From the NCBI RefSeq assembly GCF_004799685.1, contig NZ_CP031311.1, forward strand, positions 2,659,355 through 2,723,354: 64,000 bases of DNA, written 5' to 3'. The position numbers and the translations under genes are program-made. This document shows positions 1-64,000 of this stretch, piece by piece. How positions within the stretch are numbered: position 1 is the first letter of the stretch; each line of letters begins with the position of its first letter. The stretch comes from Halobellus limi. GTDB lineage: Archaea > Halobacteriota > Halobacteria > Halobacteriales > Haloferacaceae. A model generated the notes under the pieces. That model searched no databases, was not told the DNA's origin, and worked only from the letters and a program-made list of their open reading frames with translations.

Positions 1-351
1 GCGCAGGATTCGGTCAAGAGCGCCCTCCGTTCTCCCCTCTTGGACGTCGACATCTCCGGAGCCAACTCCGCGCTGGTGAACGTCACCGGCGGGTCGGACA
101 TGAGCATCGAGGAGGCCGAGGGCGTCGTCGAGGAGATCTACGACCGGATCGACCCCGACGCCCGCATCATCTGGGGCACCTCCGTCGACGAGGAGATCGA
201 CGGCACGATGCGGACGATGATCGTCGTCACGGGCGTCGAGTCGCCGCAGATCTACGGCCGCTCGGACGACGACGAGGCTCAGCCGCAGCCCCAACCGGAA
301 CCGCAGGCGCCGCCGCAGGGGCAGGGCACCGAGATCGACTACGTCGAATAG
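1..351 (+). CDS. ftsZ1: Cell division protein FtsZ1, C-terminal part (gene starts outside the window)
   Basis: This is the last 116 codons of a tubulin-like cell division GTPase that polymerises at midcell. The visible part is the C-terminal tubulin-like domain, with the family patterns [16 protein letters not shown], and the IIWGTS strand close to residue 60 of the fragment. It is followed by a Gln/Pro-rich tail and the end EIDYVE. The N-terminal GTP-binding half, with its tubulin signature, lies before base 1. The downstream order ftsZ, secE, spt5/nusG is the arrangement known for haloarchaeal ftsZ1, which is why I prefer FtsZ1 over FtsZ2. The frame is open from base 1. Confidence 0.93.
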
Positions 352-480
352 CTCACCGCCGGTCCTCTCCGAACATCCATCGACTCTCAGGAGCCGGAAC
401 CGCCGTTCGCGTCGCCGCCGCGGCCGGTCGCGCCGGCCGCGCTCGTCGGAATCGCTGTCTCGTCGCCGACGGGCCCGGTA

Positions 481-515
481 TCAATAGATAGAAAAAGCCC
501 GGCGAACTATCCACA
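481..515 (+). promoter_or_regulatory. Probable promoter of secE-spt5
   Basis: The stretch between ftsZ1 and secE (352-521) contains no gene. Its only AT-rich patch is around 482-495 (AATAGATAGAAAAA), 27-40 bases before the secE ATG. That spacing fits an archaeal TATA box and a very short leader. Inferred from composition and spacing only. Confidence 0.4.
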
Positions 516-521
516 CGCAAG

Positions 522-695
522 ATGGACGTCAAGTACGACCTGACCAGCTACGTGCGGGTGCTGAAGCTGGCCAGCACCCCCTCGTGGGAGGAGTTCTCAC
601 AGATCGGTCTCATAGCCGGTGCCGGCATCGTTCTCGTCGGCTTCCTCGGCTTTCTCATCTACGCGGTGATGAGCTTCCTCCCGGGAGGTGTCTGA
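522..695 (+). CDS. secE: Preprotein translocase subunit SecE (Sec61-gamma homologue)
   Basis: A 57-residue protein with one hydrophobic helix at about residues 28-51, preceded by a short amphipathic segment containing [18 protein letters not shown]. This is the archaeal SecE/Sec61-gamma pattern. The protein clamps the SecY channel in the cytoplasmic membrane. The size (normally 55-65 residues in archaea) and position directly before the Spt5/NusG gene both agree. The ATG at 522 is the only sensible start. The stop codon is separated by one base from the next gene's GTG, so the two are probably co-transcribed. Confidence 0.93.
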
Positions 696-696
696 C

Positions 697-1149
697 GTGC
701 CGATATTCTCGGTGAAGACGACGGCCAGCCAGGAGCGAACCGTCGCCGACATGATCGCGAACCGCGAGGAGCCGGAGATCCACGCGGTGTTGGCTCCGGA
801 CTCGCTGACGAGCTACGTGATGGTGGAATCGGACAACGACGCCGTGATAACGCGAGTCCTCGAGGAGATCCCGCACGCGCGCGGCCTCGTCAAGAGCGGC
901 GGCGAGGCCGGCCGATCGTCGATGGCGGAGGTCGAGCACTTCCTCTCGCCGACGCCCGACGTCGAAGGCATCGCCGAGGGCGACATCGTCGAACTGATCG
1001 CCGGGCCGTTCAAGGGCGAGAAGGCCCGCGTCCAGCGGATCGACGAGACGAAAGACCAGGTCACCGTCGAACTGTACGAGGCGACCGTCCCGATTCCGGT
1101 CACCGTCCGCGGCGACCAGATCCGCGTCCTCGACAGCGACGAGCGTTGA
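697..1149 (+). CDS. spt5: Transcription elongation factor Spt5 (NusG-type)
   Basis: A protein of 150 residues with an N-terminal NGN domain (start [19 protein letters not shown], about residues 1-85) and a C-terminal KOW domain (about 95-145, core [13 protein letters not shown]). With Spt4 it closes the RNA polymerase clamp and supports processive elongation. I chose the GTG at 697, because the family normally begins MPI. A GTG at 688 would add three residues and overlap secE by eight bases. A T-run just after the gene looks like its terminator. Confidence 0.93.
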
Positions 1150-1179
1150 CAGGCGAGCGAAGCGCCTAGACACAGAGCG

Positions 1180-1192
1180 GCGCCGTTTTTTC
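1180..1192 (+). terminator. T-run terminator after spt5
   Basis: Six consecutive T residues (1186-1191) follow a GC-rich stretch about 36 bases after the spt5 stop. Archaeal RNA polymerase terminates on T-runs. No gene is seen in 1150-1381. Confidence 0.5.
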
Positions 1193-1288
1193 GCATGAAT
1201 CGTGGCGTGGCCCGCGTTGCCGTCCGCGAGCGCGCTCGCTGTTCGTCGAGTGCGAGCGCCGACGGGTCGTGGCAGACTCGACGGCACG

Positions 1289-1369
1289 AGCGGAGGGGCG
1301 GCGGACGGCGGCATCGAAACTGACAGCCGAGCGGAGGGCGGCGGACGGCGGCGTCGAAACTGACGGCAG
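1289..1369. repeat. Two-copy 40-bp tandem repeat in an intergenic region
   Basis: The core GCGGACGGCGGCATCGAAAC at 1301-1320 recurs at 1341-1360 with one change (ATCG to GTCG). The flanks also match, giving a period of 40 bp over about 80 bp, and a partial third start follows at 1371. It ends a few bases before the stop of the convergent zinc-finger gene. No coding role is apparent. Confidence 0.7.
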
Positions 1370-1381
1370 AGCGGGCGGCGG

Positions 1382-1684
1382 TTACAGCGCGTCGCGGCGC
1401 TTGAGTTCCTCGACGACGGCCCTGAGGTCGGCCTCGTCCTCGATGGCGGCCTTGATGTCCTCGCGGACGCGGACGGCAGTCGAGTCGGCGTCGTAGGCGC
1501 GGACGTACTCCGCGCGGGAGTGTTCCTCGAAGGCGTGGCGGATCGCGAAGTAGCCGTCGGGGACGATGCTGCCGCAGACCGTGCACTCGTGGCGGTCGTG
1601 TTCGACCGTCTGGTGGATGATCGCGGATTCGACGTCCTCGAAGCGCTCCGCGCAGCCGTCGATGCCGCACTTCCACAGGGACAT
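1382..1684 (-). CDS. Small protein with two zinc-finger-like motifs
   Basis: A 100-residue protein starting MSLWKCGIDG. Cysteine and histidine spacing gives two C2H2-like fingers: C6, C11, H24, H29 and C34, C37, H50, H55. The rest is an acidic, helical tail ending EELKRRDAL. Such small haloarchaeal zinc-finger proteins are thought to bind nucleic acid or protein partners, but nothing here fixes the target. The ATG at 1684 is chosen because the first finger begins five residues later; an upstream GTG would add nine residues unlike the family. The gene faces the preceding spt5 operon and stands alone. Confidence 0.8.
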   Translation of the reverse strand: MSLWKCGIDGCAERFEDVESAIIHQTVEHDRHECTVCGSIVPDGYFAIRHAFEEHSRAEYVRAYDADSTAVRVREDIKAAIEDEADLRAVVEELKRRDAL

Positions 1685-1773
1685 ACCGCAAGCCACGGCC
1701 ACCGGCGACAAAACCGTTCCGCAGCCGACGGCGAATAGAAATCACTAACAGAACGCCGATCAAACCGGCGGAC

Positions 1774-2655
1774 GTGACCGACACGGCCGCGTCCGGACCG
1801 GGATCGGAAGCCGACGCCGAGTCGAGCGAGGCGGTCTCGGCGCCCGGGGACGACACCGTGCCGGGCGAGGCGGTCTCGGCGTCCACGGACGACGCCGTTC
1901 CGGGGGAGACCCACGTCGACCTCCACGTGAAGGTGCTGAACGACCGGGTCGTCGACCACGCGAAGGCCCGCGGCCTCGACGTGCTCGTGTACGCACCGCA
2001 TTTCACCCGGCTCCCGGAGATCCGCGCCCGCGCGGAGTCCTTCTCGGACGAGGACCTGCTCGTCGTCCCCGGTCGCGAGGTCTTCACCGGCACGTGGCGG
2101 AACCGACGGCACGTCCTCGCCGTCGGGCTCTCCGAACCGGTCCCCGACTTCATCTCGCTTTTGGGGGCCCTCGACGCCTTCGAGCGACAGGGCGCGGCCG
2201 TGCTCGTCCCTCACCCCGAGTTTCTCAACGTCAGCCTCGGCGCCGACGACCTCCGGGCCCACGTAGACCGGGTCGACGCGGTGGAGACGCACAACCTGAA
2301 GCTCTTCGCGTATCAGAACCGACGGGCGCGCCGCCTCGCCCGAGAGGCGGACCGCCCGGGGTTCGGCTCCTCCTACGCGCACCTCGGCGGCAGCGTCGGA
2401 GAGGTGTGGACGGCATTCGACCGGGAGATCGACTCCGAGGCCGACCTCGTCGCGGCCCTGCGCGAGGGCGCTTCGCGTCGGATCCTGCGACGGAACGGGG
2501 CCCGACACACCGCCCGGAAGCTCGCCGAGTTCGCCCACCTGGGCTATGAGAACTCCTGGAGCAAGATCGATCGGCTGTTCCTCTCGGGGATGGAGCCGAC
2601 GCATCCGGACCACGTCGCCTACCGCGGTCGGTTCGACGACGTCAAAACGTACTGA
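1774..2655 (+). CDS. PHP-domain metal-dependent phosphoesterase-like protein
   Basis: The body of this 293-residue protein resembles haloarchaeal PHP-domain proteins: THVDLHVKV near residue 50, YAPHFTRLPEIRA near 72, PGREVFTGTW, VLVPHPEFLN and VETHN. The histidines and acidic residues in these blocks are candidate metal ligands. PHP enzymes hydrolyse phosphoesters; the substrate is unknown. The first 45 residues are a low-complexity Ser/Ala/Asp/Gly segment with a short internal duplication (EAVSAPGDD and EAVSASTDD), and the true start may lie inside it. An A-rich patch at 1733-1746 is a plausible TATA region for the GTG at 1774. Confidence 0.75.
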   Translation: MTDTAASGPGSEADAESSEAVSAPGDDTVPGEAVSASTDDAVPGETHVDLHVKVLNDRVVDHAKARGLDVLVYAPHFTRLPEIRARAESFSDEDLLVVPGREVFTGTWRNRRHVLAVGLSEPVPDFISLLGALDAFERQGAAVLVPHPEFLNVSLGADDLRAHVDRVDAVETHNLKLFAYQNRRARRLAREADRPGFGSSYAHLGGSVGEVWTAFDREIDSEADLVAALREGASRRILRRNGARHTARKLAEFAHLGYENSWSKIDRLFLSGMEPTHPDHVAYRGRFDDVKTY

Positions 2656-2678
2656 GAGCCGACGGCCCGGACGGTCAA

Positions 2679-3245
2679 TCAGACCCCGACGAGCGTCCCG
2701 ATCAGATTCGCCGCGTCCGGCAGCGGCGTGTTGAGCGCGACCAGGTAGTTGTGGACGAGAAACAGGACGAAAAGCTCCATCGCCGTCACGACCACGGTCA
2801 CCCTCGTCGCCCACTTGCTCGAGGTCGCGACGCCGGTCGGGAACCCGTACTCCGTCGAGGAGAGCGGATACCAGAGGGCGATCCCGCGCTTCGAGCCGAC
2901 GACGTCGAGGAGGTAGTGCGTCCCGACGCCGATCCAGACGAACTGGAGGTTCCCGAAGAGATACGGGAACGCGAGGAAGATCCCGAGCACCGGGAGGTTG
3001 TGAAGCGTCTTGCGGTGCCGACCGAACGCGGTGTCGACGTCGGGGAACAGCGCCCCCAGAATGACCGGCAGCGACAGCGCCGCGACCGAGCGGGCGACCT
3101 CACCCGCGAGCGCCGCGACGCCGTCGATCGTGACCCCGCCGCCCTGTCCGCCGACGATCGGACCGGCCGTCGGATCGATCGACAGGATGACCCCCAGTCC
3201 GATAGCCAGAAGCGCCCCGTTCAACACGTGCCCGTCTTTGTTCAT
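2679..3245 (-). CDS. YdjM/DUF457-like integral membrane protein (putative metal-dependent hydrolase)
   Basis: A 188-residue protein with four or five hydrophobic segments. It carries the family's histidine/aspartate patterns: NKDGHVLNG at the start, GALFPDVDTAFGRHR near residue 70, LHNLP near 83 and GTHYLLDVV near 110. These are typical of the membrane-bound YdjM/DUF457 family, predicted to coordinate metal at the membrane, with no firmly established substrate. The stop is 24 bases from the stop of the convergent PHP gene. It starts at the ATG beginning MNKDGHV. Confidence 0.8.
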   Translation of the reverse strand: MNKDGHVLNGALLAIGLGVILSIDPTAGPIVGGQGGGVTIDGVAALAGEVARSVAALSLPVILGALFPDVDTAFGRHRKTLHNLPVLGIFLAFPYLFGNLQFVWIGVGTHYLLDVVGSKRGIALWYPLSSTEYGFPTGVATSSKWATRVTVVVTAMELFVLFLVHNYLVALNTPLPDAANLIGTLVGV

Positions 3246-3339
3246 CGAGTGAGACTGTGGGGGTCAGCCCTACAAACGTTGTGCCTGCGGACGGCGTCGC
3301 CGTCGCGGGATCTGTGCCGCGTCGGAAGCGTGGAACCCG

Positions 3340-3852
3340 TCACCCGTCGACGGCGTCGTACAGCGTCGAGAGCGCCTCCCGGGCGATCCGCTCTTTGATC
3401 TGGGTGCGGTCGCCCTCGAACTCGTGGCGTTCGACCCGGGTGTAGGACTCGCCGGACCCCCACTCGCCGCGGTACGCGAGGCCGACGTAGACGGTTCCGA
3501 CCGGCTTCTCCGGCGTGCCACCCTCGGGGCCGGCGATCCCGGTCGTCGAGACGCCCCAGTCGGTGCCGGCGACGTCGCGGACGCCGGCGGCCATCTCGCG
3601 GGCGACCGGTTCCGAGACCGCGCCGTGCTCGTCGAGCGACTCGCGGGCGACGCCGAGCGCGGTCAGTTTCGCGTCGTAGGAGTAGGTGACGAGCGAGCGG
3701 TCGAAGTAGTCCGACGATCCGGGCACGTCCGTCAGGAGCGACCCGATCAGGCCGCCGGTGCAGGACTCGGCGACGGCGACGGTCGCGTCCGCGTCGCGAA
3801 GCGCGTCGCCGACGCGGGACTCGATCGGCGGGTCGGAGGCGAACTCTCGCAT
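3340..3852 (-). CDS. CinA C-terminal-domain protein (probable NMN deamidase)
   Basis: This 170-residue protein matches the stand-alone CinA C-terminal domain: VAVAESCTGGLIGSLLTDV near residues 21-39, SYDAKLTALGV, GAVSEPVAREMA, and TTGIAGPEGGTPEKPVGTVY near 105-124. Bacterial members of this fold (PncC) deamidate nicotinamide mononucleotide in the pyridine nucleotide cycle. That function is inferred here from family membership. I chose the ATG at 3852 (MREFASDPPI); upstream in-frame sequence has non-coding character. It is a monocistronic gene, divergent from the aminotransferase. Confidence 0.85.
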   Translation of the reverse strand: MREFASDPPIESRVGDALRDADATVAVAESCTGGLIGSLLTDVPGSSDYFDRSLVTYSYDAKLTALGVARESLDEHGAVSEPVAREMAAGVRDVAGTDWGVSTTGIAGPEGGTPEKPVGTVYVGLAYRGEWGSGESYTRVERHEFEGDRTQIKERIAREALSTLYDAVDG

Positions 3853-4011
3853 AGTCGTCGGGACGGCGTCCGGCGATAAAAGTCTCGTCGCCACCGCGTC
3901 CCGTCTCGCGGCCGCGAACCGCACCGGACGTCGAGCACCGCTCCGTCTATGCGAAAGCCACACCGCCCAGTGCGAAAGACACACCTCCCCGGCGGCCGAC
4001 GCTGGGGACGA

Positions 4012-5133
4012 ATGACAGACGCGGACGACGCGTACGACGAACCGGTCTTTCAGCGCGTCATCGGGTACGCCGCGGCCGCCGACCGCGACGTCGTGGACAT
4101 GGTGTCGGGCCACCCCGACTGGGAGCCGCCGACCGCGCTCCGGGAGGGCCTTCGCACCTACGCCGACGGCGACCCCCCGGAGTTCCAGTACCCGCCGAGC
4201 GAGGGGCTCAGAGGGCTCCGCGAGGAGATCGCGGCGCGGCGAAACGTCGAGCGGTCGCGCGTGGTCGTCACAAACGGCGCGGGCGAGGCGAACTACCTCG
4301 CGATGGCGCGGGCGATAGAGCGCGACGTCGGCTCGGAGTTTCTCCTCACCGACCCCGTCTACCCGTACTACCCCGGGAAAGCGGAGTTACTCGACGCGGA
4401 CGCCACCCGCGTGCCGGTCCGCGAGGACGGGCACGTCGACGTCGACGCGATGCGCGCGGCAGCGAGCGACGAGACCGCGGCCGTCGTGCTCAACACGCCG
4501 AACAACCCGACCGGCGCGGTCTACGACCGCGAGTCGGTCGCGGCGCTGGCCGACGTCGCGAGCGAGGTCGACGCGCTCCTCGTCGTCGACGAGGTGTACG
4601 ACCACTTCGACTTTTCGGGCGAATTCGAGAGCGCGCTCACGCTCGACCGCGACAACGTCGTCGTCACCACGGCGTTCTCGAAGTCGATGGGGATCACGGG
4701 CCTCCGCGTCGGCTACGCCGTCTTCCCCGAGCACCTGATCGAGGGCGCGCTGACACGGCACACCCTTGTCAACGTCGCGACGAGTCGGCCCGCACAGGCC
4801 GCGGTCGCGAATGCGCTGAAGGAGACGCCGCCGTCGTACTACGAGTCCGTCCGCGACACCCTCCGCGAGCGGATCGACTCGTTCACCGACGCCCTCGACG
4901 ACGCCGGCGCGGCGTACACCACGCCGGAGGGCGCGTTCTACGTCCTCGCGCGCTTCGAGGACTTCCCCGGAACGATGGCGAACGTCGAGCGCCTGATCGA
5001 CGAGGCCGGCGTCGCGGGGATGCCCGGCGAGGTATTCGGCGACGCCTACGGCGAGTGGATCCGCTTTTCGCTCTGTACCGACCGCGCCGACGAGGCGGCC
5101 GATCGGCTCGCGGCGTACTTCGAGGGGCGCTGA
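4012..5133 (+). CDS. PLP-dependent aminotransferase, class I/II
   Basis: A fold-type I aminotransferase of 373 residues. Visible landmarks are TNGAGEANYLA near residue 88, LNTPNNPTGAVY near 160, VVDEVYDHF near 191 (the Asp that contacts the PLP ring nitrogen) and TTAFSKSMGITGLRVGY, where K224 should form the Schiff base. The arginine in WIRFSLC near the C-terminus is the expected carboxylate ligand. Substrate specificity (aspartate, aromatic or other) cannot be read with confidence. The ATG at 4012 matches the start of conserved sequence. No operon partner is seen. Confidence 0.88.
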   Translation: MTDADDAYDEPVFQRVIGYAAAADRDVVDMVSGHPDWEPPTALREGLRTYADGDPPEFQYPPSEGLRGLREEIAARRNVERSRVVVTNGAGEANYLAMARAIERDVGSEFLLTDPVYPYYPGKAELLDADATRVPVREDGHVDVDAMRAAASDETAAVVLNTPNNPTGAVYDRESVAALADVASEVDALLVVDEVYDHFDFSGEFESALTLDRDNVVVTTAFSKSMGITGLRVGYAVFPEHLIEGALTRHTLVNVATSRPAQAAVANALKETPPSYYESVRDTLRERIDSFTDALDDAGAAYTTPEGAFYVLARFEDFPGTMANVERLIDEAGVAGMPGEVFGDAYGEWIRFSLCTDRADEAADRLAAYFEGR

Positions 5134-5174
5134 GAGAGTCGATGTGAGACCGTCCGAACCGGACCGAGTCGACC

Positions 5175-5732
5175 TCAGACCGTCCGGAGGTCGTCGGTCG
5201 CCCGCCACCGGATCGCGGCCGAGGCGACCTCGTCGGCGCGTCTGATGATCTCCGCCTCGATCGTCGCCGGTTCGACCGCCGTCCGGTCGGTGTGCGAGAG
5301 GACCACGTGTGCGAGTTCGATCGGGAGACCCGCCCGGGCGACGACGTGGACGCCGTAGTAGGGGTGGCCGAGCAGGTCGTAGACGGCCGTCTCCTCCATC
5401 CCGGCGAACTCCGCGAGTTTGCTCACGTCGTGGACGAGCGCTCCCGCGACGAGGGTGTCGACGTCGAGCGCGAGCCTGTCGGATCGCCGCTCGCCCAGCG
5501 TCTCCGCGAGCGCGACGGCGCAGGTCGTCACGTCGCGGACGTGGTCGACCAGTCCCTCGTCGTCTAGCCCCAGTTCGCGCTGGGTCGGCGGCAGCCACGG
5601 CACGGCGGAGAGGTCCTCGACCTCGTTCTCGGCCGCGGCCGTCGCCCACGCGTCGGCGACGCCCGCGCGCAGGTCGTCGTCCTCGATCGCGTCGACCTCC
5701 GGAAACGTCGCTCGGATTGCGTCCGCGTCCAT
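5175..5732 (-). CDS. HD-domain protein (putative phosphohydrolase)
   Basis: A 185-residue protein with an HD-superfamily core. VAGALVHDVSKLAEF near residues 105-119 supplies the His-Asp pair, GHPYYGVHVV near 130 and VVLSHTDRT near 150 supply further histidines, and RADEVASAAI gives the last Asp. HD proteins hydrolyse phosphate esters of nucleotides and related compounds, with metal. The substrate here is unknown. Start chosen at MDADAIRATF, which lies after a GC-poor stretch (TATAGCG) that can serve as the promoter. Convergent with the aminotransferase and divergent from the ArsA-family gene. Confidence 0.8.
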   Translation of the reverse strand: MDADAIRATFPEVDAIEDDDLRAGVADAWATAAAENEVEDLSAVPWLPPTQRELGLDDEGLVDHVRDVTTCAVALAETLGERRSDRLALDVDTLVAGALVHDVSKLAEFAGMEETAVYDLLGHPYYGVHVVARAGLPIELAHVVLSHTDRTAVEPATIEAEIIRRADEVASAAIRWRATDDLRTV

Positions 5733-5814
5733 ACTCGCGGACAGGCCGTCCCGACAGTATAGCGCTCCGGTTCCGACCGAGAAGTACACAAGTCCCCGTC
5801 TCGTCGTGCCGCGT

Positions 5815-7071
5815 ATGTCGAGCACCGACGTCGACGCCGCCGACAGCGACCACGAGCGCGGGGGAGAGACGGGGACGACAGAGGACGACCACGCGGTCGA
5901 CGTCGAACCGGTCGAGAGCGTCGATTCCGGGGCGGCGGACGGCGAACCGATCGAGGGCGTCGACGCCGCCGGACTCCCCGAGTCCGTCGACGCGCCCGAC
6001 TACGTCCTCTACGGCGGGAAGGGCGGCGTCGGCAAGACGACGATGGCGGCCGCGACGGCGCTGGCGTCGGCCGCGGCGGGCACCGCGACGCTCGTCGTCT
6101 CCACCGATCCGGCGCACTCGCTGTCGGACACCCTCGGCGTCGACGTCCCCGCGGAACCGACGCGGATCAGGGACGACTGGCCGCTGTACGCCGCCGAGAT
6201 CGATCCCGACGCGGCCGTCGGCCCGTTCGCCGGCGGTCCGGGAGACGAATCGACGGTCACGGAGGACGGCGGGGGCGGCTTCGACCCCGACGCCGACGTG
6301 GACGAGAACCCCTTCACGGGGGGCGACGGGGCGGGCGCCGCCGGCGACGACGCAGGCGCCTCGCCGTTCGGCGACCTCGGCGGGATGGAGGACCTCCTCG
6401 GCGGCGCGATGGGGCCCGGATCGATGCCCGGGGCCGACGAGGCGGCGGCGATGCAGCAGTTGCTCGAATACCTCGACGACCCGCGGTTCGACCGCGTCGT
6501 CGTCGACACCGCGCCGACCGGGCACACGCTCAGACTGCTCGAACTGCCCGAGATGATGGACTCGATGCTCGGGCGGATCGCGAAGATGCGCCAGCAGTTC
6601 TCGGGGATGATGGAGGGCGTCAAGGGGATGTTCGGGATGGGGAGCGACGACGCCGCGACGCCCGACCTCGACGAGCTCCGCGAGCGGATCGAGCGGCTGC
6701 GGACGGTCCTGCGCGACCCGGCGAAGACCGACTTCCGGGTCGTGATGATCCCCGAGGAGATGAGCGTCGTCGAGACCGAGCGGCTGGTCGAACGGCTCGA
6801 CGGCTACGGCATCCCCGTCCAGACGCTCGTCGTCAACCGCGTGATGGAGGACCTCGCGGACGTGACGGCGACCGAGGTGGACGAGCGGTGGGTCGTCTCG
6901 CCGGACCTGGACAACTGCGAGTTCTGCCAGCGCCGCTGGGGCGTCCAGCAGGACGCCATCGGCCGCGCGACGGAACTGTTCCGGGGCCGAGACGTCAAGC
7001 GCGTGCCGCTCCTGGCCGAGGAGGTCCGCGGCGAGGAGGCGCTGCGGGTCGTCGCCGCGTGTCTGGAGTAG
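5815..7071 (+). CDS. ArsA/Get3-family ATPase
   Basis: This 418-residue protein has a deviant Walker A motif GGKGGVGKTT at residues 67-76, switch sequence STDPAHSLSD near 94 and the family signature DTAPTGHTLRLLELP near 225. These define the ArsA/Get3 group. A NCEFCQ motif gives a CxxC pair at C368 and C371, comparable to the zinc-binding CxxC at the Get3 dimer interface. This favours a Get3-like role in tail-anchored membrane protein handling over arsenite export. Residues 1-60 are an acidic low-complexity extension and 135-200 a Gly/Asp-rich insertion. No arsR, arsB or other arsenic gene is nearby. Biochemical role inferred. Confidence 0.88.
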   Translation: MSSTDVDAADSDHERGGETGTTEDDHAVDVEPVESVDSGAADGEPIEGVDAAGLPESVDAPDYVLYGGKGGVGKTTMAAATALASAAAGTATLVVSTDPAHSLSDTLGVDVPAEPTRIRDDWPLYAAEIDPDAAVGPFAGGPGDESTVTEDGGGGFDPDADVDENPFTGGDGAGAAGDDAGASPFGDLGGMEDLLGGAMGPGSMPGADEAAAMQQLLEYLDDPRFDRVVVDTAPTGHTLRLLELPEMMDSMLGRIAKMRQQFSGMMEGVKGMFGMGSDDAATPDLDELRERIERLRTVLRDPAKTDFRVVMIPEEMSVVETERLVERLDGYGIPVQTLVVNRVMEDLADVTATEVDERWVVSPDLDNCEFCQRRWGVQQDAIGRATELFRGRDVKRVPLLAEEVRGEEALRVVAACLE

Positions 7072-7105
7072 GCCTCACCCGGCCGGCACACCCGGCGGCC
7101 GGCGA

Positions 7106-7993
7106 CTACAATTTTCGCAGGTACCGGTACGCCGTGTCGAGCCACCGCGCGGGCAGGTGCCGCGCCAGCACGGTGACGCGCGCGGCGGTCCCGGGCTGGT
7201 ACCGCGCTCGGGGCTTCGTCGAGGAGGCGGCGTCGACGACGTCCTCGGCGACGCGCTCCGGGGAGACGGCGCCGAGTCCGCCGCCGCCGATGAGTTTCGT
7301 GTCCGAGAAGAGTTCGTAGAACGACTCGTAGGCGCCCGAGCGCTCCAGTCCGGGGATGTCGCCGTCGTCGCCGTCTCCGCCCTCCGCGGCGTCCCGTGAC
7401 GCGCTCCCCTCGCTCCCGTTGACCTCGCGCTCTACGCGGTCGGAGAACTGGGTCTCGACGGGGCCGGGTTCGACCACGACGACGTCGACGCCGTACTCGT
7501 CGACCTCGTTTCTGAGCGCGTCGCTCATCGCCTCCAAGGCGAACTTCGACCCGGCGTAGACGCCGCCGCCGGGGAAGGACACGCGGCCGGCGGCGCTGGA
7601 GAGGTTCACGATGGTCCCCTCCTCCTGCTCGCGCATGTGCGGCAGGACGGCGCGGATCAGCCGGTGCGGCCCGTAGACGTTCACGTCGAACTGCCGGTGG
7701 ACCTGCGCCGTCGGCACGTCTTCGAGCGGCCCCATCTGTCCGAACCCGGCGTTGTTGACGAGACAGGTGAGGTGGCCCTCCTCGTCGATGATCCGGTCGA
7801 CCACCCGGTCGACGTCGTCCCCGTCGGTGACGTCGAGCGTCGCGATGCGGCAGCCCTTCTCGCCGAGCGTCTCGACGTCGGCGGGGTTTCTGGCCGTCGC
7901 GTAGACGCGCCAGTCCTCCTCGAGGAAGGCGAGCGCCGTGGCGCGGCCGATGCCGGACGAGCAGCCGGTGATGAGGACCGTCTTCGGATGCAC
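7106..7993 (-). CDS. Short-chain dehydrogenase/reductase (SDR) family protein
   Basis: A classical SDR of 295 residues. The nucleotide-binding motif TGCSSGIG is at residues 8-15, NNAGFGQMGPL near 85 and the catalytic YAGSKFALEAM near 150, with Ser in NLSSAAGRVSF before it. The region after PGPVETQF includes an acidic low-complexity insert and a C-terminal segment that may dock on the membrane (ARHLPARWLDTAYRYL). Substrate unknown. Start is uncertain: I chose the GTG at 7993, six codons before the beta-strand TVLITG. Possible GTG starts 5' of this would add non-conserved residues. Confidence 0.85.
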   Translation of the reverse strand: MHPKTVLITGCSSGIGRATALAFLEEDWRVYATARNPADVETLGEKGCRIATLDVTDGDDVDRVVDRIIDEEGHLTCLVNNAGFGQMGPLEDVPTAQVHRQFDVNVYGPHRLIRAVLPHMREQEEGTIVNLSSAAGRVSFPGGGVYAGSKFALEAMSDALRNEVDEYGVDVVVVEPGPVETQFSDRVEREVNGSEGSASRDAAEGGDGDDGDIPGLERSGAYESFYELFSDTKLIGGGGLGAVSPERVAEDVVDAASSTKPRARYQPGTAARVTVLARHLPARWLDTAYRYLRKL

Positions 7994-8134
7994 AGCTACG
8001 GGAACGGTCCGCGCGGTGTTAACTGTGGGCGATTCGTCACCGCGAGATGGCTCCGAGGTCCGCGGCGGGACGCGTCGGGCCGTCCGGTCGGCCCTATGGC
8101 AGAGGGTATCGAGCTCCCGCCTCCCGGACCACAC

Positions 8135-8142
8135 GCTTAACT
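8135..8142 (+). promoter_or_regulatory. TATA-like element of malQ
   Basis: GCTTAACT sits 23-30 bases before the malQ ATG, the spacing expected for a leaderless haloarchaeal transcript. The same ACTTAACT-type box occurs 24-33 bases before the start at 21789. Confidence 0.45.
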
Positions 8143-8164
8143 TCCGTCCACGGGTGCATCGAGT

Positions 8165-9691
8165 ATGCGATTCGACCGACGATCAGGCGTCTTCCTCCAC
8201 CTCACGTCGCTTCCCGGACCGCACGGAATCGGGGACCTCGGCGGCGGCGCGCGGGCGTTCGTCGACTGGCTCGACGCCGCAGAGCAGTCCTACTGGCAGT
8301 TCTGTCCCCTCGGGCCGACGGCTCCGGTCCACGGCGACTCGCCGTATCAGGCCTACTCCGCGTTCGCCGGCAACCCGCTCCTCGTGAGCCTCGACCGGCT
8401 CGTCGAGGCGGGCTATCTCGACGCGGCGGATCTGGAACCGGTCCCCGACTTCTCCGAACACGAAGTCGACTACGACCGCGTCCGCGAGTACAAGACCGAC
8501 CGGCTCCGGACCGCCGCGGAGCGGTTCCGGTCGGCGGACGGCGACGACGGCAGCGCGCGGGCGTCCGGAAGCGCCACCGAAGCCGACCGCGAGGCCTTCG
8601 AGGCGTTCCGCGAGCGCGAGTCGGGATGGCTCGACGACTACGCGCTGTTTATGGCGCTGCGGACGCGGTACGACGGCGCGTGGACGTCGTGGCCGGAGCC
8701 GATCCGGGCCCGCGATCCCGACGCCCTCGACGCCCACCGCGAGGAGTTGGCGCCGGAGGTGCACTACCGCGAGTTCGTCCAGTTCGTCTTCGACCGGCAG
8801 TGGCGCGACCTCCGGGAGTACGCGCACGAACGCGGGGTCGACCTCGTCGGCGACCTCCCGATCTACGTCGCTCTCGACAGCGCCGACGTCTGGGCGAGTC
8901 CCGAGGCGTTCGATCTCACGCCCGACCGCGAGCCGGCCGCCGTCGCCGGCGTCCCGCCGAACCCGCAGGACGACGGCCAGCGGTGGGGCAACCCCGTCTA
9001 CGACTGGGAGACCCTCCGCGAGGCCGACTACGACTGGTGGCTCGCGCGCCTCGATCGCCTGTTCGACCTCGTCGACGTCACCCGGATCGACCACTTCAAG
9101 GGATTCGACGAGTTCTGGGCGATCCCCGCCGACTCCGACTCGCCGGCCGACGGCGAGTGGCGCGACGCGCCGGGCGCGGACTTCTTCGAGACCGTCGGCG
9201 AGCGACTGGGCGAACTCCCGTTCGTCGTCGAGGACCTCGGCTTCCTCGACCAGTCGCTCGTCGACCTCCGCGAGCGCTTCGGCTTCCCCTCGATGCGGGT
9301 GCCCCACTACGCGGACTGGTGCCAGGAGGGCGATATGTACCAGCCGATGCACTACCCCGAGAACAGCGTCGCGTACTCGTCGACTCACGACACGAACACC
9401 CTCGTCGGGTACTGCGAGAACCTCTCGGACAGACAGCGGAGCTGTCTGGAGTATAACATCGGCGCCGACGGCTCGGAGCTCCACTGGTCGATGATCGAGG
9501 CGGTCTGGCGCGCCGATTCCGTCCTCGCGTTCACGACGATGCAGGACGTCCTCGGGCTCGACGAGCACGCCCGGTTCAACCGCCCCGGGACGACCTCGGG
9601 CAACTGGTCGTGGCGCTGTACGGTCGAGGCGTTCTCCGAGGCGTTGGCCGATCGGCTCGCACGGCTGACCGACGAGCACATCAGGAACTGA
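8165..9691 (+). CDS. malQ: 4-alpha-glucanotransferase (amylomaltase, GH77)
   Basis: A complete GH77 enzyme of 508 residues starting MRFDRRSGVFLHLTSLPGP. The catalytic residues can be placed: nucleophile D309 in VTRIDHFKGF, general acid E356 in VVEDLGFL, and D409 in SSTHDTNTLVGY. GDLPIYVALDSADVWASP and WGNPVYDWE are further family blocks. The enzyme transfers alpha-1,4-glucan chains and disproportionates maltodextrins in the cytoplasm, a step in glycogen or maltodextrin metabolism. It stands alone, with no other starch gene in this window. Around residues 135-148 there is a short acidic insertion. Confidence 0.93.
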   Translation: MRFDRRSGVFLHLTSLPGPHGIGDLGGGARAFVDWLDAAEQSYWQFCPLGPTAPVHGDSPYQAYSAFAGNPLLVSLDRLVEAGYLDAADLEPVPDFSEHEVDYDRVREYKTDRLRTAAERFRSADGDDGSARASGSATEADREAFEAFRERESGWLDDYALFMALRTRYDGAWTSWPEPIRARDPDALDAHREELAPEVHYREFVQFVFDRQWRDLREYAHERGVDLVGDLPIYVALDSADVWASPEAFDLTPDREPAAVAGVPPNPQDDGQRWGNPVYDWETLREADYDWWLARLDRLFDLVDVTRIDHFKGFDEFWAIPADSDSPADGEWRDAPGADFFETVGERLGELPFVVEDLGFLDQSLVDLRERFGFPSMRVPHYADWCQEGDMYQPMHYPENSVAYSSTHDTNTLVGYCENLSDRQRSCLEYNIGADGSELHWSMIEAVWRADSVLAFTTMQDVLGLDEHARFNRPGTTSGNWSWRCTVEAFSEALADRLARLTDEHIRN

Positions 9692-9758
9692 CCGGCGGCG
9701 GCCGACAGTATAAGTCGCTCCGAACAGAAGGGCCGACAACGCGTCCGAGAACGTAGCT

Positions 9759-11840
9759 ATGGGGGAGCCGAATTCCGAGTCGGAGACGGGGGGTACGTCG
9801 GGAGCCGGAGCGGCGGCCGTGCCCGGAGGAGAAACGGAACACACACCGGACGGTGACGAACCGGCCACCGACGGCGGCACCGTCGCCGGCGACGACGCGG
9901 CGAGTGACTACGGAGACGACCGCGCGGGGACAGACGACGAAGCCGACCGCACGAGGACGGGCAGCGAAGCCGACCGCACGAAGACGGACAGCGAGGCCGA
10001 CGGCGACGCGGTCGGGAACGGGGCCGCAGCGGGGAACGGAGCCGCCGGCGAAGACGCGATCGACCGCCTCAGACGGCGGATCCGCCGCGCGATCGAGGTC
10101 CTCAGGGGGTCCTCGATCGACGTTCGGCCGTACCGTCCCGGCGACGGCGTCTTCGCCGAGTTCGAGGTGCCGGACGGGGAGGAACTCGTCGACCGCTACT
10201 GGGTGAACGCGCCGTACGCCTACGTCGTGATCACCTACGCCGACGAGGAGAGCGAACACTACTACTACGCGGTCGAGCCCGAACTCGACGACTTCGAGGC
10301 CGAGCTCCTCGCCAGGACCAGAGTCGACATCCGCGATCCGCTCCTGTACGCGACCGACGCGGAACCGACCGCCGAGGAGACGCTTCGCGACGAGCTCCGG
10401 AGCCTGCTCGAACAGTACGGCGTCGACGTCTCGATGCGGACGTTCCACGCGCTCTTGTACTACCTCGCCCGCGACTTCCGCGGGTTCGACCGCATCGATC
10501 CGCTGATGCACGACCCGCACATCGAGGACATCTCCTGCGACGGCTACGACCTCCCGATCTTCGTCTACCACGACGAGTACACCGACATCGAGACGAACGT
10601 CGCCTACGCCGCCGACGACCTCGACGACTTCGTCATCCGCCTCGCCCAGGAGTCCGGCCGGCACGTGAGCGTCGGCGATCCCGTCGTGGGGACGACGCTC
10701 CCCGACGGCTCGCGCGTCGAACTCGCGCTCGGCGAGGAGGTGACGCCGCGGGGGTCGGCGTTCACCATCCGGAAGTACGCCGACGAGCCGTTCACGCCGA
10801 TCGACCTCATCGACTACGGGACGTTCTCGATCGAGGAGATGGCCTACCTGTGGCTCTGCATCGAGAACAACAAGAGCCTCATCTTCGCCGGCGGGACGGC
10901 GTCGGGAAAGACGACGTCGATGAACGCCGTCTCGATGTTCATCCCGCCGCGCGCGAAGGTCCTGACCATCGAGGACACCCGCGAGCTGTCGCTGTATCAC
11001 GACAACTGGCTCTCGTCTGTCACGCGTGAGCGCCTCCACGAGGGCAGCGACATCGACATGTACGACCTCCTCAGGTCCGCGCTCCGACACCGCCCGGAGT
11101 TCATCATCGTCGGCGAGGTCCGCGGAAACGAGGCCGTCACGCTGTTCCAGGCGATGAACACGGGGCACACGACGTTCTCGACGATGCACGCCGACAGCAT
11201 CGAGACGGTGATCAACCGCTTGGAGAACGAACCGATCAACGTCCCGCGGGCGATGGTCCAGTCACTCGATCTCCTGTGCGTCCAGACGCTGACGCGCGTC
11301 GAGGGCGAGCGCGTCCGCCGCTCGAAGACGATCGGCGAGATCGGCGAGATCGACCAGCGGACCGGCGAACTCGACTACTCGCGGGCGTTCAGGTGGAACC
11401 CCGGAACGGACTCCTTCGAGGGGGGCGACTCGAACCTCCTCGAGGAGATCCAGCGGGATCGCGGGTGGAGCCGGACGGAGCGAAAGCGCGAGATGAACCG
11501 GCGAGAGCGCTTTCTGGAACTGCTCTCGGAACTCGGGACGACCGACTACCGACAGTTCACCGCGCTCGTCAACGAGTACTACGCCGACCCCGAGCGCGTG
11601 ATGGAACGGCTCGAAGCCGCGCGGGAGGAGGCCTCCGACGACGTGAGAAGTACCGACGGCGCGTCCCCCGATCTCACCGAGGCCGGCGAAGCCGAAGTCG
11701 ACGGCGGCGGGGGCGTCACGGGCGATCGCGACGGGGAAGACAGCGGCGAGGGCGTCACGGGCGATCGCGGCGGGAAAGATGGCGACGAGAACTCGGAAAC
11801 GAGAGCCGACGAAGGGGATAGGGCCGATGGCAGCCGTTGA
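9759..11840 (+). CDS. Type II/IV secretion (PilB/TadA-like) ATPase, first copy
   Basis: A hexameric secretion ATPase homologue of 693 residues that powers assembly of type IV pilus-like filaments. Residues 1-110 are an acidic Ala/Gly/Asp-rich extension with a nine-residue repeat (EADRTRTGS, EADRTKTDS, EADGDAVG). The core carries Walker A GGTASGKTTS with K384, the Asp box near TIEDTRELSLY, Walker B EFIIVGEVRG and the His box TGHTTFSTMHADS. A basic/acidic C-terminal tail follows. The gene overlaps the next by 14 bases, so the two are translationally coupled. Unlike the 23-33 kb locus, no pilin-like gene adjoins it. Confidence 0.9.
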   Translation: MGEPNSESETGGTSGAGAAAVPGGETEHTPDGDEPATDGGTVAGDDAASDYGDDRAGTDDEADRTRTGSEADRTKTDSEADGDAVGNGAAAGNGAAGEDAIDRLRRRIRRAIEVLRGSSIDVRPYRPGDGVFAEFEVPDGEELVDRYWVNAPYAYVVITYADEESEHYYYAVEPELDDFEAELLARTRVDIRDPLLYATDAEPTAEETLRDELRSLLEQYGVDVSMRTFHALLYYLARDFRGFDRIDPLMHDPHIEDISCDGYDLPIFVYHDEYTDIETNVAYAADDLDDFVIRLAQESGRHVSVGDPVVGTTLPDGSRVELALGEEVTPRGSAFTIRKYADEPFTPIDLIDYGTFSIEEMAYLWLCIENNKSLIFAGGTASGKTTSMNAVSMFIPPRAKVLTIEDTRELSLYHDNWLSSVTRERLHEGSDIDMYDLLRSALRHRPEFIIVGEVRGNEAVTLFQAMNTGHTTFSTMHADSIETVINRLENEPINVPRAMVQSLDLLCVQTLTRVEGERVRRSKTIGEIGEIDQRTGELDYSRAFRWNPGTDSFEGGDSNLLEEIQRDRGWSRTERKREMNRRERFLELLSELGTTDYRQFTALVNEYYADPERVMERLEAAREEASDDVRSTDGASPDLTEAGEAEVDGGGGVTGDRDGEDSGEGVTGDRGGKDGDENSETRADEGDRADGSR

Positions 11841-14028
11841 GCTGCTCGGGTACGTGCCGCTGCTACTCGTGACGGTCCTGGCGCTTCCGGTGGCGCTCGT
11901 CCCCGTCAGCGACCGCGCGCGGTTGCTCGTCTCCCGGCTCGCGCTCCCGATCTTCGGGCGGTACGTCGCCGAAGACAGCCCGACCCGTCGCCGACAGCGC
12001 GAACGGATGCGCGCGGCGTTCGTCGGCGAGAGCCACCGGGTGTTCGCCTCCCAGACGCTCTTTATCGCCGGCGTCGCCGGCGTCGCCGGGAGCGTCTACG
12101 GCGTCTACGCGGGAGCGGCGATCCTCCGCTCGCTGGCCGTCGACGTCGACGAACTCCGCGCGTTGCTTCCGACGCCGCTCGAGTTCCTCGCCGCGATCGT
12201 CCAGGTGCCGAACCTCTCGCTCCTCCAACTGTTCGGCCTGCTACTCGTCGCGGGCGCGACGGTCGGATCCGCGCTCGCGCTCGGAACCTACTGGGCCCGC
12301 TGGGAGTTTCTCGATCAGCGCGCGCGGACCCGCGGAATCGAGATCGACGCGACGCTGCCGCGGACGGTCGCGTTCGTCTACGCGCTCTCGCGGTCCGGCA
12401 TCCCGTTCCAGGAGGTGCTGCGAACGCTCTCCCGCAATCAGGACGTCTACGGCGAGGCGGCACGGGAACTCGGTGTCGCCGTCCGCGACATGGACACCTT
12501 CGGAACCGACATCCTGACCGCCCTCCAGGGGACCGCGAGCCGTACGCCGAGTGAGAACCTCGAGGAGTTCACCGAGAACCTCGCGAGCGTGCTCTCGTCG
12601 GGGCAGAGCGTCTCGTCGTTCCTGCGGGACCAGTACGAGCGGTTCCAGGAGGAGGCGCAGGAACAGCAGCGGCAGTATCTGGACCTGCTCTCGACGTTCG
12701 CGGAGGTGTACGTCACCGTCCTCGTCGCCGGACCGCTGTTCTTCATCACCGTCCTCGTCGTGGTCGGGCTCGTGATCCAGAACACGCTCACGCTGGTTCG
12801 AATCGTGAGTTACGTCGGGATCCCGCTGGCGACGTTCGGGTTCGTGGTCTACGTCGACAGCATGACCGAGGGACTGAACCTCCCGAATCGGGGCGGCGAC
12901 GACCAGTCGCGACTGGCGTCCGACAGGGGAAGCGAGGACGACGCGAGCGGCACGCAGCCGGTCGCCAGCGCCGGCGAGGCGGCGGGGGTGACCGACGGCG
13001 GGATCGTTTACCGGGAGGCTGTCGAGCAGGACGCCCACGCCGAAAACCGGGCACGACTGGCGGTCTACGATCGGATCGGTGCGTTCCGCGAGACGCTCTC
13101 GCACCCGCTCGAAACGGTCCTTCGGGCGCCGGCGTACTCGCTGGTGCTGACCGGCCCGATCGGACTCCTCCTGATCGGGCTGTCGATCGGCGGAGACGCC
13201 CGGGACGCGATCGGACGGCTGACGCAGCCGTCGACCGATCCCGCCGCCGCGGTCGCGGACCTGGTCGCGGTGGTCGACGGGCCGATCGTGCTCGCGACGA
13301 TCCTCGCACTCGCCGGGGTCGCCGCCGCACACGAGGTGCAGAAGCGGCGGATACGCGCGATCGAGGCGGACATGCCCGACTTCCTCAGTCGGATGGCGAG
13401 CATCAACGAGGCGGGCGTCACCGTCGTCGGCTCGCTGGGTCGGCTCGCCGACGCCGAACTCGGGCGGCTCGGTGACGAGATCGCCCGCGTGTGGCGGGAC
13501 ATCCGGTGGGGGGCGAGCGTCAGCGACGCGCTCACGAGGATGGAGCGGCGAACGAACGCCCCGACGGTGTCCCGGGCGGTGACGCTCGTCCGGAACGCGA
13601 TGGCCGCCAGCGGCGACATCAGCCCGGTGCTCCACATCGCGGCCGACGAGGCCCAGGAGATCCGACGGCTCCGCCGCGAGCGGCGACAGGAGATGCTCAC
13701 CTACCTCGTCGTCATCTACGTCTCCTTCTTCGTCTTCCTCGGGATCATCGTCGCGCTGACGGTGTCGTTCATCCCGGCGATCGAGGCGGCGGGACGGTCG
13801 ACCGGTGGCGCCGTCGGCGGCGTCGGCGGCGTCAACGCCGGCGTGCTCGGGGGGCTGCAGTCGGTCAACACCGGCGCTTACGAACTGCTCTTCTTCCACA
13901 CCGCGGCGATCCAGGGCGTCTGTTCGGGGATCGTCGCCGGACAGTTGGGGGAGGGCAGCGTCGCGGACGGGCTGAAGCACGCGACGGTCCTCCTGGTCGC
14001 GACGTACCTGGTTTTCGCGCTGCTGTGA
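11827..14028 (+). CDS. Type II secretion system F-family (TadC/PilC-like) membrane protein, first copy
   Basis: The 733-residue polytopic partner of the preceding ATPase. Two T2SSF domains are visible: the first around residues 170-360 (PRTVAFVYALSRSGIPF then helices LLVAGPLFFITVLVVV) and the second around 520-730 (DFLSRMASINEAGVTVVGSL, then membrane helices FFVFLGIIVALTVSF). Each ends in a hairpin of transmembrane helices. Between them is a hydrophilic segment. This fold is the archaeal fused form of the pilus platform protein. I start it at ATG 11827 (MAAVELLGYVPLLL), which overlaps the ATPase stop by 14 bases; an earlier ATG at 11779 would add 16 basic residues. Confidence 0.88.
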   Translation: MAAVELLGYVPLLLVTVLALPVALVPVSDRARLLVSRLALPIFGRYVAEDSPTRRRQRERMRAAFVGESHRVFASQTLFIAGVAGVAGSVYGVYAGAAILRSLAVDVDELRALLPTPLEFLAAIVQVPNLSLLQLFGLLLVAGATVGSALALGTYWARWEFLDQRARTRGIEIDATLPRTVAFVYALSRSGIPFQEVLRTLSRNQDVYGEAARELGVAVRDMDTFGTDILTALQGTASRTPSENLEEFTENLASVLSSGQSVSSFLRDQYERFQEEAQEQQRQYLDLLSTFAEVYVTVLVAGPLFFITVLVVVGLVIQNTLTLVRIVSYVGIPLATFGFVVYVDSMTEGLNLPNRGGDDQSRLASDRGSEDDASGTQPVASAGEAAGVTDGGIVYREAVEQDAHAENRARLAVYDRIGAFRETLSHPLETVLRAPAYSLVLTGPIGLLLIGLSIGGDARDAIGRLTQPSTDPAAAVADLVAVVDGPIVLATILALAGVAAAHEVQKRRIRAIEADMPDFLSRMASINEAGVTVVGSLGRLADAELGRLGDEIARVWRDIRWGASVSDALTRMERRTNAPTVSRAVTLVRNAMAASGDISPVLHIAADEAQEIRRLRRERRQEMLTYLVVIYVSFFVFLGIIVALTVSFIPAIEAAGRSTGGAVGGVGGVNAGVLGGLQSVNTGAYELLFFHTAAIQGVCSGIVAGQLGEGSVADGLKHATVLLVATYLVFALL

Positions 14029-14200
14029 GCGGAAGATCCGACCGATCGACTTCTCGGACTCGGCCGGTCCGGCCGTCCCCAGGGCGGACGGGTCCGGCCG
14101 TCTCGGAATCGACCGTCCCCGGACCGACCGAACAACGGACCGCGCGAGCGATACCACCACGGACCACCGGGGCTTTGTGTCGCGGCCGCCAGCCTCGACT

Positions 14201-14965
14201 ATGGACGACGAGCGGGCGAGTCCGGTCAGAGAGACCTACGACCGGATCGCCGAGCACTTCGCGGCGACGCGTGAGTACCCCTGGCCAGAGGTGACGGCGT
14301 TTCTCGGCGGCGACCCCGCCGACGCTGACGACGGCGCTCCCGCGGACGTTCCCTCGGCCCTCGCTGGCGGGGCCGCATCGGCACTCGGCGGCGAACCGGA
14401 CACCGCAGACGGGCCGGCAGGCCGGTTCGGTCTCGACCTCGGGTGTGGCAACGGTCGCCACGCCGAGTCGCTCTCGGCGGTCGTCGGGCGCGTCGTCGGC
14501 GTCGACGTGAGCGCCGGACTCCTCCGGACGGCGGAGAGACGGTCGAGAGAGCGGGGCTTCGCCGACTCGCTCGAACTCGTCCGGGGCGACGCCGCGTCGC
14601 TGCCGCTTCGGGCGGACGCCGTCGACGTCGCCGTCTACGTCGCGACGCTGCATCACCTCCGGTCTCGGGAACGGCGAGTGGCCAGCCTCTCGGAACTGGC
14701 GCGCGTGCTCGCGCCCGGCGGTCGCGCCCTCGTGAGCGCCTGGTCGACCGCTCACGACCGCTTCGACGAGACGTCGGGCTTCGATACGACCGTCGCGTGG
14801 ACGCTGCCGGGCGGCGAGCGCGTCCCGCGGTTCTACCACATCTACGATCCCGACGAGTTCGAGGCGGACCTGGCGGCGAGCGACCTCGACGTGGTCGCGA
14901 ACACGGTCTCCAGCGGCAACTGCTACGCCGTCGTCACGCCCGATACGGCGGGGGCGAGTGACTGA
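14201..14965 (+). CDS. Class I SAM-dependent methyltransferase
   Basis: A 254-residue methyltransferase. Motif I is GLDLGCGNGRHAESL near residue 80, followed by VVGVDVSAGLLRTAERRS, RGDAASLPL and the post-core DVAVYVATLHHL. The N-terminal VRETYDRIAEHFAATREYPWPEV resembles AlkB homologue 8/Trm9-type methyltransferases, which act on the tRNA wobble uridine, so a tRNA-modifying role is possible but not shown. Residues 45-70 are a low-complexity insert. The ATG at 14201 directly precedes the conserved region. The TGA stop is embedded in a palindromic repeat element that starts at 14962. Confidence 0.85.
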   Translation: MDDERASPVRETYDRIAEHFAATREYPWPEVTAFLGGDPADADDGAPADVPSALAGGAASALGGEPDTADGPAGRFGLDLGCGNGRHAESLSAVVGRVVGVDVSAGLLRTAERRSRERGFADSLELVRGDAASLPLRADAVDVAVYVATLHHLRSRERRVASLSELARVLAPGGRALVSAWSTAHDRFDETSGFDTTVAWTLPGGERVPRFYHIYDPDEFEADLAASDLDVVANTVSSGNCYAVVTPDTAGASD

Positions 14966-15049
14966 TACTGATTACTCTCGTCTCTTCCCGCCGAGCACCG
15001 TCAGCGGAGGTGGCGCTCAGCGGGACAAGGTGGGGGCAATCGGTGTGAG
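14962..15049. repeat. 88-bp palindromic element, copy A
   Basis: This copy is in the opposite orientation to the other two (33381 and 49522). Read against the reverse complement of the 33381 copy it matches at about 72 of 88 positions without gaps. Its left end, CTGATACTGATTACTCTC (14962-14979), is identical to the gene-proximal ends of the other copies. The methyltransferase stop TGA is bases 2-4 of the element and another in-frame TGA lies at bases 8-10. The distal end is degenerate. Confidence 0.85.
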
Positions 15050-15101
15050 AGAGGCGTGGTACCGTTTCCCGGGTGGTCGCTCCCGGCGCACGCGAACTCT
15101 G

Positions 15102-15109
15102 CGTTTAAG
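15102..15109 (+). promoter_or_regulatory. TATA-like element of the TrxR-like gene
   Basis: CGTTTAAG lies 27-34 bases before the ATG at 15136, suggesting a leaderless or near-leaderless transcript. Confidence 0.45.
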
Positions 15110-15135
15110 TCGTCGCAACTGATATAAAGAGACGA

Positions 15136-16200
15136 ATGAGCGAAACAGCGGAGGTAAACGACTACGAGGTAGTCGTCGTGGGGGGCGGTCCGGCGGGACT
15201 CCAGACCGCGCTGTACACGACGCGACTGGGGCACGACACCGCCGTCGTCGACCGCGGCGGCGGCCGCGCGGCGATGATGCTGGAGACGCATAACGTGATC
15301 GGCGTGCCGGAGGACACCTCGGGGAACGAGTTCCTCCAGACCGCACAGGAGCAGGTCGAAGCCTACGGTGCGGACGTGGTCCGCGACTTCATCGTCGAGG
15401 TCGAGCGGACCGAGGACGGTCGGTTCCGTCTGGTCGGCAACGACGGCGAGTTCCGCGCAGAGCGCGTTGTCCTCGGCGTCGGCTTCAACGACGAACGGCC
15501 GGATCCGCCCGTCCCGCGGACGGGGCGCGGACTGCACTACTGTCTGCACTGCGACGCCTACATGTTCGTCGACCGGCCGGTCTACGTGATGGGGACCGGC
15601 GAAGCCGCCGCCCACGTCGCGATGATTATGCTCAACTTCACCGACGACGTGGACGTCCTGCTCCGCGGTGAGACGCCCGAGTGGAGCGACGAGACCGACG
15701 AACAGCTCCGCGGGCACCCCATCGACGTCGTCGAGGCGGAGATCACCGGGATGCAGAAGGGCGAAGACGGGTGGCTGGAGGCCTTCGAGTTCGACGACGG
15801 CTCGGTGCGAAAGTACCGCGGCGGGTTCCCGATGTACGGCTCGAACTACAACACCGCGCTCGCAGAGCAGCTGGGCTGTAAGTTGAACGACGACGGCACC
15901 GTCGTCGTCGACGAGAGCATGGAGACGACCGTCGACGGCGTCTACGCCGTCGGCGACATCACGCCGGGGCACAACCAGATCCCGGTCGCGATGGGCAAGG
16001 GCGCACAGGCCGGCCTCGACATCCACTACGGCCTCCGGGAGTTCCCGCGGGACCTCGAATCCATTCGGGAAGACGGGCCCGTCTCCCCCGACGAACTGCC
16101 GGGGATGGGCGATCGCGTCCGCGCCGCCGCCGCGGAGTTCGAGGAGGCGCGCGCGCCGCCGCTGGAGACGCCCCGGGCGGAAACCGCGGACGACGACTGA
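15136..16200 (+). CDS. FAD/NAD(P)-dependent thioredoxin reductase-like oxidoreductase
   Basis: A two-domain pyridine nucleotide-disulfide flavoprotein of 354 residues. The FAD motif GGGPAG is at 16-21, the redox pair is C136 and C139 in HYCLHCDAY, and the second FAD block is VYAVGDITPGHNQIPVAMGKG near 272-292. The NADPH-domain glycine motif is altered (MGTGEAAAHVA). The active-site pair is CLHC rather than the usual CAxC, and a C-terminal acidic/Ala-rich tail is added. It may reduce a thioredoxin-like partner or another disulfide. No thioredoxin gene is adjacent. The ATG start is well supported by its promoter spacing. Confidence 0.85.
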   Translation: MSETAEVNDYEVVVVGGGPAGLQTALYTTRLGHDTAVVDRGGGRAAMMLETHNVIGVPEDTSGNEFLQTAQEQVEAYGADVVRDFIVEVERTEDGRFRLVGNDGEFRAERVVLGVGFNDERPDPPVPRTGRGLHYCLHCDAYMFVDRPVYVMGTGEAAAHVAMIMLNFTDDVDVLLRGETPEWSDETDEQLRGHPIDVVEAEITGMQKGEDGWLEAFEFDDGSVRKYRGGFPMYGSNYNTALAEQLGCKLNDDGTVVVDESMETTVDGVYAVGDITPGHNQIPVAMGKGAQAGLDIHYGLREFPRDLESIREDGPVSPDELPGMGDRVRAAAAEFEEARAPPLETPRAETADDD

Positions 16201-16380
16201 ATCGACCGAGCCCGGTACACACTTCTCGAAACGGTGTCACGGCACCAACGTCGCGGTTCTCGAAGGGGGACGACCCCAGAGAACGGGTTCGAGTCGAAAG
16301 GGTAACACCCTTATTCGGGGACCGGGAACAGGCGAGTGAGGTCGGTGCCGCGTGACTGCGGTGACGACCGGAACGAACGA

Positions 16381-16451
16381 GCGCCGGTGGTCTAGTGGTA
16401 GGACCTGAGCCTTCCAAGCTCATGGCCCGGGTTCAAATCCCGGCCGGCGCA
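16381..16451 (+). tRNA. tRNA-Gly (anticodon TCC)
   Basis: A 71-nt cloverleaf. The acceptor stem GCGCCGG pairs with CCGGCGC, followed by discriminator A at 16451. D-arm, anticodon stem TGAGC/GCTCA with loop CTTCCAA (anticodon TCC), and T-arm with GGTTCAAATCC are all intact. No intron and no encoded CCA, as usual in archaea. The T-arm and everything 3' of it recur about 175 bp downstream. Confidence 0.95.
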
Positions 16452-16605
16452 CTCCCTACAGTCGTGCTCCGGCCGACGTCCCACTCGTTTCGCTCGCGGG
16501 ACTCCCGGCCGACGCATTTCTGCTCCGAACGAAGTGAGCAGAGAAATCGCAACGGTGGGATTTGAATCAGGGAGCGGCGCGAGCGCAGCGAGCAGAGCGA
16601 CCGTG

Positions 16606-16762
16606 GTTCACAATCCCGGCCGGCGCACTCCCTACAGTCGTGCCCCGCCCGACGTCCCACTCGCTTCGTCGCCGGCGCTACGCGACGCCTTCCAGCGGGA
16701 CCATCGGTCCCGCCCGGCTCGCGGGACTCCCGGCCGGCGCATTCCTGCCCCGAACGAGGTCT
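16606..16762 (+). repeat. Degenerate tandem copy of the tRNA-Gly 3' end and trailer
   Basis: Bases 16606-16668 repeat 16431-16492: the tRNA T-arm, acceptor 3' strand and trailer, including CACTCCCTACAGTCGTG unchanged. One extra C is inserted in the T-loop (GTTCACAATCC). The match is interrupted by about 50 novel bases and resumes at roughly 16717, repeating the tract that ends CCGAACGAAGT near 16534. It cannot form a whole tRNA because the 5' half is missing. Confidence 0.8.
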
Positions 16763-16914
16763 CAAGGGTACCACTGCGGAGGGACTCGTCAGGCCGAGCG
16801 GTGACCCGGCCGCGACAGATCAAGTCACTCACCGTCATCACGGGCACCGACGACATCGGACCATCATCTTCGTTCTCGTCGTTCGTCGAACGTCGAATGA
16901 GGATTCACTCGGAT

Positions 16915-16965
16915 TTGTATAATATATATTACCTTATATGTGGTTAGTGAACCCTTATGCTTACA
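16915..16965 (+). promoter_or_regulatory. AT-rich promoter/leader region of the glutamate synthase gene
   Basis: The run around 16916-16940 (TGTATAATATATATTACCTT) is the most AT-rich in its neighbourhood and contains the near-palindrome GTATAATATATATTAC. A second box, CCCTTATGCTTA, lies at 16952-16963, some 40 bases before the ATG. Either could be the TATA element. The other may bind a nitrogen-responsive regulator, which is inference from gene function only. Confidence 0.5.
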
Positions 16966-17002
16966 GGAGAAAGTCCTTTAGGGGGTAGGCCTAGGGGGAC
17001 GT

Positions 17003-21547
<4,545 letters not shown>

Positions 21548-21548
21548 C

Positions 21549-21560
21549 GCGCTTTTTTGA
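21549..21560 (+). terminator. T-run terminator after gltB
   Basis: A run of six T residues begins a few bases after the gltB stop (CGCTTTTTTGAA). In an otherwise GC-rich context this fits an archaeal intrinsic terminator. The rest of the gap to 21788 shows no gene. Confidence 0.55.
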
Positions 21561-21755
21561 ATACCGTCCGTCGCGGCTCCGCGGCGAACGGATCCGAAGT
21601 GGCGAACAGTCGGCACGCTCGCGACGCTTCTCGCGCCGGCGTGCCGAACACCCGCGACCCGGCGCGAGGTCGCTCTCAGATCACGGGGGTTGTGGTCCCG
21701 TCATCGTTCATAAACCCTCGCGCCGGCGACGCGTCCCGCAGGGGCGCGCGACAGC

Positions 21756-21765
21756 ACACTTAACT
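21756..21765 (+). promoter_or_regulatory. TATA-like element of the plus-strand pilin-like gene
   Basis: ACACTTAACT lies 24-33 bases before the ATG at 21789, matching a leaderless promoter layout like that of malQ. Confidence 0.45.
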
Positions 21766-21788
21766 CCGCGACGGTGAAATCCAGGGGT

Positions 21789-22586
21789 ATGCGAGTCGGG
21801 GGGGAAAGGAGCGAATCGCGGCGGGGGCGGGAGCGCGACCGGGCGGTGAGCGAGACGATCAGTTTCGTCCTCGTCTTCTCGCTGGTCATCGCCTCCGTCG
21901 GGACGGTCTACGCGGTCGGTGTCTCGGAGCTGGAGGCGACGCGCGACGCGGAGCGCGTCGAGAACGCCCAGCGAGCGTTCGACGTCCTCGCCGACAACCT
22001 CCGCGACGTGATCGGAGGTGCGCCGAGCCGCGGCACCGAAGTGAAACTCGCCGACGCGACGGTCCGTTCGACCGAGGGCGCCGCGATGAACGTGACGGTC
22101 GATCCGGCGGACGGGCCGCCGCAGTTCTGGGCGTTCTCGTCGTCGCCGCTCGTCTACGACGCCGCCACCGGCGGAGAGATTCGACTCAGCCACGGGGCGG
22201 TGCTCCGCGACAGCGACCGGGGCGGCGCGTCGGTCGTGCGCGGTCCGCCGCTCGTCGTCGACGACGACCGTATGCACATCACGCTGATCAGACAGGAGCA
22301 CGTGGGGACCGCCGCGGTCGGCGGATCTCAGACCGTCCGCATCCGGACCGCCGGGAGCAGGACGCGACGCTTCTACGACGACGCCGGCGTCGCTCACGAC
22401 GTCAGGTTGAACCTCACGACCCCCTACACCGACGCGTGGGCCCGGCAGTACGAGTCCGCCGGATTCGACGACTGCGACACGGTCACCGAGCCGAGTCCCG
22501 GTTCGCCCGGGCGGATATCCTGCACCGTCTCGGACGTCGACCGCGTGACGGTCGTCTGGATCCGCGTCACGACCTCCTTCGAGTGA
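21789..22586 (+). CDS. Type IV pilin-like protein, DUF7289-like
   Basis: A 265-residue protein with a basic N-terminus and a pilin-type signal: RDRAVSETISFVLVFSL near residues 18-34, followed by a hydrophobic helix up to about residue 46. Cleavage by the archaeal prepilin peptidase before or within AVSET would leave the helix at the new N-terminus. The remainder is beta-rich, with N-x-S/T sites (NVTVD, NLTTP), as in surface filament subunits. It points toward the minus-strand pilus operon and may supply a subunit to it. Sequence character resembles the minus-strand protein at 23083-24567. The ATG at 21789 fits promoter spacing. Confidence 0.75.
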   Translation: MRVGGERSESRRGRERDRAVSETISFVLVFSLVIASVGTVYAVGVSELEATRDAERVENAQRAFDVLADNLRDVIGGAPSRGTEVKLADATVRSTEGAAMNVTVDPADGPPQFWAFSSSPLVYDAATGGEIRLSHGAVLRDSDRGGASVVRGPPLVVDDDRMHITLIRQEHVGTAAVGGSQTVRIRTAGSRTRRFYDDAGVAHDVRLNLTTPYTDAWARQYESAGFDDCDTVTEPSPGSPGRISCTVSDVDRVTVVWIRVTTSFE

Positions 22587-22658
22587 GCGGCGTCGGACGC
22601 GAAACTGGAGTGTCACTCGGACCACACTCAAACGCGGATTTGAGCCTTAGGTGGGTAT

Positions 22659-23063
22659 ATGTCGACTCGGGACCACGTCTCGTGTATGGTCCCCGAACGA
22701 GCGACCCGAGCGCGCCCTCCACGCGCGAGCGGTTCCGCGACTCCCAGCGACAGCGACGCATCGGCGCACAGCGAAGACGTCCACGTCCGAAGCTACGCCC
22801 ATCAGGTGGGTTACGATCTGGAACTCGAAGTCGTCGATCCCGACGGGTCGGTGGCGTTCGAGGGGCGATACTACCTCCAGCCGGGCGCGATCGAGAGTGA
22901 GGTAGACGTCGTCCCCGAGGGCGAGTACGAGGTCCGTGCGGTCCTCGACGGCGATCGGGAGACCGTCAGCCGCTGTCGGATCGGTTCGGACCCCGAGGAG
23001 ACGGTCGTCGTCGAGGTCGGGAACGGGATTCTCAGCCTCACGCAGGGCCTTCGGACGCGGTGA
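22659..23063 (+). CDS. Small beta-rich protein of unknown function
   Basis: A 134-residue protein I do not recognise. Residues 1-40 are Ser/Ala/Asp-rich and probably disordered. Residues 44-115 look like a single Ig-like or carboxypeptidase-regulatory-like beta-sandwich (YDLELEVVDPDGSVAFEGRY, then VPEGEYEVRAVLDG). There is no convincing signal peptide or lipobox, although the segment starting VSCMV contains a cysteine near the N-terminus. It lies between a pilin-like gene and the convergent pilus operon, so a role at the cell surface is possible but unproven. A later ATG (22686) is an alternative start. Confidence 0.6.
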   Translation: MSTRDHVSCMVPERATRARPPRASGSATPSDSDASAHSEDVHVRSYAHQVGYDLELEVVDPDGSVAFEGRYYLQPGAIESEVDVVPEGEYEVRAVLDGDRETVSRCRIGSDPEETVVVEVGNGILSLTQGLRTR

Positions 23064-23082
23064 ACGCCGACTTCGGTCCGAT

Positions 23083-24567
23083 TCAGTCCAGTTCGACGGT
23101 CACGTTGTTCTCGGTGACGTGGAGGTAGGTGATGTAGGAACCGCCCTCGATCGTGTCGTAGCGGAGCACGCCGCCGGACCCGCTCGTGTCGATCTGTGTG
23201 GTCCCCCTGTCTCCGGGCCCGTGATCGACGCGGAGTTTGAACTCCTGACCGAACATCGCGAAGTAGTGTCGAGTGAGTATCCGAAGCGTCTGTTCGTCGT
23301 CGTAGTGGTACGTCGTGTTCTCGCCGTCGTCCCCCTCGTGAGCGAACTTGGTGGGATCCGGCTTCTCCGTCGCGGACTCGTTGCGTTCGTCCCAGTCGAT
23401 GGCAGTGTCTTCGTCGACGTTGCTCTCGCCGTACGTGAGGTTCTGCTCGGAACTGGTGAAGTCGATCCGGATCACCGTGTCGCCGTCGTCGCAGTCGAGT
23501 TGGACGCCCCCGGAGTCGGAGGGGATGCTGTCGTTCGACCAGCGGTGGACCCCCTCCGAGGTCGACTGATCGTCGTAGTAGACGTCCATCGTCAGCGTTT
23601 CCGAGCCGGGCTCGTCGCCGTCGCAGTAGTTGTTGCCGATGCCGCTCGGGACCTCGACTGCGGCCTCGTACGCGCGGTCGCCCTTCTCGACGTAATAGGA
23701 GACGTAGAGGTTGTTGAACGTCCCGCTGTCTTTCTTTATCGACGTCTCGAAGTCGGTCACCGAGTGGCCCTCGGCGATGCCGCGGACGGGGACGCTCCCG
23801 CCCTTCTCGGGGTACGGGAACGATCCGACGATGTCGGTCGTTTCCAGGACGACCGTCGCGGTCCGGTTGTCCTCGTCGACGGAGACGTTGCCGGTGGTCC
23901 GGGTGCGGAAGTAGTCGGCCCACCCCTCGTAGTACCGGCTGTGGACCGTGACGGAGGCGGTCCCGTTCCTGACGGGGTTGACGTACGGCTCGCCCGTCGC
24001 GTCGTACGTATCGGACTCGTTGGGGAACACCCGGACCAACTCGTCGGACTGCCGGATCGTCGCCGTCGTGTCGCCGCTGGCGGCGTCGGTCGACCGGATG
24101 CGGAGGACGGGCAGCGTGAGCGTCGTGCCGCGGTAGTGGAACTCCGGCGGCGACACCATCGACGTCCCGCCGGCCTGCTGCCGCCAGACGCCGCCGCCCT
24201 GGTAGGCGACGGTCGTCCCGCCCCGTCGGTACGTGACGGAGCCGAGCGACGCGTTGTATATCTCCTCGGTCTCGCCGTCGGTGTAGTTGGCGTGGTCGAT
24301 CCGGAGCCACCCGCTCTCGGACTCGACGGCGTAATCGCCGTCGCCCCGGCCGAGCCGAACGGTCTGAACGGACCCCTCGCCGAGACCCACGACCGCGGTC
24401 CGGGCGTCGAGCATCGTCATCGCGTGCTCGGCGCGATCGGTCGACGTCTGGTCCTGGACGTCCGCAAGCGCCGAGGACCCGAACGCGACGACGACGCCCG
24501 CGCCGGTGATCGTCAGCGCCAAGAGTAAGACGAGCCCGATGTTCGACGACTGCGCGCGGTTCGTCAT
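23083..24567 (-). CDS. Pilin-like surface protein, DUF7289-like (last gene of the pilus operon)
   Basis: A 494-residue protein beginning MTNRAQSSNIGLVLLLALTI: a short basic leader, a possible prepilin-peptidase site after R4 or Q6, and one hydrophobic helix to about residue 32. The long remainder is predicted extracellular, acidic and Thr/Ser-rich, with many N-x-S/T sequons (NESDTYD, NGTAS, NVSVD, NRTAT, NDSIP, NLTYG, NNVTV), which suggests N-glycosylation. Two cysteine-containing acidic loops (NNYCDGDEPGS and VQLDCDDGDT) could form a disulfide or bind metal. It overlaps the preceding gene by four bases. By size it may be the adhesive or tip component; that is inference. Confidence 0.75.
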   Translation of the reverse strand: MTNRAQSSNIGLVLLLALTITGAGVVVAFGSSALADVQDQTSTDRAEHAMTMLDARTAVVGLGEGSVQTVRLGRGDGDYAVESESGWLRIDHANYTDGETEEIYNASLGSVTYRRGGTTVAYQGGGVWRQQAGGTSMVSPPEFHYRGTTLTLPVLRIRSTDAASGDTTATIRQSDELVRVFPNESDTYDATGEPYVNPVRNGTASVTVHSRYYEGWADYFRTRTTGNVSVDEDNRTATVVLETTDIVGSFPYPEKGGSVPVRGIAEGHSVTDFETSIKKDSGTFNNLYVSYYVEKGDRAYEAAVEVPSGIGNNYCDGDEPGSETLTMDVYYDDQSTSEGVHRWSNDSIPSDSGGVQLDCDDGDTVIRIDFTSSEQNLTYGESNVDEDTAIDWDERNESATEKPDPTKFAHEGDDGENTTYHYDDEQTLRILTRHYFAMFGQEFKLRVDHGPGDRGTTQIDTSGSGGVLRYDTIEGGSYITYLHVTENNVTVELD

Positions 24568-25127
24568 ATTCGTGTTCCCCCCGGCCGCGACAGCGACAGC
24601 GTCTCCGATGGGTCGCCGTCGGAAACCTTGAGCGCGTCCGTCCCCCCGGTATCGAGTTCGACGACGACCCAGCCGCCGTTCACGGACGTTTCGTTCATCG
24701 CTTCGAGGGTGGAGAGGGTAAGTGTGACGCTCACGCCGGACCCCGCAGACCGGAGCCGAAGTTCGTAGCGCTCCGGTTGCGGTTCGGGTGCGGACAGATT
24801 GACGATTTCGATTCGGTAGGACTCGCCGGCGACCCGCCGCGGGAGGTCGACGCCGACTCGGACGGTCGGGTCCTCGGCCGTCCGGGCGAGGCGGTCGGCG
24901 TCGCCGATGCCGGCGGCGAGCTGTTCGGCGACGACGGTCAGTTCCTCGCGAACCACCTGATCGCGCTCGTTCTCGACGTACGTCCCGGCCCCGACGAGGA
25001 GTCCCGAAACCAGAACGGCGGTGATGCTCAGCGCGATGACGTAGTTGACCGTGATCGAGACGGCGCGATCGGACCGAGACTCCCGACCGACACCTCGCCA
25101 GCCGGTCAGTCCACGACGCCGGCTCAC
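24564..25127 (-). CDS. Pilin-like protein, DUF7266-like
   Basis: This 187-residue protein has the N-terminal pattern of an archaeal minor pilin: a basic leader (MSRRRGLTGWRGVGRESRSD), then RAVSITVNYVIALSITAVL and a hydrophobic helix to about residue 46. The C-terminal part is a beta-rich domain with LRLRSAGSGVSVTLTLSTL. The gene is embedded in the operon, overlapping both neighbours by four bases, so it is translated in concert with them. DUF7266 is my recollection of the name used for this position in haloarchaeal pilus loci; the membership needs a profile check. Confidence 0.75.
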   Translation of the reverse strand: MSRRRGLTGWRGVGRESRSDRAVSITVNYVIALSITAVLVSGLLVGAGTYVENERDQVVREELTVVAEQLAAGIGDADRLARTAEDPTVRVGVDLPRRVAGESYRIEIVNLSAPEPQPERYELRLRSAGSGVSVTLTLSTLEAMNETSVNGGWVVVELDTGGTDALKVSDGDPSETLSLSRPGGTRI

Positions 25128-26098
25128 TCCGGCTTCACCTCGATTCGCGCCTCGTAGTCGAGCTCGGAGGTCCGGTAGGTGACCTCGAACGTCGCGCCGT
25201 GGATCGCCGGCGTCCAGTAGGGCTGGCCCGAGTCGTCGTCGACGAGGCCCGGCAGGCTCAGGTCCGACTCCGGTTCGTCGAGGACCATCGTGTACGTGCC
25301 CTCGGCCGCGTTCCCGTACCGGTACTCGATCTCGGTGCCAGCGCCGACGTCGAGTAGCGTTCGCAGTTCCGGATACGCCGTCCCCTCGACGGAGCCGTTC
25401 GAGACGTCGACGACGAGTGTGCCGTCGGCACCGGGATCGAACGAGCGCGACGCGAGTTCGGTGCCGTCGTCGACGACGCGAACCTCCGTATCGTCTCCCC
25501 CGTTCTCGTAGACGTAGAGGCTCCGCGTCACCCCGCCGGAGGTGACGTTCACGTGGAACGCGTCGGACGGACCGCTCGCGAGTTCCGACGCATTGACGGC
25601 GAAGCGCATCGCGCGGACGCCCGAGAGGTCCGAGCCCGACGCGACGGTCCAGTTCTCGGATTCGCCGGCGCTCGTGAAGTTCCGCGCGGCGTCGTCCTGC
25701 TCGATCCGCGTCCCGTTCGTGACGGCCGCGACCTCCGCCGCCGCGAGGTCGCCGGCGACGGCCCTGTGGTGGGTCGCGAGGCCGTCCCAGCGCCCCACCG
25801 TCCCGCGGAACGCCGCGTTCAGTTCGGGATAGGTGGTGTTGTTGCGGTAGTTCACCGACCGGACGGCCTCGGCGCCGGCCGCGCGGGAGTCGGCGGCGTA
25901 CTCGATCGCCGGTGCGGCGTCGACGCCGGCGTCTCTGGTCGCTAAGTTCCCCGTGTAGATGGCGGTGTTCAGGAGCAGCGCGAGTGCGACGAACAGCACC
26001 GCGAGCGCGAGCGCACCGACGAGGAGCAACTGGCCGCGGTCGCGGCTGCTCCCGCGGCGTGCACGCCGAGCATCCGAGCGGGGGTTCACATCCGCCAT
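25124..26098 (-). CDS. Pilin-like protein, DUF7261-like
   Basis: A 324-residue protein starting MADVNPRSDARRARRGSSRD, followed by RGQLLLVGALALAVLFVALA, a single hydrophobic helix ending near residue 45. The rest is a large, presumably extracellular, beta-rich and acidic domain with several N-x-S/T sites (NNTTYP, NGTRIE, NFTSAG, NVTSGG). The leader and GQ-type cleavage context fit a class III (pilin-like) signal. It overlaps the upstream gene by 13 bases and the downstream gene by four. The DUF7261 assignment is from memory. Confidence 0.75.
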   Translation of the reverse strand: MADVNPRSDARRARRGSSRDRGQLLLVGALALAVLFVALALLLNTAIYTGNLATRDAGVDAAPAIEYAADSRAAGAEAVRSVNYRNNTTYPELNAAFRGTVGRWDGLATHHRAVAGDLAAAEVAAVTNGTRIEQDDAARNFTSAGESENWTVASGSDLSGVRAMRFAVNASELASGPSDAFHVNVTSGGVTRSLYVYENGGDDTEVRVVDDGTELASRSFDPGADGTLVVDVSNGSVEGTAYPELRTLLDVGAGTEIEYRYGNAAEGTYTMVLDEPESDLSLPGLVDDDSGQPYWTPAIHGATFEVTYRTSELDYEARIEVKPE

Positions 26099-26670
26099 AC
26101 GACGAGCTCCACCTCCACGACCGAGTACAGCGTCTGTTCGGGGTCGCTGTCGTCGACGACGTACGAGGCGTCCCCGAGCGCCGTCGACGACGGCGACTCG
26201 TCCGGTTCGCGCAGCCGGTCGCCGTCCGAGAGCGTGACGAGTCGGCGCGCCGTCGACGCGTGATCGCTGGGGGTTCCGAGGTCGACGATCGGCACCCGCT
26301 GGCGGTCGCCGTCCTCGTCGACGTAGTACAGCGTGAGGTCGAACGCGATCCCCCGGTCGAGGAACGCCGCTTCGAGGACGTCCCCGAACCGCGTCGGCGG
26401 CGGGCCGCGGACGTAGCCGTCGTTCGTGGCGTCGTGCCAGTTGCCCGCCGTCTCGTTCCAGTACAGGAGCGTCGGGACGAGCGTCCCGTTCTCCTCGGCG
26501 GTCGCGAGGACGCCCTCGGCGACGGCCGCCTGCTGGTTCTCGATGTGCTGGCTGGAGGTGCTGCCGGTCAGCGGCGTCACCGCCGTCACCTGCAGGGCGA
26601 AGACGAGACTGGAGACGAGGATCATCGCGGCGGTGATCGCCTCCAGCGTGTGGGCCTGTCCGCGGTCCAT
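26086..26670 (-). CDS. Pilin-like protein, DUF7288-like
   Basis: A 194-residue protein beginning MDRGQAHTLEAITAAMILVS. The short DRGQAHT leader and immediate hydrophobic helix (residues 8-28) make this a pilin-like or TadE-like minor subunit. The ectodomain is of moderate size and contains LTLYYVDEDGDRQRVPI and the end LYSVVEVELVVWRM. The ATG at 26670 overlaps the stop of the preceding gene by one base (TGATG), which is strong evidence for this start over the two GTG codons just before it. Probably translated by reinitiation. Confidence 0.78.
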   Translation of the reverse strand: MDRGQAHTLEAITAAMILVSSLVFALQVTAVTPLTGSTSSQHIENQQAAVAEGVLATAEENGTLVPTLLYWNETAGNWHDATNDGYVRGPPPTRFGDVLEAAFLDRGIAFDLTLYYVDEDGDRQRVPIVDLGTPSDHASTARRLVTLSDGDRLREPDESPSSTALGDASYVVDDSDPEQTLYSVVEVELVVWRM

Positions 26671-27239
26671 CACCACACCCTCACGAGCAGTTGGTACGGC
26701 TCGCCCTCGATGGAGACGACGCGGCGCGCCGAGGTGACAGAGCGCGTCTCCGGCAGCGACGGGCCCGCCGAGAGCCGCGTCCCGTCGAGCGTTTCGACGT
26801 CGCCGTCGTCCAGGGTCCGGATCGAGACGTTGGCGTTTCGGGTCTCATCGAGCGTGAACAGCGCCCTCGTCGTCGTCGCGCTCGTGTTGAACTGACACCC
26901 CGACGGCGCGGGGCCGTCGCCGTCCAGTTGCGCGAAGAACCCCTCGGTGCACGTTCGATTGAGGACGAACGGCTCTCCGGGATCGCCGAGGCGGTCCGCC
27001 GCCAGCGACGTCCCGATCCGGTCGGCCGTCTGCGGCCCCTCCGCGCTCTCGAACGGGGTGAAGATCGTGGGCACGAACGCGACGACGAACGCGACGACGA
27101 GCAGGAACAGCCCGATCCCGATCGCGAAGTCGATCGTCGTCTGTGCGCGCCGGTCGCCGTCGCTGCCGTCGTTGCCGCCGCCGTCGCGTTCGCGGCCCGC
27201 TCGGAACCCGGACGGCCCCGCCGTCGTCGCCCGGCTCAT
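26670..27239 (-). CDS. Pilin-like protein, DUF7287-like
   Basis: A 189-residue protein. A hydrophilic Gly/Asp-rich leader of about 30 residues is followed by RRAQTTIDFAIGIGLFLLVV, the classic RAQTT-type cleavage context and pilin helix, reaching to about residue 57. The ectodomain contains NRTCTEGFFAQLDGDG and a second cysteine in PSGCQFNTS, so one disulfide is likely. It begins four bases before the stop of the TadC-like gene. The leader is unusually long for a class III signal; an internal start closer to the RAQTT motif is not available as ATG. Confidence 0.78.
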   Translation of the reverse strand: MSRATTAGPSGFRAGRERDGGGNDGSDGDRRAQTTIDFAIGIGLFLLVVAFVVAFVPTIFTPFESAEGPQTADRIGTSLAADRLGDPGEPFVLNRTCTEGFFAQLDGDGPAPSGCQFNTSATTTRALFTLDETRNANVSIRTLDDGDVETLDGTRLSAGPSLPETRSVTSARRVVSIEGEPYQLLVRVW

Positions 27240-29284
27240 CCCACCACCATCCAGACGAACAGCGCGACCGTCTGCAGCACGACGACGAACTTCACTCCCG
27301 AGACGATGTCGGCGTCGCGGATGTAGCCGCTTATGAACCCCGACAGCGCCGCCTGCAGCGTCACGGCGTGGAAGAAGAGCACCGACAGCACGTCGGTATC
27401 GACGCCGCCGCCGAAGCTGAGTCCCTGCCCGGAGAGTTCGCTGCCGCCACCGCTCGCTTGCGACGACAGCCCGGCCATCACGTCGAGGAACTGCGTCTTG
27501 AGGATCGCCATCACGCCGAGCAGCGTCAGGTACGTCATCAGGATGATCGCCACCTGCATCCGCGTGCGGGACTTGCGTTCGCGCTCGATGTCGTCTTGGT
27601 TCTCGGAGGCCTGCGCCGCGGTCGTCAGCACCTCGGTGATCTGACTGGAGGCCTCCTGGGCCTTCGAGATGAGCTTGACCGTCCGCGCGAGCCGCGGGAT
27701 GTGGTACTTGTTGTTGAACTCCACGAGCGCGCTGCGGAGGCTCATCCCGTAGTTCACCTTCGCGTGCATCACCTCGAACTCCTCGGCGAGCTTTCCAGAG
27801 GAGGTCGACGCCACGGTCTCGACCGATTCTAAGAGCGTCTGCCCGGTGTCGTTCGCGCTGGAGAGCTTCCGGAGGTTATCCGAGAGCTTCCCGACCACCG
27901 CGTTCCGCGAGCGGACGTTCCAGGTGTGAAACGCCGCGAGCGGGACGCCGATGACGTACACCGGGACGTACCACCAGACGAACGTCCCCCAGACGGGGTT
28001 GTCGAGCATCCCCTGCCACGCGAGCGGCGCGGCGCCGTTGGCGACGGCGACGGCGAGCAGCGCGCCCGCGGCCGGAACCGTCAGCAGGAGCGAGTACATC
28101 GGGTGATCGCGGAAGAACAGGTGCGGCCGCCGAAGCAGTTGGCCCGTCTTGTAGGTCCCCTCCCGCGAGCGGATCCGCTCGAAGATGCGGAACTCGCCGA
28201 CGAAGCTCTCGATCAGGCCCATGTGGATCAGTCCCTCGCGGTTGACCTGCCGGAGCCGGTCGGAGCCGTTCGAGGGCTGGAGGTAGCCGTCGCCGGGTTC
28301 GTCCTGCTTGACCGTCGAGACGAGCACGAGGAAGGCCACGCCCGTCAGCGGCACCAGCCCGTAGACGGTCGCGTACAGGAGTTGCTGTTGGGCCTGCCCG
28401 AGCATACTCATGATGACGAGGATGATGATGAGAAGCAGCGGGAACAAAGACAGCGTCATGTACATCTCGCCGAACAGTTCGAGGGTTTCGAGGACCGTCT
28501 CCTGCTCCTGTTTCGCGGTCCGGAGGTGTTTCTCCTTCTTGTCGTCGAGGAACTGCTCCATATCGCCGCCGGAGTTGACGATCGAGAGCATGTCCGTCAG
28601 GAACTGCGAGAGTTCCTCGGAGGGCGTCGTCATCGCCTGATCGCGGATCGCGTTTCGGTAGTCCGTCCCGAAGTACTCCGTCTCTCGGACGATGCTCTGG
28701 AACTCCTTGGCCACCTCGCCGTAGGTGTCGTCGGCCCGTCCCATCGCCTCCAGGATCTCGAGCTGGTTCAGCCCGCCCACCGAGAGCGCGTACATGAACG
28801 AGATGGCGTCCGGAAGCAGCATGTTGATCTCGCGCTTCCGACCCGAGGCCTTCGAGTACGGGACGGCGACGAGGCTCCCGAACCCGACGCCGAACCCGAT
28901 CGCGCCGAAGACGACGCCCGAGACGAGCGTGACCGCCGGGACGGTGAGCGACTTCAGCGCCCTGGCCGTCTCGGCGTCCGGGGCGGGCAGGCCGATGCTG
29001 ACGGCCGCCGGCGAGACGAGGCCGAGTTCGAAGATCCCCCACGCGAGGAGCGACCCGACGAGCCAGAGGAGGCCCCCGGCGATGACGCCGATCGCGATCG
29101 CCCGCGAGAGGTACAGTTCCACCGTCGCCGGCATCCGCGCCTGTTCGAGTTTCGTCCCGACGTCGGCGACGAAGTCGCCGTCCTCGTCGAAGAGGAACTG
29201 AAAGACCGGATAGAACGCGTCGCCGAGCGCGTCCGTGCTCCGGTCGAGGCCCTCGCCGTCGGCCTCGCCGACGTCCAGGCTCAT
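27236..29284 (-). CDS. Type II secretion system F-family (TadC/PilC-like) membrane protein, second copy
   Basis: The 682-residue platform protein of the pilus operon. It has two T2SSF repeats, each with a cytoplasmic helical domain (LPDAISFMYALSVGGLNQLE and NAVVGKLSDNLRKLSSANDT) followed by membrane helices (LSLFPLLLIIILVIMSMLG, and IILMTYLTLLGVMAILKT). Extra helices precede the first repeat. It anchors the ATPase to the filament base in the membrane. It overlaps the ATPase gene by four bases and the next pilin-like gene by four. Clearly paralogous to the protein at 11827-14028 in architecture but not closely similar in sequence. Confidence 0.9.
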   Translation of the reverse strand: MSLDVGEADGEGLDRSTDALGDAFYPVFQFLFDEDGDFVADVGTKLEQARMPATVELYLSRAIAIGVIAGGLLWLVGSLLAWGIFELGLVSPAAVSIGLPAPDAETARALKSLTVPAVTLVSGVVFGAIGFGVGFGSLVAVPYSKASGRKREINMLLPDAISFMYALSVGGLNQLEILEAMGRADDTYGEVAKEFQSIVRETEYFGTDYRNAIRDQAMTTPSEELSQFLTDMLSIVNSGGDMEQFLDDKKEKHLRTAKQEQETVLETLELFGEMYMTLSLFPLLLIIILVIMSMLGQAQQQLLYATVYGLVPLTGVAFLVLVSTVKQDEPGDGYLQPSNGSDRLRQVNREGLIHMGLIESFVGEFRIFERIRSREGTYKTGQLLRRPHLFFRDHPMYSLLLTVPAAGALLAVAVANGAAPLAWQGMLDNPVWGTFVWWYVPVYVIGVPLAAFHTWNVRSRNAVVGKLSDNLRKLSSANDTGQTLLESVETVASTSSGKLAEEFEVMHAKVNYGMSLRSALVEFNNKYHIPRLARTVKLISKAQEASSQITEVLTTAAQASENQDDIERERKSRTRMQVAIILMTYLTLLGVMAILKTQFLDVMAGLSSQASGGGSELSGQGLSFGGGVDTDVLSVLFFHAVTLQAALSGFISGYIRDADIVSGVKFVVVLQTVALFVWMVVG

Positions 29285-32200
29285 CGCTCCGTCCCCGTCG
29301 GTCGATCGGAACCGTCGCTCTCGTCCTCCTCGACGTCCTCATCGTCGTCGATCCCCTCGACGTCGCCGAAGTCCCAGGCCTCGTCGGCGTCTGTATCGTC
29401 TGCGGCCTCGGCGTCCGAGGGGTCAGACTCGTCGGTGAAGTCGACGCCCTCGGACGGTTCGACCCCCTCATCGGGTCCGTCCTCGTCGACGCCGTCCACC
29501 GGCGAACCGACGCCCTCGCTACCGAAGCCTCGGCCTTCCTCTCCGCTCTCGAACGGGGGATCGGCGTCGCTCGCGGCCGCGTCGTCGCTCTCGGAGTCGC
29601 CTACGTCGCTCTCGAACGCGTCCGCTCCGCCCCCCTCGTGTTCCGCGTCGGCGGCGGTCTCCGGGTCGCCCCCGTTCGCGACGGCGTCGCCGGCGGGATC
29701 ACCGCTCTCTCCCGCCGTCGGGTCGCCGCCTCCCGACGGTTCAGCCTCGCCTGCTAGGCCGTCGTCGTCGGACGACTCGTCGTCCGCCGGTTCATCGTCC
29801 GCCGGTTCATCGTCCGCCGGTTCATCGTCCGCCGATTCGTCGTCCATCGATTCGTCATCCGCCGGTTCGTCGTCCATCGGCTCCGCGAGCAGGTCCTCGA
29901 TTCCGAGTTCCTCCTCGGAGCCCTCGGCGACGTCGTCGAGGCCATCGTCGGTTCCGGTGTCAGTCCCGGACGACGCGTCTCGCCGTTCCGACTCGCCACC
30001 GAGCGCTGGCGTGTCGGTGTCCTCGTCGAGCGCCGGTGTCTCTGTGCCGTCACCGAGCGATGGCGTCTCCGACCCGTCTCCGAGTTCCGGGGCCTCCGTC
30101 CGTTCTTCGAGGGCGTCGAGTTCGGGGTGCTCGCCGCCGGCGGCGGTGACGTCCGGCGCGGATTCGACGTCGAGGAGGGCGTCCGCGACGTCGACGTCCT
30201 CGAGGTCGCGGTACTCCGGCCACAACTCCTCCTCGGCGCGGTCGAGGATCTCCGCGCAGAGGTCGCGGACCTCCTCGCCGGCGCTGGGACGCGGGACCAT
30301 CTCCTCCTTCTCGGGGTCGACGTTGATCTGGACGGACTCCATCTCCCGGAGGTCCTCGAGGCTGCGTTCGAGGTCGTCGCGGGCCATCAGCGCGAGGATC
30401 GTCTCCTGGTCGTTGATGAACGCCTGCAGCGTCGCCGCGACCTGCGAGTAGGTGTTGAGCCCGCGGTCGATCAGGTACGCGAGCACGACGCGCCGTTTGA
30501 ACAGTTCCTCGTCGAGTTGCTCTCTGGACCACCCGCGGTCGAACCGGACGTCCTCGAGGGTGTTCGACGAGCCCATCTTCAGGAACTCGTCGCCCTCGGC
30601 CTGCCACTGGTAGACGTCCTGAACGTTGATCTCGTCGTTCTCGGCGTCGTAGTGGTTGATCTCGGTCAGGGACTTGTTCCGCCGGACCTTGTTGCCCTGC
30701 ACCCGCGTGGAGGTCTGCACCGAGACGAGATCCAAGGCGGTGAACATCGTCTTCGAGACGTTGATGGGGTCAGTCGTGAAGCGCTTGAGCACCTCGCCGA
30801 CGCTGTCGGCGTGGAACGTCGTGTACGTGGTGTGCCCCGTCGACATCACCTGAAAGAGGGTGCGGCCCTCCTCGCCGCGGATCTCGCCCATCACGATGTA
30901 GTCGGGGCGCTGTCTGAGCGCCGCTTCGAGCAGGTCGAACTCGTCGACGTCGCCGCGGTCGTCGTCGCTGAACGACGGTCGGGTGACGGAGGCGACCCAG
31001 TTGCGCTGGGGCAGCTCCACCTCGCGGGTGTCCTCGATCGAGACGATCTTCGAATTCGAGGGGATGAAGAGCGACACCGCGTTCAGCGAGGTCGTCTTTC
31101 CCGACGCCGTGCCGCCGGCGAAGATGAGGCTCTTGTCGTTCTCGATGCAGAGCCACAGGAAGGCCATCTCCTCTAGGGAGAACGTCTTCCAGTTCACGAG
31201 GTCGATCGGGGTGAAGGGGACGTCCTTGAACTGCCGGATCGTGTAGTTCGTCCCGTGGTCTGAGACCTCCCGGCCGAGGGTCAACTGCGCCCGCGACCCG
31301 TCCGGGAGGGTCGCGTCGACCTGCGGGCGGCGCTTCGAGATGCCCTTGCCCGACCGCTGGGCGAGTTTGACGACGAAGTCGTCGAGTTCCTCCTCGCCGT
31401 GGTAGACGTTGGAGATGATCTGCTCGTAGTCGGAGTGGTAGACGAACACCGGCGAGTTGTAGCCGTCGCAGGAGATGTCCTCGACGTTCACGTCGTGTTT
31501 GATTCCGTCGATCCGCTCGTAGCCGATGAAGTCCCGGCGGAGGACGTACAGCAGTTTCTCGACCTGGTAGTCGTTCAGTTCCGTCGGGTCCTCCGCCAGC
31601 ACCGCCGACTCCGGTCGCGCGGCGATGCCGTCGAGAGAGGGGTCCGGCTCCGTCGGTTCCGACGAGGCGAACAGGCCGTCGAGGCGGCCGCCGAGGGAGC
31701 CCTCCTTCAGTCCCAGCGATCGGGCCGCAGTCGCCAGCGAGCGCTTCGACGACGCCCCGGCCGTCGGTGATCCCCCGTCGCCGTCGCTCCCGCCGCCGAA
31801 GTCCAAGTCCAGATCGAACTGCGAGAGGAACCCGTCTTCGCTCGCGGCGTCGCCGTTCCGCGTCGCGAGGACCGAGAGTCCGGCCTCTCGCGGGTGCTCG
31901 GGGACCCGATAGAGGTTGTATCGTTCGAGCAACTCCAGCGACTGCTGTTCGATGACCCGGCGGCGCGTGTCGGGGGCGTCGCCGACGATAGTCTCGTCGT
32001 CGTACTTGATCGCCGTCCGGAGCTTTCCGGTCAGGAACTCCGCGAGGTCCGCCTCGATCCGGTTCTGATGCGGTTCGATCACGTAGTACTTCTTCTCGTT
32101 CTCCTTCGTCGAGTGGAAGATGATCACGAACGAGTGCGGTTCGTTGACCCAGTAGCGCTCGACCTCCCGGAAGTGGGTCTTCTTCTCCATCGGGACCGCC

Positions 32201-33159
32201 TTCTCGAGGTCGTAGCGGTTGACGACCGTGGTCGCCCCGCGCTCGTCGCTGAAGAAGGCGTCCTCGTCGAACTCGGGGTCGACGTCGACCGTCCGCTCGT
32301 CGACGATCTCGTCGAGTTCCTCGGCGCGCTGCCCGCCGCGGGCGAGCGCGTTTTCGATCGCGTCGGGATCGAAACCCAGCGCCTCGGCGGGGTCGAAGCG
32401 CTCGATCTCGCCCTCGGCGTCGCGCGGCCGCGACCCGTCCTCTTCGTAGTAGTACTCGCGCTTGTAGTGCTCCCACAGCCAGACGTCCTTGACGACGGGC
32501 GTCGTCTCGGGGTCGCAGAACGCCTCGAACTCCGCGGAGATCCGAACGGCCTCGGCGGCCGCGTCCGTCACCTCCTCGCCGACGTCGACCGGGTGGAACC
32601 CGAGGTACTCCTCGGGGTCGGCGCTCACCGCGTCCCAGTCCTCGCGGGTGGGCGTCGGAATCTCGACGCCGTCGTCCCAGCGCTCGCTCTCCGCGTCCGC
32701 GTCGTCGTCGTACTCGCGGGGGTCCAGGCCCCCGTAGAGCGTCTCGACGTCGCCGTCGGCGCCGTACTGGTCGAGGAAGTCCGCCCAGGTGTACTCGCCG
32801 ACGGCGACGCGCGGCTCGTCGGCCGCTTCGCGCCCGGCATCGCCGGGGGACACCGAAGCGGCCTCCTCGGGACCGTCCGTAGCCGCTCCGTCGGGAGCGT
32901 CGGGTCTGTCGGGGCTCTCCGGAGCGTCGGCTCCGTCCTCGACTGCGGACAGTTCGGTCGATCCCGCCTCCGGTCGATCCGCGTCGTCGGTCGGTCGGAG
33001 CCCCCCAGCCCCGTCGCCCGACGCCCCGTCCGAATCTCCGGCGGCCCGATCGACGGTGTCCCCCTCGGGAGCCGACGAGGATCCCTCCCCCTCGCCCTCC
33101 AACGCGTCGTCGCCGTCCCGGTCGGGATCGGCGCCCGACGCGTCGTCGTCGGTTGCCAT
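29281..33159 (-). CDS. Very large type II/IV secretion ATPase, second copy
   Basis: At 1292 residues this ATPase is roughly twice the usual PilB/TadA length. Residues 1-110 are acidic low complexity; about 110-560 is an N-terminal region containing YVIEPHQNRIEADLAEFL. The ATPase core follows, with Walker A GGTASGKTTS (K688), the Asp box SIEDTREVELPQR, Walker B YIVMGEIRGEEG and the His box STGHTTYTTFHADS. After about residue 1000 comes a long Asp/Glu/Ser-rich tail of some 280 residues that includes seven 15-bp repeats. It is the first gene of the pilus operon. The tails are probably disordered and solvent-exposed in the high-salt cytoplasm; function unknown. Confidence 0.88.
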   Translation of the reverse strand: MATDDDASGADPDRDGDDALEGEGEGSSSAPEGDTVDRAAGDSDGASGDGAGGLRPTDDADRPEAGSTELSAVEDGADAPESPDRPDAPDGAATDGPEEAASVSPGDAGREAADEPRVAVGEYTWADFLDQYGADGDVETLYGGLDPREYDDDADAESERWDDGVEIPTPTREDWDAVSADPEEYLGFHPVDVGEEVTDAAAEAVRISAEFEAFCDPETTPVVKDVWLWEHYKREYYYEEDGSRPRDAEGEIERFDPAEALGFDPDAIENALARGGQRAEELDEIVDERTVDVDPEFDEDAFFSDERGATTVVNRYDLEKAVPMEKKTHFREVERYWVNEPHSFVIIFHSTKENEKKYYVIEPHQNRIEADLAEFLTGKLRTAIKYDDETIVGDAPDTRRRVIEQQSLELLERYNLYRVPEHPREAGLSVLATRNGDAASEDGFLSQFDLDLDFGGGSDGDGGSPTAGASSKRSLATAARSLGLKEGSLGGRLDGLFASSEPTEPDPSLDGIAARPESAVLAEDPTELNDYQVEKLLYVLRRDFIGYERIDGIKHDVNVEDISCDGYNSPVFVYHSDYEQIISNVYHGEEELDDFVVKLAQRSGKGISKRRPQVDATLPDGSRAQLTLGREVSDHGTNYTIRQFKDVPFTPIDLVNWKTFSLEEMAFLWLCIENDKSLIFAGGTASGKTTSLNAVSLFIPSNSKIVSIEDTREVELPQRNWVASVTRPSFSDDDRGDVDEFDLLEAALRQRPDYIVMGEIRGEEGRTLFQVMSTGHTTYTTFHADSVGEVLKRFTTDPINVSKTMFTALDLVSVQTSTRVQGNKVRRNKSLTEINHYDAENDEINVQDVYQWQAEGDEFLKMGSSNTLEDVRFDRGWSREQLDEELFKRRVVLAYLIDRGLNTYSQVAATLQAFINDQETILALMARDDLERSLEDLREMESVQINVDPEKEEMVPRPSAGEEVRDLCAEILDRAEEELWPEYRDLEDVDVADALLDVESAPDVTAAGGEHPELDALEERTEAPELGDGSETPSLGDGTETPALDEDTDTPALGGESERRDASSGTDTGTDDGLDDVAEGSEEELGIEDLLAEPMDDEPADDESMDDESADDEPADDEPADDEPADDESSDDDGLAGEAEPSGGGDPTAGESGDPAGDAVANGGDPETAADAEHEGGGADAFESDVGDSESDDAAASDADPPFESGEEGRGFGSEGVGSPVDGVDEDGPDEGVEPSEGVDFTDESDPSDAEAADDTDADEAWDFGDVEGIDDDEDVEEDESDGSDRPTGTER
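29780..29884 (-). repeat. Seven 15-bp tandem repeats in the ATPase tail
   Basis: The unit TCGTCCGCCGGTTCA starts at 29780, 29795 and 29810 without change. Four more units with one to four substitutions follow, to 29884. They encode five-residue repeats of the type DDEPA in the acidic C-terminal extension. The near-identity of three units suggests recent slippage. Confidence 0.85.
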
Positions 33160-33464
33160 CGTTCTCGGGTCGGTGTCCCCACGGAAAAAGACTTCTCCCC
33201 GATTATCAGAGAAATTATTCCGAGAGCGGCCTGAAAAGATGTGCGCTGATTGTGACTTTCGGCCCCGGCGAGAACGGGTGTCGCGTCGGTAGACGGCCCG
33301 TATCGGACTATCTGACGCGCACCCGCGGAGCGGTCCGTCACGCCGAGACGGCGCGAGTCACACGTAGCCTCGTCGACGGATTCAGACTGATCGCTCTCAC
33401 TTTGTACCGCCGAGCGCCACCGCCGTTGCCGGCGCTCGACGGTGAGAGACGAGAGTAATCAGTA
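33160..33464. promoter_or_regulatory. Gene-free region carrying the pilus-operon promoter and a repeat element
   Basis: No protein gene is seen in these 305 bases. On the minus strand, the AT-rich stretch at about 33203-33226 (GAATAATTTCTCTGATAATC) lies 44-67 bases before the ATPase ATG and is the likely promoter zone. A closer T-run, CTTTTTCC at 33184-33191, may also contribute. The right-hand part from 33381 is the 88-bp palindromic element. Confidence 0.5.
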
Positions 33465-33468
33465 TCAG
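33381..33468. repeat. 88-bp palindromic element, copy B
   Basis: Same orientation as the copy at 49522 and about 71 of 88 positions identical to it without gaps. Its right end, the reverse complement of CTGATACTGATTACTCTC, is intact and overlaps the stop codon of the minus-strand gene at 33465. The left end keeps about 13 of those 18 bases. The middle holds an inner stem, CGAGCGCC and GGCGCTCG, separated by 12 bases. Confidence 0.88.
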
Positions 33469-33623
33469 AGGAGCATCGCGATGAAACCGTACGCCGCCCC
33501 GAGGAGGAGCATCGCGGCGAGGAGGATGGCGAACCACGTTCGACCGTTCGCCGGGACGTCGGGGATCTCCGACGGGTAGTACGGCGAGAGCGGATTGTTG
33601 GGTTCCTCGTCGCTCCGGGCCAT
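33465..33623 (-). CDS. Small single-helix membrane protein
   Basis: A 52-residue protein: a hydrophilic, proline-rich N-terminal half (MARSDEEPNNPLSPYYPSEI) and one hydrophobic helix at about 33-51 (FAILLAAMLLLGAAYGFIAM). I do not recognise the family. The ATG at 33623 has a plausible AT-rich promoter patch about 15-35 bases upstream. Its stop codon lies inside the palindromic repeat, and it is divergent from the coiled-coil gene. Coding status rests on composition, promoter and the clean helix, so confidence is moderate. Confidence 0.6.
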   Translation of the reverse strand: MARSDEEPNNPLSPYYPSEIPDVPANGRTWFAILLAAMLLLGAAYGFIAMLL

Positions 33624-33721
33624 CGTCGAGGAGTTTCGTCTGTCAGTCAATTCAACGTTTCCCCGCCGCGGATTCGGGTCGGCGCATCGGTATCGCTATC
33701 ACGAACGGTATTTTGCCCGGG

Positions 33722-33731
33722 TGATTTATGT
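33722..33731 (+). promoter_or_regulatory. TATA-like element of the coiled-coil gene
   Basis: TGATTTATGT lies 24-33 bases before the ATG at 33755, the right distance for a leaderless haloarchaeal transcript. Confidence 0.5.
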
Positions 33732-33754
33732 GAACAGTTTCGGTAAGGTGGCCT

Positions 33755-35668
33755 ATGAGCCACGAATCCGACGCCGACCGGACGGCATCCGTATCAGACG
33801 ACGAGGTGAGCGTCGAGAAGTCGTTCGCCGAGGACGAGTTTCCCGTTCCCGCGATCAAGTTCCGGCTCGCCTCCGAGAGCGACGACCCGGTTCACATCCG
33901 CCTCGTGGATCAGATCCCCGAGGACTTCCCGATGGAGGGCGTCGGATTCCACCCCGACTACGAGAGCGACAACTGGACCGCTTACAAGGACCACCGCGTC
34001 GAGTACGAGCGGACGCTCGATCCCGGCGAGGAGACGACGACGGTGTACGGGATCCGGCTCGAACAGGCCTCCGACGTCGAGGGGTTCCTCGGCGACCCGA
34101 TCCTCGAACGGCCGCCCGCGCCCGAGGAGGGGCAGGGCGAGGACTCCCCCCGCGACGTCGAGGACATCCTGGGGACGGACCGGAGCCAACTCGTCCGCGA
34201 CGCGCTCCAGGGGAACGGTCGCCTCGCGGTCGATTCCGAGGCCGAGTCCGAGTCGGAGCCCTCGCTGCCGGACGAGGAGCCGGCACCCGGCGTCGGAGAA
34301 TCGGACTCCGGCATCGAAGAACCGGGCCCCACGGGCGAGGAACCGACCGTCGCCGACGACGACCCGGAGAGCGCGCCGGAAGCCGAAGCGACGGCGTCGA
34401 CCGGGACGGAGACCGCGGACGACCCCGTCGCCGAGGACGCTCCCTCGCCGCGAGAACTCGGTGCGGACCTGGCACCCGCATCGCGGAGGCGCGAGGACGA
34501 CAGGATCACGTCGGTGACTCCCGGTGAGAGCGGAGGCCGTACGGAGGAAGACGCCGACGACGAAACGCAGCAGGAAGCGACCGGAGAGGAAGAAATCGAA
34601 CGGGAAGCGACCGACGAGGAAGAAATCGAACGGGAAGCGGCCGACGAGGAGGAAGTCGAACCGGAAGCGGCCGACGCAGAAGAGATCGAACGAGAGGTGG
34701 ACGACGACGGAACGGTCGAAGAGCACGTCGATGCGCCGGGAGCGGCCGCCGAGCAGGCGACCGAGGAGGAAGCCGAACCGGAAGCGACCGACGCGGAACC
34801 GACGGCAGAGCGCACACCCGTCGACGCCGAGGGCGGACTCGCGGCGACGCTCGCGTCGGAGATCCGCGCCGGCGAGGTCTCCGAGTCCGACCTCGAGACC
34901 CTCCGCGGGGAACTCGACGCCGGCCTCCCCCGGAGCGCGGACGTCCGGATCCGACGAGTGCAGGCGCAGATGGAGGATCTGAACGCCTACGCCGACGCCA
35001 TCGCGGAGTTCATCGACGAGGAGGGGACGGGAGCGGAACTCGTCGAACGGCTCGACGCCGAACTGACCGAGATCAACGAGGAACTCGACGACCTGCGGGC
35101 GGCGGTCGACGCCGCCGACGACGAGCGCGCGGCGATCCGCGAATCGGTCGGCGAGGTCGAGAGCGACGTCGACGCCGTGGACGAGCGCCTCGGAGAGGTC
35201 GCGGGGGAGCTGGACGACGTCGCCGAGGAAGCAAAAGACGCCGCCGTGGGCGTCGACGAACTCCACGACCGGGCGGACGGGATCGAGGAACGGCTCGACC
35301 GGACGACCGATCGCGTCGACGAGGTCGACTCCGCGGTCCGAGACGTCTCCGCCGACGTGGACGACGTCGCGGCCGACGTCGACGACGTGGCCGGGGAGGT
35401 CGAGAACGTCGCCTCCGACATCGACGAGACGGGCGCGCACGTCTCCCGCCTCGACGAGGAGATGGGCGACGTCCGCGAGGACATCGCGGCGATCGACGGC
35501 GACGTCGTCGAGACCCGCGAGTCGCTCGAAGCCGAACTCGACGACCTTCGCGCGGAGGTGTCTGCGCTGTCGAACGAACTCGACCGGATCGGCGACATCG
35601 AGCGGGAGATCGAGGAGCTCCAGCAGTTCCGCGACCGGCTCAACAGCGCGTTCGGTCCCGGCGAGTAG
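33755..35668 (+). CDS. Large acidic coiled-coil protein of unknown function
   Basis: A 637-residue protein with three parts. Residues 20-105 form a compact beta-rich domain (VPAIKFRLASESDDPVHIRL, then VEYERTLDPGEETTTVYGIR). Residues 115-350 are a disordered acidic linker with four copies of a ten-residue repeat of the form EATDEEEIER. Residues 370-630 are almost entirely heptad-like helix, with repeated DVDDVAxDVDDVAG segments and the end IEELQQFRDRLNSAFGPGE. No signal peptide or membrane helix, so cytoplasmic. It is divergent from, and close to, the pilus operon. A scaffold or cytoskeletal role is conceivable, but nothing identifies it. Confidence 0.75.
   Translation: MSHESDADRTASVSDDEVSVEKSFAEDEFPVPAIKFRLASESDDPVHIRLVDQIPEDFPMEGVGFHPDYESDNWTAYKDHRVEYERTLDPGEETTTVYGIRLEQASDVEGFLGDPILERPPAPEEGQGEDSPRDVEDILGTDRSQLVRDALQGNGRLAVDSEAESESEPSLPDEEPAPGVGESDSGIEEPGPTGEEPTVADDDPESAPEAEATASTGTETADDPVAEDAPSPRELGADLAPASRRREDDRITSVTPGESGGRTEEDADDETQQEATGEEEIEREATDEEEIEREAADEEEVEPEAADAEEIEREVDDDGTVEEHVDAPGAAAEQATEEEAEPEATDAEPTAERTPVDAEGGLAATLASEIRAGEVSESDLETLRGELDAGLPRSADVRIRRVQAQMEDLNAYADAIAEFIDEEGTGAELVERLDAELTEINEELDDLRAAVDAADDERAAIRESVGEVESDVDAVDERLGEVAGELDDVAEEAKDAAVGVDELHDRADGIEERLDRTTDRVDEVDSAVRDVSADVDDVAADVDDVAGEVENVASDIDETGAHVSRLDEEMGDVREDIAAIDGDVVETRESLEAELDDLRAEVSALSNELDRIGDIEREIEELQQFRDRLNSAFGPGE
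34574..34693 (+). repeat. Four 30-bp tandem repeats inside the coiled-coil gene
   Basis: Units start at 34574, 34604, 34634 and 34664 and encode ten residues each (type EATDEEEIER). The first two units differ at only a few positions. The length of 30 keeps the reading frame, so copy number can vary without frameshift. Confidence 0.85.
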
Positions 35669-35797
35669 CGACCGCGTCGCCGCGGGGTCGGGGCGCGGGC
35701 CGGTCGCCCGGAAGCCGCAGACCGCGTGCGGTCCGCGTCGGACGCGAACGATATCGGAAGCGGAACCGGTTTAGCCCGCCGCCGCGTGGAATCGACA

Positions 35798-36760
35798 ATG
35801 ACTGAGACGGAGGCGATTCGCGTCGCCGTCCCGCGCAAGGGCCGACCCCTCGAAGCCGTTCTCGAACGCGTCGCCGACGTCGCCGGTTCGCATCCGGCAG
35901 GCTCACGGGCGCACGCCGGCGACGCGGACGACGCCGACGACATCGCGGGCGTGGCCGACGAGGTCATCTCGACGCTCCGCCACGAGAAGGCGATCACGAA
36001 GGGGCAGGTCGAGCCCGCCGCGGACGTCTACCAGCGGCTCGCCACGTATTCCGATCTCGAAGACGACTACGCGCCGGAGTACACCCTGCTGCGGGACGAC
36101 AGACGGGGGATGCCCCGCCGGATCGTCTTCGACAGCCTCACCGTCGACGTCGACGGCGTTCCGGTGCAGTTCGTCGGCCGCGAGGAGCCCTTCCGCGCGC
36201 TCCGAACCCACGAGTTCGCCCTGGGGTTCGACAGCGCCGACCTCGTCTTAGAGGAGGTCGTCGAACTCGAACCCGAGGGCGTCGGCTCCCTCGCGGACGT
36301 CAACGCGCGGATCGATCCGATGAACACCGACGTCCGCGTGGTGTCCGGCCTCGGCGACACGGTGTATCACACGCTGATGGCACGGCCCGAGATCCTGCCG
36401 CCGGGCGCGGACCTCGACCGGGAGTTCGTCGCCGACTACGAGGGCGACCTGTGCATCTCGCCGCGGTACGAACGCCTCGTCGAGGCCGTCCTCGGCACGC
36501 GGCCGCTCGAAGGCGTCTCCTTCGCCTACCCCGACGACGACCGCGAGGAAGAGGCCGCCATCGCCGACGTCGGCCTCGGCGTCTACCTGACGATGACCGG
36601 CTCGACCGCCAGAGAGCACGGCCTGATCCTCGGCGACCACCTCTTCCCCTCGGAGACGGTGCTGATGGAGAACATCGCGGAGTCGGCGGAGCTGTCGGGG
36701 GCGGAGCGGGTCCGTGAGGCGCTGGCGGCAGAGGGTCACGAGACCGAGATCGCGGTGTAG
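35798..36760 (+). CDS. HisG-like (ATP phosphoribosyltransferase-related) protein of unknown role
   Basis: A 320-residue protein beginning MTETEAIRVAVPRKGRPLEA, which resembles the first strand and KGR motif of HisG. Further on, DRRGMPRRIVFD, GLGDTVYHTLMARPEILPPG and a C-terminal STAREHGLILGDHLFPSETVL are conserved-looking blocks, but the PRPP-binding pattern of true HisG is not obvious. It is longer than short-form HisG and has no his genes around it. It could be a substrate-binding-type fold with another ligand. The start is the ATG at 35798. Function should be treated as unknown. Confidence 0.65.
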   Translation: MTETEAIRVAVPRKGRPLEAVLERVADVAGSHPAGSRAHAGDADDADDIAGVADEVISTLRHEKAITKGQVEPAADVYQRLATYSDLEDDYAPEYTLLRDDRRGMPRRIVFDSLTVDVDGVPVQFVGREEPFRALRTHEFALGFDSADLVLEEVVELEPEGVGSLADVNARIDPMNTDVRVVSGLGDTVYHTLMARPEILPPGADLDREFVADYEGDLCISPRYERLVEAVLGTRPLEGVSFAYPDDDREEEAAIADVGLGVYLTMTGSTAREHGLILGDHLFPSETVLMENIAESAELSGAERVREALAAEGHETEIAV

Positions 36761-36787
36761 CCGCACCGAGAACCGATACCGGAGCGA

Positions 36788-39328
36788 TCAGTCCGCCTTC
36801 GCCTGCCACTCGCGGACGGTGTCCGGACCGACGCCGTCGACCCGATCGGCGATGGCGTCGGGTTCGGCCTCCTTCAGCGACTCGACGTTCTCGACGCCGG
36901 CGTCCTTCAGCTTCTCCGCGGTCTTCTCGCCGATGCCGCTGACGCTCTCTAGGTCGGAGCCGCTCTCGCTCTGCTCGGCCTGGTACTCCCGGTAGTTGCA
37001 GATCGGACAGCCGAGGTCCCACGGTTCGCGGTCCTCGTCGTCGTAGACGATCCGCAGTTTCGGGAGGTCGTGCTCCTCGCAGGTCTCCTCGGTCACTTCG
37101 ACGTCGCCCCGGCGCGGCAGCGGCAGCGAGTAGTCGCAGTCGGGGTAGCGCGTGCAGCCGACGAGCCGCGACCCCGAGCGGAGGCGCTTGATCGCGAGTT
37201 CCCCACCGTGTTCGGACCCGCAGTCCGGACACGGCCCGATCACGAGGTCCTCCTGTTCGTCGGCCTCCTCGGCCTTGCAGAGCGGACAGCCGTGGACGAA
37301 CGTCTTCCGGCCCGCGAGCATCTTGACGTGCGCGAGACCGTGCTCCTCGCAGGTCTCCTCCAACAGGAGCGGCTTGCCGGTCGACGGCAGCGGGAGCGTG
37401 TACGTGCAGTCTGGGTAGGAGTCACAGCCGATGAAGTACGACCCCCGGCGGCTCTTCCTGATCACGAGGTCGCCGCCGCACTCGGGGCACTCGCCCACGG
37501 TCTTGTCGGCCTTCAGCGACTTCTGGAGGTGTTCGCCAACGTCCTCGCCCGACTCCATCAGCCCCTCGAAGACCTCCTCGAGGATCTCTCTGGACTCGTC
37601 TGTCACCTCCTCCAGGGTGGCGTCCCCGCGGGTGATCGCCTGCATGTCCTGCTCTAACTGCGCCGTCATCTCCTCGCTCACGATCCGGTCGGCGAACTCC
37701 TCGGAGGCCTCGACGACCGCGCGGGCCAGGCGGGTCGGCCGCGGCGGATCGCTCTCGATGTAGCCGCGGTCGTACAGTTTCTGGATGACGTCGTGGCGGG
37801 TCGCCTTCGTCCCGATTCCCATCTGCTCCATCGTCTCGATGAGCCGCGACTGGCCGTAGCGCCGCGGAGGCTGGGTCTGCTTTGCGTCCAGACTGGTGTC
37901 GGTGACAGTCAACTCCTCGCCCTCGGCGACGTCGGGGACGAACGACTCGCTGGCGTTGGAGTAGGGATACACCGCGTGGTACCCCGGCTCGACGAGCCGT
38001 TTGCCGTTCGCCTTCAGCGAGAGGTCCTCGCCGTCGCCGGCGACGGTCGCGACCACGCGGAGGTGCTCCCAGGTGGCCGACTCGGCGACGGTCGCGAAGA
38101 ACCGCCGAACGACGAGTTCGTACACCTCCCACTCGTCCTCGGAGAGGTCGGAGTGACTCGGGAGTTCGCCCGTCGGGTGGATCGGCGGGTGGTCGGTCGT
38201 CTCCTCGTCGCCCGCGGTCGGTTCGATCTCCTCCTGTTCGAGCAGCGAATCGGCGTCGTCGCCGAAGGTCCGCGTGCCCGAGAAGGCGTCGAGGAGGTCC
38301 CGGGGCTCCAGGTCGTCGGGGTAGACCGTGTTGTCCGTCCGCGGGTACGTGACGTACCCGGCGGTGTAGAGGTCCTCGGCGATGCTCATCGCGCGCTGGG
38401 CGGAATAGCCGAGCGACCCCGCCGCGCGGATGAACTGCGTCGTGTTGAACGGCGCGGGCGGGTCGTCCGTCCGGGTCCGCCGGCGGACGGAGTCGACGGC
38501 CGCCGCCGACGCCGATTCGAGCGTCTCGTAGGCGCGCTCGGCCGTCTCCTCGTCCCAGACGCGCTCGGCCTCGTTGCCGTCCTCGTCGAGGTAGAAGTAC
38601 TGCGACTCGAACGAGGCGGCGTCCTCGCCGCCGGAGGCGGCCTTTTCGAGGTCCGCGAACAGCTCCCAGTAGTCCTCGGGGTCGAACGCCTCGATCTCGC
38701 GCTCGCGGTCGACGATCAGCTTCAGCGTCGGCCCCTGGACCCGCCCCACGGAAATGAAGTCGTCGCCGAGCTGCCGGGCCGAAAGCGAGAGGTATCGAGT
38801 GAGCGCCGCGCCCCACACGAGGTCGATGATCTGGCGGGCCTCACCGGCCGCGGCGAGGTCGAAGTCGAGTTCGTCGGGGTTCGCGAACGCCTCGGTCACC
38901 TCGTTCTCGGTGATCGAGGAGAACCGCACGCGGTCGACCGGGACGTCCTCGTTGACCTCGCGGACGAGTTCGTACGCCTCCTTGCCGATGAGTTCGCCCT
39001 CGCGGTCGTAGTCGGTCGCGATCACGACGCGGCCGGCGCGGCGGGCGAGGAGACGGAGCGCAGAGACGATGTTCTCCTGCGTCGGGTGCTTGTCGATCGG
39101 CGCGTCGATGAGTTCGACCGGTTCGACGTCGCGCCAGTCGTTGTACTCCGGGGGGAAGTCGACGCCGACGACGTGGCCCGAGAGGCCGATACAGCGCTTG
39201 CCGCCCCACTTGTAGACGTTCACGCCGTTGCGCCGGTCGGCCTCGGCGGACCCGCCGCTCAGGATGTCGGCGATCCGCCGAGCGGCGTTGTCCTTCTCGG
39301 TGATGATGAGTTCGGGGCCCTGGCTCAT
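36788..39328 (-). CDS. topA: DNA topoisomerase I (type IA)
   Basis: An 846-residue archaeal TopA that relaxes negative supercoils. The Toprim domain starts at ELIITEKDNAARRI (E11), with VIATDYDREGEL near residue 105 supplying the metal-binding acidic residues. The active-site tyrosine is Y328 in GYVTYPRTDNT. The C-terminal third carries zinc-ribbon units (CPECGG ... CDSYPDC, CPDCGS ... CTRYPDC, CPICN) and ends in a helix-hairpin-helix domain (SVSGIGEKTAEKLKDAG, VDGVGPDTVREW). The helix-hairpin-helix fusion is common in haloarchaeal TopA. The ATG at 39328 begins MSQGPEL. Convergent with the HisG-like gene. Confidence 0.95.
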   Translation of the reverse strand: MSQGPELIITEKDNAARRIADILSGGSAEADRRNGVNVYKWGGKRCIGLSGHVVGVDFPPEYNDWRDVEPVELIDAPIDKHPTQENIVSALRLLARRAGRVVIATDYDREGELIGKEAYELVREVNEDVPVDRVRFSSITENEVTEAFANPDELDFDLAAAGEARQIIDLVWGAALTRYLSLSARQLGDDFISVGRVQGPTLKLIVDREREIEAFDPEDYWELFADLEKAASGGEDAASFESQYFYLDEDGNEAERVWDEETAERAYETLESASAAAVDSVRRRTRTDDPPAPFNTTQFIRAAGSLGYSAQRAMSIAEDLYTAGYVTYPRTDNTVYPDDLEPRDLLDAFSGTRTFGDDADSLLEQEEIEPTAGDEETTDHPPIHPTGELPSHSDLSEDEWEVYELVVRRFFATVAESATWEHLRVVATVAGDGEDLSLKANGKRLVEPGYHAVYPYSNASESFVPDVAEGEELTVTDTSLDAKQTQPPRRYGQSRLIETMEQMGIGTKATRHDVIQKLYDRGYIESDPPRPTRLARAVVEASEEFADRIVSEEMTAQLEQDMQAITRGDATLEEVTDESREILEEVFEGLMESGEDVGEHLQKSLKADKTVGECPECGGDLVIRKSRRGSYFIGCDSYPDCTYTLPLPSTGKPLLLEETCEEHGLAHVKMLAGRKTFVHGCPLCKAEEADEQEDLVIGPCPDCGSEHGGELAIKRLRSGSRLVGCTRYPDCDYSLPLPRRGDVEVTEETCEEHDLPKLRIVYDDEDREPWDLGCPICNYREYQAEQSESGSDLESVSGIGEKTAEKLKDAGVENVESLKEAEPDAIADRVDGVGPDTVREWQAKAD

Positions 39329-39552
39329 TGGGCGGCGATACGCCGGGGGCGGGCCTAAACCTTTCGCGCTGGATCCGGACAAATCGAAGGGCAGCGCGCC
39401 CGTGCGCGCGGAACTCGTATGAGACGGGGGAGCGCGACGAGACGGGGAAGTGCGGACGAACGTCGCGAGGAGGGAAGCGACACCCGCTCACGGGGCGCGG
39501 ATCGACGCGCGGGGTCGCGAGCGGCCGAAGAGCAGGCGGTCACCGACGACGA

Positions 39553-40224
39553 TCAAGAGCCGTCGTCCGCGCTGGCCCGCCCGATCGAGCCGGCCAGCGC
39601 GAGCAGGAACCCGAGCCCGTACTGGACGTCGGGGTCTCGCGACCGCTTGAGCAGTCCGACCGCGCCGACGCGCTCGGGCTCCTCGCCGGCGGCCTCGCCG
39701 ACGCCCGAGAGCAGCGTTTCGAGGCCGTCGCGGACGTCGTCGTCGCCGGCGGTCTGGGCCACCTCGCCGAGCGCCGATCCCGTGCCCGCCAGCGAGCGGA
39801 CCATCTCGTCGTCCAGCGCGCTCGTGAGCAGCGAGAGGACGTCCGCGACCTCGACCAGTTCGTCGAGCGTGCCCGTCCGCTGGAGGACGAGCAGGGATTC
39901 GAGCGCCCCCTGGAGCTCCTCGCCGTTGTCTCCGACGGTCGCGGCCAGTTCGACGGTCTCCTCGGTCGCGAGTCCGTCTGCGGACTCCACGAGCGTCGAT
40001 CCCGTGCCCGCCAACGAGCGGACCATCTCGTCGTCCAGCGCGCTCTCGCCGAGCGCGAGGACGTCCAGCAGTTCGTTGACCGCGTCGAGGCGGCGGACGA
40101 ACGCGGCGACGGCCTCGGGGTTCTCGGCGATCGCGGTTTCGAGGTCGGCGCCTTCGAGCGCCGCGGCTTCCGCGTCGCCGTCGGCCGGCGCGTCACCGTC
40201 GGCGGCGTGCCCGTCCTCGGACAT
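39553..40224 (-). CDS. DUF1641 family protein of the sulfur operon
   Basis: A 223-residue helical, acidic protein. DUF1641 proteins are often encoded beside sulfide:quinone reductase-like flavoproteins, and this one is two bases downstream of such a gene. An internal duplication is striking: ALDDEMVRSLAGTGS occurs twice (about residues 61-75 and 135-149). The C-terminal VGLLKRSRDPDVQYGLGFLL is the most family-like part. There are no cysteines, so a structural or docking role is more likely than sulfur transfer. The start at 40224 gives MSEDGHAADGDAP. Last gene of a three-gene operon. Confidence 0.82.
   Translation of the reverse strand: MSEDGHAADGDAPADGDAEAAALEGADLETAIAENPEAVAAFVRRLDAVNELLDVLALGESALDDEMVRSLAGTGSTLVESADGLATEETVELAATVGDNGEELQGALESLLVLQRTGTLDELVEVADVLSLLTSALDDEMVRSLAGTGSALGEVAQTAGDDDVRDGLETLLSGVGEAAGEEPERVGAVGLLKRSRDPDVQYGLGFLLALAGSIGRASADDGS
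39775..40045 (-). repeat. 49-bp direct repeat pair within the DUF1641 gene
   Basis: Bases 39775-39823 and 39997-40045 are identical except for one G/A change, spaced 222 bp apart, and in the same frame. The DNA identity is higher than needed to encode the same peptide, since even third codon positions agree. This points to a recent duplication or gene conversion. Confidence 0.88.
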
Positions 40225-40226
40225 CG

Positions 40227-41372
40227 TCAGAGCAACCCCCGTGCGGTGAGCCAGTAGGACTCGTTGTACGCGAGTTTCGACCAGTGCAGTTTCTGGGAGG
40301 GCGGCGCCGGCGACGGCGGGTTCTCGTAGTCGAACTCGACGAACGAGGCCGCGTCCATCCCGGTCTCGATGAAGCAGAGCGTCTTGCCGTCGTACGTCGC
40401 CGTCGCGGGGCGACCGCGGACCTCGCTCGCGAGGCGCTGTCCGACGACGCCGGCCTGGTAGTGGGCGACGCTGCCGGCGTTCGGGACGCCGGTGTCCGCC
40501 GTGTCGCCGAGCGCGTAGACGTTCTCGGCGGCCTCTGCCTCTAAGGTGTGCTTGTCGACGTCGACCCAGCCCTTGTCGCCGAGGCCGGCCTCCGCGATCA
40601 GGTCGATGCCGCGGTGCGGCGGGATCGTCACGAGGAGGTCGTAGTCGAGGTCGGTCCCCTCCATCGACGTGATCGTTTGCGACGCGGGGTCGACCGATTC
40701 GGCGTTGAAGAACGTCTCGATCTCGATCCCGCGCTCCTCCATAATCGGCTGGGCCCACTCGGCGATGTGGGGGTTGCCGTGGACGCGCTGGATCGGGTAG
40801 GTGTAGGTGATGTCGACGTCCTCCCGCAGGCCGCGCTCGCGGAACCAATCGTCGGCCATGAACACGAATTCGAGCGGGGCCGCCGGGCACATGTGCGGCG
40901 TGCCGACGACGCTCAACACGAGTTCGCCCTCGGTGAACGAGAGGAGTTCCTCGCGGAGGGCCTCCGACCCCTCCTCGCTGTAGTAGTCGTGTCCGGCCTC
41001 TGCAAGCCCCGGGACCTCCTCGGGCGCGAGCGTCGACCCCGTCGCGAGCACGAGGTGGTCGTAGTCGACCGGTTCGTCGCCCTCGTGATACCGGAGTTGC
41101 TGGGCGTCGGTGTCGATGTCGGTGACGCGGTCGATCCGCACGTCGACGGCGTCGTCGACGAGGCTTCGGAGCCGGCGCCGGCCGTCCTCGGGCTCGCGCT
41201 GCCCGAACGGGACGTACAGCCACACGGGCTTGTAGACGTGGTCCGGGTCGTCGTTGACGAGGGTGACCCGGACGTCCCCGGCTTCGAGTTCCGGTTCGAG
41301 CCGGTCGGCGAGGTCGTTCGCGAGTACCGTTCCCCCCGTGCCGCCGCCGACGATGACGATCTCCTCGGTCAT
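40227..41372 (-). CDS. Sulfide:quinone reductase-like FAD oxidoreductase
   Basis: A 381-residue flavoprotein of the SQR/FCSD group. The FAD motif VIVGGGTGGTVLAN lies at residues 7-20, LVLATGST near 107 and YALGDTADTGVPNAGS near 286. Two cysteines sit at positions used for sulfide oxidation in the family: C162 in GTPHMCPAAPLEF and C333 in KTLCFIETG. Only these two of the usual three redox cysteines are obvious. It likely oxidises sulfide or a persulfide and passes electrons to the quinone pool; substrate inferred. Its C-terminus (KLHWSKLAYNESYW) could contact the membrane. Four-base overlap with the upstream TusA-like gene. Confidence 0.85.
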   Translation of the reverse strand: MTEEIVIVGGGTGGTVLANDLADRLEPELEAGDVRVTLVNDDPDHVYKPVWLYVPFGQREPEDGRRRLRSLVDDAVDVRIDRVTDIDTDAQQLRYHEGDEPVDYDHLVLATGSTLAPEEVPGLAEAGHDYYSEEGSEALREELLSFTEGELVLSVVGTPHMCPAAPLEFVFMADDWFRERGLREDVDITYTYPIQRVHGNPHIAEWAQPIMEERGIEIETFFNAESVDPASQTITSMEGTDLDYDLLVTIPPHRGIDLIAEAGLGDKGWVDVDKHTLEAEAAENVYALGDTADTGVPNAGSVAHYQAGVVGQRLASEVRGRPATATYDGKTLCFIETGMDAASFVEFDYENPPSPAPPSQKLHWSKLAYNESYWLTARGLL

Positions 41373-41611
41373 GATTTCTCCACGTAGAACCCGTAGTGGT
41401 CGTCGCGCTCTTCGACCGCCAGCAGCTCGTTTCCGGCCTCCTCGGCCCACTCCGGGACGTCCGTCCGCGACTGCTCGTTGTCGCTCAAGAGGAGGACCAC
41501 GGTGCCGGCGTCGACGTCGCGGATCTTGCCGATGAGGTCCATCAGCGGTCCGGGACAGGCCGCGCCGCGGGCGTCGACGGTCTCGTCCGCTTCGATCTGT
41601 GATTCGCTCAT
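41369..41611 (-). CDS. TusA-family sulfur carrier protein
   Basis: An 80-residue protein with the TusA signature: DARGAACPGPLMDLIGKI near residues 12-29, where the CPGP cysteine (C19) would carry a persulfide. TusA proteins relay sulfane sulfur in tRNA thiolation or in sulfur oxidation. Here the operon with an SQR-like flavoprotein and a DUF1641 protein favours a role in sulfide or sulfane-sulfur metabolism. I start it at the ATG at 41611 (MSESQIEADE); upstream in-frame sequence is not family-like. It is the first gene of the operon, with a TATA-like box upstream. Confidence 0.9.
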   Translation of the reverse strand: MSESQIEADETVDARGAACPGPLMDLIGKIRDVDAGTVVLLLSDNEQSRTDVPEWAEEAGNELLAVEERDDHYGFYVEKS

Positions 41612-41640
41612 AGCTGTACTCGTCGCTTCGAACGCCGCCC

Positions 41641-41653
41641 TATTAGTATTGTG
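41641..41653 (-). promoter_or_regulatory. TATA-like element of the tusA-sqr-DUF1641 operon
   Basis: On the minus strand the AT-rich sequence CACAATACTAATA lies 30-42 bases before the tusA-like ATG. It is the only low-GC patch in the intergenic region. Confidence 0.45.
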
Positions 41654-41792
41654 CAGCAATTCCAAACTTGTAGTAACCGTCGGAAGCAGATCGGACGCAC
41701 CGACGTCGAGAGCGGGTTCGGTCACAACGCGGTCGACGAATCGACAGAGGCTTCGCCGGCGTCGCCCGTCCGTCGAGTCGCGCGCGAAGCGG

Positions 41793-43283
41793 CTACTCGT
41801 CGAGTCGCTCCCGAAGCATCCCGTTCACGTCGCCGGGGTCGGCGCTGCCGCCGGTCTTCTGCATCACCTGGCCGACCAGGAAGTTGATCGCGCCGCCCTC
41901 GCCGGCGTGGTAATCGTCGACCGCGTCGGGGTTCTCCTCGATGGCCTCCTCGACGGCGACGGCGACCTCGTCGTCGTCGGCCGTTCCCAGTCCTTCGGCC
42001 TCGATGATCGCGTCGGGGTCGTCGCCCTCGTCGAGCATCTTCCGGAGGACGACCTCCTCGGCGTTCTTCGTGGTGATCTCCTCGGCCGCGACGAGTTCGA
42101 CGAGGCGCGTGAACTCGTCGAGGCGGTCGTCGACGTCCGTGATCGCCATATCGCGGTAGTTGAGCTCTCCCAGGAGGTTGTCGGCGACCCACGTCGCCGC
42201 CAGGTCCGCGTCGAACTCCTCGGCGACGTCCTCGAAGAAGTCCGCGACCTCCTTCGTCGAGGTGAGCTTCGACGCCGACTCCGCGTCGAGGCCGTACTCC
42301 TCGCGGAAGCGCTCGCGGCGGGCGTCGGGGAGTTCGGGGATGGCGATGCGCTCCTTCCAGTCGGCGACTTCGAGCGGCGGCAGGTCCGCCTCGCGGAAGT
42401 ACCGGTAGTCCTTCTCCTCCTCCTTCGAGCGCATCGAGACGGTGATCCCCCGCGACTCGTCCCAGTGGCGCGTCTCCTGCTCGACCGCGCGGCCGCGCTG
42501 GACGGCGTTCTTCTGCCGCGTCACCTCGTAGGCTAACGCCTGCTCTGCGCCCTTGTGACTGGAGATGTTCTTCACCTCCGTTCTGTTGGCCGCTTCGAGC
42601 GCGTCGAGGCCGATCGAGCCGTCCTCGCCGACCTCGTCGGCCGGGACGAGCGAGATGTTGGCGTCGACGCGGAGGGAGCCGTCGCGCGTGGAGTCGAAGA
42701 CGCCGAGGTACTCCAAGACCTCCTCGAGTTTCGCGAGGAACGCGCGGGTCTCCTGGGGGCTTCGGAAGTCCGGTTCCGTGACGATCTCCAAAAGCGGCGT
42801 GCCGGCGCGGTTATAGTCGACGAGCGTGTACTCTGCCGTATCTATGCCGCCGCCGGCGTGCTGGAGGCTCCCGGGGTCCTCCTCGAGGTGCGCGCGCTCG
42901 ATCGCGATCTCGCGGCGCTCGCCCTCGACGGAGAGTCCCAGCGAGCCGTTCGCACAGATCGGCGCGTCGTACTGGGTGATCTGGAAGTTCTTGGGCAGGT
43001 CGGGGTAGTAGTAGTTCTTCCGGTGGAAGCGGGTGTGCTCGGCGACGTCTGCGTCGAGCGCCTTGCCCACCTTGACGGCGGCCTCGACGGCCCCCTCGTT
43101 CAGGACGGGAAGCGCGCCGGGCAGGCCGAGACAGACCGGACAGGTCCGGCTGTTGGGTTCCTCGTCGTCGGCCGGTTCGGTCGAACACCCACAGAAGATC
43201 TTCGTGTCCGTCTCGAGTTGGACGTGGACCTCCAGCCCGATGACGGTGGCGAGATCGCGCTGGGAGAGCGCTTGCGCGGTCAT
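41793..43283 (-). CDS. gatB: Asp-tRNA(Asn)/Glu-tRNA(Gln) amidotransferase subunit B
   Basis: A 496-residue GatB. It binds misacylated tRNA and, with GatA and GatC, converts Glu-tRNA(Gln) or Asp-tRNA(Asn) to the amide. Family blocks are clear: VIGLEVHVQLET near residue 14, CPVCLGLPGALPVLN near 48, the YYYPDLPKNFQITQY segment, and RTEVKNISS. Four cysteines (CGCS and CPVC) are in the zinc-binding positions. The C-terminal YqeY-like tail ends VNGMLRERLDE. No gatA or gatC gene lies within view. Start is the ATG at 43283, followed by MTAQALSQRD. Confidence 0.95.
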   Translation of the reverse strand: MTAQALSQRDLATVIGLEVHVQLETDTKIFCGCSTEPADDEEPNSRTCPVCLGLPGALPVLNEGAVEAAVKVGKALDADVAEHTRFHRKNYYYPDLPKNFQITQYDAPICANGSLGLSVEGERREIAIERAHLEEDPGSLQHAGGGIDTAEYTLVDYNRAGTPLLEIVTEPDFRSPQETRAFLAKLEEVLEYLGVFDSTRDGSLRVDANISLVPADEVGEDGSIGLDALEAANRTEVKNISSHKGAEQALAYEVTRQKNAVQRGRAVEQETRHWDESRGITVSMRSKEEEKDYRYFREADLPPLEVADWKERIAIPELPDARRERFREEYGLDAESASKLTSTKEVADFFEDVAEEFDADLAATWVADNLLGELNYRDMAITDVDDRLDEFTRLVELVAAEEITTKNAEEVVLRKMLDEGDDPDAIIEAEGLGTADDDEVAVAVEEAIEENPDAVDDYHAGEGGAINFLVGQVMQKTGGSADPGDVNGMLRERLDE

Positions 43284-43407
43284 TACCGCGTGGTTCGACG
43301 TAGCGCGGCTAAAGGCTAACGGGACGGGTGAGCCAGCGGCAGTTCCAGAGAGTCCGAGACAGCGGGAAGCGAAACCTATTCCGCCGCCCCCGCAGACCAC
43401 GCAGTCG

Positions 43408-44283
43408 ATGACCGCTGGGCTCGCCGATGCCGCCGGGATCGACGTCCGCCGCGGGGTGGCGTTCGCGACGCCCGCGGGCGGCCCTCTCCGCCTCGACCTG
43501 TATCGCCCCGCGTCGAGCGCCGAGAGGGACGCCGGATCGGACCCGCGACGGGCCGCCCTGGTGCTCGTGCCCGGGAACGGGTGGCGGGAGGTCGACCGGG
43601 CCGCGATGGCCCGCTACGCGCTCGACCTCACGGAGCGGGGGTACGTCTGCGTCGTTCCGGAGTACCGCGGCAGCGACGCGGCCGCGTTTCCCGCCGCTAC
43701 TCTCGATCTGAAGGCCGCGGTCCGGTGGGTCCGCGCGGCGGGCGAGGAGATCGGCGTCGACCCCGCGCGGATCGGGGCGTTCGGCCACGACGCCGGCGCA
43801 CATTTGGCTGTCCTGGCGGCGTTGACCGCCGACGCGGAGGCGTTCGCGCCCGATCCCGAGGCGGTCGCTCCGGACGTCGCCGCCGCGAGCGACGCGCTCT
43901 CGGCCGTCGTCGGCGTCGCGGGGACGTACGTCCTCGAACACCAGCCCGCGACCGAGGACCTCGTCGCGTTCCTCGGCGGCGACCGGGAATCGAACCCCGA
44001 CGCCTGGACGCGGGCGTCGCCGTCGACGTACCTCGGTGGGGGCGACGACGGGGACCCGCTCGGCCGACGGGGCGACGTCGCACCGCCGATCTTACTCCTC
44101 CACGGCGAGGAGGACGCCCTCGTCCCGGCGATGGCCTCCGAGTTGTTCTACGACATCCTGGAGGAACACGACGTCCTCGCCGAGTGCGTCGTCGCCGCCG
44201 AGGCCGGCCACGACGTCCACGAGACCCAGCGGGCCTTCACGCTGAGTTGGACCGAGGGGTTCCTCGACCGTCATCTGCGGTGA
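43408..44283 (+). CDS. Alpha/beta hydrolase with an Asp in the nucleophile elbow
   Basis: A 291-residue protein of the acyl-esterase/BD-FAE-like type. Its architecture is right: an oxyanion-type loop near LVLVPGNGWREVD (where relatives have HGGGW), ALDLTERGYVCVVPEYRG, DLKAAVRWVRA, then the elbow AFGHDAGAHLAVL, the acid LLLHGEEDALVP and the C-terminal histidine in AGHDVHE. In this elbow the expected serine of GHSAG is D128. Either it uses an aspartate nucleophile, or it has lost esterase activity. Divergent from gatB. The ATG start at 43408 has the sequence MTAGLADAAGI. Confidence 0.8.
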   Translation: MTAGLADAAGIDVRRGVAFATPAGGPLRLDLYRPASSAERDAGSDPRRAALVLVPGNGWREVDRAAMARYALDLTERGYVCVVPEYRGSDAAAFPAATLDLKAAVRWVRAAGEEIGVDPARIGAFGHDAGAHLAVLAALTADAEAFAPDPEAVAPDVAAASDALSAVVGVAGTYVLEHQPATEDLVAFLGGDRESNPDAWTRASPSTYLGGGDDGDPLGRRGDVAPPILLLHGEEDALVPAMASELFYDILEEHDVLAECVVAAEAGHDVHETQRAFTLSWTEGFLDRHLR

Positions 44284-44428
44284 GTGACGGCGTCCGCAGG
44301 GCAACCCGGTGAGTGGCGTCGCCGGCGGGGGCGACAGAACGCCGCCGCGAGGACGTTTCTCTCAACTATCACTTTACGGGTAGGTGTCTGACGTACGTTT
44401 ATGTGACCGGAGACGCGCTATCTACCCT

Positions 44429-44905
44429 ATGAGCAACCGCGTGGAGGAACTCGAGTCGAAGGTCGCGGAGCTACAGGCCGCCGTCAACGGCCTGACAGAA
44501 GAGCTGGTCGAGACGAAGGAACGAGTCCGCCTCCTCGAGGAGGAGGTCGAGGTCGACCTCGCGGCGGGCAGCCGCCCCGTCGGCTACGACACGCCGGAAC
44601 AGACGTCTGAACCGGAATCGACGTCCGAATCGGAATCGGCGTCCGAGTCCGACGCCGGGGCCGTCGAGGAGTCGGAGGCGGCGTCCGAAGTCGATCCGAG
44701 TGACCCCCTCAGCGAGTCCCCCGCACAGGCCGAATCGCGGCGCGAGACGTCCGCACAGGGAGCCGACGACGCGGACTTCATCGACGCCGACGCGGACGAA
44801 CAGATCCCCAGCGAGGTCGATTCGCAGGGCGACGAGACTAAGGCGAACGAGAGTGAGGGAGACGACGAGGCGGCGACCGAAGACGACGACATCATCGTCG
44901 CGTAA
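44429..44905 (+). CDS. Short coiled-coil protein with acidic tail, upstream of smc
   Basis: A 158-residue protein. Residues 1-45 form a heptad-patterned helix (MSNRVEELESKVAELQAAVN ... ETKERVRLLEEEVEV). The rest is a disordered Ser/Glu/Asp tail ending ATEDDDIIVA. Proteins of this type sit immediately before smc in haloarchaea (I recall the label DUF7518), so a link with the SMC complex is plausible but unproven. It is 29 bases from the smc ATG and in the same direction. A T-rich box at 44394-44402 (ACGTTTATG) could be the promoter for all three genes. Confidence 0.75.
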   Translation: MSNRVEELESKVAELQAAVNGLTEELVETKERVRLLEEEVEVDLAAGSRPVGYDTPEQTSEPESTSESESASESDAGAVEESEAASEVDPSDPLSESPAQAESRRETSAQGADDADFIDADADEQIPSEVDSQGDETKANESEGDDEAATEDDDIIVA

Positions 44906-44934
44906 TCGGGCGCTCCGCCCGCCACGAGCAACCC

Positions 44935-47900
44935 ATGCACATCAAAGAGCTCGTCCTCGACGGTTTCAAAAGCTTCGGGCGGACCACGCGAATCCCGTTC
45001 TACGAGGACTTCACGGTCGTCACGGGGCCGAACGGCTCCGGGAAGTCGAACATCATCGACGGCGTGCTGTTCGCGCTCGGACTGGCCCGAACGCGCGGCA
45101 TCCGCGCCGAGAAACTCACGGATCTGATCTACAACCCGGGCCACGCCGACGGGAGCGACGACGGCGAGAGCGAAGCGAGCGGCCCCAAGGAGGCGACGGT
45201 CACCGTCGTCCTCGACAACGGCGACGGGACGCTCGACCGCGCGCAGGTCGTCAACGCCGCCGGCAGCGACAACGTCGGCGACGTCGACGAGATCCGGGTC
45301 AAGCGCCGGGTCAAGGAGACCGAGGACAACTACTACTCCTACTACTACCTCAACGGCCGCGCTTGCAACCTCTCCGACATCCAGGACCTCCTCGCGCAGG
45401 CGGGCATCACCCCCGAGGGCTACAACGTCGTGATGCAGGGCGACGTCACCGAGATCATCAACATGACCGCCTACCAGCGGCGGGGCATCATCGACGAGAT
45501 CGCCGGCGTCGCCGAGTTCGACGCGAAGAAGGAGGACGCCTTCGAGGAACTCGACGCCGTCGAGGCTCGCATCGAGGAGGCCGACCTCCGGATCGAGGAG
45601 AAGGAGGATCGGCTGGCGCAACTCGAAGACGAGCGCGAGACCGCTCTGGAGTACCAGTCGCTCCGCGAGGAGCGCGAGGAGTACGAGGGCTACCAGAAGG
45701 CCGCCGAGCTCGAAGACAAGCGCGAGGACCTCGAATCGACCGAGAAACGGGTCGAGAAGAAGGAGTCGACGCTCGCCGAGCACCGGGAGGAACTCGACCG
45801 CCGCGAGGGTCGGGTCACACGCCTGGAGGACGAACTCGACGAGCTGACGAAGGAGATCGAGCGGAAGGGCGAGGACGAACAGCTCCGGATCAAATCCGAG
45901 ATCGAGGAGGTCAAAGGCGAGATCGACAGGTTGGAGAACGCGATCGAGGCGGCCGAAGAGCGGATCGAGGACGCCGAGAGCGAGCGGCGGAACGCGTTCG
46001 TCCAGCTCGACCGGAAGCAGGAGGAGATCGACGACCTCGACGAGGAGATCCGCTCGGTCAAAGTCGAGAAGGCCTCCGTGAAGTCCGACGTCGGCTCGCT
46101 CGAGACCGACCTCGCGGAGGTGCAGGCCGAGATCGACGACGTCGACACCGAGTACGACGAGCTGAAGGCCGAACTGAGCGAGAAGAAGGAGCGCCTCGAG
46201 GAGCTGAAGACCGAGAAGAACGAGCACCAGCGCGAGAAGGACCGGCTGCTCGACGAGACGCGCCGGCGCGCCACCGAGATCTCCGAGGCCGAAGACGAGA
46301 TCGAGGAGCTGCGAGAGACGATTCCCGACCTGAAGGCCGAGGTCTCGGACCTCCACTCGGAACTCGACAAGGCCGAGAAGAACGAGTCGAAGATCGAGGG
46401 GATCGTCGAGGAACTGCGGGAGGAGAAGGCCGAACTCAAAGAGGAACTCGACGAGGTCGTCGAGGAGATCCAATCGAAGCAATCGGAGTACGCCACCTTA
46501 GAGGCCAGGGCGGGCGACGACGGCGACAACTCCTGGCCGCGGGCGGTCACGACGATCCAGAACGCCGGGCTCTCCGGGGTCCACGGAACCGTGGGCGAAC
46601 TGGGAGCGGTCGACGGCGAGTACGCCAGCGCCTGCGAGACCGCCGCCGGCGGCCGGCTCGCGCACGTCGTCGTCGACGACGACGGCGTCGGCTCCGACTG
46701 CATCGACTACCTGAAGTCCCGGAACGCCGGGCGGGCGACGTTCCTCCCGATCACGAAGATGGAGGACCGCGGCCTCCCGCGACTGCCCGACCACCCCGGC
46801 GTCGTCGACTTCGCGCGCAACCTCGTCGACTACGACGCCGAGTACGAATCGGTCTTCTCGTACGTGCTGGGCTCGACGCTGGTCGTCGAGGACATGGAGA
46901 CCGCCCGCGACCTGATGGGCGACTACCGGATGGTGACGCTCGACGGCGACTTAGTCGAGCGCTCCGGCGCGATGACCGGCGGCTCCGGCGGCGGCTCGCG
47001 GTACTCCTTCTCGAAGTCCGGCGGCGGTCGGCTCGAACGGCTCGCCGAGGAGATCGAGGAGTTGGAGGACCGACGCCGGAGCCTCCAGGCGGAGGTCAGA
47101 GAGAAAGAAGAGGACATCGAGGACGCCCGGAGCCGCGCCTCCGACGCCCGCGATCGGGTCCGCTCGCTCGAATCTGACGTCGAGGACGCCGAATCGGACG
47201 TCGAAGACGCCGAGGGCGAGATCGAGGAACTCGAAGCCGAGATCGAGCGGCTCCGCGAGGAGCGAGCGGAGGTCGACGAGGAGATGCGGGAGATCGACGC
47301 CGAGATCGACGAGATCGACGAGGAGATTTCCGACGTGCAGGCGGAGATCGACGACCTCGAATCGGAACTGGCCGACTCGAAGATCCCCGAACTGACCGCC
47401 GAGGCCGAGGAGATCGAGGCCGAGATCGACGAGAAGGAAGAGCGGATGGACGACCTCGACGGACGGCTCAACGAGCTCCAGCTCCAGCGGCAGTACGCCG
47501 AGGAGACGATCGAGGACCTCGAGGAGACCGTCGAGAGCGCCCAGGAGAAGAAGGCCGACGCCCGCGACGTCATCAGGCAGAAGGAGGCCGAGATCGAAGA
47601 GCGCGAGGCGGAACTCGAAGCCAAGCGCGAGGCCGTCGAGGAACTCGAAGAGGAGCTGAAAGAACTGAAGTCCGAGCGGTCGGACCTGCAGGCGACGCTG
47701 CGGGAGGCCAAGAGCGAGCGCGACGAGAAGCGCGACGAGGTCGATCGGATCGAATCGAAACTGGAGTCGCTGCGCGACAGCGTCGAGCGGCTCTCCTGGG
47801 AGATCGACGAGCTCGAATCGGAGGTCGGCGAGTACGACCCCGAGGCGATCCCCGACCACGACGAGGTCGAAGCCGAGATCGACCGGCTCACAGAAGAGAT

Positions 47901-48537
47901 GGAGGCGCTCGAACCGGTGAACATGCTCGCGATCGACGAGTACGACGAGGTGAACGCGGAACTGGAGGACCTGAAGGAGCGCCGCGACGTCCTCGTCGAG
48001 GAGCGCGAGGCCATCGAGGAACGGATCGACCGCTTCGAGGCCCAAAAGAAGGAGACGTTCATGGACGCCTTCGACGCGATCAACGAGAACTTCACCGAGA
48101 TCTTCGAGCGGCTCTCCGACGGCACGGGCGAACTCCACCTCGAGAACCCCGAGGACCCCTTCGAGGAGGGACTGACGATGAAGGCCCAGCCCGGCGACAA
48201 GCCGATCCAGCGGCTGAACGCGATGTCCGGCGGCGAGAAGTCGCTCACGGCGCTGGCGTTCATCTTCGCGATCCAGCGGCACAACCCCGCGCCGTTCTAC
48301 GCGCTCGACGAGATCGACGCGTTCCTCGACGCCGCCAACGCCGAGCGCGTCGGCGAGATGGTCGACGACCTCTCGGGGGACGCCCAGTTCGTCGTCGTCT
48401 CGCACCGCTCGGCGCTCTTAGAGCGCTCCGAGCGCGCCATCGGCGTGACGATGCAGGGCGACAACGTCAGCGCCGTCACCGGCATCCAGTTGGGCGACGA
48501 CGAGAGCGAGGAGGCGGAGGTGCCCGCGGATGACTGA
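44935..48537 (+). CDS. smc: Chromosome segregation protein SMC
   Basis: A complete 1200-residue SMC ATPase. The Walker A motif GPNGSGKSN is at residues 31-39 after MHIKELVLDGFKSFG. Two long acidic coiled coils flank the hinge at about 525-650 (GVHGTVGELGAVDGEYASAC, TFLPITKM and the end GGSGGGSRYSF). The C-terminal head has the ABC signature NAMSGGEKSLTALAF and Walker B PFYALDEIDAFLD. SMC dimers entrap DNA and organise the chromosome. The gene overlaps scpA by eight bases, so SMC and its kleisin are co-translated. No ScpB gene follows. Confidence 0.96.
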   Translation: MHIKELVLDGFKSFGRTTRIPFYEDFTVVTGPNGSGKSNIIDGVLFALGLARTRGIRAEKLTDLIYNPGHADGSDDGESEASGPKEATVTVVLDNGDGTLDRAQVVNAAGSDNVGDVDEIRVKRRVKETEDNYYSYYYLNGRACNLSDIQDLLAQAGITPEGYNVVMQGDVTEIINMTAYQRRGIIDEIAGVAEFDAKKEDAFEELDAVEARIEEADLRIEEKEDRLAQLEDERETALEYQSLREEREEYEGYQKAAELEDKREDLESTEKRVEKKESTLAEHREELDRREGRVTRLEDELDELTKEIERKGEDEQLRIKSEIEEVKGEIDRLENAIEAAEERIEDAESERRNAFVQLDRKQEEIDDLDEEIRSVKVEKASVKSDVGSLETDLAEVQAEIDDVDTEYDELKAELSEKKERLEELKTEKNEHQREKDRLLDETRRRATEISEAEDEIEELRETIPDLKAEVSDLHSELDKAEKNESKIEGIVEELREEKAELKEELDEVVEEIQSKQSEYATLEARAGDDGDNSWPRAVTTIQNAGLSGVHGTVGELGAVDGEYASACETAAGGRLAHVVVDDDGVGSDCIDYLKSRNAGRATFLPITKMEDRGLPRLPDHPGVVDFARNLVDYDAEYESVFSYVLGSTLVVEDMETARDLMGDYRMVTLDGDLVERSGAMTGGSGGGSRYSFSKSGGGRLERLAEEIEELEDRRRSLQAEVREKEEDIEDARSRASDARDRVRSLESDVEDAESDVEDAEGEIEELEAEIERLREERAEVDEEMREIDAEIDEIDEEISDVQAEIDDLESELADSKIPELTAEAEEIEAEIDEKEERMDDLDGRLNELQLQRQYAEETIEDLEETVESAQEKKADARDVIRQKEAEIEEREAELEAKREAVEELEEELKELKSERSDLQATLREAKSERDEKRDEVDRIESKLESLRDSVERLSWEIDELESEVGEYDPEAIPDHDEVEAEIDRLTEEMEALEPVNMLAIDEYDEVNAELEDLKERRDVLVEEREAIEERIDRFEAQKKETFMDAFDAINENFTEIFERLSDGTGELHLENPEDPFEEGLTMKAQPGDKPIQRLNAMSGGEKSLTALAFIFAIQRHNPAPFYALDEIDAFLDAANAERVGEMVDDLSGDAQFVVVSHRSALLERSERAIGVTMQGDNVSAVTGIQLGDDESEEAEVPADD

Positions 48538-49525
48538 CTCCGCCGGGTCGCCGCCGCGGAGCGAGGTGTTCCCCGACGGCGTCGACGTCGGCGACGACGA
48601 CCGCTCGGGGGGACGCAGCGGGACGGGCGGCTCCGGCGGCGGTCCGCCCGGTGCCGACCGAACGGACGTCGACGATGACGAAGTCGAACCCGTCGAGCTC
48701 CTCGTCCAGTTGGCCGAGGAGGGCGAGATCGACCCCTGGGACGTCGACCTCGTCGAGGCCACTGACGCCTTCCTCGACGCGCTCGACGAGACGGACCTCC
48801 GCACCTCCGGGCGGGCGCTGTTCTACGCGGCCGTCCTCCTGCGGATGAAGAGCGACGCGCTGTTAGAACCCGACGAGGAGGAGGAAGCGGAGCCGGAGCC
48901 GTGGGAGGCCGCCCTCGAAGGCGGCGGTCCGATCGCCGAGGGCGGGGCCGACGACGGGAGTGCCGGGCCGGGTTTCGATCCGATCGACACGCTCGAAGCC
49001 GAGATGGACCGGCGACTCGAACGCAAGGACGCCCGGGGGTCGCCGGAGACGCTCGACGAACTCGTCCGGGAGCTCCGGGAGGCCGAGCGACAGTCGTGGT
49101 GGAAGCGCCGCCGCGAGTACGACACCTCCGACTCGCCGCACGGGCACAGTCGCGGGACGCAGACGCTGGATTACCGCTCGGCCGACGAGTTCCGCGAGGC
49201 GGACGAACCGACCGCGGCGGACGTGACCGGCACGGCCCACACCGAGGACATCGAGACGTCGATCGCGGCCGTCCGCGACGCGGTCGACGTCCACTACGAC
49301 AACGGCCGCGACGAGGTGCTGTTCGCCGAGGTCGCGGACGCCGCCGAGACGCCGGTGACGACGTACCTCGCGCTCCTGTTCCTCTCACACCGGAGCGAGG
49401 TGCGACTACAGCAGGACGACCTCTTCGGCGACCTCTGGATCCGGAACCCCGACGCGACGTTCGACGAGAGAGAATCCGACGTCGAGTCCGAGGAGGCGAT
49501 GATCCCCGCCGCCGACGACGACTGA
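48530..49525 (+). CDS. scpA: Kleisin ScpA (segregation and condensation protein A)
   Basis: A 331-residue kleisin. It has EPVELLVQLAEEGEIDPWDV near residue 50, the first SMC-binding helical region, LFYAAVLLRMKSDALLEPDE near 100, and a C-terminal winged-helix-like part (VTTYLALLFLSHRSEVRLQQ) near 280. The middle is acidic and less conserved. It bridges the heads of SMC. The ATG overlaps the smc stop by eight bases. Residues 1-45 are a Gly/Asp-rich extension absent from bacterial ScpA. The stop codon TGA at 49523-49525 is contained in the palindromic repeat copy C. Confidence 0.92.
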   Translation: MTDSAGSPPRSEVFPDGVDVGDDDRSGGRSGTGGSGGGPPGADRTDVDDDEVEPVELLVQLAEEGEIDPWDVDLVEATDAFLDALDETDLRTSGRALFYAAVLLRMKSDALLEPDEEEEAEPEPWEAALEGGGPIAEGGADDGSAGPGFDPIDTLEAEMDRRLERKDARGSPETLDELVRELREAERQSWWKRRREYDTSDSPHGHSRGTQTLDYRSADEFREADEPTAADVTGTAHTEDIETSIAAVRDAVDVHYDNGRDEVLFAEVADAAETPVTTYLALLFLSHRSEVRLQQDDLFGDLWIRNPDATFDERESDVESEEAMIPAADDD

Positions 49526-49609
49526 TACTGATTACTCTCACTTTGTGCCACCGGGCGCCACCCCCGTCGCCGGCGCTCGACGAAAAGAGACGAGAGTACT
49601 CAGTACGTG
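49522..49609. repeat. 88-bp palindromic element, copy C
   Basis: The left end CTGATACTGATTACTCTC (49522-49539) is intact and overlaps the scpA stop codon. The right end is degenerate. Overall it is about 81% identical, without gaps, to the copy at 33381. It lies between convergent genes (scpA and the MTA phosphorylase), where a bidirectional terminator would be useful. Confidence 0.88.
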
Positions 49610-49624
49610 ACCGCGGCGAGATCG

Positions 49625-50485
49625 CTACTCGACGTACTCGCCGATCAGCGGCTCCAGGTCCGCCTTCGTCGCGTCCGGGATCGCCTCGTCGGGCGTGTTG
49701 ATCGTCCCCGCGAGCGACGTGTGGCAGTCACACTCGTGCTCGGCCGGGAGCTCCCGAATCGCCGCCTCGACGGTCTCTTTGATCGCCGTCTCGTTCTCCG
49801 CGGCGTTTTCGAGCACCTCTTCGAGCGTGACCTCGCTGTCTTCCTTCCAGACGTCGTAGTCGGTGACGCCGGTGACCGTCGCGTAGGCCATCTCCGCCTC
49901 GCGGGCGAGTTTGGCCTCCGGGATCGTCGTCATCCCGATGACGTCCCAGCCCTGCTCGCGGTAGAACTCGCTCTCCGCGCGGGTGGAGTACTGCGGCCCC
50001 TCGATGCAGACGTAGGTGCCGCCGCGGACGACGTCGGCGTCGGTGGCGGACGCCGCCGCGTCGGCGAGGATCTCGTTGAGCTCCGCACAGTAGGGGTCGG
50101 CGAACGGCTGGTGGACGACGACGTCCTCGTCGAAGAACGTCAGATCGCGGTGTTTCGTCCGGTCGTAGATCTGATCCGGGATCACGAGCGTCTGCGGCGG
50201 GAGGTCCTCGCGGAGGCTCCCGACGGCGTTCGAGGCGAGGACGTGCGTGACGCCCATCTGCTTCAGCGCGAAGACGTTCGCGCGGTACGGCAGCGTCGTC
50301 GGCGAGCGCGCGTGATCGGGGCCGTGCCGCGGCACGAAGACGATCTCCCGACCGGTGTCGCCGAACTCGCCGACCGTCAGCGGCGCGGAGGGCTTCCCGA
50401 ACGGCGTCTCGACGTCGACTTCCCGCGTGTCTTCCAGCGGCAGGGCGTCGTAGATTCCGCTCCCGCCGATGAATCCGATGGTCAT
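49625..50485 (-). CDS. mtnP: S-methyl-5'-thioadenosine phosphorylase
   Basis: A 286-residue purine nucleoside phosphorylase-family enzyme. It begins MTIGFIGGSGIYDALPL, with the phosphate-binding GGSG. FVPRHGPDHARSPTTLPYRA near 49-68, ASNAVGSLREDL near 85, CIEGPQYSTRAESE near 165 and GMTTIPEAKLAREAEMAYAT near 185 are all family landmarks. It cleaves methylthioadenosine to adenine and methylthioribose phosphate in methionine salvage. A guanosine or inosine preference cannot be excluded from sequence alone. The ATG at 50485 is the first residue of the conserved region. Its promoter may be the TATATA box at 50551-50560 or closer. Confidence 0.9.
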   Translation of the reverse strand: MTIGFIGGSGIYDALPLEDTREVDVETPFGKPSAPLTVGEFGDTGREIVFVPRHGPDHARSPTTLPYRANVFALKQMGVTHVLASNAVGSLREDLPPQTLVIPDQIYDRTKHRDLTFFDEDVVVHQPFADPYCAELNEILADAAASATDADVVRGGTYVCIEGPQYSTRAESEFYREQGWDVIGMTTIPEAKLAREAEMAYATVTGVTDYDVWKEDSEVTLEEVLENAAENETAIKETVEAAIRELPAEHECDCHTSLAGTINTPDEAIPDATKADLEPLIGEYVE

Positions 50486-50550
50486 GGGCGACGGTTCGGG
50501 CGCGGGCGCTAAAATCCAGTGGGTCTCGGGCGTGGCCGGGGTCCAGAGAA

Positions 50551-50700
50551 GTTTATATACGAAGCCGGATCCAGACGGGCCGTGCGCTGAGAGCAGCCCC
50601 GCGTCGGGTAGCGGTTGTCCGGCACGTCGACGCGGGGGTTCGATCGGCCGCCGGTCGGGCGAGGGGCTGGGGGCCGATCCGAGCGGGTGCCGGCTGTTCG
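50551..50700 (+). ncRNA. Candidate structured non-coding RNA (speculative)
   Basis: A good TATA box (GTTTATATAC, 50551-50560) is followed about 25-37 bases later by a stretch able to fold into a 10-bp perfect stem (CCCCGCGTCG with CGACGCGGGG) and an 8-bp perfect stem (GATCGGCC with GGCCGATC). No coding frame is convincing. It may equally be the promoter for the MTA phosphorylase on the other strand plus chance hairpins, which are frequent in GC-rich DNA. Confidence 0.25.
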
Positions 50701-50704
50701 CCAT

Positions 50705-50788
50705 TATAGTAGCGTTTGCAACTAATTGCTCATCCGATCGCACGCTGTCGTGCGATCGAGTGAGTGAAGACTTGAAAACGCTACTATA
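50705..50788. repeat. 84-bp MITE-like palindrome
   Basis: An almost full-length inverted repeat centred between 50746 and 50747. The outer 13 bases, TATAGTAGCGTTT, are perfectly repeated in inverse at the right end, and the inner CGATCGCACG is also perfect. Over the 42-base arms about 32 positions pair. There is no coding capacity. It lies in an intergenic gap, as expected for a non-autonomous, palindromic mobile element. I see no second copy in this window. Confidence 0.75.
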
Positions 50789-50863
50789 TCGCAAGCGCCG
50801 CGAGACCAGTGAGCGGAGCGGCAGGGGATCCGTCGGTCCGGGACGGGAGATATGCCGGCGGAG

Positions 50864-51820
50864 TCACACGACGACGCCGCTCTGCAGGATCGCGATCAGG
50901 GCCGTCAGCGTGACGACCGAGACCATCGTCGTCGCGAAGATCGCCGTCGAGACGAACTCGGTGACGGGGACGCCGGCGACCTCGCCGTCGGCGAACTCGC
51001 CGACGAGGATGAGCGGCGTCACCGCCGACGGCATCGCGCCTTCGAGGACGAACGTCCGCGCGACCGCGGGGTCCGAAAACCCGACTGCGAGAGCGACGCC
51101 GACGCCGATGAACGGCACGACGACCATCTTCAGTCCGACGACGCCCGCGACCGCAGACAGCGTCGATCCGACGTTCGTTCTGGCCAGCTGGATCCCGAGG
51201 AGCAAGAGCATCACCGGGATCGCCGAGTCGCCGACGAGCCGGAGCGTCGACATCGCCGTCGAACCGACGGGCGGGACGAGACCGAGCGCCCGGACGACGA
51301 GTGCGACGGCGACGGCGTAGACAAGCGGCACGCTGAACACCCGTCGGACGCCCTCCAGGCGGTTCTCGGCGTTTCCGCGGGAGGCGATGTACACGCCGAC
51401 GGTCCAGATGAGCACTGCCTGGACCGAGAGGTACACGACGGCGGTCGCGCGGCCGGTGTCGCCGAACGCGAAGTTCGAGACGGGGACGCCGTAGTTGCCC
51501 GTGTTGGGGAACGCCGCGACGAGGACGACGGCCGCGAGCGCCGTCTTCGAGACGCCGAACAGCCGTCCGGCCGCCTCCGCGACCAGGACCGTGAGGACGT
51601 GAAAGAGCAGGATCGCGACCGTGATTCGGGCGAGCGTCGACTGCGCCAGCGTCGTCGTCGCGAGGCTGTGAAACACCAGGGCGGGCGCGAGGACGTAGAC
51701 GACGACCGTGTTGAGCGCGTCGGTCTCGACGTCTCGGAACCGCCCGAGGAGGTAGCCGACGCCGCCGACGGCGACGATCGGGAGGATCGCGGTCGCGAAG
51801 ACGGAGACCAGAGAGACCAC
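50864..51820 (-). CDS. AEC-family (auxin efflux carrier-like) permease
   Basis: A 318-residue membrane protein with about ten hydrophobic segments in two halves. The AEC pattern is visible in LLGRFRDVETDALNTVVVYV near residue 25, AFPNTGNYGVPVSNFAFG near 107 and the second-half counterpart AMPSAVTPLILVGEFADG near 266. Members export or import small organic anions such as malate; the substrate here is not predictable. It starts at the GTG at 51820, before MVSLVSVFAT. Same direction as the neighbouring phosphoribosyltransferase but 120 bases apart, so probably a separate transcript. Confidence 0.85.
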   Translation of the reverse strand: MVSLVSVFATAILPIVAVGGVGYLLGRFRDVETDALNTVVVYVLAPALVFHSLATTTLAQSTLARITVAILLFHVLTVLVAEAAGRLFGVSKTALAAVVLVAAFPNTGNYGVPVSNFAFGDTGRATAVVYLSVQAVLIWTVGVYIASRGNAENRLEGVRRVFSVPLVYAVAVALVVRALGLVPPVGSTAMSTLRLVGDSAIPVMLLLLGIQLARTNVGSTLSAVAGVVGLKMVVVPFIGVGVALAVGFSDPAVARTFVLEGAMPSAVTPLILVGEFADGEVAGVPVTEFVSTAIFATTMVSVVTLTALIAILQSGVVV

Positions 51821-51940
51821 GTGGAGGGGGAGTCGGAGTCGCTACTCAAGCGCTTCGGTCGACGGACGGGAGGGAATGTCGGGTGTACGCACCGAGCGCG
51901 GGCCGATCCGGCCGTATGCGTCACGGTCGATCCGACCGTA

Positions 51941-52654
51941 CTACGCGCCGATGCCCTCGTTGTCGATCAGCCGCCACGCCTCGCCGTCGGCCGATTCGAC
52001 GTACCCGCGCCGCTCCATCTCGCTCATCACCTCTGTCATCCGATCCGGTTGGGCGATCTCCATCTCGATCCGATCGACCGAGTGAAACTCCGCGAGGTAG
52101 TGGCGGACGTCCTCGACCTCGAAGGTCTCCTCGTCGGCCTTCTCCATCACGCCGGAGACCAGGTCGATCATGTCCTCGATGAAGTTCCACGGGTAGACGA
52201 TCCAGGTCCACTCCTCCAGTCGCTCGCCGACGAAGTCCGGGTCGAACTCGCTGGTCTGCAGCAGTTGCAGCGTCGCGGTTCGGACCTCGCCGGCGTCTCG
52301 GTCGGTCACGTACTCGTAGGCGCGCTCGATCGAGCCGCCGGTGTCGGCGATGTCGTCGATGATGAGGACGTCCTTCCCCTCGACGCTCCCCTCGGGCATC
52401 GGGTAGCGGACCTCCGGCTCGCCGGCCTTCTGTGCGGTCCCGACGTAGTGTTCCATCTTCAGGCTCGTGAGGTCGTCGAGCCCGAGGAAGTCACAGATGC
52501 ACCGACCCGCGAACCAGCCGCCCCGGGCGAGCGCCACGACGACGTCCGGTTCGAACTCGGCGGCCTTCACCTGGTCGCTGACGTCCCGACAGAGCCCGTA
52601 GATGTACTCCCAGTTAGTGATCGTGCAGTTGAACTGATCGGGCAGGTCGCCCAT
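51941..52654 (-). CDS. Phosphoribosyltransferase with a C-terminal extension
   Basis: A 237-residue type I phosphoribosyltransferase. The PRPP-binding signature VLIIDDIADTGGS is near residues 100-112, preceded by VVALARGGWFAGRCICDFLG near 39. The first strand NWEYIYGLCRDVSDQV and the acidic-loop region place it near xanthine/hypoxanthine phosphoribosyltransferases. The C-terminal 60 residues (VEDVRHYLAEFHSVDRIEME ... RGYVESADGEAWRLI) look like a small winged helix, which could mean DNA binding or dimerisation. The reaction is thus base salvage or a regulatory PRTase. The ATG at 52654 gives MGDLPDQFNCT. Confidence 0.83.
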   Translation of the reverse strand: MGDLPDQFNCTITNWEYIYGLCRDVSDQVKAAEFEPDVVVALARGGWFAGRCICDFLGLDDLTSLKMEHYVGTAQKAGEPEVRYPMPEGSVEGKDVLIIDDIADTGGSIERAYEYVTDRDAGEVRTATLQLLQTSEFDPDFVGERLEEWTWIVYPWNFIEDMIDLVSGVMEKADEETFEVEDVRHYLAEFHSVDRIEMEIAQPDRMTEVMSEMERRGYVESADGEAWRLIDNEGIGA

Positions 52655-52788
52655 AGATTTCGGTCACCGTTCGATAAACGGTGGGGCCGGTTCCTTAATC
52701 TATCCGTCTCGGGCGTCGGCGTCGGCGGTCGCCAGTCGGCGCGATCGTCGAGGGGAGACTTTTCAGGGGCGGTCCCGTCCGCCTGCGT

Positions 52789-53688
52789 ATGGACACCCGA
52801 CGCGCGCTGCTCGTCGACGCCTTCGCGGCCGAACCCCTCGCCGGCAACGTCGCGGGCGTCGTCCCCGATGCGAGCGGCCTCGCCGACGAACAGATGCGGG
52901 CGATCGCACGCGAACTCGGCGCCAGCGAGACGGCGTTCGTGCGCCCCTCCGACTCCGCGGACCGACGACTCAGGTTCTTCTCGCCGACCCAGGAGGTCGA
53001 CCTCTGCGGCCACGCGACCGTCGCCGCGCACGCGCACCTCCACGAGGACGGCGTGGTCGACCCCGGAGAGCACACCGTCGAGACGAACGTCGGCGACCTC
53101 GCGATCGAGATCGAGGCCGACGGAACCGTCTGGATGACGCAGAACCACCCGCGGGTAGAGCGCGTCGACGTCGACTACGACCGCCTGGGGAGCGCGCTGG
53201 GAATCGACCCCGCCGCCCTCCGGGACGTCGGGGCCGACGCGCCCACGGCGGTCGCCTCGACGGGGCTCCCCTTCCTGATCGTCCCCGTGAACTTCCTGCA
53301 GAACCTCGGCGCGGCCGACCCGGACCTCGGCGCGGTCGAGGCGATCGCCGACGAGCACGACGCCGCGGGCGTCTACGCGTTCACGTTCGACGCGCTCGAC
53401 GCCGACTCGACGCTGCACGCCCGGGCGTTCGCGCCGTCGCTCGGGATCGCGGAGGACCCGGCGACCGGGACCGCGAGCGGGGCCTGCGGCGCGTACCTCC
53501 GCGAGATCGGTGCGTTCGACGAGTTCCCCGACGAGATGCGCTTCGAGCAGGGGCACTTCCTGGATCGACCGGGAGCGGTCCGCGTCCGCGTCGCCGGCGA
53601 CGTTCGCGTCGGCGGCAGCGCGGTGACGTCGCTCGACGGACGGCTCGCTGTCCCCGCGGAGGAGGAAGACGGGATCGTCGAGGCGTGA
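52789..53688 (+). CDS. PhzF-family isomerase-like protein
   Basis: A 299-residue member of the PhzF/diaminopimelate-epimerase-like fold. The conserved glutamate is E47 in ELGASETAFV. The second half of the family signature, FFSPTQEVDLCGHATVAAHA near 64-83, and EDPATGTASGACGAYL near 223 are also present. Despite the name, members act in diverse isomerisations; phenazine synthesis is not suggested here, as no other phz gene is near. It starts at ATG 52789 and is divergent from the phosphoribosyltransferase. Confidence 0.88.
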   Translation: MDTRRALLVDAFAAEPLAGNVAGVVPDASGLADEQMRAIARELGASETAFVRPSDSADRRLRFFSPTQEVDLCGHATVAAHAHLHEDGVVDPGEHTVETNVGDLAIEIEADGTVWMTQNHPRVERVDVDYDRLGSALGIDPAALRDVGADAPTAVASTGLPFLIVPVNFLQNLGAADPDLGAVEAIADEHDAAGVYAFTFDALDADSTLHARAFAPSLGIAEDPATGTASGACGAYLREIGAFDEFPDEMRFEQGHFLDRPGAVRVRVAGDVRVGGSAVTSLDGRLAVPAEEEDGIVEA

Positions 53689-53714
53689 CGGCGTGAGAGA
53701 CCGATAGACCGGTC

Positions 53715-54473
53715 TCAGCCGATGTAGCGCAGGTCGTCGTCGGTCGGCATCCCCTGCTGTTGGCTCTGCATCTCCTGGATCTTCTCTGCGACCTCCTTCA
53801 TCTCCTCGGCGCGCTCCTCGAGGGAGTCGTAGCCGACCTCGAAGCCGACGACTTCCTCTAGGACCTCGAGGACGGCCTGCGCGCTGGAGGGATCGACGAG
53901 GTACCCGCTCGTCTCGCCCATCAGACACGCCGCGGGGAGGCCGCGGCGGCCGCCCAGTCCCAAGAGGAGGCCGCTGACGCCGACGATGCCGCCGGCGGGT
54001 TCGCCCTCGCGGAACTCCACGCCGGCGTCTTCGAGCGTCTCGATCTCCTCGGCGTCGGCGACCGCGCCGAGGACGTCGGGTTCCTCGACGAGTTCGCCCG
54101 TCGGGACGCCGCCGAGGGCGTACACCTCGCCGACGTCGTACGACTCGGCGACGTCGAGGAAGGTGTCGGTGATGTGGTAGTGCCCCGAGTGCGACTGCGC
54201 CTGGTGGTCGCCGGTCAACACGAGGAGGTCGCGCTCGCCGGCGTCGACGGCGTGGAACTCCGCGCACGCCAGCGAGGCGACGCCGTCGTCGTCGATGCCG
54301 ACCTGCGGCGGGAACTCGTCGGCGTACACGCGGGCGACGAGTTCGGAGTCGAACTCCTCGAGGAGGTGTTCGGCGGCCAACTTGCCGACGTGACCGACGC
54401 CGGGGAGTCCCTCGACCAGCGCCGGTTCGCGGAGCGTCGGCTCTGCGACCGTCTCGATCTCGATGTCGTCCAT
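53715..54473 (-). CDS. PAC2-family proteasome assembly chaperone-like protein
   Basis: A 252-residue protein of the PAC2/PbaB family. Blocks include ALVEGLPGVGHVGKLAAEHL near residue 18, VYADEFPPQVGID, LLVLTGDHQAQSHSGHYHIT near 85, YALGGVPTGELVEEPDVLGA and SGLLLGLGGRRGLPAACLMG near 170. The C-terminal helix ends MQSQQQGMPTDDDLRYIG, a hydrophobic-Tyr-x tail similar to those that dock on proteasome rings. It is the last gene of the conserved translation operon, five bases after nop10. Family relation strong, chaperone function inferred. Confidence 0.88.
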   Translation of the reverse strand: MDDIEIETVAEPTLREPALVEGLPGVGHVGKLAAEHLLEEFDSELVARVYADEFPPQVGIDDDGVASLACAEFHAVDAGERDLLVLTGDHQAQSHSGHYHITDTFLDVAESYDVGEVYALGGVPTGELVEEPDVLGAVADAEEIETLEDAGVEFREGEPAGGIVGVSGLLLGLGGRRGLPAACLMGETSGYLVDPSSAQAVLEVLEEVVGFEVGYDSLEERAEEMKEVAEKIQEMQSQQQGMPTDDDLRYIG

Positions 54474-54477
54474 ACCC

Positions 54478-54660
54478 TCACTCGCGGACCCGGCGTTTAA
54501 GAGCGCGTCGGTACTCGCCGTAGGCGTCCTTGGGGTCGAACGGGGCGGGCGCGGAGTTCTCGGTCTCGCCGCCGCACTCCGGGCAGGTCGACGACAGCGA
54601 GTACACCGGCCGCTCGTGGGCGTCGCGCCAGGCCGCACAGACTCGGATGTCGGATTTCAC
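54478..54660 (-). CDS. nop10: H/ACA ribonucleoprotein component Nop10
   Basis: A 60-residue Nop10, part of the pseudouridylation complex with Cbf5, L7Ae and Gar1. It begins (GTG) MKSDIRVCAAWRDAHERPVY and has C8, C26 and C29 as zinc-ligand candidates (one fewer than the classical four), then NSAPAPFDPKDAYGEYRRAL. The GTG at 54660 is chosen because it is the family start. It follows aIF2-alpha by 35 bases, a conserved archaeal order. Confidence 0.92.
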   Translation of the reverse strand: MKSDIRVCAAWRDAHERPVYSLSSTCPECGGETENSAPAPFDPKDAYGEYRRALKRRVRE

Positions 54661-54695
54661 GGTCGATTGAGTGGGTTCCGGAGCAGCGCCCGCCG

Positions 54696-55499
54696 TTACT
54701 CGTCGTCTTCGTGTCGTTCGCGGTGGTACTCGCCGGTGCCGCCGTCGGTCGCGATGGAGTCGCTGGCGCGGCCGGCGGCCGCCTCCAGCGCGTCCTCGGC
54801 GGTCTTGTAGTCGGGCGCGCGGACCTGGATCCGGTACTCGGGCGCACCGACGTAGGTGACCTCGAGTTCGATCTCCTCGGGCACGGAGTCGCCGTCGCCC
54901 TCGGCGGCCTGGAGGGCCTCCTTGATCCGGTCGACGCCGTCGCCGGTCGGACACCGGAGGTCGACGTAGCCCGTGACGTTCACGTACGGGACGGAGACGT
55001 TCTCTCGGGCCGTCTGGACGACCGCCTCGATCGCGTCGTCGTCGAGGTCGACGTCTTCGAGCGCGTCCGTGCCGTGGATGGCGGCCGCCTCGAAGCCGTC
55101 GTAGAGCGACTCGAACTCCGCGAGCAGCGCGTTCGCGACCTCACGGTAGCGCTCGTCCGTGAGGTCCTCGCCGAAGGCGACCTCCATCCAGTTGTCGGCC
55201 TTCTGCTCGTTCTTCCACTCCTGGATCTTGTCCTTGCGCTGGTGCTCGTTGACGTCCTTGATCGAGAGGTCGATCTGCTGGGAGCCCTCGTCGACGTCGA
55301 GCACCTTCGCCACGACGGTCTGTCCGACGTTGACGTGGTCGCGGACGTTCTTGATCCAGCCGCTCGCGACCTCGCTGATGTGACAGAGGCCGCGCTTGTT
55401 CTCGTACTCGTCGAGGTCGACGAAGACCCCGAAGTCCGTGATTTCGTCGACCTCGCCGACGACGAGCTCACCCGTCTCGGGCCAACCGCTGTACTTCAT
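54696..55499 (-). CDS. Translation initiation factor aIF2, alpha subunit
   Basis: A 267-residue aIF2-alpha. The N-terminal S1 domain, [20 protein letters not shown] to about residue 80, has the family's [20 protein letters not shown] loop, though the loop that is phosphorylated in eukaryotes is not evident. A helical domain (80-170) and the C-terminal alpha/beta domain ([20 protein letters not shown]) follow. With beta and gamma it carries initiator tRNA to the ribosome. The conserved operon of L44e, S27e, aIF2-alpha, Nop10 and PAC2 is complete here. ATG at 55499. Confidence 0.94.
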
Positions 55500-55523
55500 A
55501 TATTGGAACCTCCGAAGGGAGAC

Positions 55524-55709
55524 TTACGCCTCGACCGAGCGTCGTTCGACCGTTTCGACGACCTCGCCGTGGATCTCGGCGTCGCCGCCGGTCGGCGTCG
55601 CGAGCGTCGTTCCGCAAACGGCGCAGTTGACGGTCGTCGAGGCCTTGCCGAAGACGACCTGTTCGTTGTCGCAGTCCGGACACTGAACGCGGTAGAAGTT
55701 TCCTGCCAT
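55524..55709 (-). CDS. Small-subunit ribosomal protein S27e
   Basis: A 61-residue ribosomal protein with a four-cysteine zinc ribbon: VQCPDCDNEQVVFGKASTTV then NCAVCGTTLATPTGG. The C-terminal tail is acidic. Start MAGNFYRVQ at 55709. It is two bases from L44e and 24 bases before aIF2-alpha. Confidence 0.95.
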   Translation of the reverse strand: MAGNFYRVQCPDCDNEQVVFGKASTTVNCAVCGTTLATPTGGDAEIHGEVVETVERRSVEA

Positions 55710-55711
55710 CG

Positions 55712-55993
55712 TTACTCCTGGAACGTGAGACGCCCGGCGCGCCATCCCTCTCGCATGTGAGCCTTGCCGCAGTCCGAGCAGATGTACTTCAGGTGCGTCT
55801 TCTTCGTGGGCTTGTCGCCACCGGGCACCTTCGAGAACTTGCCGGCGTTCCCGATGACCGCCTTGCCGCGGCGGGTCTGTCGCGCGTTCCACTTCATTCC
55901 CGTGGAGCGTCCCGTTCGGACCTTCTCGACCTCGTGCTCGTGGTGCCCGTCGCAGTTCGGGCAGTACGTGTTGAATCGGCGTGGCATTTCCAT
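55712..55993 (-). CDS. Large-subunit ribosomal protein L44e
   Basis: A 93-residue L44e with a zinc ribbon from [16 protein letters not shown] and [20 protein letters not shown] and the basic middle [17 protein letters not shown]. It contacts the E site of the large subunit. I start at ATG 55993 ([11 protein letters not shown]); a second ATG at 55987 is possible. First gene of the operon. Upstream, 55994-56185 holds only a divergent promoter zone. Confidence 0.95.
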
Positions 55994-56185
55994 AGATATC
56001 GACCTTGGGCCCAATTCGACATCGTCAGTTAAAACCCGTTTGGTTCGGACCGACGCCGGTAGGAGCGCACAGCGAGCGGAAGCGGCAGCGGTCCGTGCGA
56101 GGAGAGACGCGGGGACGCCGACCCCGGCCGTCTCCGACGACCCGTCTCCGAAGCGATTAAGCCCCGACTGAGCCAACGACGACGC

Positions 56186-56443
56186 ATGAAGAAGGTCATC
56201 ATCCGCGGAGACCCCGACATCGGTCGCGGCGCGACCATCGAAGTCGACGGCGAGGAGGTCGTCTGCTTCTCGATCGACCGCCAGAGCGACTACCACGGCG
56301 CGGACCGCCCGCAGCTGTGGTGCACCGTCGGCACCGAGGACGAGCGCGAAACGTTCGAGAAGCGGCAGTTCGTCCCGCACTTCCTGGACGTCGTCGCCGT
56401 CGACGCCGAGGCCGTGACGGTCGTCGAAGAGCGCGGCGCGTAA
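56186..56443 (+). CDS. Conserved haloarchaeal protein of the HAH_0734 family
   Basis: An 85-residue protein whose sequence pattern I recognise from haloarchaea: [37 protein letters not shown] and [20 protein letters not shown]. The family has no assigned function. The only cysteines are in VVCFSID and LWCTVG. It lies between the ribosomal operon (divergent) and the large membrane protein (convergent). Small, acidic, cytoplasmic. Confidence 0.82.
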
Positions 56444-56508
56444 CTCTCGCCGACGTCCCGGCCCTTCTCACGCGACGAGCGGTCGATCACCGGGCGGTCC
56501 TCCCCGGG

Positions 56509-59031
56509 TCAGCCGTCGTCGAGCGCCGCGAGGTCGACCGCGTAGACCGTCACGTCGCCCGATCGGTGCGCGACGTCGATCGCGTCGCTCCCGAACGAGA
56601 CCGAGCCGTAGCGGGCGCGCTCGCCCGGCCCGACCCAGATGTACTCGACCTCGTACTGCCGGAGCAGCCGTACGCGCTCGGATTCGTTGCCGGTGTACAT
56701 CGCGTCGACGTCGCGGACGCGCTCCCGGTACGCCGCCCGGCCTCGGTAGCCGACCTCGTGTCGCCACCCGGCGACCGTCGGGACGCCGGTGAGACTCGAC
56801 GCGGGGTTGGCGTGCCAGCTGTACATCACGCTCGGCCGTCCGTCCGTCCCGCCCGCATAACGCGCGGTTCCGGGCGCTTCGAGCATCGTCGGCTGCCCGT
56901 CCCGCGCGTCGACCCAGTCGATCGCCGCCGCGTACTCCGGGTGGTCGGTCTCGACGAACCGCGTCGCGTCGAGCGTCGGCTCGCCCGCCGACGCGCGGTC
57001 GAAGTGGGCCCCGAGCGCGAGGACGCCGTAGACGCTCGTCGACGCCACCAGCGCGATCACGAGCGCGACGGCCGCGACGCGGTGCCACGGGACGCCGCGA
57101 ATCAGTCGGGCGATTCGAGCGCCGGCCCCGTTCGATCCGCCGGCGTCGGGGGGCGCTTCCGAGGGGGAGGCCGACGCCGCCTCGGACTGGGAAGCCGTCG
57201 TCGACCGCGAGAGGAGCGACGAGAGCGCGACGCCCATCGCCGTCCCCCAGAACACCCACACCTGCGAGTAGGTCTTGAACACGGTGTTCATACGACCGGG
57301 ACCGGCCTGCTCGTTCACGTACACCAGTTCGACGATGGTGGCCAGTCCGGCCCCGGCGACGACGAGGACGGCGCCGTAGCCGACCGACTCCGAGGCGCGG
57401 AGGCCCACCCACGCGAGGACGAGAAGCGGCACCGACACCGCGAGCGCGGCGAAGCCGATCTGCGTTCCGACGACGACGGCCGCGGCGAGCGCGCCGAGGA
57501 GGAACCACGGCCGCTCGATCCGGGTCTCGGCGCAGAGCCACGCGCCGAGGCCGACGACGAACGCGCCGTGGACGAGAAGCAGCGCGCCGAGACCGCTGCG
57601 CATCCCCGGGCCGAGGAGTTCGATCGACCGCTCGCCGCCGCCCGTCGCCGCGCCGAGGAGGAACGGCGACGCGAGACCGGCCGCGAGGACGGCGGCGAGA
57701 GCGGCGGCGAGCAGGGCCGCCGCGATCCGCCCGAGCTCGCGCGTCGCGGCCGACGTCGGCGACGAACCGGCCGGGACACCGCCGTCGCCGGAACCGTTCG
57801 TCGGCGCTCGGAATCCCCCGAGTCGCCGGAGTCGCCCGAATCGCCGAAGCCGACTCTGCCCGGGCAGCAGCGTCCAGGGGTCGGCGGGCGCGAACAGCGC
57901 CGCCAGCCACCCGAGCGCGAGCACGCTCGGGAAGCTCCACGTGCTCTGGACGGCCTGCCAGGCCCCCAGAATCGGGAAGACGACGAACAGGAGGACGCGT
58001 CGCCGTCGCAGTTCCGATTCGGGAGTCCGGTAGTACGCGTACCCGACCGCCGCGGCCAGCAGCAGCGCCGGCGTGCCCATCATGTGCGCGTGGAGGTCGC
58101 CGTTGAGCCACGCGAACAGCGGGAACTCGTTGATCGTCCCTGGGATGACCCGCGAGGCGCTCCAGTAGCTGAACGAGTCCGCGCCCGCGAGGATCCGCTC
58201 GACGGTGTAATCGGTCCGCCCGGCGACGAGTTCGGCGGCCCTGCGCCCGAGCGACCCGGGGAGCGACAGGAGCGCGAACCGGCCCGCAGTGACGAGGTTG
58301 CTCGCGAGACCGACGAAGAAGACGGCGAGCGCGCCGGCGATACGCCGGCGGGACTTCGGGTCCGAGAGGCGACCGCCGGCGGTGGCGACCGACCGAGCGC
58401 GGTCGGCGCTCACTGCACCCGCCAGCTCGAAGGCCGCAGTGACCAGAGCGGCGTAGAACCCGGCGAGTGCGAGGTTGTAGGCGAACGCGGGGGGCGTGGC
58501 CGTCAGCCACGCCAGCAGCGTCGCGGTCAGGTGGCCGCCGTAGTAGTACTTCACCGGCTCGTTCGCGAACCAGAAGTCCTCCGGCGGGAGGACCGTCGAC
58601 CGTTCGAGCGTCTTCAGGAGCCCGAAGTCGAGGAACTTCTCGCCGCCGACGGGGTAGACGGCCGGGTCGAACGCGCGCACGGCGACGACGAACGCGAACC
58701 CGAGGAGGAAGACCGCCGCGGCGTCGGTGGCGGCGTCGCGGTCGACGTCGACCGCGAGGCGGACTTGCCCGCGGCGAAGCGCGGCGAGGTCGAGGCCGGC
58801 GAGGGCGCTGGCGAGCAGGAGCGTCGCGACGCCCGCGGCGAGCGCGATCGGTCCCCAGGTCACCTGGCCGACCCAGTAGGCGGGGACGCTGAGGACGACG
58901 AGCGACGCGGGCACGGCGAGTCCCGCTCCCCGTCCCGTGCTCCGCGGGAGAAGCCGGGCGACGAGCGGGAGACCGAGCGCGAAGAGCGCGAGATAGAGGA
59001 CCAGCCAGCGGGCGACGAGGGCGTACTCCAT
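56509..59031 (-). CDS. Large DUF2298-family membrane protein (putative glycosyltransferase-like)
   Basis: An 840-residue polytopic protein with about 14-18 hydrophobic segments, beginning MEYALVARWLVLYLALFALG. The signature WFANEPVKYYYGGHLTATLL near residue 155 and FPLFAWLNGDLHAHMMGTPA near 310 mark the DUF2298 family (also called the YYY membrane protein). The last 160 residues are hydrophilic (ATRFVETDHPEYAAAIDWVD, and TVYAVDLAALDDG) and may be extracellular. DUF2298 proteins are thought to be glycosyltransferase-like or polymer-synthesis proteins of the cell surface. Adjacent GT2 and GtrA genes (divergent) support a surface carbohydrate role. Not biochemically settled. Confidence 0.85.
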   Translation of the reverse strand: MEYALVARWLVLYLALFALGLPLVARLLPRSTGRGAGLAVPASLVVLSVPAYWVGQVTWGPIALAAGVATLLLASALAGLDLAALRRGQVRLAVDVDRDAATDAAAVFLLGFAFVVAVRAFDPAVYPVGGEKFLDFGLLKTLERSTVLPPEDFWFANEPVKYYYGGHLTATLLAWLTATPPAFAYNLALAGFYAALVTAAFELAGAVSADRARSVATAGGRLSDPKSRRRIAGALAVFFVGLASNLVTAGRFALLSLPGSLGRRAAELVAGRTDYTVERILAGADSFSYWSASRVIPGTINEFPLFAWLNGDLHAHMMGTPALLLAAAVGYAYYRTPESELRRRRVLLFVVFPILGAWQAVQSTWSFPSVLALGWLAALFAPADPWTLLPGQSRLRRFGRLRRLGGFRAPTNGSGDGGVPAGSSPTSAATRELGRIAAALLAAALAAVLAAGLASPFLLGAATGGGERSIELLGPGMRSGLGALLLVHGAFVVGLGAWLCAETRIERPWFLLGALAAAVVVGTQIGFAALAVSVPLLVLAWVGLRASESVGYGAVLVVAGAGLATIVELVYVNEQAGPGRMNTVFKTYSQVWVFWGTAMGVALSSLLSRSTTASQSEAASASPSEAPPDAGGSNGAGARIARLIRGVPWHRVAAVALVIALVASTSVYGVLALGAHFDRASAGEPTLDATRFVETDHPEYAAAIDWVDARDGQPTMLEAPGTARYAGGTDGRPSVMYSWHANPASSLTGVPTVAGWRHEVGYRGRAAYRERVRDVDAMYTGNESERVRLLRQYEVEYIWVGPGERARYGSVSFGSDAIDVAHRSGDVTVYAVDLAALDDG

Positions 59032-59163
59032 TCTCCGTATCGCAGGGACCGAGACGGCGGGACATACGCTTTGTGATGCGGCGGCCGGCGAGCGTGCCAC
59101 AGAGCACACCCCCTCGGACCCGTAGCGGTTCGTTTTTTACCCAGAAGCGGATATCCTCCCCTG

Positions 59164-59976
59164 ATGAACCGCTCCGTCGGGATCGTCGTCCCCGCCTACC
59201 GGCCCGACCCCGAACGTCTCGGCGGCTACCTCCACGCCCTCGACGAGCACCTCGACCCCGCCGTCCTCCGCGTCGAGGTCGACGCCCCCAGGTCGGACCT
59301 GCGCGAGCGGCTGGGAGCCCTTCCCGACTGCGTCGAGTTCTCGACCGCCGACGCCCGGCGCGGGAAGGGCGCGGCGATCACCGCCGGGTTCGAGGCGCTC
59401 TCCGACGCCGTCGACGTGCTGGCCTTTGCCGACGCCGACGGCAGCACCCCGGCCGACTCCTTCGCGGCCGTCGTCGACGCCGTCGCCTCGGGCGAGTTCG
59501 ACCTCGCGACCGGATCGCGCCGTCACCCCGACGCCGACGTCGCCTCGCATCAGACCTTCGCGCGGCGCCGCCTCGGCGACGGGTTCGCCTGGCTCGCGCG
59601 GCGGTTTCTGGACGTCCAGCTCTACGATTACCAGTGCGGCGCGAAGGCGCTCACCGCCGAGACGTGGCGATCGGTCCGCGCACACCTCTACGAGCCGGGG
59701 TTCGCCTGGGACATCGAACTGCTCTCGGTCGCCGGCGCGCTGGACTGTCGGATCGGGGAGGTCCCCGTCCGCTGGGAGGACCGCCCCGAGTCGACCGTCT
59801 CGACCGTCGGGACGACGCTGCGCCTCGCCCGCGCGCTGGTGACGTCGCGGCACCGCGCCCGGTTGCTGCGCGAGGACCGCGTCCACGAACTGCTCGACGC
59901 CCGGAGAGCGAACGAACCGTCGCTCGTCGACCGCCTCGCCGCGGCGGAGGCGGCAGAGCCCGCCGAGGCGGACTGA
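59164..59976 (+). CDS. Glycosyltransferase family 2 protein
   Basis: A 270-residue GT2 enzyme. It begins MNRSVGIVVPAYRPDPERLG, with the nucleotide-sugar motif VLAFADADGSTPADSF near residue 84 giving the metal-binding DxD. LATGSRRHPDADVASH follows. The C-terminal part lacks transmembrane helices. Dolichyl-phosphate sugar synthases of the AglJ or DPG type look similar, so transfer of a sugar to dolichyl phosphate is a reasonable expectation. It abuts the GtrA gene with no gap (stop and ATG adjacent), suggesting they work together to flip or transfer a lipid-linked sugar. Confidence 0.85.
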   Translation: MNRSVGIVVPAYRPDPERLGGYLHALDEHLDPAVLRVEVDAPRSDLRERLGALPDCVEFSTADARRGKGAAITAGFEALSDAVDVLAFADADGSTPADSFAAVVDAVASGEFDLATGSRRHPDADVASHQTFARRRLGDGFAWLARRFLDVQLYDYQCGAKALTAETWRSVRAHLYEPGFAWDIELLSVAGALDCRIGEVPVRWEDRPESTVSTVGTTLRLARALVTSRHRARLLREDRVHELLDARRANEPSLVDRLAAAEAAEPAEAD

Positions 59977-60426
59977 ATGGTCCGCGAGACGGTCGACGCG
60001 CTCGTCTCGGGCGTCCGCTTCGGGAAGTTCGTCTCCGTCGGCGCGATCGGCGCCGTCTTCGACGTCACCACGACCACGGCGCTCATCGTCGGCTTCGGCG
60101 TGCTCGGCGAGTACGCGAAGCTCGTCGGCGCGGAGGTCGCCATCGTCGTGATGTTCGCGATCAACGAGCGCTGGACGTTCTCCGAACTCGGCGCGCCCGG
60201 GGCGCTCCCGACGCTGAAGCGCTTCCTGCGCTCGAACCTCGTGCGCAGCGGCGGCCTCGCCGTCCAGTTCCTGATCGTCCGCGCGCTCAGGCAACTCGAT
60301 GTTTCGGTTCCGGTGTTCGGCTTCGACCTCTGGCAGTTGATCCCGATCCCGATCGCGATCGGCGCGTCGATGTTCCTGAACTACGTCGCCGAGAGCCTCA
60401 TCACCTGGCGCGTGACGCGGTCGTAG
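59977..60426 (+). CDS. GtrA-family membrane protein
   Basis: A 149-residue protein with four hydrophobic helices, typical of GtrA: VRFGKFVSVGAIGAVFDVTT near residue 13 and MFLNYVAESLITWRVTRS at the C-terminus, where the N/F positions are family-typical. GtrA proteins are proposed to translocate polyprenyl-linked sugars. It starts immediately after the glycosyltransferase stop. The gene ends 92 bases before the initiator tRNA. Confidence 0.9.
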   Translation: MVRETVDALVSGVRFGKFVSVGAIGAVFDVTTTTALIVGFGVLGEYAKLVGAEVAIVVMFAINERWTFSELGAPGALPTLKRFLRSNLVRSGGLAVQFLIVRALRQLDVSVPVFGFDLWQLIPIPIAIGASMFLNYVAESLITWRVTRS

Positions 60427-60518
60427 GGGCGGGAGCGAGCCCCGTGCTACTTCGGGTGAAATTGCCACACTGCGGGCGAAACACAACCCTTAACCGTAAC
60501 CCACGGCTTCGTTTCAGT

Positions 60519-60593
60519 AGCGGGATGGGATAGCCAGGAGATTCCGCCGGGCTCATAACCCGGAGACCGGTAGTTCAAATCTACCTCCCGCTA
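60519..60593 (+). tRNA. Initiator tRNA-Met (anticodon CAT)
   Basis: A 75-nt tRNA with AGCGGGA pairing with TCCCGCT and discriminator A. The anticodon stem-loop reads CCGGG-CTCATAA-CCCGG, with three G:C pairs next to the loop, a hallmark of initiator tRNA. T-arm GTAGTTCAAATCTAC is intact. No intron or encoded CCA. The last 21 bases plus ten bases of trailer recur at 60700-60730. Confidence 0.93.
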
Positions 60594-60670
60594 CTTCTCC
60601 TGAACTTCGACCTCCAAACGCTGGGTCTCCCCTCAGCACCCCATCGAGTTCAGAATCACAGCGACGAGTG

Positions 60671-60730
60671 AATTTGAACCGAGGAGCGAAGCGACCGTGG
60701 TTCAAATCTATCTCCCGCTATTTCTCCTGA
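60671..60730 (+). repeat. Inverted T-arm unit and duplicated 3' end of the initiator tRNA
   Basis: AATTTGAACC (60671-60680), then a GC-rich core, then the copy GTTCAAATCTATCTCCCGCT (60700-60719) and trailer to 60730. The copy matches 60573-60603 at 29 of 31 bases. The first motif is the T-arm in inverse, so the unit can form a hairpin with the copy. The rest of the region 60594-60775 shows no gene. Confidence 0.8.
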
Positions 60731-60775
60731 CCCTCGACATCGAGAGCGGTCTCTCCGCCGGCACGGCTGACCCGC

Positions 60776-61186
60776 TCAAAAGTCGATTCGCCCGCCAGAA
60801 GAGAGGTCCCGCTCCTCGGAGAGCCCCGGTTCGGCTGCGTCCCACTCGTCGCCAGTGAGATAGACGGCACCGTCGTCGACGGTCACCTCGAAGGTGTCGA
60901 GGACGGCCCCCTCGCAGGGGCCGAAGTCGCAGTGGCCGCTGGACTTCTCGAACGTCGCGCCGTGTTTCTGACAGACGATCTCGCCGTTCCTGACGAGCGC
61001 GCTCGACCCCTTGTCGAGGCGGACATCCCGCCAGTGCGGGCAGTAGTTCGTGAACGCGACGACGGTGCCGTCGTCGAGGCGGGTGAGGAGCCCCTCGGTC
61101 TTCTCGAAGCCGTCCTTCGCGGTGAAGACGACCGTCTCCCCGGCGGTGACCTCCTCGGCCGCGACGATGCGGCGGTCCTCGTCCAT
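60776..61186 (-). CDS. Rieske-type [2Fe-2S] protein
   Basis: A single-domain Rieske protein of 136 residues. The cluster ligands are C49 and H51 in NYCPHWRDV, and C72 and H75 in IVCQKHGATF. There is no membrane helix or twin-arginine signal, so it is a soluble ferredoxin-like electron carrier rather than a bc1 component. It could serve an oxygenase, but none is adjacent. The start at ATG 61186 (MDEDRRIVAAE) is clear; an upstream start would be non-conserved. The gene lies beside the class IV aminotransferase, same strand, about 50 bases apart. Confidence 0.9.
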   Translation of the reverse strand: MDEDRRIVAAEEVTAGETVVFTAKDGFEKTEGLLTRLDDGTVVAFTNYCPHWRDVRLDKGSSALVRNGEIVCQKHGATFEKSSGHCDFGPCEGAVLDTFEVTVDDGAVYLTGDEWDAAEPGLSEERDLSSGGRIDF

Positions 61187-61236
61187 AGCGCGGGTTTGCG
61201 GTAGAGTAATTCAAGCGTGACGGTTTCGCGTGGCGG

Positions 61237-62130
61237 TCAGTTCGATCCGTCCCCGCCGTAGTGTGCCGCCTCGACGCGTTCGTCGTAGAGCCGCCGGAAG
61301 AGGGTCGTCACCGGGCCGCCCCCGACGTCGATGCCGTCGACAGTCCCGACCGGTCTGATCTCCCAGGTAGAGTTCGTCACGAACGCCTCCGTCGCCTCGC
61401 GGAGGTCGTCGGTGGTGAAGGCGCCCTCCCGGACCGGAATCCCCTCTTCGGCGGCGATGTCGAGCACCTCCGCGCGGGTGATCCCCGGGAGGACGGGGCC
61501 GTCGAGACTCGGCGTGCGGAGCGCCTCGTCGTCGACGAAGAAGAGGTTGCTCGTCGCGCCCTCGGCGAGGTGACCCTCGCCGTCGAGCATCACCGCCTCG
61601 TCGGCGTCGGAGACGCGGAGTTCCAGCCGCGCGAGGATGCCGTTCAGGTAGTTGTGCGTCTTCGCCCGCGAGGGGAGCGCCGCGTCGGGAATCCGCCGCG
61701 TCTTCACCGTCTGGAGCGCGGCGGGCCCGTCCCAGATCGGGTCGCTGCCGACGCCGCCGCGCGGGAGCGGTTTCACCTGCACGACGACCGTCGGGTCGAC
61801 GTCCGGACTCGGCGTCAGTTTCCCCGGCTGGACGCCGCGGGTCACGGAGAGTTTCACGTACGCGTCGTCGAGGTCGTTCGCTTCGAGCGTCTCGTCGACG
61901 CGCCGTTTCAGCCCGTCGGCCGAAAGGCCGTGATCGAGCGAGATCGCCGCCGCCGAGCCGGCGAGGCGGTCGGCGTGGGCGTCCCAGCGGAACACGTCGC
62001 CGCCGTAGGCTCGCAGCGTCTCGAACACGGCGTCGCCGTACATAAACCCCCGATCGCGGACGCTCACGGTCGCCGAATCGGCGGAGACGAGGTCGCCGTC
62101 GACGTGGTAGGTGAGGTCGCTCACCGGCAC
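61237..62130 (-). CDS. Class IV PLP-dependent aminotransferase or aminodeoxychorismate lyase
   Basis: A fold-type IV PLP enzyme of 297 residues. It shows SVRDRGFMYGDAVFETLRAY near 23-42, PSRAKTHNYLNGILAR near 153-168 with catalytic K157, and EGATSNLFFVDD near 190. These are common to branched-chain aminotransferases, D-amino-acid aminotransferases and PabC lyase. In haloarchaea the gene is often linked to pabA and pabB for p-aminobenzoate synthesis, but neither is next to it here, so the substrate remains open. The start is a GTG at 62130 (second choice 62124). It ends in a Gly/Asp-rich tail. Confidence 0.85.
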   Translation of the reverse strand: MPVSDLTYHVDGDLVSADSATVSVRDRGFMYGDAVFETLRAYGGDVFRWDAHADRLAGSAAAISLDHGLSADGLKRRVDETLEANDLDDAYVKLSVTRGVQPGKLTPSPDVDPTVVVQVKPLPRGGVGSDPIWDGPAALQTVKTRRIPDAALPSRAKTHNYLNGILARLELRVSDADEAVMLDGEGHLAEGATSNLFFVDDEALRTPSLDGPVLPGITRAEVLDIAAEEGIPVREGAFTTDDLREATEAFVTNSTWEIRPVGTVDGIDVGGGPVTTLFRRLYDERVEAAHYGGDGSN

Positions 62131-62157
62131 CGAGCCCCCCGGATCGGAACCGTCCGG

Positions 62158-63138
62158 TTACGACTCGTCCCGTGCACGGTCGACCCAGTCGGAGACGCGT
62201 TTTTCGGAGACGTCGATCTCCTCGGCGACCTCCTCGGGGTCGGCCGCAGCGAGGTCTGCGACGCTCTCGATGTCGACCGAGCCGAGACGTTCGGCGTACG
62301 CGGGACCGATCCCCTTGAGCGTCTCGACGGGGTCGCTCGATCCCCCAGATTCGTCGGTTCCCTCCTCGGTGTCGTCCTCATCCTCGGATTCAGCGGTCTC
62401 CCCCTCAGTTTCGTCTTCATCCTCGGAGTCGTCAGTCTCCCCCTCGGGTTCGTTCTCATCCTCGGAGTCGTCAGTCTCCTCCTCGGGTTCGTTCTCATCC
62501 TCGGAGTCGTCCGCCTCGTCGGAACCCTCCGACTCGTCCGGCTCATCCACGGAGTCGTCGGCGACGTCCGGTTCCTCGCCTCCGTCCCCGTCCCCGTCGC
62601 CTTCGGGAGCCTCGGTCGGGGCGACGGCTTCGCCCGGTTCCTGTCCCGTCGCCTCGTCGACGAGCGTCTCCGTCGACGCCGACGCGTCGGTCCCGGCCGC
62701 AGCGGCCTCCCCGGTGGTTTCGACGTCGTCCTCTTCGGAGTCGGGGACGACCTCCTCGTCGCCCTCGCCGGCCGTTTCGACCGCCTCGGCCGGCTCTCTC
62801 CCCTCGGCTTCGTCGACGAGGGTCTCCGTCGACGCCGACGCGTCCGTCTCGGCGGCGACTCCCTCCGGGGGAGCGTCCCCCTCGCCTTCGTCCGTCGCCT
62901 CGTCTCCAGCCGTCTCCTCGTCGGAGGCGGCCACGTCCGCGTCGGCCCCCTTGATCACCGATTCGGTCGTGGCGTCGGCCGCATCGCGACCGGCGTCGGT
63001 CTCGCGCTCGACGGAGACCGTCCCCTCGGTGCGGGACGACTCCGACGTGGACGCCCCGTCCGACGACGATTCGGAGTGATCGGATTCGCCGCCGAAGAGC
63101 GATCGCAGCGACGACAGGATCGTATCGAAGATACTCAT
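62158..63138 (-). CDS. Helix-hairpin-helix protein with a long acidic repeat region
   Basis: A 326-residue protein with three zones. An N-terminal amphipathic helix is MSIFDTILSSLRSLFGGESD. Residues 20-265 are acidic and low complexity, with a 14-residue duplication (TDASASTETLVDEA at 98-111 and 150-163) and four 13-residue repeats of the form DSEDENEPEEETD (211-262). The last 60 residues form a helix-hairpin-helix domain: VETLKGIGPAYAERLGSVDI and VSEKRVSDWVDRAR, resembling the C-terminus of topoisomerase I in this window. This domain binds DNA non-specifically. The amphipathic helix may associate with membrane or another protein. Function unknown. Confidence 0.78.
   Translation of the reverse strand: MSIFDTILSSLRSLFGGESDHSESSSDGASTSESSRTEGTVSVERETDAGRDAADATTESVIKGADADVAASDEETAGDEATDEGEGDAPPEGVAAETDASASTETLVDEAEGREPAEAVETAGEGDEEVVPDSEEDDVETTGEAAAAGTDASASTETLVDEATGQEPGEAVAPTEAPEGDGDGDGGEEPDVADDSVDEPDESEGSDEADDSEDENEPEEETDDSEDENEPEGETDDSEDEDETEGETAESEDEDDTEEGTDESGGSSDPVETLKGIGPAYAERLGSVDIESVADLAAADPEEVAEEIDVSEKRVSDWVDRARDES
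62353..62508 (-). repeat. Four 39-bp tandem repeats in the helix-hairpin-helix gene
   Basis: The DNA encodes four 13-residue units (residues 211-262), all acidic, of the form DSEDENEPEEETD. The first two differ by one residue; the third and fourth diverge further. The frame is preserved in each. Confidence 0.8.
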
Positions 63139-63162
63139 CGTATCGTGGGTATGTCCGTCGAG

Positions 63163-63173
63163 TATTTAAAAAT
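63163..63173 (-). promoter_or_regulatory. TATA-like element of the helix-hairpin-helix gene
   Basis: On the minus strand TTTTTAAATAC lies 25-35 bases before the ATG at 63138. It is one of the clearest TATA boxes in the window, with spacing for a leaderless transcript. Confidence 0.55.
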
Positions 63174-63343
63174 CGGTCCGTAACGACCGCGGATCAGCGG
63201 GATGGGCTCCGAGGCACTCATCGACCCGTCGGCGCAGCGCCGGCGCCGGTGTCCCCGTTTTCGTTCGCGTCGCCGCCAGCGTCGCGTCGGCCCACTGATT
63301 GATTCCGCCTACGCCGTCGGTCCGCGAATGCGTCAACCCCCGT

Positions 63344-63823
63344 CTACGCGTCGGCCTCCTCCGCGTCGGCGTCCGTCTCCGCGTCGGCCGTCTCGGCGTC
63401 GGCCGTTTCCCCGTCGGCGGTCGAATCCGCGTCCGCCGCCTCCTGCAGTTGGCTCCGGAGCTGTGGCATCGTTCCGGTGAGTTCGCCGACGAGTTCCTCG
63501 GCGTCCGCGATCGAGGTGAGCAACTCCTCGACGGACTCGACCTCCGCCTCCAGGGAGTCGGGGTCGTCGAAGGCGTCCGCGCGCTGGCCGACGATGAACG
63601 TCTTCTTCGCCTGTCGGAGGTGCTCCTGGGCGTCGTCGACGTCGAGCGCCGATCGGAGCGCGTTCAGCACGCCGAGGACGTTGTCGGCCTCGGCCTCCCA
63701 GACGGCGTCGGGGTCGGGCAACTCGGCCCGCGCGTCCGCGAGGTGGCTCTCGACCTCCTCGCGCATCTCCGCGGCGGCCTCTCCGAACAGGTCGTCGTCC
63801 GCGAGCGTGCTCTGACTACTCAT
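63344..63823 (-). CDS. DUF5790-like haloarchaeal protein
   Basis: A 159-residue acidic helical protein with the pattern DDDLFGEAAAEMREEVESHL near residues 9-28, DNVLGVLNALRSALDV near 47, HLRQAKKTFIVGQRADAFDD near 68, and SVEELLTSIADAEELVGELT. I recognise these blocks as the haloarchaeal DUF5790 family, function unknown. The last 35 residues are Ala/Asp/Glu/Thr repeats (ETADAETADAETD). No membrane or signal segment. Starts MSSQSTLADD at 63823. Single gene. Confidence 0.8.
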   Translation of the reverse strand: MSSQSTLADDDLFGEAAAEMREEVESHLADARAELPDPDAVWEAEADNVLGVLNALRSALDVDDAQEHLRQAKKTFIVGQRADAFDDPDSLEAEVESVEELLTSIADAEELVGELTGTMPQLRSQLQEAADADSTADGETADAETADAETDADAEEADA

Positions 63824-63907
63824 ACCGTCCCGTTCGTCGGCCGAGGGGTTAAAAACGAGCCCGAAAGTGAAAGTGAAATCCGGCGGTTCGACCGACTTCC
63901 TCCGGGG

Positions 63908-64000
63908 TTACTCCTCGACGGCGACGAGTTTCATAAGCGGGTAGTCGTCTTCCATCTCCATCCGGGTGCGAACGCCGACGTCCGCGTACTCGATTCGCAT
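63908..64000 (-). CDS. C-terminal end of a reading frame that continues past the window
   Basis: The last 30 codons of a minus-strand frame are visible: MRIEYADVGVRTRMEMEDDY then PLMKLVAVEE and TAA. The codon at the window edge is ATG, so this could be a whole 30-residue peptide or, more likely, the end of a longer gene. I cannot assign a family. Confidence 0.4.
   Translation of the reverse strand: MRIEYADVGVRTRMEMEDDYPLMKLVAVEE

Follow-up and report, generated by a model that had tools for sequence, protein, structure and literature searches.

REP and BIME sequences are palindromic, extragenic repeats that often lie near stop codons, are not known to carry a target-site duplication (TSD) and are moved by Y1 enzymes. 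Transposable elements of the IS1031 group of the IS5 family generate 3-bp duplications of the form TNA, and a 3-bp duplication is generally taken to mean that the enzyme cuts the two strands 3 bases apart. REP units are 20-40 bp long (PMC3733652). Prokaryotic MITEs are short and non-coding, end in terminal inverted repeats (TIRs), are flanked by a TSD and occur as many precisely inserted copies with a patchy distribution (PMC10969869); the term 'stop codon' does not appear in that review. The closest described elements in the haloarchaea are the SMRs of Haloquadratum (SMR-A, about 110 bp; HqIRS41, 80 bp), which are transposase-free, have no known related transposon, and were reported without target duplications and as inserting into other mobile elements, the PATE/IS605 palindromes (PMC3119063). 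The NuwaII group of eukaryotic transposon families, part of the IS5-related PHIS superfamily, has the target C-TNA-G and a TSD of likely 3 bp (PMC4482050). Our literature search found no paper on the family described below or on a stop-concentrated MITE, although subscription journals were thinly covered and this is therefore weak evidence.

The repeats described here were found in a 64,000-nucleotide stretch of the Halobellus limi genome (hereafter the window; its genome is designated G000). We put at about 0.88 the probability that they are a MITE-like element, an 80-bp non-coding hairpin that is moved in trans, inserts at C-TSA-G and leaves stop codons intact, with differential survival and an IS5-related mobiliser as the probable causes of its distribution and movement. 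Every MITE feature tested is present apart from an identified parent: the element is <500 bp, non-coding, multi-copy and of fixed length, has TIRs and a TSD, and gives evidence of mobility. It differs from other prokaryotic MITEs in forming one near-perfect hairpin, in its C-TSA-G target and in lying mostly on stop codons, and no parent transposon was found in Halobellus or around the solo ends sampled elsewhere. With the SMRs it shares a haloarchaeal host, a similar size, prominent inverted repeats and the lack of a known transposase, whereas the duplication of TSA and the position at gene ends set it apart from the SMRs as described. The three window copies, their duplications and the genes on which they lie are as follows.

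14201-14965, plus strand: methyltransferase gene (Methyltransf_11), host of copy 1
14962-15049, minus strand: MITE copy 1 (covariance-model match 84.3 bits)
14963-14965 and 15046-15048: TSDs of copy 1, both TGA; 80-bp core at 14966-15045
14963-14965, plus strand: TSD of copy 1, TGA, serving the methyltransferase gene as stop codon
33381-33468, plus strand: MITE copy 2 together with the target bases on either side (covariance-model match 95.5 bits)
33382-33384 and 33465-33467: TSDs of copy 2, both TCA; 80-bp core at 33385-33464
33465-33467, minus strand: TSD of copy 2 as the in-frame TGA stop of a small ORF
33465-33650, minus strand: hypothetical ORF of 61 aa ending in the TSD, host of copy 2 (gene score only 16)
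48566-49525, plus strand: ScpA-like gene with an SMC_ScpA domain, host of copy 3, adjoining a large gene at 44935-48537
49522-49609, plus strand: MITE copy 3 (covariance-model match 84.5 bits)
49523-49525: TSD of copy 3, TGA; core at 49526-49605; distal TSD decayed to CGT at 49606-49608
49523-49525, plus strand: TSD of copy 3, serving the scpA-like gene as stop codon

The sequence-only reading of the window had placed three 88-bp elements at these positions with the first one inverted, and all of this was borne out. Its ungapped identity of about 81% describes two of the pairs well (72/88 and 71/88, or 82% and 81%) but overstates the third (65/88, 74%); the top unrelated 88-mer within the window reaches just 42/88 matches. 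The same reading was correct that none of the elements encodes a protein, but in 3/3 window copies the outer three bases serve as the TGA stop of a neighbouring gene. Among these three genes the ORF at 33465-33650 is the one most weakly supported by the gene finder, and it has no Pfam match. At 29281-33159 the window also encodes a protein of 1292 aa, in which a T2SSE/PilB3-like ATPase domain is combined with long tails that are acidic and repetitive.

The consensus of the family is C-TSA-TACTGATTACTCTC-ACTTTGTACCGCCGAGCGCCACCCCCGTTGCCGGCGCTCGGCGGGAAGAGAC-GAGAGTAATCAGTA-TSA-G, in which the 14-bp ends TACTGATTACTCTC / GAGAGTAATCAGTA are the TIRs; the end sequence for comparison with transposase ends is TANTGWTTACTCTC. 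Each window copy has the terminal repeat proposed earlier, CTGATACTGATTACTCTC, in exact form at one of its ends and in degenerate form at the opposite end. Over most of positions 1-38, base i of the consensus is paired with base 89-i; a few positions are weaker, and a conserved AC/AC mismatch interrupts the hairpin at 19-20/69-70. The inner stem that had been noted at the centre does exist and runs on from the outer stem without a break. The idea that the ends are inverted repeats throughout fails at bases 2-4 and 85-87, which form a 3-bp direct repeat, TSA, inside the target C-TSA-G. Across four genomes, bases 3 and 86 were identical in 114/125 copies (C/C in 57, G/G in 57) and complementary in only 7/125, and the two positions were complementary in 4% of the alignment. 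Since the TSA triplets are the target duplication, the mobile unit is 80 bp. In a genus-wide TIR search nearly every paired end showed a TSA-type repeat, with one TAA/TAA case, a 3-bp TNA duplication of the IS5/IS1031 type. The covariance model with which copies were detected combined 28 of them with a full hairpin written by hand; the consensus structure from RNAalifold folded poorly and was set aside. In two copies (L022:1501-1587 and L027:1500-1587) the outer arms are reversed with respect to the loop (left side, GCTCGTCTC / CTCTCGTCTC), which looks like an exchange of arms or an inversion of the core, and a third copy (L084:2501-2588, corresponding to G000:C2:249557-249644) is half an element in which the other arm is unrelated sequence.

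This anatomy also bears on the REP alternative that had been offered for the repeats. A REP/RAYT-type element with a Y1 (TnpA-REP) transposase as its mobiliser would likewise be palindromic, extragenic and multi-copy, with an asymmetric mismatch in its hairpin, but the 3-bp TSD, the full TIRs and the 80-bp unit contradict this origin, and the GTAG/CGTC tag of REP/RAYT elements is absent from the consensus ends; we consider it very improbable. The data support a MITE-like transposable element, not a REP.

The expectation that the family would be abundant genome-wide was confirmed. The covariance model located about 65 distinct places in G000, and a BLAST search of the same genome likewise returned dozens. 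As expected of a palindrome, nearly all covariance-model places were matched on the two strands alike. Copy lengths clustered at 87-88 bp and almost all fell within 84-89 bp. The 88-bp element is present in 10/17 Halobellus genomes and absent from 7, with scattered single copies in other genera; exact 20-mers of it were found in H. inordinatus, H. rarus and H. clavatus, and it is also carried on a plasmid of Halobellus sp. DFY28. No element was found in phage records or on viral contigs, where two AT-rich contigs matched one 18-mer only. The DFY28 plasmid (NZ_CP134947.1) contains a large segmental duplication (approximately 1-50 kb and 180-230 kb; L233, L236-L237) that includes two pairs of MITE copies.

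Mobility is evident from identical copies with unrelated flanks, the 3-bp TSD, filled and empty sites and the patchy distribution, all of which bear out the suggestion of a non-autonomous mobile element. In H. inordinatus (G087), four copies are 100% identical over exactly 88 bp and lie in unrelated flanks, and they belong to a recent burst of approximately 25 near-identical copies with a median pairwise identity of 94%, compared with 73% in the window's genome. Duplication at empty orthologous sites had been named as a check and was found: one orthologous stop codon reads CTGAG without an insertion in G000, G085 and G092 and is filled, as C-TGA-[80 bp]-TGA-G, by a young copy in G087 and by a copy in G089, while in G088 the filled site has a TGAA end. 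The variants at this stop differ between G087, G088 and G089 (L238, L239 and L240, versus L241 for the empty site). G000 is empty there even though sequence identities apparently place it closer to G088 and G089, an arrangement that fits either repeated insertion or inheritance with loss. For the scpA-like stop that is filled in the window, the orthologues in G085, G089 and G096 share the end ...GACGACGACTGA and lack the element. Orthologues of the gene beside the copy at 14962 also lack it, although their ends are too variable for the exact target to be read.

These comparisons leave virtually no credence for a regulatory palindrome inherited vertically within the genus. Its presence in 10/17 genomes is what such descent could produce, but the empty orthologous sites refute it, as do the identical young copies, the species-specific variants and the absence from 7 congeners. 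Conservation of sites across genera, which had been named as the finding that would tell against mobility, was not seen; the sites vary by species, the exception being the one stop filled in three congeners.

The position of the copies relative to genes was determined with a codon-usage gene finder built for this analysis and trained on carrier DNA. In 90/125 copies (72%) from four genomes (G000, 42/64; G087, 20/26; G090, 21/24; G086, 7/11), a neighbouring gene used the TGA of the TSD as its in-frame stop, 40 of those in G000 having strong gene scores; by the same calls the remaining copies were intergenic, and 0/125 copies interrupted a gene. As a control, 244 other CTSAG sites were taken from the same DNA, and 145 of these were genic, 73 intergenic and 26 at stops. 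When stops were compared with other non-genic CTSAG sites in G000, the element was commoner at stops (odds ratio (OR) 5.4, p=6e-7), less strongly so when only convergent regions were considered (OR 3.9, p=0.02). The OR was about 15 in both G087 and G090 (p<1e-5 each); enrichment in G086 was not significant (7/11; ratio 2.9, p=0.17). On the PGAP-annotated DFY28 plasmid, for which the gene calls are independent, only 1/6 independent copies lay at a stop codon.

Of the genes in G000 that run into an element, 42/43 do so in a single frame, the one that stops in the TSD. The TGAs at the element edges are native stops, since the TSD copies the target and an in-frame TGA must therefore pre-exist, and the empty orthologous sites agree with this. 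Gene truncation as the source of the overlap was rejected on the same ground and because orthologues end there. The distal TSD has often decayed while the TSD that serves as the stop is intact, as expected if selection acts only on the stop copy.

In the mechanism that we favour, an 80-bp near-perfect hairpin without coding capacity would be mobilised by a transposase acting in trans. That its insertion into the palindromic C-TSA-G duplicates TSA is shown by the 125 copies and the empty sites. Two triplets fit TSA, and since one of them is TGA, insertion at a gene end of the form ...C TGA G leaves ...C TGA at the edge of the element, with the stop kept and the protein unchanged. The concentration at stops would then arise mainly by survival, with copies in coding or promoter sequence being purged and those at stop codons being neutral; survival is the most likely cause. 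It is possible, but on balance unlikely, that gene 3' ends are instead actively sought by the transposition complex, which might recognise a longer motif, respond to the termination of transcription or use some other property of 3' ends, and that the enrichment arises at insertion and not through later purging. The 5- to 15-fold enrichment over other non-genic CTSAG sites points in this direction, and so do the young copies of G087, of which 17/22 (including 4/4 of the identical ones) are at stops, as well as the stop filled by different variants in three species and empty in G000. Only 2/6 young copies of G086 are at stops, however, apart from CTSAG the flanks contain only such patterns as codon periodicity would account for, and selection against promoter insertions could yield the same pattern as active seeking.

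Function might also hold the copies in place. A hairpin directly after a stop could act as a terminator or mRNA stabiliser and be kept for that purpose, and the elements do lie directly after stops and form a stable hairpin; REPs near stop codons in E. coli have been reported to affect translation (PMC12306157). Domestication of this kind is nevertheless improbable here, as there are no compensatory changes (89.0% of cells paired versus 88.8% in shuffles), stop and non-stop copies have decayed alike (57.7 versus 58.0), the orientation relative to the gene shows no clear bias (24 versus 18) and the same stops occur without the element in relatives. No Rfam family matches the elements. A conserved RNA structure was rejected as there was no covariation between the arms, which indicates that copies decay as neutral DNA.

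The family is a clear example of a mobile element that does almost no damage on insertion, as its target rule leads it to duplicate a triplet that is itself a stop codon. It suggests, in a form open to test, how elements with many copies can last in genomes that are dense with genes, and it would account for the position of such repeats beside gene ends with no need for a regulatory role.

An IS5-related DDE transposase is the most likely mobiliser, by analogy, because the C-TNA-G rule and the 3-bp duplication match those of NuwaII, and IS1031-type elements also duplicate TNA. The likeness to NuwaII lies in the target rule alone; the IS5/IS1031 elements share the TNA duplication, and no member with the ends of the 88-bp element was found among the loci sampled. 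A transposase with matching ends had been suggested as a further check, and none was found in the 17 Halobellus genomes, at the transposase loci sampled or at the TIR loci sampled elsewhere. A TIR pattern search of the 17 genomes returned no autonomous element, and the solo TIR ends in them were mostly decayed MITEs with no autonomous partner. None of 30 sampled PF01609 (DDE_Tnp_1) loci had such ends, and PF13586 (DDE_Tnp_1_2) transposases were not detected in the genus. The IS5 element of DFY28 was rejected as a partner because its ends differ. At 40 loci around TIR matches in other genera there was likewise no autonomous element, most of them being 116-bp or 88-bp elements or decayed copies; one solo end (L347), which adjoins sequence resembling an IS605-type end, was taken as a chance match. 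The motif C-TSA-TANTGWTTAC provides a precise signature with which the transposase can be traced in haloarchaea.

When a looser TIR pattern was applied over the archaeal family, the same ends were recovered in other genera. A second hairpin family, of 116 bp, was found in Halorubrum (named match, H. salinarum) and other genomes (loci L328-L345 and L308-L318, in other Haloferacaceae genomes; for example L337:601-716). Its ends (CTNATAGTGATTACT) are those of the 88-bp element, and it likewise duplicates TSA, with a concordant TSD in 24/27 copies. Stop-codon placement was seen in 9/18 callable copies, a count that leaves out 9 copies at loci of genome G098, and this second family on stops is again in keeping with active seeking. 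Another genome, G071, carries an 88-bp variant with the same ends. The interiors of the families that share these TIRs are mostly unrelated in sequence, and the pattern suggests that one class of enzyme serves several non-autonomous families. More speculatively, and we regard it as doubtful, the 88-bp and 116-bp hairpins, as two or more families, could belong to a multi-genus haloarchaeal system in which candidate machinery is specialised for stop codons and TGA is regenerated via TSA, a safe-harbour strategy. The genome with the most exact TIR ends is G161 (genus g23), which has 43+43 of them, more than any other genome.
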